From IMG/VR virus record IMGVR_UViG_3300022169_000039, positions 1 to 21,738 of that record: a stretch of 21,738 nucleotides of DNA, one strand, 5' to 3'. This document shows positions 1 to 21,738 of this stretch, piece after piece. Positions within the stretch are counted from its first letter, which is position 1. Every line of letters begins with the position of its first letter. The DNA comes from a virus. The notes under the pieces were generated by a model. It was not told the DNA's origin. It did not search any database and saw only the letters and a program-made list of their open reading frames with translations. Made by a program: the position numbers and the translations under genes.

Positions 1-34
1 GTGCTATATCTGTTTGCAAATTTGCAGAGGCAAC

Positions 35-1141
35 ATGCCGACACCAAGCGCAGACGAGACCCGCGATGAGTTCCTTGACCGCTGCATGAGCGATGCAGAG
101 GCCGTGGCAGATTTTCCCGATGCTGATCAGCGTTTCGCAGTCTGTAACTCGCTCTGGGGCGAGAAGGCCGAGGGCTACAAGCCGACTGACGAGATGGCCA
201 AGGTTGCCGCGCGGGCTTTGGAGTGGCGCAAGGAATACGGGCGTGGCGGCACTGAGGTGGGCGTTGCGCGGGCGCGTGACATTGCCAACCGGGCAAACCT
301 ATCTGACGAAACCGTGGCGCGGATGCGGTCTTTCTTCGCCCGTCACGGCACAAACCGCTCTGATCATTACAACGACAAAGAACCTGATGGTGGGCCTACT
401 GCATGGCGCATCGCGTGGGATCTTTGGGGCGGTGATCCGGGCAGGACGTGGGCCGAGCGCATCGGCAGGCAAGAGGATGCAAAGCACATGAGCCAAGTCG
501 AACACAAGGCAGTCGGTTTCGAGATCAAGAAAGAGCCGGATCAGGATGGCGTTTTCGAGGGCTATGCCTCTGTCTTCGGCATCGTTGATCAGGGAATGGA
601 TGTTGTAGAGCGCGGCGCGTTTGCCAAGTCCATCGGATCGGGCCGCAAGGTCAAGATGCTCTGGCAGCACGACATGGCACAGCCCATCGGTGTATGGGAT
701 GAAATCCGTGAGGATGAGCGCGGCCTTTACGTCAAGGGGCGCATCCTGAAGGACGTGCAGAAGGGAGCCGAAGCTATGGCCCTGATGCGCGCAGGCGCGA
801 TTGACAGCATGTCGATTGGATACCGCACCATTGAAGCCGTGCCAGAGGGCGCAGGGCGCATCCGCAAGTTGATGGAGGTGGATCTGTTCGAGGTATCGCT
901 CGTGACATTCCCGATGCTGCCTGACGCCAAGATAACGGCTGTCAAATCTATCACGACAATTCGAGAATTTGAGAAAGCCTTACGGGACGTGGGCTTCACT
1001 CAGAGCGAAGCCAAGGCCATTGCGGCTGACGGCTTCAACGGCCTTGCCGCTCATCGGGACGATGTAGCCGAGCAGGTTGATAGCGAGGGCTTAAAAGCCC
1101 TTCATCTGCAACTCACTCAGCTGAAGGAGATTTTCCAATGA
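35..1141 (+). CDS. HK97-family prohead protease with N-terminal extension
   Basis: Head maturation serine protease expected to cleave the capsid delta domain inside the prohead. The C-terminal half (from Met152, about residues 152-308) is the HK97/U35 protease core: FEGYASVFG, then WQHD with catalytic His212, then SMSIGY with the likely nucleophile Ser260, then LFEVSLVTFP. The first about 145 residues are extra: a PTPSADETRDEFLDRCM motif and a helical segment (KVAARALEWRKEYGRGGTEVGVARARD, WRIAWDLWGGDPGR) of a kind seen attached to phage head-morphogenesis proteins. I chose ATG 35 because AGAGG lies 4 nt upstream; an in-frame TTG at 14 is the alternative, and the frame is open to the left edge. 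An internal ATG at 488 would give the bare protease core. The stop overlaps the capsid start (ATGA). Confidence 0.9.
   Translation: MPTPSADETRDEFLDRCMSDAEAVADFPDADQRFAVCNSLWGEKAEGYKPTDEMAKVAARALEWRKEYGRGGTEVGVARARDIANRANLSDETVARMRSFFARHGTNRSDHYNDKEPDGGPTAWRIAWDLWGGDPGRTWAERIGRQEDAKHMSQVEHKAVGFEIKKEPDQDGVFEGYASVFGIVDQGMDVVERGAFAKSIGSGRKVKMLWQHDMAQPIGVWDEIREDERGLYVKGRILKDVQKGAEAMALMRAGAIDSMSIGYRTIEAVPEGAGRIRKLMEVDLFEVSLVTFPMLPDAKITAVKSITTIREFEKALRDVGFTQSEAKAIAADGFNGLAAHRDDVAEQVDSEGLKALHLQLTQLKEIFQ
1086..1101 (+). other. Hairpin in the 3' end of the protease gene, before the capsid gene
   Basis: AGGGCT-TAAA-AGCCCT is a perfect 6-bp inverted repeat, extendable by one more T-A pair to a 2-nt centre. 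It lies about 37 nt upstream of the capsid start and is not followed by a T-run, so it is not a normal terminator. It may mark an RNA processing point or protect the 5' end of a capsid mRNA; that role is inferred. Confidence 0.35.
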
Positions 1142-2439
1142 GTGACTTTGACGCAAAACAACTGGCCGAGGCCGTTGACGGCGTGAAGCGCGGTTTTGAG
1201 GCTTTCAAAGAAGCCAACGATCAGCGCATCAAGGAGATCGAATCGAAAGGCGCGGCAGACCCGCTGCTGGACGAAAAGATCGCCAAGATCGAAAAGGAAA
1301 TGGACGCCAAGCAGGCACGCCTCGACCAGTTCGAGCTGTCGATCAAGCGCCAGAACCGCACTGTGACCGATGAGAACGGCAACGAGATCAACCTCGACGC
1401 CAAGGCGATGCACTGGGCAAACATGGTAGCACGCTCGCGCGGCACCCGTGTTGAGCAGTTCGGCGCATCTGATCTGGACGGCTACAAGTCGGCATTCAAT
1501 TCGTTCCTGCGCAAGGGTGACGAGATCATCGGCGCTGACGAAAAGAAAGCACTGTCGGTCGGCAACGATCCCGATGGCGGCTATGTCGTTCACCCGGACA
1601 TGTCGGGCCAGATCGTCACCAAAGTGTTTGAGACTTCCCCGATGCGCGCCTATGCGTCCATCCAAGTCATCAGCACCGACGCGCTGGAAGGCCTGTTTGA
1701 CCTTGAAGAAGCATCTTCGGGTTGGGTTGGCGAAACTGACGCGCGCTCGGAAACTGGCACCCCGCAGCTTGGCAAGTGGCGCATTCCCGTCCACGAACTG
1801 TATGCCAAGCCGAAAGCCACCCAGAAGATCCTCGACGACGCCGAGATCAATCTGGAAACGTGGCTGGCGCAGAAAGTGGCAGAGAAGTTCGCGCGTGATG
1901 AGGCCGCTGCATTCGTTGCAGGCAATGGCGTCAACAAGCCGCGTGGCTTCCTGTCCTATGCTGACGGCACCACCCTGCCGGGCACGATTGAGCGCATCAA
2001 CACTGGGGCAAACGGCGCATTCGCTTCTGCCCCCAGCGGTGGCGATGCTCTGATCGACGCTCTGTATGGCCTGAAGGCGCAGTATCGTGCAAACGCGACG
2101 TGGTTCATGAACCGCGCCACGACGAAGCTGGCCCGTAAGCTGAAAGACAGCGATGGTGCCTATCTGTGGTCGCCGGGCATTGCGGCTGGTCAGCCTGCAA
2201 CGCTGCTGGGCTACCCTGTAGCTGCGTTTGAGGACATGCCTGATCCGGCAACGGGTTCGCTGTCCATCGCCGTTGGCGACATGCGCTCTGCCTATCAGAT
2301 CGTTGACCGTGTGGGCATCCGCACGCTGCGCGATCCGTATTCGGCAAAGCCGTATGTTGAGTTCTACACCACCAAGCGTGTGGGCGGCGACGTTGTGAAC
2401 TTCGAAGCGATCAAGCTGATCGAGTTCTCGGCATCCTAA
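1138..2439 (+). CDS. Major capsid protein, HK97 fold
   Basis: Main shell protein of the icosahedral head. The first about 75 residues are charged and heptad-like (KEIESKG, EKIAKIEKEMDAKQARLDQFE), which is the delta domain that acts as a built-in scaffold in HK97-type capsids and is removed by the protease. The shell domain starts near residue 115 (YKSAFNSFLRKGDE) and shows the typical KALSVGNDPDGGYVVHPD stretch at about 137-154. The 433-residue length fits capsids with a fused delta domain, and no separate scaffold gene is seen. The start is set by AAGGAGA about 8 nt upstream and by ATGA overlap with the protease stop. An intrinsic terminator follows immediately, as expected for a gene needing high, separately tuned expression. 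Confidence 0.95.
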   Translation: MSDFDAKQLAEAVDGVKRGFEAFKEANDQRIKEIESKGAADPLLDEKIAKIEKEMDAKQARLDQFELSIKRQNRTVTDENGNEINLDAKAMHWANMVARSRGTRVEQFGASDLDGYKSAFNSFLRKGDEIIGADEKKALSVGNDPDGGYVVHPDMSGQIVTKVFETSPMRAYASIQVISTDALEGLFDLEEASSGWVGETDARSETGTPQLGKWRIPVHELYAKPKATQKILDDAEINLETWLAQKVAEKFARDEAAAFVAGNGVNKPRGFLSYADGTTLPGTIERINTGANGAFASAPSGGDALIDALYGLKAQYRANATWFMNRATTKLARKLKDSDGAYLWSPGIAAGQPATLLGYPVAAFEDMPDPATGSLSIAVGDMRSAYQIVDRVGIRTLRDPYSAKPYVEFYTTKRVGGDVVNFEAIKLIEFSAS

Positions 2440-2446
2440 TCATCGG

Positions 2447-2471
2447 GCGGGGCCATTCTGGCCCTGCTTTT
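2447..2471 (+). terminator. Intrinsic terminator after the capsid gene
   Basis: An 8-bp stem (GCGGGGCC pairing GGCCCTGC, with one G-U pair) closes a 5-nt loop (ATTCT) and is followed by TTTT. It sits 8 nt after the capsid stop, in a 59-base gap. It is the best terminator-like structure in the window and would reduce readthrough into the connector genes. Confidence 0.7.
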
Positions 2472-2498
2472 CCTCAACGCATTTAAGGGAGAAAACCG

Positions 2499-2792
2499 AT
2501 GCGTGATCTTGCTTCAAACGTAAAGGTGTCTGTTGGCGACAATGGCGACAGCATCGACCTTCAGGGTTCGGACAGCGTTATCGTTGTTGGCCTTACCGAT
2601 CCGACTGCCCGTGTGTTGGTGTCTGATTCGGCAGCATCCGGCTTTGCCGCTCCTGCTGCTGGCACGCTTTCCACGGTGCGCGAAGACAACGGCGCTTTTG
2701 TTGTCGGATATACTGGCACACTTCGCTATCTTCAGGCGGGTGCGGCAGATGTCGTTGTGCAAAGCCATCTGCACATTGCGCCTCAGACCTGA
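2499..2792 (+). CDS. Small hypothetical head protein, decoration-protein candidate
   Basis: Protein of 97 residues with a good SD (GGGAG, 8 nt before the ATG). I do not recognise a family. It is rich in Val, Ala, Gly, Ser and Thr with short beta-like strands (VIVVGL, FVVGYTGTLRYL, VVVQSHLHI) and has no membrane segment or signal peptide. Its place directly behind the capsid gene, and bounded by a terminator upstream and a strong hairpin downstream, is where many siphoviruses encode capsid decoration or stabilising proteins. That role is inferred from position and size only. Confidence 0.7.
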   Translation: MRDLASNVKVSVGDNGDSIDLQGSDSVIVVGLTDPTARVLVSDSAASGFAAPAAGTLSTVREDNGAFVVGYTGTLRYLQAGAADVVVQSHLHIAPQT

Positions 2793-2802
2793 TCTTTGTC
2801 AG

Positions 2803-2826
2803 TGGGGCTGGCTTCGGCTGGCCCCA
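2803..2826 (+). other. Stable UUCG-tetraloop hairpin
   Basis: TGGGGCTGGC and GCTGGCCCCA form a 10-bp stem (two G-U pairs in RNA) around TTCG, closed by C-G, the exceptionally stable cUUCGg type. It starts 11 nt after the stop of the 97-residue gene. No T-run follows, so it may be an RNA-stabilising or processing element, or a weak terminator, rather than a classical terminator. Confidence 0.5.
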
Positions 2827-2845
2827 TCACTGAGAGCAGGAGGGA

Positions 2846-3058
2846 ATGATGACCCAAGCAAAAATCACCAAAAAAGACGGATACCGCTGCGCGCCTGATG
2901 GTGCGATGGTGCAGATATTTTCTTTCGGAGAGATAGTGACTGGCAAAGTGGCTGAATGGGCGCTTTCCGATCACGCAGCACAACGGATGTTTGACCCGCG
3001 CGAAGAGACAAAGGTTGAAGCTGTCCCTGAGACAAAGCGCCGGAGGGCCAAGAAATGA
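2846..3058 (+). CDS. Small hypothetical protein in the head operon
   Basis: Soluble 70-residue protein with a strong SD (AGGAGGG) and adjacent ATG codons at 2846 and 2849. The C-terminus is very basic (KRRRAKK), which could contact nucleic acid or the capsid interior. I cannot assign a family. The stop overlaps the connector gene start (ATGA at 3055), so it is translated with the head-completion genes. Confidence 0.7.
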   Translation: MMTQAKITKKDGYRCAPDGAMVQIFSFGEIVTGKVAEWALSDHAAQRMFDPREETKVEAVPETKRRRAKK

Positions 3059-3729
3059 GCCTGCGTCCAGCTGTCCATCTGTATCAATATGAAGGCTCTG
3101 TCATCATCGATGAGCCATCTATTGAGCCTGTAACGCTTGCAGAATTGAAAGCGCATCTGCGGATTGATGACACGAGCGAAGACACCTATCTGACTGCGCT
3201 GATCACCGAGGCGCGTGCCGAGATTGAACAGGCATCCGGGCTGTCGCTGATCAGGCAGAAATGGCGGCTGACTATCGATCAGTGGCCCGGTGCGCGTCAG
3301 GAATGGTGGGACGGGGTTCGGGATGGGCATATCAACATGCTTTACGGCGCTCCTGCGGATCTTCACTTGCCGCGTTATCCATTGATTGAAATCGACAGCG
3401 TAACCGTTTTTGACGAGGACAGCACATCCGCTGTGGTCAATGTCGGCAATACCTTTGACGTGGATACCAATCAGCAGCCCGGCAGGCTTGCGCTCCAGAG
3501 CGGGGCGACATGGCCTATCGCATTGCGGCCTACAAACGCGATCCAGATTGACTATTATGCAGGATATGGCGCGCTTGCTGTTGATGTTCCGGCACCGCTG
3601 AAGCGGGCAGTTCGCAGTCTTGCTGCATATTTCTACAGCCATCGCGGCGATGGGTGCGATCCAGTCGAGGCAATGGCAATGAGCGGTGCAGCATCTGTGA
3701 TCAATCGTTATCGGACGGCTCGCATATGA
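3055..3729 (+). CDS. Head-tail connector, phiE125 gp8 / HK97 gp6-like
   Basis: Head-completion protein that binds under the portal ring after DNA packaging. The N-terminal signature PVTLAELKAHLRIDDTSEDTYLTALITEAR (about residues 25-54, split helices) followed by AEIEQASGLSLIRQKWRLTIDQWP is characteristic of the gp6/YqbG/phiE125 gp8 family. The C-terminal LKRAVRSLAAYFYSHRG helix is also typical. The 224-residue length is within the phiE125 gp8 range. It overlaps by ATGA with both neighbours, in the expected order capsid, connector, adaptor. Confidence 0.85.
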   Translation: MSLRPAVHLYQYEGSVIIDEPSIEPVTLAELKAHLRIDDTSEDTYLTALITEARAEIEQASGLSLIRQKWRLTIDQWPGARQEWWDGVRDGHINMLYGAPADLHLPRYPLIEIDSVTVFDEDSTSAVVNVGNTFDVDTNQQPGRLALQSGATWPIALRPTNAIQIDYYAGYGALAVDVPAPLKRAVRSLAAYFYSHRGDGCDPVEAMAMSGAASVINRYRTARI

Positions 3730-4490
3730 CATATCCATCCGGCCTTGATGTTGCGCGCGGGCTTGCATCTGGATGCCGGGCCATTCGCCAGTTTGGCCGA
3801 AATACTGCTGTTGGCGGGACATTTGTGCCAATTGCCCGTTCAGGGGTTTACAGGACGCCTCAGGCTGGCGCTGTAGTGGCCTTGCGGATTCGGGCCGGGG
3901 GCAATGCCGCTGATACTGCCAATGGCGCTGGAGCGCGCTCTATTCGCCTGACAGGGCTTGATGCTAATGGTGATTTTGTCACTGAAGTCATTGTCACTGC
4001 GGGGGCGTCTGCATCGGCTACATCCCAAACGCTATTTCTGCGGCTGACTGATGCTATGGTGGAGACTTCTGGCACCTATGCCACGCAGGCGGCGCTGTCT
4101 CATGTCGGCACGATCAACATTGAAGATACGGCTGGCAATCTCTGGGCGACCATTCAAGACACAGATATTCCGCGCGGAGAGAGTGAAATCGCTGCTTATT
4201 CTGTCCCTCGGCATCGCGCCTTCTATATTCAAAACATCAGGGTGCAGTCGTTTGCGTCAAACAAAGCCAACATCGTGATGTTCAAGCGACCCAATATTCT
4301 GCAAACCTCCGCGCCCTATAGCCCGATGACTTTGCTGTGGGAGTTGCCAGAATTTTCCGGCGCACAACAGTTTACCTTTGATCCGCCGATCAGGATTGAT
4401 GCGTTGAGCGATGTTGGCTTTCTGGCGAAGACCGGATCTTCCACAACTGATGTTTCAATCGGTTTCGATGCAATCGAGGTGTTGCCATGA
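3726..4490 (+). CDS. Beta-rich putative virion structural protein
   Basis: The start is taken at ATG 3726, which overlaps the connector stop (ATGA); an earlier in-frame start at 3654 would lie inside the connector gene. This gives 254 residues. The segment AGAVVALRIRAGGNAADTANGAGARSIRL, then TGLDANGDFVTEVIVTAG, is a repetitive, strand-rich pattern I associate with structural proteins of marine phages (unnamed family). No catalytic motif, membrane segment or signal peptide is visible. Its position inside the head-tail joining cluster suggests a neck, decoration or fibre role; the exact role is not shown. Confidence 0.7.
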   Translation: MTYPSGLDVARGLASGCRAIRQFGRNTAVGGTFVPIARSGVYRTPQAGAVVALRIRAGGNAADTANGAGARSIRLTGLDANGDFVTEVIVTAGASASATSQTLFLRLTDAMVETSGTYATQAALSHVGTINIEDTAGNLWATIQDTDIPRGESEIAAYSVPRHRAFYIQNIRVQSFASNKANIVMFKRPNILQTSAPYSPMTLLWELPEFSGAQQFTFDPPIRIDALSDVGFLAKTGSSTTDVSIGFDAIEVLP

Positions 4491-4831
4491 AGTGCTGCGA
4501 TATGACGGCAGGGATGTTGCAGACAGCGATTGCAGTGCAGCGGCTGACCCGCACGACCGATGGCGCGGGCGGCTGGACCGAAACGTGGGCAGCATTGTCA
4601 GGCGCACCAACGCGGGCAATGGTCAAATCCGTGACCGGGCGTGAGGTATTTGCTAGTGATCGGATAGAGGCCAGACCTTCGCTGCGTATCACGACACGAT
4701 ACAATGCCAGCATCACCGAGGCAGACCGAATTGTTATTCGGGGCAAGGCCTACAACATCACGGCAATTAACAACATGGAGTTTGCCGATAAGTGGCTGGA
4801 GATTGATCTGTCGGGCGGGGTGGCGACCTGA
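4487..4831 (+). CDS. Head-tail adaptor / head closure protein
   Basis: Protein of 114 residues with the layout of the SPP1 gp16/phage head-tail joining family: MLQTAIAVQRLTRTTDGAGGWTETW, then EADRIVIRGKAYNITAINNMEFADKWLEIDL. These proteins form the ring that plugs the connector and receives the tail. Coupled to the gene upstream by ATGA and to the gp10-like gene downstream by a one-base stop/start overlap (TGATGG). Confidence 0.8.
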   Translation: MKCCDMTAGMLQTAIAVQRLTRTTDGAGGWTETWAALSGAPTRAMVKSVTGREVFASDRIEARPSLRITTRYNASITEADRIVIRGKAYNITAINNMEFADKWLEIDLSGGVAT

Positions 4832-5268
4832 TGGCACGGGCGGTTGAGATTGACGGCGCAGACGATTTGATCAAGGCGCTCAAGAAGCTGGGCAAAGAGG
4901 GTGAGCGGGCGGCTGCGCAAGTTGTCCAAGCCACGGCTATTGAGGTTCGGGGCGACATCGTAAAGCGGTATCAGCGCGGCCCCAAGACTGGCATCGTATA
5001 TGAAAAGACAAATCCGACCCGCACGCATCAGGCATCAGCACCGGGGGAAGCCCCAGCCACTGATACGGGCAGGCTGGCCAGCGCCACGGTTTACAAGATG
5101 ACTGGCAAGATGTCTGCGGAGGTTTCCAACGACGTGAAGTATGGCGAATGGCTGGAGTTTGGAACGCAGGAGATCAAGCCGCGTCCTGCATGGGTTCCGG
5201 CTGTTGAGGATGCGCGTCCTAAATATCGGAAGCGCATGGAAACCGCACTGGCGAGGCTGACAAGATGA
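4831..5268 (+). CDS. HK97 gp10-family tail completion protein
   Basis: Tail-completion/neck protein of 145 residues. The pattern GADDLIKALKKLG at the N-terminus, the SAPGEAPATDTGRLASA centre and the VSNDVKYGEWLEFGT...RPAWVPAVED C-terminal region are hallmarks of the HK97 gp10 family. It lies between the adaptor and the DUF3168 gene, the canonical order. Confidence 0.88.
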   Translation: MARAVEIDGADDLIKALKKLGKEGERAAAQVVQATAIEVRGDIVKRYQRGPKTGIVYEKTNPTRTHQASAPGEAPATDTGRLASATVYKMTGKMSAEVSNDVKYGEWLEFGTQEIKPRPAWVPAVEDARPKYRKRMETALARLTR

Positions 5269-5693
5269 TCAAAGCGGCTGCATTGCAATCTGGTATTTAC
5301 GCCCGTCTCAACGACGTGTCCGTGACGGGGCTTCTCTCTGCTGCGTATAGCGTTTCAGCAATATTCACAGACGTGCCTCAGGCGACGGACAGCGGCGCTC
5401 CTGCGCAATTCCCCTACATCACCATCGGCAATGATACTTTCGGCCCGTATGATACCAAAGACGACACTGGCGGCGAGGTCGTAGTGCAGGTCAGCATCTG
5501 GTCGCGGGCATCGTCGGACTTGCAGATCAAGGGCATCGCTGATGCAGTTTATTCTCGGATGCACAGGCAGCCAATGACCATCACGGGCGTCGATCACATC
5601 ACGACAGAGTTTGAAAGCCTGACGCTGACCGATGATCCTGACGGCAAGACGCGGCAGGCCATCATGCTTTTCCGTGTTGTTTACTTGGCATAG
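5265..5693 (+). CDS. DUF3168 tail terminator / completion protein
   Basis: Protein of 142 residues starting in an ATGA overlap. It has the DUF3168 features: an N-terminal helix (LQSGIYARL), PYITIGNDTFGPYDTKDDTGGEVVVQVSIWSR in the middle, and a final strand (QAIMLFRVVYLA). Family members cap the tail tube and join it to the head. It ends the head-tail joining cluster; the next gene is 39 bases away behind a promoter candidate. Confidence 0.85.
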   Translation: MIKAAALQSGIYARLNDVSVTGLLSAAYSVSAIFTDVPQATDSGAPAQFPYITIGNDTFGPYDTKDDTGGEVVVQVSIWSRASSDLQIKGIADAVYSRMHRQPMTITGVDHITTEFESLTLTDDPDGKTRQAIMLFRVVYLA

Positions 5694-5708
5694 CCCTCGT
5701 GGTATAAC
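5680..5708 (+). promoter_or_regulatory. Candidate promoter for the tail-tube genes
   Basis: TTTACT (5680-5685), a 17-bp spacer, then TATAAC (5703-5708) preceded by TG at 5700-5701, giving an extended -10. An 8-bp direct repeat ACTTGGCA occurs at 5683-5690 and 5707-5714, around the -35/-10 region. It lies at the end of the DUF3168 gene, just before the abundantly needed tail-tube genes. Judged by consensus only. Confidence 0.45.
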
Positions 5709-5732
5709 TTGGCAAACGAAGGGTGTTAAAAC

Positions 5733-6413
5733 ATGGCTATTTCTGGCCGAAAAATGCGGATCAGCAGAGACAGCGTGGCCATCGTTGGTGCTCGCGTGGA
5801 CAATCTTGCTATCAATGCAGAGCCTGTTGATATCACCGACAAGGATGACGCTGGATGGCGCACCATGCTTGGTGACGTGAGCGTTCGTTCCGTCTCTGGC
5901 GATGTTGAGGGCGTGCTTAAAGGCAGCACAACGATTGCTCAAGCAATGGCGGCAGGCAATCTCCTGATCGACAGCGGGGCTTGCCTGCTGGACGGGATCG
6001 CCAACATCACAGGCGACTTCTTCCTCTCGGCCATGACATTCGGCGCTGATCAAGCAGACACCGTGACGTTTACTGCCAACTTTGAAAGCAGCGGCGTTTT
6101 GACCGTCTCGCTGGCCCCGTATAACACCGTTCTGCCTGCCGTTACTGGCACGACCACAGTGGGCCAGACGCTTACGCGGACGACTGGCACATGGGCGGGC
6201 GATGCGACAATCACCTACGCCACCCAGTGGCAGGAAAGCACGCTTTCAGATCCGAATGCCCCGACGTGGGCGGATATCAGCGGCGCAACAGGGGCAACCC
6301 GCGTTCTCGCTGTCGGGCAGGCTGGCAAGTATGTGCGCGCCCGTATGACGGCAACAAACTCTCGTGGATCAACCGTTGCATTCAGCAACATCGTCGGCCC
6401 TGTGGCCCCGTAA
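5733..6413 (+). CDS. Tail tube protein 1, with C-terminal Ig-like domain
   Basis: Residues about 1-130 form a tail-tube domain of the TP901-1/GTA type (SGRKMRIS, EPVDITDKDDAGWRTML, VEGVLKGS, ITGDFFLSAMTFGADQADTVTFTA). Residues about 132-226 are a separate bacterial Ig-like domain: PAVTGTTTVGQTLTRTTGTW, YATQWQ, VRARMTATNSRGSTVAFSN. The tube domain is closely matched by the next gene. Ig-like domains on tail tubes, as on lambda gpV, project outward and can touch carbohydrate. SD AAGGGTG precedes the ATG. The Ig module may be displayed on only a fraction of tube subunits if both genes are expressed. Confidence 0.85.
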   Translation: MAISGRKMRISRDSVAIVGARVDNLAINAEPVDITDKDDAGWRTMLGDVSVRSVSGDVEGVLKGSTTIAQAMAAGNLLIDSGACLLDGIANITGDFFLSAMTFGADQADTVTFTANFESSGVLTVSLAPYNTVLPAVTGTTTVGQTLTRTTGTWAGDATITYATQWQESTLSDPNAPTWADISGATGATRVLAVGQAGKYVRARMTATNSRGSTVAFSNIVGPVAP

Positions 6414-6427
6414 ATTAGGAGACTAAA

Positions 6428-6817
6428 ATGGCTGCACAATCCGGCAGAAAGATGCGCATCAAAAAGGGTTTGACCGCTATCGCAGGCGCTCGGACTGACA
6501 ATCTGTCGATCAACAACGAGCCTGTTGACATCACTGACAAGGACGACGCGGGCTGGCGCACGATGCTGGCAGATGTCGGCGTTCGTTCGGTGGACGCTGA
6601 CGTTGAGGGCGTGCTAACCGATAGCACGATCATCGCTGTGGCAATGGGTGCGGCGTCTGGCCTTCTGGCAGCATATACCGTTGAGATTGACGGCATCGGT
6701 TCTTTCACTGGCGACTGGTTCCTCTCGGCTATGACGCTGGGCGGCGAGCAGGCGGACGCGGTGACGTTCACGGCAAACATCCAGTCGAGCGGCACTGTCA
6801 CGTTCACGGCGGTTTAA
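6428..6817 (+). CDS. Tail tube protein 2, tube domain only
   Basis: Protein of 129 residues with a strong SD (AGGAGA). It aligns along its whole length with the tube domain of the preceding gene; more than half the positions match by eye, including EPVDITDKDDAGWRTML, RSV-DVEGVL, TGD-FLSAMT and QAD-VTFTAN. It stops exactly where the other protein continues into the Ig-like domain. A tandem duplication followed by gain or loss of the Ig module is the simplest history. It could be the main tube subunit. Confidence 0.85.
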   Translation: MAAQSGRKMRIKKGLTAIAGARTDNLSINNEPVDITDKDDAGWRTMLADVGVRSVDADVEGVLTDSTIIAVAMGAASGLLAAYTVEIDGIGSFTGDWFLSAMTLGGEQADAVTFTANIQSSGTVTFTAV

Positions 6818-6820
6818 CGC

Positions 6821-7174
6821 ATGGGTGTTTTCCGTGATGTGAGCCTGAACATTGGCGGGGCTGATTATGTAATCACCCCGTCAAATAGGCTGTTGCGTCG
6901 GATTGAGATGAAGGGCAAGGCCGAAAACCCGCGCTTTAATCTGGTCGAAGTGATGTTTTTCCTGCAAACATCGGCAGGCTCTATGCCTGATATGGCTTTC
7001 ATCCTCTCGGAGATGGTGACGGCCAGCGGTGGAAAGATGACCGAGGACGAGGCGCTGGCGGTTATCGTTTCGATGGAAGTCGATGATTTGCAAGCGCTCA
7101 AGTCTGCGTTGTGTTCCTGCATCATGCCGGAGCCGAATGAAAAAAAGCCGGACGCCCCCAGCAAGGCGGCGTAA
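6821..7174 (+). CDS. Tail assembly chaperone (G-type short product)
   Basis: Protein of 117 residues resembling GTA/siphovirus tail assembly chaperones: a beta start (FRDVSLNIGGADYVITPSNRLLRRIEMKG) followed by helices (PRFNLVEVMFFLQTSAGSMP, TEDEALAVIVSMEVDDLQALKSAL). It sits between the tail tube and tape measure genes, the position of lambda G. Near its end, codons GAA AAA AAG hold a slippery heptamer, so a fraction of ribosomes should make a longer GT-type protein. The short product ends MPEPNEKKPDAPSKAA. Confidence 0.85.
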   Translation: MGVFRDVSLNIGGADYVITPSNRLLRRIEMKGKAENPRFNLVEVMFFLQTSAGSMPDMAFILSEMVTASGGKMTEDEALAVIVSMEVDDLQALKSALCSCIMPEPNEKKPDAPSKAA

Positions 7175-7183
7175 GCGGGGGCG
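7129..7183 (+). promoter_or_regulatory. Programmed -1 ribosomal frameshift signal
   Basis: Slippery heptamer A AAA AAG at 7141-7147, in the correct phase for the chaperone frame (..GAA AAA AAG). This is the same heptamer as E. coli dnaX. An SD-like GGAG lies at 7129-7132, 8 nt upstream. Downstream, after a 5-nt spacer, CGCCCCC (7153-7159) pairs perfectly with GGGGGCG (7177-7183); GC/GC pairs at 7161-7162 and 7175-7176 may lengthen the stem. The -1 frame has a TGA at 7138-7140 just before the site, so slippage is the natural way into it. Confidence 0.85.
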
Positions 7184-7395
7184 AGATTGAGCCGCTTGAC
7201 TGGGACGCGCTGTATAAGTTGGCAAGGGCTATAGACCTTCCGCCTAGTGAGTTTTGGGACATGACGCTGCCGGAGTTTCTGTTGGAGGTTGAAATGAAAA
7301 CCCCGGATGGAAACGAGACTGGAAAGTTCGCTGGCAAACTCACGTCTTCGGACATTGACGATCTGCTAGGGTTTATGGACGAAGGGACGATCTAA
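7147..7395 (+). CDS. Tail assembly chaperone T extension, made by -1 frameshift
   Basis: This is the frameshifted tail of the chaperone gene; its reading frame runs from 7141 to the TAA at 7393-7395. Slippage after codon 109 adds 82 residues, for a 191-residue fusion with the 6821 product. The extension contains LDWDALYKLARAIDLPPSEFWDMTLPEFLLEVEM, which resembles the FDWPALMRLGLG...PDAFWxMTPREL pattern of the phage/GTA tail chaperone family (TIGR02216-like, from memory). Lambda GT-type fusions bind the tape measure and recruit tail-tube subunits. The stop overlaps the tape measure start (TAATG). No ATG exists before 7261, so a gene finder would miss it. Confidence 0.82.
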   Translation, partial: AGRPQQGGVSGGEIEPLDWDALYKLARAIDLPPSEFWDMTLPEFLLEVEMKTPDGNETGKFAGKLTSSDIDDLLGFMDEGTI

Positions 7396-9461
7396 TGGCT
7401 TTGCCGCCTCTTTCAGTCAAGATCGGAGCCGAAACGGATGGCCTTACTAAAGGGCTGACCGGGGCGCAGGCAGCAATTGCCAAGTTTGCCAAGGTGGGTG
7501 CTGCTGGTGTTGCCGCTGTTGGCGTTGCTATGGTGGCGCTGACCAAAGAAAGCCTTGCCAACATCGACGTTCTGACCAAGCAGGCGCGCAGCCTTGGCTT
7601 GACCACAGCCGCGTTTCAGAAGATGAGCCTTGTGGCTGGTGAAGCTGGCGTTGAGACGGGCAAGCTGTCATCGATGCTTGGCCTGATGCAGCGCAACATC
7701 GTGGAACTGGGACAAGGCACACAGGCACAGGTTGATGCCTTCGGGCGGCTTGGCCTGTCAATGCGTGACTTGCAGGGGCTGGAGCCTGATGCGCAGTTTG
7801 CCAAGATCGCTGATGCGCTGAACAAGATTACAGACCCGGCGGAAAAGACCGCGATGGCGATGGAGGTTTTTGGACGCTCTGGCCGTGATGCAATCAACAT
7901 GCTCAATGGATATGGCGCGGCGGCAGCGAATGCAGCGGCGTTCCAACAGCGTTTTGGCATCGCGGTGGCGCAGGATGTTGCGCAAGGCGTCGAGCGGGCC
8001 AATGATGCTGTCGGGCGTCTGGGAATGGTTTTTACTGGTCTTGGCAATCAAATGGCTGGGGCAGTTGCGCCGTCAATTGAACGGGTAGCAAACGGGCTTG
8101 TTGAGTTTGCCGCCAAGGTCGTCGGCGCACGAATTACACTTGAGGAGTTTTTCGGCAGCATTGAAAAAGCCCGTCAGGTTTTGGGTGCGGATCTGGTTAA
8201 TGAGATCATCAAAGCTGGTGGCAGCCTTGCAGATTTGCAAAGCGAGGTTAAGGGCGTCAGCAATGGCATGAACGCCCTGAACCAGCAGACCATATTGGCT
8301 GAAGGTCGGCTTACGAACTTTGCAGATCGGCTTGACGACATTGGCGAGATTGGGGCATCCGAGGTTCTTCGCGGCTTTATCGGTGAAATGAAAAAAGCCC
8401 GTCAAGAACTGGAAGATGGAGAAATCGACGCCGAAGATTTCCGCGCCAAAATGGAGCAATTGCAGGGCCGTGTTGCAGCCCTGATTGCGCAGTTTGCAGA
8501 CTTCAAAGGCATCGACATATCTGGCGTGACTAGCCAAGTGACGCGCCTTGGGCAAGCCGTTGCGCTTGCGCTTGGATTTGCAACTCAACTTAGGCAGGAA
8601 TTGCCCGGTGGCAGGCCCGGAGTTACAACAGGAACAGGATTGACGCCGGAAGGAAGTCTGATCCCGCCGCGCAGATACACATCAAGCGGACGCGGCACAG
8701 TCAACCCAACGGCCACTGACGCCTTGCTTGCGAGCATGGGTGGAGAGTTTATCACGGGCGACGATGCTGGCGGTGGCGGCGTTGATCCGAATGAGGCATT
8801 GCGCGAGCAGCTTGCAACCCGCCTTGAAACCCTCATGGAAGGGCTGATGACCGAGCGGGAAACCGTGGCGCAATGGTATGCCGAGGGGCAGGCGTTGATT
8901 GACAGCGCAACCGATGCGGAGTTGGCAGCTATTGGTGGAAAGCAGGCGGCGATTGAACGGCTTGCCAAGGAACATCAAGACCGCCTGTCACGCATTCGCG
9001 AACTGGGCGCGGCGGCTGATCTTCACACCGTTCTGGGCGCTGGCGCTGAAATCCTCAATGCGATGGGCCAGACGAATGAAAAGGCGCTGAAAGTTGCCAA
9101 GGTGTTCGGTGCAGCCCAAGCCCTGATCGGCGCATATCAGGGTGCGGCTGAGGCGTTGAAGCTGCCCTTCCCCCAAAACCTCGCTGCCGCAGCTACGGTG
9201 CTTGCTAAGGGCATCGGGTTTGTCAGCGCCATCAAGGGCGTCAACAAGAGCGGCGGTGCTGTGGCATCTACTGGTGGCGCAACAGCAACGGCGGCGGCAG
9301 CCCCAGCGTCCGCAGCGGCCCCGCAGGCATCACAGACGCTCAACTTCAGCGTCACAAATGATCCTTTCGGCATCTCTGATCGTCTCGTGCGTCAAATTGT
9401 CGGGGCAATCAACCAATCGCAGCGTGACGGCTCAACTCTGATCAGGGCGACTGTATCATGA
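7395..9461 (+). CDS. Tail tape measure protein
   Basis: Protein of 688 residues, the largest in the window, directly after the chaperone. It begins LSVKIGAETDGLTKGLTGAQAAI, typical of tape measure N-termini. A hydrophobic segment (VGAAGVAAVGVAMVAL) follows at about 33-48, then long Ala/Gln-rich helices, including FQKMSLVAGEAGVETGKLSSMLG and ITDPAEKTAMAMEVFGRSGRDAINML, a common tape-measure motif. The C-terminus is Ala-rich and low complexity. It sets tail length; at about 1.5 angstrom per residue this suggests a tail near 100 nm (inference). The DNA in this stretch is rich in internal alternative ORFs, which are shadows. Confidence 0.92.
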   Translation: MALPPLSVKIGAETDGLTKGLTGAQAAIAKFAKVGAAGVAAVGVAMVALTKESLANIDVLTKQARSLGLTTAAFQKMSLVAGEAGVETGKLSSMLGLMQRNIVELGQGTQAQVDAFGRLGLSMRDLQGLEPDAQFAKIADALNKITDPAEKTAMAMEVFGRSGRDAINMLNGYGAAAANAAAFQQRFGIAVAQDVAQGVERANDAVGRLGMVFTGLGNQMAGAVAPSIERVANGLVEFAAKVVGARITLEEFFGSIEKARQVLGADLVNEIIKAGGSLADLQSEVKGVSNGMNALNQQTILAEGRLTNFADRLDDIGEIGASEVLRGFIGEMKKARQELEDGEIDAEDFRAKMEQLQGRVAALIAQFADFKGIDISGVTSQVTRLGQAVALALGFATQLRQELPGGRPGVTTGTGLTPEGSLIPPRRYTSSGRGTVNPTATDALLASMGGEFITGDDAGGGGVDPNEALREQLATRLETLMEGLMTERETVAQWYAEGQALIDSATDAELAAIGGKQAAIERLAKEHQDRLSRIRELGAAADLHTVLGAGAEILNAMGQTNEKALKVAKVFGAAQALIGAYQGAAEALKLPFPQNLAAAATVLAKGIGFVSAIKGVNKSGGAVASTGGATATAAAAPASAAAPQASQTLNFSVTNDPFGISDRLVRQIVGAINQSQRDGSTLIRATVS

Positions 9462-10246
9462 CCTTATCGACAAGCGGATACGCCGTTAGCAGCAATGAGC
9501 CACTGACCCATGCGCGGATCTTATATGCGCCGATCACCGGGACCATCACGGCAGACGGCACAGGCGGTGCGCTGGCGGCGAATGACTATACTTTTCAGCG
9601 GTGGGAACTCGGTGCGACATCTGGTGATTGGACGATCCAGACGGCGGCTGACGCTGATGTGGATACGGTTTTCATCGCGGCGCATTCGCTGGCCGGGGCG
9701 ACGATCCTTGTGCAAACAGCGGCTACAGTTGGCGGTGCCTTCACAACGCGGGCAACCGTGACCCCGACTGACAACTCCACCATCGCCGTGATGTTCAACG
9801 ACGCGGGCGTTGCATATAGCGTGCGCGAGGTTCGGCTGTCCATCTCTGGCGCTCCTGAAACGGCTACAGTCGGCATCATCCGCGCGGGCAAGGCGCTGCA
9901 AATGCAGCAGGCCGTTTTTGGCGGGGTTGAACCGATAGGCCTCAACCGGATCGTCGAGACGCGGCACAGCATGAGCGAAACCGGGCAGTGGCTTGGGCGG
10001 ACGATCCAGCGGCAGGCGCGGCGCACGCAGATGAACTGGGCGCATCTCACAGCGGATTGGTATCGCGCCAACTTTGAGCCGTTCTCGTTGTCCCTGCCTC
10101 AGACGCCTTTCGGGCTGATCCAAAACCCTTCGAAGATGCCGGAAAGCGTGGCATGGTGCTGGACGGACGACACCCCGACGCCTAGCAACATGGGCATCAA
10201 GAATTTGATGCAGGTTTCGCTTTCAATCACTGGATACTTGGAGTGA
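9458..10246 (+). CDS. Distal tail-like structural protein
   Basis: Protein of 262 residues in ATGA overlap with the tape measure. It is strand-rich and lacks membrane helices. The C-terminal half has a distinctive stretch (about 160-262): RIVETRHSMSETGQWLGRTIQRQ, then WYRANFEPFSLSLPQTPFGLI, then PESVAWCWTDDTPTP. I associate this with tail structural proteins of marine siphoviruses but cannot name the family. The slot behind the tape measure is usually the distal tail protein; function is inferred from position. Confidence 0.65.
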   Translation: MTLSTSGYAVSSNEPLTHARILYAPITGTITADGTGGALAANDYTFQRWELGATSGDWTIQTAADADVDTVFIAAHSLAGATILVQTAATVGGAFTTRATVTPTDNSTIAVMFNDAGVAYSVREVRLSISGAPETATVGIIRAGKALQMQQAVFGGVEPIGLNRIVETRHSMSETGQWLGRTIQRQARRTQMNWAHLTADWYRANFEPFSLSLPQTPFGLIQNPSKMPESVAWCWTDDTPTPSNMGIKNLMQVSLSITGYLE

Positions 10247-10250
10247 TCAC

Positions 10251-11039
10251 ATGCCTAAAATTACCGATCTTCCGTTAGCAACAATCCTTGACGCAGATGA
10301 TCTGCTATATGCCGTTGTTGATAGCAATAGTAGGCGCATTCCTGCTAGATCATTGTCCGGTCGCAATCTGATCATCAACGGCTCTGGCCGTATTAATCAG
10401 CGCGGATATGTCAGCGGCACAGCAACAACAGGGGCAAATCAATTTTCGCTTGATCGGTGGTTTGTGGTCACGTCAGGCGAAAGCCTTTCATTTACGGGCA
10501 CCAATGCACGGCGCGTTATGACCGCAACAGGTGGCGTCGGGCAGGTAATTGAGGGCGCGAATATCGTCGGCGGCTCTTATGTTTTGAACTGGGATGGTGA
10601 CGCTACAGTTACGGTCAACGGGACTGCGCGGGCAAAGGGCGAAACCTTTACGCTGACGGCAAATGCAAATGTCGTTGTAGTGTTTTCGTCCGGCACTTTT
10701 ACCGATGTTCAGCTAGAGGCGGGCATAACCGCAACGCCGTTTGAATTGCGGTCACTCGGGCAAGAATTGGCATTGTGCCAAAGGTTCTATCAGCAGATTA
10801 ATCTAAGGTCGCGATGGGATGCTGGCGATTCCGGTTGGGTGGACGCTAGGCATTACCCGCACCCTGTCACAATGCGCGCCACCCCATCTGTTACATTTTC
10901 TGGTGTGACAAGCGTAAACGCGACATCCGTTACTTTGAATAGCACAGGTATTACCGCGAACTATAACGTCCAGTCTATCGGCGCTGGACCTGTGGACCAT
11001 CAGGCTCTGTATATGTTTTCGGCGGAATTGACTTCGTAA
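10251..11039 (+). CDS. Tail fibre / receptor-binding-like protein
   Basis: Residues 1-34 (KITDLPLATILDADDLLYAVV) match the attachment segment found at the N-terminus of many phage fibres. Residues 39-70 carry the NLIINGSGRINQRGY...FSLDRW signature, and 153-180 the VQLEAGITATPFELRS...ELALCQRFYQ signature of fibre proteins with a carbohydrate-binding-like beta-sandwich. SD GGAG lies 7 nt before the ATG. Unusually for a fibre gene, it sits before the large hub-like gene, with a TAATG overlap. Confidence 0.72.
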   Translation: MPKITDLPLATILDADDLLYAVVDSNSRRIPARSLSGRNLIINGSGRINQRGYVSGTATTGANQFSLDRWFVVTSGESLSFTGTNARRVMTATGGVGQVIEGANIVGGSYVLNWDGDATVTVNGTARAKGETFTLTANANVVVVFSSGTFTDVQLEAGITATPFELRSLGQELALCQRFYQQINLRSRWDAGDSGWVDARHYPHPVTMRATPSVTFSGVTSVNATSVTLNSTGITANYNVQSIGAGPVDHQALYMFSAELTS

Positions 11040-12868
11040 TGAGCAACGCAGACTTCACCCGCGAGCCTTTGCAGATCGTCGAGATCGTGCAGCCGCTTTG
11101 CTCTCGCACCTTTGGCGTTGGCGCGTGCGAAGCCGTTGGCATTCCGTGTTACAACACCGACAAGACTTGCAAGTTCATCACGGCGCTTGATCTGTCAGAG
11201 CAAGTAACGCTTCGTTTTGTGGCTCCGGGGTCCAATGCTCTGGAATATAGCGGCCCGATTACGGGGGCTTTGCTTGACGAGACTGATGTTGACCTTCTGG
11301 ATGAGACGGATAGCCCCCTTCTGGGCGAGGGTTTTACTGTCGCTCCGACGTCAGAGGCATTCAACCCAGCGCTTGCAATCCCTGCCCTACTAGCCGTGGA
11401 TACCGCGCCGACCGTCTTGAACGTGGCCGGGGGCGATGACAACATGTCACCGCTTGGCATCCGTGCCGTGACTAATGTGGCGATTAAGGACTTCCCATTC
11501 AACGACGTGGGGCTTGACCCTTATCTGGCAGATCGCAGCTATGACCCGATCACGCAGGGCAGTTTCTGGACCAAGTGGCTCGCGCGCAACCCGTTCCATA
11601 CGGGCTACATCCTGAACATCTATGACGGCTATTTCGGGCAGTCGCTGGATGAGATGATCAAGCGGGAATATTCGATTGAGAAGATCGACGCATCCCGGTC
11701 GCAGGTTCGCATCGTTGCAAAGGACATCCTGCGGAAGGTGACGGATACTGAAGTGACGGCCCCAAGGCTTTCGCCCGGATCTCTGGCGGCGAACATCACC
11801 AACGTGGCAACATCGCTTTCTGTGGCCGGGGCTGTCGTTGCGGATTATCCAGCGTCGGGCAGGATTCGTATCAACAACGAGATCATCGCCTATACTGGTA
11901 GGTCGCTATCCGGTTCGAATGTTCTATTCACTGGCCTGACGCGAGGGGTGCTGAATACGACCGCAGCGGCGCACAATCAATTCGACCGCGTGCAGGAAGT
12001 TCTCAGCTATGAGGCCCAACCGTTCTCGGACATCATCTATGATCTGCTGGTCAACTACGGCGGCATTCCGGCTGTCTACATCACCAAGACCGACTGGGAT
12101 GATGAGTTCAACACCTATCGTCTGATCTATAACTTCACATCTCACATCGCTGATCCTGTTCCCGTGCAGCAACTGGTCGGAGAATTGGCCCAGCAGGGGC
12201 TATCCTACATCTGGTGGGATGAGAGGGTGCAGAAGATCAGACTTCGGGCTGAGAGGCCCGTTCCTGCGCCTGTGCTAATCACTCAGGAAGCCGACATCAT
12301 TGCGGACAGCTTCGTGATTGAGGAAGTGCCGAAAGATCGGGCTTCGCAGGTTTATGTTTATTACGGGCTTCGCAATCCGACCCTGAACCCGCGCGACAAA
12401 TTTAGCTATTCGCTTGCCGAGGTTCGGATCGACGCCGAGGCAGAGCGGCAATATGGCGAGGCCAAGCCGAAAGAAATTTTCTGCCGCTGGATCAACAGCA
12501 ACGTGATTGCATCGTCGCTATCAAATGCATGGCTGCTGAAGTTTCGGGATGTTCGCAAGCACATCCAATTCCGTCTCACGGCGAAAGACATCGAAAGCAT
12601 CTGGACCGGGGACGTGGCGAATGTCTCGCACTTCCTGTATGTTAATCCAGACGGGTCTATCCGCGTTGCCAATTGGCTGATCACGAGCGCCGAGACGGTC
12701 ACGCAGGGCGGTGAATATCAGTTCATGGCCGAGGATAACGAGAGCGGCGGCGTGTTCTGGGTCTGGGTGGCGGATGACGAAACGGCCCCCACGACCGAGG
12801 TTGGCGCGTGGGTCGATGCAAGTGGAACAGATGGAGCGGGCAACACACTGCCGTTCCGATGGCTATGA
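11039..12868 (+). CDS. Large tail hub / tip protein with four-cysteine cluster
   Basis: Protein of 609 residues. It starts TREPLQIVEIVQPLCSRTFG; cysteines at 21, 30, 37 and 44 give a C-x8-C-x6-C-x6-C cluster. A short Leu/Asp repeat (LLDETD at 78-83 and 86-91, then LLGEGF) follows. The middle contains a beta-hairpin module (RIRINNEIIAYTGRSL...LTRGVLNTTAAAHNQFDRV) common in phage hub proteins, and later IWWDERVQKIRLRAERP and FCRWINSNV. Position after the distal-tail-like gene suggests the tail tip or hub, which guides DNA and contacts the cell envelope. The Cys set could bind Fe-S or Zn, as lambda gpL binds an Fe-S cluster. Confidence 0.72.
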   Translation: MSNADFTREPLQIVEIVQPLCSRTFGVGACEAVGIPCYNTDKTCKFITALDLSEQVTLRFVAPGSNALEYSGPITGALLDETDVDLLDETDSPLLGEGFTVAPTSEAFNPALAIPALLAVDTAPTVLNVAGGDDNMSPLGIRAVTNVAIKDFPFNDVGLDPYLADRSYDPITQGSFWTKWLARNPFHTGYILNIYDGYFGQSLDEMIKREYSIEKIDASRSQVRIVAKDILRKVTDTEVTAPRLSPGSLAANITNVATSLSVAGAVVADYPASGRIRINNEIIAYTGRSLSGSNVLFTGLTRGVLNTTAAAHNQFDRVQEVLSYEAQPFSDIIYDLLVNYGGIPAVYITKTDWDDEFNTYRLIYNFTSHIADPVPVQQLVGELAQQGLSYIWWDERVQKIRLRAERPVPAPVLITQEADIIADSFVIEEVPKDRASQVYVYYGLRNPTLNPRDKFSYSLAEVRIDAEAERQYGEAKPKEIFCRWINSNVIASSLSNAWLLKFRDVRKHIQFRLTAKDIESIWTGDVANVSHFLYVNPDGSIRVANWLITSAETVTQGGEYQFMAEDNESGGVFWVWVADDETAPTTEVGAWVDASGTDGAGNTLPFRWL

Positions 12869-12876
12869 GGTGAAAC

Positions 12877-13326
12877 ATGGCATGGACGAACATTGACAAC
12901 GCGCTTGTTTCGGTTGGGGCGCTTCCGTTTGCCACGACCATTCAGGCGCTGCGAGACAACCCTATTGCAATTGCTAATGGTGACGCGGGCGCGCCACCGA
13001 TTCAACCTGCCGCGCTTCCCGTATCAACCGTGGCAGACAGGATAGCAAACCAAAGCGCTGGCGGAATTGGGACTTATGTTTTCGCACGATCTACGACAGC
13101 ATCTAATGTTGTTTTTGGGTCAACTAGAGCAGGCAGTCAATTAGTCCCGACTAGCGCAGTTTTTTCTGTGTCAGCATCACAATCAACCGCACAATTTTCT
13201 GTTGGGTCTGCTTTGTCAGGGACTTGGCGATGCATGGGATTTTATGACCACACCGAAACGGGCGGGGGTGGAGAACTTCCATTGACCACCATTTTTGGCG
13301 CAACCCTTTGGCTGAGGATTAGCTGA
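12877..13326 (+). CDS. Tail fibre-like protein
   Basis: Protein of 149 residues with SD GAGGTG. The N-terminal stretch WTNIDNALVSVGALP...TTIQALRDNPIAIANGDAGAPPI (3-42) is a recurring phage fibre motif, and the C-terminal GTWRCMGFYD...TTIFGATLWLRI looks like a compact head domain used for receptor contact. The central stretch at about 13081-13200 is only about 44% GC by my count, lower than the flanking tail genes. It overlaps the next gene (ATGG start right after the TGA). Confidence 0.65.
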   Translation: MAWTNIDNALVSVGALPFATTIQALRDNPIAIANGDAGAPPIQPAALPVSTVADRIANQSAGGIGTYVFARSTTASNVVFGSTRAGSQLVPTSAVFSVSASQSTAQFSVGSALSGTWRCMGFYDHTETGGGGELPLTTIFGATLWLRIS

Positions 13327-13673
13327 TGGAATATCGCAACCCTATCTTCACAGCATCTGGCGCGATTGACTGCGAGATCAATCATCCCGTCTATGGCTGG
13401 ATACCATTCACCGCTGATCCGAATGATGTCGAGCCTATTGGGGCGGAGGTGTTCAACGCTGCCAAAGCCGCCGCCGCGCCGTATGTTGCGCCCCCAGAGC
13501 CGCCAGCGCCAACTGATGATGAACTGCGAACTATCGCTGAAGCCAAACGTCAAGCCGCATATCAGGCCGAGGCCGACCCCCTGTTCTTCCAATGGCAAGC
13601 AGGCGAAAGCACCGAGGCCGAATGGCTGGCCAAGCGCGAGGAGATCCGCGCAAGGTTTCCATATCCTGCGTGA
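13326..13673 (+). CDS. Fibre-associated protein, tail fibre assembly-like
   Basis: Protein of 115 residues. An N-terminal beta region (YRNPIFTASGAIDCEINHPVYGWIPFTA) leads into an Ala/Pro linker and a charged helical end (AYQAEADPLFFQWQAGESTEAEWLAKREEIRARFP). This C-terminal pattern is common in small proteins encoded beside phage fibres, some of which act as assembly chaperones. Soluble, with no signal peptide. The role is inferred from neighbours and pattern. Confidence 0.6.
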   Translation: MEYRNPIFTASGAIDCEINHPVYGWIPFTADPNDVEPIGAEVFNAAKAAAAPYVAPPEPPAPTDDELRTIAEAKRQAAYQAEADPLFFQWQAGESTEAEWLAKREEIRARFPYPA

Positions 13674-13676
13674 CGC

Positions 13677-13705
13677 TTTCAGGGCGTGACGGCTTGTGCT
13701 ATGAT
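13677..13705 (+). promoter_or_regulatory. Candidate extended -10 promoter in the fibre region
   Basis: TGCTATGAT (extended -10, hexamer 13700-13705) with a weak -35 TTTCAG at 13677-13682, spacer 17. An 8-bp direct repeat GCGTGACG lies at 13668-13675 and 13684-13691, 16 bp apart, overlapping the -35 area. This is in a 57-base intergenic gap, one of the few in this operon. Confidence 0.35.
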
Positions 13706-13730
13706 GCACCAAACCACATAGAGGCTCGCC

Positions 13731-13982
13731 ATGATTGACATCTTTGAAAGCACCGCAACCGGGATCAGCGGCCCGGCCAATCGTCATTTCGCCATCACGC
13801 CTGCTGATGAGGATTTGGCAATCAGACCGCGCGCGATTTACGTTTCGGTCGCTGGGAATGTTGTGATCCGAGATGATGAAGGCACTGACGTTACCTATGC
13901 GGTGACTGCTGGTCAGGTCATCCCGTTTCGCGCTGTTCAGGTTCGCGCAGCAACTACCGCAACCGTGGTCGGGTGGTATTAA
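13731..13982 (+). CDS. Small conserved phage-type protein, function unknown
   Basis: Protein of 83 residues with SD AGAGG, 6 nt before the ATG. Predominantly beta: HFAITPADEDLAIRPRAIYVSVAGNVVIRD, VTYAVTAGQVIPFRAVQVRAATTATVVGWY. This looks like the small jelly-roll-like structural proteins encoded next to phage fibres, often called spike-base or head proteins, but I cannot name the family. It lies just before the lectin-like gene. Confidence 0.6.
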   Translation: MIDIFESTATGISGPANRHFAITPADEDLAIRPRAIYVSVAGNVVIRDDEGTDVTYAVTAGQVIPFRAVQVRAATTATVVGWY

Positions 13983-13985
13983 GAG

Positions 13986-15344
13986 ATGATCAGCTTGGGG
14001 CTTAACCTGTGGTCCACGACTATTTTGGCTCGTGGTGGTGGTGGAGAAGCCCCCTTCTCCCCCGCATCTCTCTTTGCTTCTGGCGAGGAGGGTGCATGGT
14101 ATGAGCCTTCGATTACTACAGCTTTTACTGACACAGGCGGGACTGTAGCCGCGACCTATGGTCAACCCGTTGCGTATCTCCAAGACCTTAGTGGCAACGG
14201 CAACCACGCCACCCAGACCTCCGCACCCTCTCGTCCTATCCTTGCGCGTGTGCCTGAGACTGGGCGTAGGAACCTGCTTGAGAGGACTGAGGAGTTTGAT
14301 GATGACACATATTGGACACTAGACAATTTGGGGGCAACAAATCCTGTTGTGACGGCAGATGCAGGGCTTGACCCTAATGGGAGCCTGACTGCTGACCGTA
14401 TTCAGTTGGATAAAACTGGAGGCCAGTATTCAAGACTCGAACACAGTTTTAGTGCTACCCCATTACCTTCCCAAAGATATACTTTTTCTGTTTGGATGAA
14501 AACTTATAGCGGGATTGGAACTCAAAACGTAGGTCTTAGGCTATTCGCTCAAGCTAGCAATTTTGTAGTCACAGGAACTTGGCAAAGATTCACTTTAACT
14601 AGTGGAACTAATTTAACTCAGCCAGACTGTCAGATTATGTTGTTTGACTCTATTGCTGGTAATGATGAAACTGCCGACATTCTCGTGTGGGGTGCACAAC
14701 TGGATGCTGGCTCCACCGCCACCGCCTACCAGAAGGTAGTAACCTCCTACGACATCACAGAGGCGGGCGTTACCTCGCTGGAGTATCTGTCGTTTGATGG
14801 GACGGATGACGGGATGGCTAGTGCGGCTATCGACTTCACCAGCACGGATAAGATGTCTGTGTTCGCTGGGGTGAGGAAAGTTACTGACACAACAGGGCTA
14901 AACGCAAGTGTCATCGTTGAGAGCAGCGCCGCAGCAAGCTCAAACGACGGGGCGTTCTTCTTGATTGGCCGAAATGGGTTTGCTCCAGCCGCCCAGTATC
15001 AAATCGGCTCAAAAGGGACTATATTTGTTTCGGCACAGACAAACGACGCGGCTTTTGCGGCCCCTACTACTAATGTCGTGACTGGTTTTGGGGATATTTC
15101 AGGTGATGCCGCCACTCTGCGCGTTGATGGGACTCAAGTCGCCCAAAATACAAGTGATCAGGGGACAGGTAACTATCTTTCTTACCCTCTTAACATCGGC
15201 GCAAGAGATGCTGCTGGTTCTGACAGTCTTTGGTTCGACGGACACCTCTACGGCCTAATCGTCCGGGGCGCATCGTCCACCACTGACGAAATCACCAACA
15301 CCGAAGCCTACCTAGCCACACGCAGCGGGGTGACCCTGCCATGA
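13986..15344 (+). CDS. Lectin-like tail appendage / receptor-binding protein
   Basis: Protein of 452 residues. Residues about 35-85 hold GAWYEPS and LQDLSGNGNHATQ, typical of phage fibres with concanavalin/LamG-like domains. Residues about 96-246 (RRNLLERTEEFDDDTYW, FSVWMKTYSG, ADILVWGAQLDAGSTATAY) look like a CBM-type sandwich, and 259-452 (LEYLSFDGTDDGM, SVFAGVRKV, LNIGARDA, FDGHLYGLIVRG) like a LamG-type sandwich. Likely binds host surface sugars. The 14401-14640 stretch is about 39% GC by my count (94 of 240), against about 58% nearby, so this domain was probably acquired. SD is weak. Confidence 0.75.
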   Translation: MISLGLNLWSTTILARGGGGEAPFSPASLFASGEEGAWYEPSITTAFTDTGGTVAATYGQPVAYLQDLSGNGNHATQTSAPSRPILARVPETGRRNLLERTEEFDDDTYWTLDNLGATNPVVTADAGLDPNGSLTADRIQLDKTGGQYSRLEHSFSATPLPSQRYTFSVWMKTYSGIGTQNVGLRLFAQASNFVVTGTWQRFTLTSGTNLTQPDCQIMLFDSIAGNDETADILVWGAQLDAGSTATAYQKVVTSYDITEAGVTSLEYLSFDGTDDGMASAAIDFTSTDKMSVFAGVRKVTDTTGLNASVIVESSAAASSNDGAFFLIGRNGFAPAAQYQIGSKGTIFVSAQTNDAAFAAPTTNVVTGFGDISGDAATLRVDGTQVAQNTSDQGTGNYLSYPLNIGARDAAGSDSLWFDGHLYGLIVRGASSTTDEITNTEAYLATRSGVTLP

Positions 15345-15814
15345 GACTGACCATCGCAACCCCCGCAGAGGAACTGGACGACACCCGTGACCTTGCAGTG
15401 GCTCTTGGCTGGATCAACGGCTACACCCCCGCCGAATGGGAAAACTCCTTCTCAGCCCAATACCAAGACGCTGTTGGTAACATCTACCACATCAGCAGCT
15501 TCGAGGCTTCTACAGGCTGGATCGCTGCTGCAACCCAGATGGGTCCGGTGGAACGTCCTGCCGCTGACGTAGGCACATTGGACGCGGAGACTGGCGAATA
15601 TGGGGCACCCTACGTTGTCAACCTCGCTGGTGCTCGTCGTGCGCAGGATCGTCTGGTCATCTGGCAACCTGCACAACCTGACTTTGAGACTGGTGAAGTT
15701 TCAAGCAACCCTGTCCCCCAAGTCGGTGCAGATACGCTGGTGGCAGTCATCGGCATGAGGGGTCCAGCGGCTCTCGCAGCTATGGGTCTGCAAAGCATTC
15801 CAATGGAACTGTAG
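15341..15814 (+). CDS. Hypothetical protein behind the lectin-like gene
   Basis: Soluble 157-residue protein, overlapping the lectin gene by ATGA, so it is translationally coupled to it. Segments such as WENSFSAQYQDAVGNIYHISSFEASTGWIAAATQMG and RRAQDRLVIWQPAQPDFETGE suggest a mixed fold. No catalytic motif or family was recognised. Coupling to a fibre gene suggests an accessory of the appendage, for example an assembly factor. It ends the tail module. Confidence 0.65.
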   Translation: MRLTIATPAEELDDTRDLAVALGWINGYTPAEWENSFSAQYQDAVGNIYHISSFEASTGWIAAATQMGPVERPAADVGTLDAETGEYGAPYVVNLAGARRAQDRLVIWQPAQPDFETGEVSSNPVPQVGADTLVAVIGMRGPAALAAMGLQSIPMEL

Positions 15815-15826
15815 GTTGTGTAGAAT
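15798..15826 (+). promoter_or_regulatory. Weak promoter candidate before the lysis genes
   Basis: TAGAAT at 15821-15826, close to the -10 consensus, with TTCCAA at 15798-15803 as a poor -35 (spacer 17). It lies in the 48-base gap between the tail module and the first lysis gene. Position is the main support. Confidence 0.25.
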
Positions 15827-15862
15827 GAAACTGCTGCTCAATCTTTCGCTATGAGGCCCGCT

Positions 15863-16087
15863 ATGGAAACACTTGATCTCTTGATGCAATGGGTGATTGC
15901 ACCCGTCGCTGCTTTTGTGTGGGTTCTGCACAACCGTGTAAACAAGCAAAGCACGGACATCGAGGTGATCAAGGCCACGACATCGGCGAACAAAGAGGCC
16001 CACGATAAAGAATTTAAAGAAATGCGCGAGAATTTTAGGCGCGTATTCGAGAAATTGGACACAATCGAAGCTGCACTGAGGAAGTGA
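15863..16087 (+). CDS. Small membrane-anchored coiled-coil protein, lysis cassette
   Basis: I take the start at ATG 15863 because GAGG lies 6 nt upstream; an in-frame ATG at 15851 would add four residues. The product has 74 residues: one membrane helix (about 5-22, LLMQWVIAPVAAFVWVLH) followed by a charged, heptad-like region (ANKEAHDKEFKEMRENFRRVFEKLDTIEAALRK). This fits a holin-associated or i-spanin-like lysis protein encoded ahead of the endolysin. A single helix argues against a classical multi-helix holin, though single-span holins exist. Confidence 0.65.
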   Translation: METLDLLMQWVIAPVAAFVWVLHNRVNKQSTDIEVIKATTSANKEAHDKEFKEMRENFRRVFEKLDTIEAALRK

Positions 16088-16088
16088 C

Positions 16089-16733
16089 ATGCGCAAGATA
16101 GACGAGTTGATCATCCACGCTGCGTCAACCCGGCCAAATTGGATGGCTGACAAGTCTGTCGAGGAGAAGCGCGACGAGATCCGGCGCTGGCATGTTGAGG
16201 ATAACGGCTGGGCTGACATAGCGTATCATTACATCGTGGACCGTGACGGCAGAGTTGCCACCGGGCGTCCGCTTGATGTTAAAGGTGCTCACACCTACGG
16301 CCACAACGACAATAGCATCGGTATCTGCCTTGTCGGCGGGCATGGGTCATCATCCACTGATGCGTTCTCTGCGAATTACACCGACGCACAGGATCAAGCC
16401 CTGCGGGTGCTGATCAACGAACTGAAGATCCGCGTCCCGACGATCAAGAAAATCTCCGGTCATAACGACTACACGAATGCCAAAGCCTGCCCCGGCTTCA
16501 AAGTTGATCGGTGGCTGGCAAACAAACCCCCAGAGCGCAAGCTGATTGAGTCTACGACCATGCAGGCATCCGCCGCGCAGATCGGCGCTGGCTTCGGGAC
16601 CGCTGCAACCGCCGTAGGGGCGCTGGATGGCACCGCACAGCTTGTTGCCTTGGCTCTGGCGGGGGTTATCGTCCTCGCGGCGATGTGGGTCTTCAAGGAG
16701 CGTCTGCGGCGCTGGGCGGGGGGTGACAGGTGA
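16089..16733 (+). CDS. Endolysin: N-acetylmuramoyl-L-alanine amidase with C-terminal membrane helix
   Basis: Amidase_2/PGRP enzyme of the T7 lysozyme type; it cuts the bond between MurNAc and L-Ala in peptidoglycan. Predicted zinc ligands are His10 (LIIHAAS), His125 (SGHNDY) and Cys134 (AKACPGF), with catalytic Tyr46 and Lys132. The RRWHVEDNGWADIAYHYIVDRDG and HNDNSIGICLVGG stretches closely match T7 lysozyme. Catalytic domain is about 1-145. Residues about 184-202 (AQLVALALAGVIVLAAMWVF) form a membrane helix followed by a basic end, absent from T7 lysozyme. There is no N-terminal signal, so export needs a holin or this helix. Confidence 0.9.
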   Translation: MRKIDELIIHAASTRPNWMADKSVEEKRDEIRRWHVEDNGWADIAYHYIVDRDGRVATGRPLDVKGAHTYGHNDNSIGICLVGGHGSSSTDAFSANYTDAQDQALRVLINELKIRVPTIKKISGHNDYTNAKACPGFKVDRWLANKPPERKLIESTTMQASAAQIGAGFGTAATAVGALDGTAQLVALALAGVIVLAAMWVFKERLRRWAGGDR

Positions 16734-16954
16734 TGCGCCGGATAAAGCTATACCTCGCCGCTGTGGCTGTCGGTATCGCCGCTGCGTGGAATATCATTCT
16801 GATGATCCGCCGCAGTGAGCGGAAAGACATTGAGCGGGAACGTGCCAACGCCCGTGTGGATGCAATGAAGGCTTCAGGCAGGATTCGAGATGACGTGGAA
16901 AGTGACCCTTATCTGGTGGACCGGGCAAGCGACTGGATAAGGAAGAAGGACTGA
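16733..16954 (+). CDS. i-spanin-like (Rz-type) inner membrane protein
   Basis: Protein of 73 residues from ATG 16733, which overlaps the amidase stop (TGATG); GTG 16730 is an alternative. One membrane helix at about 7-25 (YLAAVAVGIAAAWNIILMI), flanked by basic residues (inside), then a highly charged periplasmic helix (ERKDIERERANARVDAMKASGRIRDDVE). This is the form of Rz-type i-spanins, which fuse inner and outer membranes at the last lysis step with a partner lipoprotein. Placement after the endolysin supports it. It is shorter than most i-spanins. Confidence 0.65.
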   Translation: MRRIKLYLAAVAVGIAAAWNIILMIRRSERKDIERERANARVDAMKASGRIRDDVESDPYLVDRASDWIRKKD

Positions 16955-17271
16955 TGTTCCGCTTGGCAGCGATATTGGCACTCGTTGCCGTTCCTGCCAA
17001 ATCTACAGAGTGCCATGACAAGGAAATGCTGGAAGCGTTTTTGAGGCATGAGCACGGGTTGCAGCTTCACTCTTGGGGGCTTTCCGATGCGGGCAACATG
17101 CTTGAACTGTGGCTTGGGCCTTCTGGGCATTGGGCTGTTGTCACAACCACGCCTTGGCAGTGCAGCACTGTAGAACTGCCGCACGACCTTCGGGGGCGGC
17201 TATGGGTGCCACCAAGCCAGAACTACGCAGTCCCGGAGGACCGGATGATGAACAAGGGGCAAGGCCTATGA
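16954..17271 (+). CDS. Secreted two-cysteine protein of the lysis cassette
   Basis: Protein of 105 residues, starting in a TGATG overlap. The N-terminus (MFRLAAILALVAVPAKSTEC) is a signal peptide, probably cleaved after about residue 17-18. There is no good lipobox before Cys20. The mature protein has Cys20 and Cys70, able to form a disulfide, and a compact core (HSWGLSDAGNMLELWLGPSGHWAVVTTTPWQC). Small proteins of this pattern occur in secretory and phage contexts of alphaproteobacteria as a family of unknown role. Location between the two spanin candidates suggests periplasmic action during lysis. Confidence 0.6.
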   Translation: MFRLAAILALVAVPAKSTECHDKEMLEAFLRHEHGLQLHSWGLSDAGNMLELWLGPSGHWAVVTTTPWQCSTVELPHDLRGRLWVPPSQNYAVPEDRMMNKGQGL

Positions 17272-17453
17272 GATACTTGGCATTTATGCTGCTGGCCGGG
17301 TGTATGCACGTTCCGCAAGGCGACTTCTGCGACATTGCCCGCCCGAAGTATTTTACATCTGCCGAAACGATCAACTGGCTGGCCGACAACGACAGACGGC
17401 TTCTGGCGCAGATCGTGGCCGAGAATGAAATCTACCGGGATTTCTGTTCGTAA
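17268..17453 (+). CDS. Small lipoprotein, o-spanin candidate
   Basis: The start is ATG 17268, overlapping the TGA of the secreted-protein gene; a longer in-frame ORF from 17109 lies inside that gene and is not used. The 61-residue product has a lipobox (LAGC, residues 9-12), giving a 50-residue lipoprotein with Cys21 and Cys60. The pattern GDFCDIARPK...AETINWLADNDRRLLAQIVAENEIYRDFC is common in small lysis-region lipoproteins of alphaproteobacterial phages. It is the natural outer-membrane partner for the i-spanin-like protein. Not Pro-rich as in lambda Rz1. Confidence 0.7.
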   Translation: MRYLAFMLLAGCMHVPQGDFCDIARPKYFTSAETINWLADNDRRLLAQIVAENEIYRDFCS

Positions 17454-18583
17454 TGCCTACGCCTAAGCTGACCGAAGAGAAAATGCGCGAGGCTTGGGAT
17501 GCATATGTCCAAGCCGATTATTCGATGAAAGGCGCATACGAACTTCTCGGCATATCTCGCAGCACATTTGACCATCGGCTTCGCGCTGCCAAGCTGCACG
17601 GCTTTCACTTGTCAGAGGGTGCAAGGAATGTCGTTGACCGGGCCAAGCTGAAGCCCAGTGAGGCGCGTGGCGGCTGGATTCACGACTACGATGCAGATGG
17701 TAAAAAGGTCGGGACAACTCGCTGGTCTGTTGACGAGACGGAACTGCAAGACGACATGCTGGAGCGGATTGCAGACCGCATGTCGCGGGTCATCGCAGCG
17801 CCTGTCATACAGCGCCCAGATGCTACAAGGTCCGACATGCTGAATTTTGTGCCGCTGTTCGATGTGCATCTTGGAATGCGCGTCGGATCGTTTGGAACGG
17901 CAGAGGCGGTTGCGAGGCTTCAGCACGGTTTTCGTGATGTAATCAATCGTGCGCCCCCGGCTGAGACGCTTGTCATCGTGAATGGCGGTGACTTTACCGA
18001 GGCAAACGACAATTCAGCCCTGACTCCTCAAAGCAAGCATCCTCTGGCCGTTGATACCGATTTCGATAATTTGGCCGACATTGCCATCGACGTAACCATT
18101 GATTTGATCGAATACGGTATGACCAAATCTGATCGGGTCATCTACCAGCCCCTAAAGGGTAACCATGATCCGGCCATTGCGGTTGCCCTGCGGCAAGGTC
18201 TGCGCCAGCGATACAGGGACAATCCTCGTTTTGAAATCAAGGATGGCCACGACCTGTTTACCTACGAATGGGAGGGCAACCTTCTTGCTGCGATCCACGG
18301 CGATCAGAAAACATCCAAGCCTGAAGGTCTGACACTTGCCATCGCTGCCCGTCATGCTGCCGCGTGGGGTGCTGCGAAACGCCGGGAATTGTGGCGCGGC
18401 CATCTTCACAAGGAAATCACGGTCAACGTGCCGGGTATGCGGGTGTATCAGGTCAACCCGATTTGCCCGCCCGGAAGGTATGCCAACGACAACCTGTTCA
18501 CGGGCGAGAGCGACATTCAGTGCGTGACCTATGGCAAAGGCGGTGGTCGCAGAGCAACAACGGTTCACATATTCGAGGACTGA
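17453..18583 (+). CDS. Metallophosphoesterase with N-terminal helix-turn-helix
   Basis: Calcineurin-like phosphoesterase of 376 residues. The metal-binding motifs are in the right order: DVH at 137-139, GGD at 178-180, GNHD at 236-239, HGD at 282-284 and GHLH at 316-319. Residues about 1-50 are a helix-turn-helix-like region (MKGAYELLGISRSTFDHRLRAAKLHG), so it may be directed to DNA. Start ATG 17453 overlaps the lipoprotein stop (TAATG). Phages often carry such enzymes as nucleases or phosphatases of unknown substrate. It is the last gene of the rightward operon and overlaps the leftward nuclease gene by 19 bases. Confidence 0.85.
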   Translation: MPTPKLTEEKMREAWDAYVQADYSMKGAYELLGISRSTFDHRLRAAKLHGFHLSEGARNVVDRAKLKPSEARGGWIHDYDADGKKVGTTRWSVDETELQDDMLERIADRMSRVIAAPVIQRPDATRSDMLNFVPLFDVHLGMRVGSFGTAEAVARLQHGFRDVINRAPPAETLVIVNGGDFTEANDNSALTPQSKHPLAVDTDFDNLADIAIDVTIDLIEYGMTKSDRVIYQPLKGNHDPAIAVALRQGLRQRYRDNPRFEIKDGHDLFTYEWEGNLLAAIHGDQKTSKPEGLTLAIAARHAAAWGAAKRRELWRGHLHKEITVNVPGMRVYQVNPICPPGRYANDNLFTGESDIQCVTYGKGGGRRATTVHIFED

Positions 18584-18903
18584 AGCATTTTGGCTATTTC
18601 AGCCAATAGTTCCTCAGACGTGCCGTGCAGTTCATAAAACGCCCGTGGACTGTAGTGATATGCTCCCGGCCCGAACTGTTGACGGTGGTGACGTGGGCAT
18701 AGGGGCAGGCAGTTGAAATCAGAGCGCGGCTTTCCCTCGTGGTGGACTTCGACCGGATGCGCGCCGCAAACCAAGCAGGGAAGCTGTGCCACACGGCCCA
18801 TGTGTTCTTTGCCTGCCTTCCCCTCTGGGCTGGCCTTGTATGCCTTGCGCTTTGCTGAGACAGGCTTGAGCGATGATTTGCGGGCAAGGGGTGTGCGCTT
18901 CAT
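18565..18903 (-). CDS. Ref/DUF968-like HNH-type nuclease
   Basis: Start chosen at 18903 (SD AAGAGG 5 nt upstream; ATGA overlap with the gene above); an extension to 18936 is unneeded. The 112-residue product has a very basic start (KRTPLARKSSLKPVSAKRK), then CLVC (Cys43, Cys46), VEVHHEG (His54-55), CPRHH (Cys69, His72-73) and a QFGPGAYHYSPRAFYELHG region. This is the zinc-containing HNH-like layout of the P1 Ref / DUF968 family, RecA-linked nucleases found in phage recombination regions. Ends the leftward operon. Confidence 0.7.
   Translation of the reverse strand: MKRTPLARKSSLKPVSAKRKAYKASPEGKAGKEHMGRVAQLPCLVCGAHPVEVHHEGKPRSDFNCLPLCPRHHRQQFGPGAYHYSPRAFYELHGTSEELLAEIAKMLQSSNM
18590..18606. 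other. Small hairpin at the convergent gene junction
   Basis: TTGGCT-ATTTC-AGCCAA, a 6-bp stem with 5-nt loop, 6 nt beyond the + strand stop at 18583 and inside the 3' end of the - strand nuclease gene. No T-run on either side, so at best a weak terminator. Confidence 0.25.
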
Positions 18904-19331
18904 CAAATCCTCTTGAAATCCGGCCAATACAAGCAAGCCATCGTCTCTATGTCTTTGGCGTCATTCCGATCTGTCCTGCCACCAATATCTTTGACAATTT
19001 CGGCTTCTGTTTCTGGGCAGTGGTGCCAGAACACGCCGTCTTTTAGGTTGGCAATAATAATTGCCTTGAGCCTTGTTAGCTGCACGAGGTGCTGTAGGCG
19101 CAGAACTTTGTCAGCCGAAATGTGCATGTGGTCATAGGTTCCAAATGCGATGTTTCTGCTTTTTACTTCTGCCCAGCATCTCGGCCTGTCATTGCTGTCA
19201 AATATCAGCATGTCCGCTGCTGAAAACTTTGGCATCATGAAGCATTTTGCCTTCCACTTGTTAAAGATGTGCCGCGAGACTTCTGCCTCGCGGTCACGGT
19301 CATGTTGTCGCTCGTATATTGGGCGCATCAT
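18903..19331 (-). CDS. PD-(D/E)XK-like nuclease
   Basis: Protein of 142 residues with a PD-(D/E)XK-type signature: Glu15 in the first helix (RDREAEVSRHIF), Asp40 in the SAADMLIFD strand, then Glu55-x-Lys57 in CWAEVKSRN. A C-terminal GRTDRNDAKDIE stretch follows. These enzymes cut or resect DNA, or resolve Holliday junctions. It is translationally coupled (ATGA) to both neighbours. The first two Met codons are adjacent, and no clear SD is seen. Confidence 0.7.
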   Translation of the reverse strand: MMRPIYERQHDRDREAEVSRHIFNKWKAKCFMMPKFSAADMLIFDSNDRPRCWAEVKSRNIAFGTYDHMHISADKVLRLQHLVQLTRLKAIIIANLKDGVFWHHCPETEAEIVKDIGGRTDRNDAKDIETMACLYWPDFKRI

Positions 19332-19519
19332 TTAAGGAACTGTTCCCATCGCATACATTCTGCCGTGTTGCGCCGTGCGGCCTCCTGAAGCCCGCTGACG
19401 GCCTTCTTTGCCTTTCTGGCCCTCTGTATAGCTGCGGACAGGTTATCGCGCTCCTGATACAGCACAGCGAGTCTGCGACGGGCCACAGGGGCCATGAAGA
19501 TGCGTGACAGCCACTTCAT
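19328..19519 (-). CDS. Small basic helical protein
   Basis: Protein of 63 residues, Arg/Lys-rich and helical (RRRLAVLYQERDNLSAAIQRARKAKKAVSGLQEAARRNTAECMRW), with no metal-binding motif. Overlaps the GapR-like gene above and the nuclease below by ATGA. It may bind nucleic acid or act as a helper of the nuclease. Small basic proteins of this look are common in alphaproteobacterial phage early operons, and none has a clear function that I can name. Confidence 0.55.
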   Translation of the reverse strand: MKWLSRIFMAPVARRRLAVLYQERDNLSAAIQRARKAKKAVSGLQEAARRNTAECMRWEQFLK

Positions 19520-19740
19520 AGCCCCAGAGCCTCGCGATACAGCGCCTCAATAGCATCTGCCTCTGCCCGTTCATCTGCCTGCCGCTGACGAAGCTGGATG
19601 ATGCGGCGCATGGTCTTGACGCAGTATCCGAATGCCTTGGCCTCTGCGAAGATTTCCTTGCGCACCTCGGTTTCCTCTGCGATCCGCTCGTTCTGGCTTT
19701 CCACCCGCTCAATAAACGCCTTTAGTTGTTCGGCTTCCAT
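19516..19740 (-). CDS. GapR-like DNA-binding protein (DUF2312)
   Basis: Start at 19740 chosen for the excellent SD (AGGAGG, 7 nt before the ATG), giving 74 residues; an in-frame ATG at 19764 is less supported. The sequence closely matches the GapR/DUF2312 pattern: MEAEQLKAFIERVE at the start, AEAKAFGYCVKTMRRIIQLRQ in the middle, ADERAEADAIEALYREALGL at the end. In Caulobacter, GapR tetramers bind overtwisted AT-rich DNA ahead of moving polymerases and helicases. The family is largely alphaproteobacterial, which supports the host assignment. Confidence 0.85.
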   Translation of the reverse strand: MEAEQLKAFIERVESQNERIAEETEVRKEIFAEAKAFGYCVKTMRRIIQLRQRQADERAEADAIEALYREALGL

Positions 19741-19751
19741 TGTCTTTCCTC

Positions 19752-20126
19752 CTATTCGGACCACTCGACGCCATGCCGAGATCCGTATTCATATATGACC
19801 TCAATGAGGTCGCTCATCTGCCGCTTTGTCAGTTTGGATGATCGGAACCCAAGCGGGAACGGTCCTGATCCGTCGAGGCCATCGGCAAACTGCACCTGAT
19901 GACCAAGGCTATGAAGGAACGCAGCTTTCCATGTGTCTGGTGTCCATTTGCGCCCTTCTGGTCTTGCGAGGGCCACGTCACTCAACATGGCCCATAGCTT
20001 TGCATTCTGATCCAGCGTCCGGTCCCCGCCAACGATGCTGACCGTTGAATAGTCCGGTGCAGCATCTATCAGTTGGTGGGCGTAGAGGCGCTGCCTCGGC
20101 CCTGTGAGGCGGATCTTGTAGGTCAT
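19752..20126 (-). CDS. ninB: NinB recombination mediator (lambda Orf)
   Basis: Protein of 124 residues that matches the NinB/Orf family: RTLDQNAKLWAML (36-48), then TPDTWKAAFLHSLGHQV and LGFRSSKLTKRQMSDLIEVIYEYGSRHGVEW. In lambda, Orf binds single-stranded DNA and SSB and stands in for RecFOR in phage recombination. Length near lambda's 146 residues. The start overlaps the exonuclease stop (ATGA), and an 11-base gap to the GapR-like gene holds that gene's SD. Confidence 0.85.
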   Translation of the reverse strand: MTYKIRLTGPRQRLYAHQLIDAAPDYSTVSIVGGDRTLDQNAKLWAMLSDVALARPEGRKWTPDTWKAAFLHSLGHQVQFADGLDGSGPFPLGFRSSKLTKRQMSDLIEVIYEYGSRHGVEWSE

Positions 20127-20734
20127 CCAAACTTGGCTTCTAGCTTGGCCTGCTTGTCTGACAACTCGGTCAGAAACTTCTGAACCTCGGCCTCAATCTC
20201 TGCCTGCATCTCTGCGTCCGCTTCAACGCGGGACATCCAGAAGGCCATGTTGCCGGGAAGGCGCGGATCAAAGCTGACGAAATCGCACCAAGCGCGGTCA
20301 GTGCAAAGCATCTGCACCTGCATCTGTGTGATGTATTTGCTCGGCACGGTTTCGTTCAGAAGCGTCTCGATGTGGGTGGCGGTATTGGGGCATTTGATTT
20401 CAATCAGCCCGTCACTGCCCACAAGCCCGTCAGGTGATGCGCCGAAGTCCACGATGGTGGGGTGCATGACGAAACCTGTTTCCGTCACCGTGTGGCCTGT
20501 CATTATCTCATATGCTGCTCTGGCCTGTGGCTCGGTGTCGGTTCCCCACTGCATAGCCGCGCTGCTGAAGCCCTCTGTAGGCTGGCCTGTTAGGCGCTCA
20601 GTGATAAGCTGGGCCATGTAGTTTGCCCTGCTGGCGCTGTATCCGCTTTTCGTCTTTGCCATCACGTCGGCAGTGCGGGAGGCTGTGACGCGGCCAAGCC
20701 GCGCCTCAAACCATTCATTGCTGCGCTGTTCCAT
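20123..20734 (-). CDS. YqaJ / lambda exonuclease-type 5'-3' exonuclease
   Basis: Recombination exonuclease of 203 residues from the ATG at 20734 (GAGG just upstream); GTG at 20743 is an alternative. Motifs: RSNEWFEARLGRVTAS at the N-terminus, WGTDTEPQARAAYE, then the active-site run SPDGLV...LIEIKCPN with Asp102, Glu112 and Lys114, matching lambda Exo D119/E129/K131. It resects double-stranded ends to feed the annealing protein next to it. It overlaps the ERF gene by about 20 bases. Confidence 0.88.
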   Translation of the reverse strand: MEQRSNEWFEARLGRVTASRTADVMAKTKSGYSASRANYMAQLITERLTGQPTEGFSSAAMQWGTDTEPQARAAYEIMTGHTVTETGFVMHPTIVDFGASPDGLVGSDGLIEIKCPNTATHIETLLNETVPSKYITQMQVQMLCTDRAWCDFVSFDPRLPGNMAFWMSRVEADAEMQAEIEAEVQKFLTELSDKQAKLEAKFG

Positions 20735-21335
20735 CTGCCTCACCCTTCACGGCTGCGTCGTGGTCCGCTTCCATCTTGGCCTGCTTTTTCTTCAGCATGG
20801 CGATGGCGTCGTCTGCCTGCTTGGATGTCATCTCGTGCAGATCGCTGACCTTCATGAACTGGCAGAACTTGCCTTCGTCCGTGGCTGTGGCCTCAATCAG
20901 CGACTGCATTTCCCGAAACTGGTCTGCGCCAATCTTTGCTGGCGCTTCTTGTTTCGGCGCAGCTTTGGCTGCTGCGTTGCCGTCATCGTCTTCTGGTGCG
21001 ATGCCTGCCATTGCCATCAGCCCGTAGCGACGGCCATACGTCACTGCCGAGCCATAGCCCTGCATGTCGTTCTTGGCGACGATCAGCGGCACTCGGCAGG
21101 TGAGGCTTTCGCCGCTTTCGCCGTGGATCAGGACCGTTTCAACGTAGCGACCGTGCTCGTCCTCGCCCGTGGGCTGGATGACTGCGATGCCCGCTGCATT
21201 CAGCGCAGGAAGACAGGCGTCCATGACGTTGCCAAGATCCGCATACTTGCTCTTGAAGTGCGGGTTGTTTGACTGCTTGAGCGCCTTGCCCATCTCGGCC
21301 TGCGCCTTTGCCAGTGCTGTTGCTATGCCCTTCAT
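20715..21335 (-). CDS. erf: ERF-family single-strand annealing protein
   Basis: Protein of 206 residues with the ERF signature: NPHFKSKYADLG (24-35), then VPLIVAKNDMQGYGSAVTYGRRYGLMAMAGI (82-112), whose YGSAVTYGRRYGL is diagnostic. It anneals single strands produced by the exonuclease downstream. Residues after about 115 are an Ala/acidic linker and a coiled, Lys-rich C-terminus ending in a low-complexity AAVKGEADG. The start is 1 base after the stop of the 32-residue membrane protein gene (TAATATG). Confidence 0.9.
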   Translation of the reverse strand: MKGIATALAKAQAEMGKALKQSNNPHFKSKYADLGNVMDACLPALNAAGIAVIQPTGEDEHGRYVETVLIHGESGESLTCRVPLIVAKNDMQGYGSAVTYGRRYGLMAMAGIAPEDDDGNAAAKAAPKQEAPAKIGADQFREMQSLIEATATDEGKFCQFMKVSDLHEMTSKQADDAIAMLKKKQAKMEADHDAAVKGEADGTAQQ

Positions 21336-21336
21336 A

Positions 21337-21435
21337 TTACCACCCCATTCCGTAGCCGATGACCAGCGCAGCCCAAAGCCCGCCGAAGATTGCGACGACC
21401 CCGATCAGGTCGCCAATGATGTCTCTGATTTTCAT
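21337..21435 (-). CDS. Small membrane protein of 32 residues
   Basis: A short gene with ATG 21433-21435 and a strong SD (GGAGG, 6 nt upstream). It encodes MKIRDIIGDLIGVVAIFG, then GLWAALVIGYGMGW, with one hydrophobic segment at about 10-28. TAA at 21337-21339 lies immediately before the ERF start, so it is in the same operon. Small membrane proteins of this form are common in Rhodobacterales genomes and phages. Function unknown. Confidence 0.72.
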   Translation of the reverse strand: MKIRDIIGDLIGVVAIFGGLWAALVIGYGMGW

Positions 21436-21436
21436 G

Positions 21437-21718
21437 TCAGTCCTCCCATTCGACGCGTTCAATGGCGGCCTCTGCTGCAAGTTCATAAAGATCGTCGGGG
21501 CAGATCGGCAGCTTGACGCCGTTGACCTCTACCTCGACGCTGGTGACGGTTGCCTCATACCAGACAGGCGATCCGGGCACGCCGTAGTCGTTGCGCTCCA
21601 TGTCTGCCCAGACGGTTGCCTCAATCAACAGGCCGTCGCTGTCGGCATATCCTGCCAGATGTTCAGGCACGTCATCAAAGGCATATTCTGCCACGGTCAG
21701 TGATTGCATCGCGCTCAT
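21437..21718 (-). CDS. Hypothetical protein at the head of the recombination operon
   Basis: Soluble 93-residue protein: EYAFDDVPEHLAGYADSDGLLIEATVWADMERNDYGVPGSPVWYEATVTSVEVEVNGVKLPICPDDLYELAAEAAIERVEWED. It is acidic and has no membrane segment. The end contains the SD of the small membrane gene. A later Met (21709) is possible. I know no family function; it could modulate host or phage early functions. Confidence 0.65.
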   Translation of the reverse strand: MSAMQSLTVAEYAFDDVPEHLAGYADSDGLLIEATVWADMERNDYGVPGSPVWYEATVTSVEVEVNGVKLPICPDDLYELAAEAAIERVEWED

Positions 21719-21738
21719 GGCTGGAACCCGTCAACCAG
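21715..21738 (-). CDS. C-terminal end of a further leftward gene (partial)
   Basis: In the frame beginning at the right edge, codons read LVDGFQP then TGA at 21717-21715, in ATGA overlap with the next gene's start. All neighbouring genes in this operon show the same overlap style, so an upstream gene probably ends here. Too short to identify. Confidence 0.35.
   Translation of the reverse strand: MVDGFQP

Follow-up and report, generated by a model that had tools for sequence, protein, structure and literature searches.

The 21,738-nucleotide window analyzed here, which is a whole IMG/VR virus record, carries two side-by-side tail-tube genes, A and B, of which only the first runs on into an Ig-like domain. 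The tube of a siphophage is usually described as repeats of a single protein. We consider it probable that both A and B serve as structural subunits in the same two-component non-contractile tail tube. In this proposal, B would be the ancestral tube subunit and A an old duplicate with an outward-facing Ig-like domain. Both would polymerize around the tape measure protein via a common ring-stacking loop, and Ig knobs would be present on only part of the tube subunits. We infer that both proteins enter the tube and that they contact each other; by analogy to what has been proposed for lambda and SPP1, the Ig knob may bind the cell envelope weakly. The features of the locus were assigned as follows.

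5265..5693, + strand: tail terminator (gp17-like), upstream neighbor, conserved in the A-B family (PF11367, phrog_176; synteny)
5733..6413, + strand: gene A, tail-tube protein with C-terminal Ig-like domain, 226 aa (ORF, profile matches, BLASTP, model)
5733..6110, + strand: tube domain of A, residues 1-126 (PF06199 match at residues 15-124; model strands at 8-127; RcGTA tube 6tba by sequence and fold)
5814..5891, + strand: putative ring-stacking loop (beta2-beta3) of A, residues 28-53 (model topology; column conservation)
6111..6410, + strand: Ig-like domain of A, residues 127-226 (high-confidence modeled beta-sandwich; Ig/FN3 neighbors)
6417..6421, + strand: AGGAG ribosome-binding site of B (sequence)
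6428..6817, + strand: gene B, tail-tube protein without Ig domain, 129 aa (ORF, profile matches, model)
6512..6589, + strand: putative ring-stacking loop (beta2-beta3) of B, residues 29-54 (model; column conservation)
6821..7174, + strand: tail assembly chaperone, downstream neighbor (weak phrog_2115 match; position, slippery run, -1 frame ORF)
7395..9461, + strand: tape measure protein, 688 aa (phrog_9483, E value of 2e-52)

The tube domains of A and B aligned without gaps and shared 81 of 125 residues (65%; BLASTP E value of 1e-52). Both proteins matched PF06199 (Phage_tail_2) above its curated cut-off of 23.8 bits, with 41.8 bits for A and 61.3 bits for B, and both matched the major tail protein family phrog_1407. 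The original prediction of two neighboring genes with a shared tube domain, identical at more than half of its positions, was thus confirmed. Its remark that the genes are also similar in DNA was correct for 172 nt at 73% identity, but synonymous sites were saturated (dS of ~1.9), indicating that constraint on the protein, not recent copying, accounts for this similarity. By sequence, the sole solved structure matched by A was the tail tube of the Rhodobacter gene transfer agent, RcGTA (6tba). The pair lies between the tail terminator and the chaperone and tape measure genes, which is the slot of the tube gene in single-tube phages.

Monomer models of both proteins were built with AlphaFold2 from alignments of family members. 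The model of B showed tube topology with a pLDDT of 74. That of A combined a tube part with a confident beta-sandwich (overall pLDDT of 84), with values of ~45 to 87 in the tube part and ~85 to 98 per block in the Ig part (residues 127 to 226). When these moderate-confidence models were searched with Foldseek, B matched the RcGTA tube (E value of 7e-5, probability of 1.00) and, more weakly, lambda gpV (E value of 3e-3), and A matched the RcGTA tube (probability of 1.00, E value of 0.011); TM-scores of the A and B tube models to the RcGTA tube were only 0.5 to 0.6. The top structural neighbors of A residues 127 to 226 were Ig/FN3-like domains (VIA-align Z values of 7 to 10.7). None of the Pfam Ig models (Big_2, I-set, and FN3 subfamilies) matched A at an E value of 1 or less. 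As modeled, A carries an Ig-type beta-sandwich C-terminal to its tube domain and B ends after the tube, which agrees with the expectation that only the first gene is extended. Among viral contigs, the Ig domain was confined to the A-B pair family at the sensitivity used.

In SPP1, gp17.1 and gp17.1* are produced from one gene in a 3:1 ratio via translational frameshift, one of them with an Ig-fold (FN3) extension, and in lambda the single gene for gpV adds a C-terminal Ig-like domain to the tube domain, which places the Ig domain on every subunit (PMC8718954). The account of these two phages that accompanied the prediction agrees with this literature. A and B, both predicted tube proteins, resemble the SPP1 pair in that one of the two has an Ig-fold extension. 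However, the tube domains of gp17.1 and gp17.1* are identical and derive from one gene, whereas A and B are separate diverged genes. The Ig domain is in frame within the ORF of A, and B follows after 14 nt as an ORF with its own start and stop. The idea that the mixture would be set by two genes rather than by a frameshift therefore stood. The domain order of A is that of lambda gpV, which differs in being encoded by one gene; here, the Ig domain is on A only. RcGTA (tube protein Rcc01691, 6tba), RcapNL, P12026, GJ44, and Pan4 share the tube family and the order terminator, tube, chaperone, and tape measure, but they possess a single tube gene without an Ig domain.

To define the spread of the pair, viral contigs were scanned with A and an A variant, with B, and with the Ig domain. 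This yielded 66 distinct related IMG/VR contigs, counted by contig name and excluding the distant single-tube relative L040. Adjacent A-B tube genes were present in all 63 contigs that showed both positions, the other three ending inside one gene, and the first gene carried the Ig domain in 62 of the 63. The A-B gap was 12 to 18 nt in the pairs measured. Exactly two tubes per record were found with the B profile in 12 of 12 whole records, and the gene order gp10-like, terminator, A, B, chaperone, and tape measure was kept in the loci examined. A single tube gene occupied the same slot in all seven single-tube relatives inspected (Oceanospirillum GJ44, Rhodobacter RcapNL, Marinomonas P12026, Pseudanabaena Pan4, Idiomarinaceae 1N2-2, Alteromonas PB15, and an uncultured virus). 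One B gene (L020:5001-5384) stops at 127 aa with TGA while its profile match continues, possibly because of a sequencing error or a point mutation. In the collection searched, A was not covered over more than 80% of its length by any phage record. The search of bacterial genome contigs gave only one distant, single-tube match, in Mesorhizobium sp. At the strict threshold used, no match came from samples of 385 class and 398 phylum genomes, which were run without a positive control. Among 101 genomes of the family of the Mesorhizobium match, 65 had tube matches, none of them as an adjacent pair.

The age of the duplication was evaluated with a maximum-likelihood tree of 51 tube domains, including 21 A tubes. 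All 21 A tubes formed one group with a support of 88/90, which is not decisive, and single tubes branched outside A and B with a support of 98/95. The AU test of B monophyly gave a P value of 0.129. Since the A tubes group together, one old duplication is favored, and A is best read, on this sequence evidence, as a single old duplicate. The question raised in the prediction, whether the duplication is recent, was answered in the negative. A recent duplication in the window's own phage was ruled out by the saturated dS and by the AU test of a window-private duplication (P = 0.022), and within-genome synonymous divergence between A and B was mostly near or past saturation. Recent gene conversion was likewise rejected as the source of the high A-B identity in the window, given few extra shared codons and no long exact repeat. 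In close pairs, dN/dS was 0.05 to 0.1 for the A tube, the B tube, and the Ig domain; judged by these ratios, strong purifying selection acts on both genes. Of the two, B changes more slowly, with a mean identity of 0.750 versus 0.677 for A and the greater conservation in 152 of 171 pairs. That A and B are a redundant duplicate or an assembly artifact of no functional meaning is scarcely credible, as the pair occurs in 63 contigs of many samples with saturated dS and low dN/dS. Retention of both copies since an old duplication suggests that the tail is probably built of two different bricks.

The faster evolution of A than of B is the sole observation in favor of a role for A outside the tube, where it would be soluble or a minor protein and might, for example, regulate assembly or act as a decoy for tube-recognizing host sensors; DSR2 has been reported to recognize a phage tail tube (PMC10981675). 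We regard such a role as very unlikely. The tube fold and the stacking loop of A are held under strong selection, and decorated tube subunits usually have just this layout, with the Ig domain fused behind the tube domain.

In characterized tubes, the long beta2-beta3 loop stacks the rings (PMC8718954). Within the putative loop of A and B, 15 of 26 columns had the same fixed residue in both proteins, compared to 27 of 101 columns elsewhere (P = 0.005). The loop was thereby the stretch that A and B have most in common. All 10 A/B-diagnostic columns fell outside it, which by itself was not significant (P = 0.21). The diagnostic residues were S11, V18, S55, K63, C82, A105, L117, E118, and A125 in A and K12, A19, D56, mostly E/T64, Y83, G106, I118, Q119, and an aromatic residue at 126 in B. 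With a nearly identical putative loop, stacking of A on B should be possible, whether as rings or as subunits, and the diagnostic positions indicate that A and B are not interchangeable.

Amino acid likeness of A and B was higher within a phage (0.593) than with partners of other lineages (0.559). For eight deep lineages, it was 0.622 within phages versus 0.565 expected (P = 2e-5 by lineage permutation, which is not fully phylogeny-aware). Codon sharing within a phage was barely raised (0.450 versus 0.431; P = 0.047). An excess in amino acids with little excess in codons fits co-adaptation better than recent gene conversion. This covariation could reflect co-adaptation in one assembly, with old gene conversion or a common third partner as further possible sources.

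With regard to pattern, we tentatively place A and B interspersed within or between rings, at not quite an even chance; this includes an obligate alternating A3B3 pseudo-hexamer with three Ig knobs per ring, which we consider rather unlikely when taken by itself. It would be the equivalent of T5 pb6 with the two units left unfused in separate genes; in pb6, a tube domain is duplicated and fused, and the protein forms trimeric pseudo-hexameric rings with one Ig domain per subunit (PMC5717097). The A-B pair is like pb6 in its duplicated tube domain and one Ig domain, but pb6 is fused in one protein, whereas two ORFs with a 14-nt gap encode two separate proteins here. The alternating hexamer agrees with the strict co-retention of one A and one B, the stacking loop common to both with diagnostic columns outside it only, the within-phage covariation, and the similar ribosome-binding sites of the two genes. 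Against this, the A-B contact is putative, a single such subunit suffices for the tubes of many phages, and the covariation could stem from any common partner, e.g., the tape measure. If the A3B3 arrangement were true, the tube would have three-fold symmetry, which would fit a three-fold tail tip. The tube of phiCbK has been reported to be three-fold (PMC5717097), but this phage was rejected as an example of a two-gene tube, as it has one large tube protein of 64.8 kDa (PMC3556154).

A zoned tube, with A in one or a few special rings at one end, beside either the terminator or the distal tail protein, and with B in all other rings, is doubtful but has several points in its favor. A shows a conservation of its own, with specific fixed residues (S11, V18, S55, K63, C82, L117, and E118), B is more conserved than A, as a bulk subunit might be, and gene A adjoins the terminator gene in the loci checked. 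However, A retained the whole stacking loop, when an end ring needs one face only; the tube is already capped by terminator and distal proteins in known phages, and gene order is weak evidence of position. The remaining weight lies with arrangements that are neither interspersed nor zoned.

One contig also bears on zoning. In L038, the A-type gene stops just past the tube domain, 12 nt before B (L038:4602-5390), and no Ig match was found elsewhere on its 36-kb record. The maximum-likelihood tree placed this tube domain inside the Ig-bearing A tubes, so the Ig domain was lost cleanly with the tube domain retained. Retention of the A tube domain without Ig implies a role for A beyond carrying the knob, a job of its own that zoning would account for. 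On the evidence of this one contig, A is more than an Ig carrier, and Ig mixing does not fully explain the presence of the second gene. In lambda, removal of the Ig domain cuts activity 100-fold and tails still form, and in SPP1 the Ig-fold domain is dispensable (PMC8718954).

Ribosome-binding sites were considered as a source for the A:B ratio of the proposed two-component tube. The duplex energy in the window was -7.3 for B versus -4.9 for A. No consistent difference between the A and B sites was found across the family, B being stronger in 11 of 20, and this approach was dropped. Using 0.15 nm per tape-measure residue, as applied to phiCbK (PMC3556154), the 688-residue tape measure gives an estimated tail of ~103 nm, with ~26 rings and ~155 subunits.

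Other tail genes of the window were also inspected. Between positions 6821 and 7395, the chaperone ORF ends near the slippery run A_AAA_AAG (7141-7147), and a -1 frame ORF (..PLDWDALYKLARAIDLPPSEFWDMTLPEF..) continues from the chaperone to the tape measure start. A G/GT-type programmed -1 frameshift of the chaperone is likely from this arrangement; A-rich slippery runs occur at the same chaperone position in many relatives. The tail protein encoded at 11039-12868 is ~62% identical to the products of genes of Microcystis phages Mae-JY02/Mel-JY03 and Pseudanabaena phage Pan4, whereas the Pan4 tube is only ~32% identical to B, and the tail module thus looks mosaic.

In the literature found, paralogous tube genes were described only in actinobacteriophage work. 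In FortCran (cluster DJ), gp22 and gp24 are non-adjacent and 43% identical, one with 51 extra residues, and its authors suggest horizontal acquisition of one copy (PMC12859696), unlike the single duplication favored by our tree. Microbacterium phage Camille (cluster EL; L097:4907-8405) has three major tail protein genes, gp17, gp19, and gp20, of which gp19 and gp20 are adjacent; their homologous cores are ~48% identical and their C termini differ. The Damascus paper names only two major tail protein genes for Camille's relative. Clusters DJ and EL are thus similar to the A-B family in having paralogous tube genes with different C-terminal extensions in one phage, but their tubes belong to phrog_2645, with no Pfam match above cut-off and no Ig domain reported. 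The Camille proteins match phrog_2645, which is not listed for the window proteins. Two other candidate precedents were discarded: PDB entry 9occ (Sf11), in which two chains were matched but whose paper lists one tail tube protein and a separate baseplate hub, and JBD30, whose "two major tail proteins" are a single protein shown as two copies in a figure. With FortCran and Camille, paralogous tubes as a kind are not unprecedented. What is new is the Ig-tagged/untagged split, the strictly conserved adjacent pair, and the evidence of one old duplication in a GTA-like tube family.

These findings suggest that the A-B family of uncultured phages, if its tube is indeed built of two components, would be a natural system for studying the control of ring composition, Ig dosage, and tube symmetry. 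L038, in which the Ig domain is gone and the second tube gene retained, separates Ig function from second-tube function. Furthermore, the pair would illustrate a possible unfused stage toward double tube proteins such as T5 pb6.
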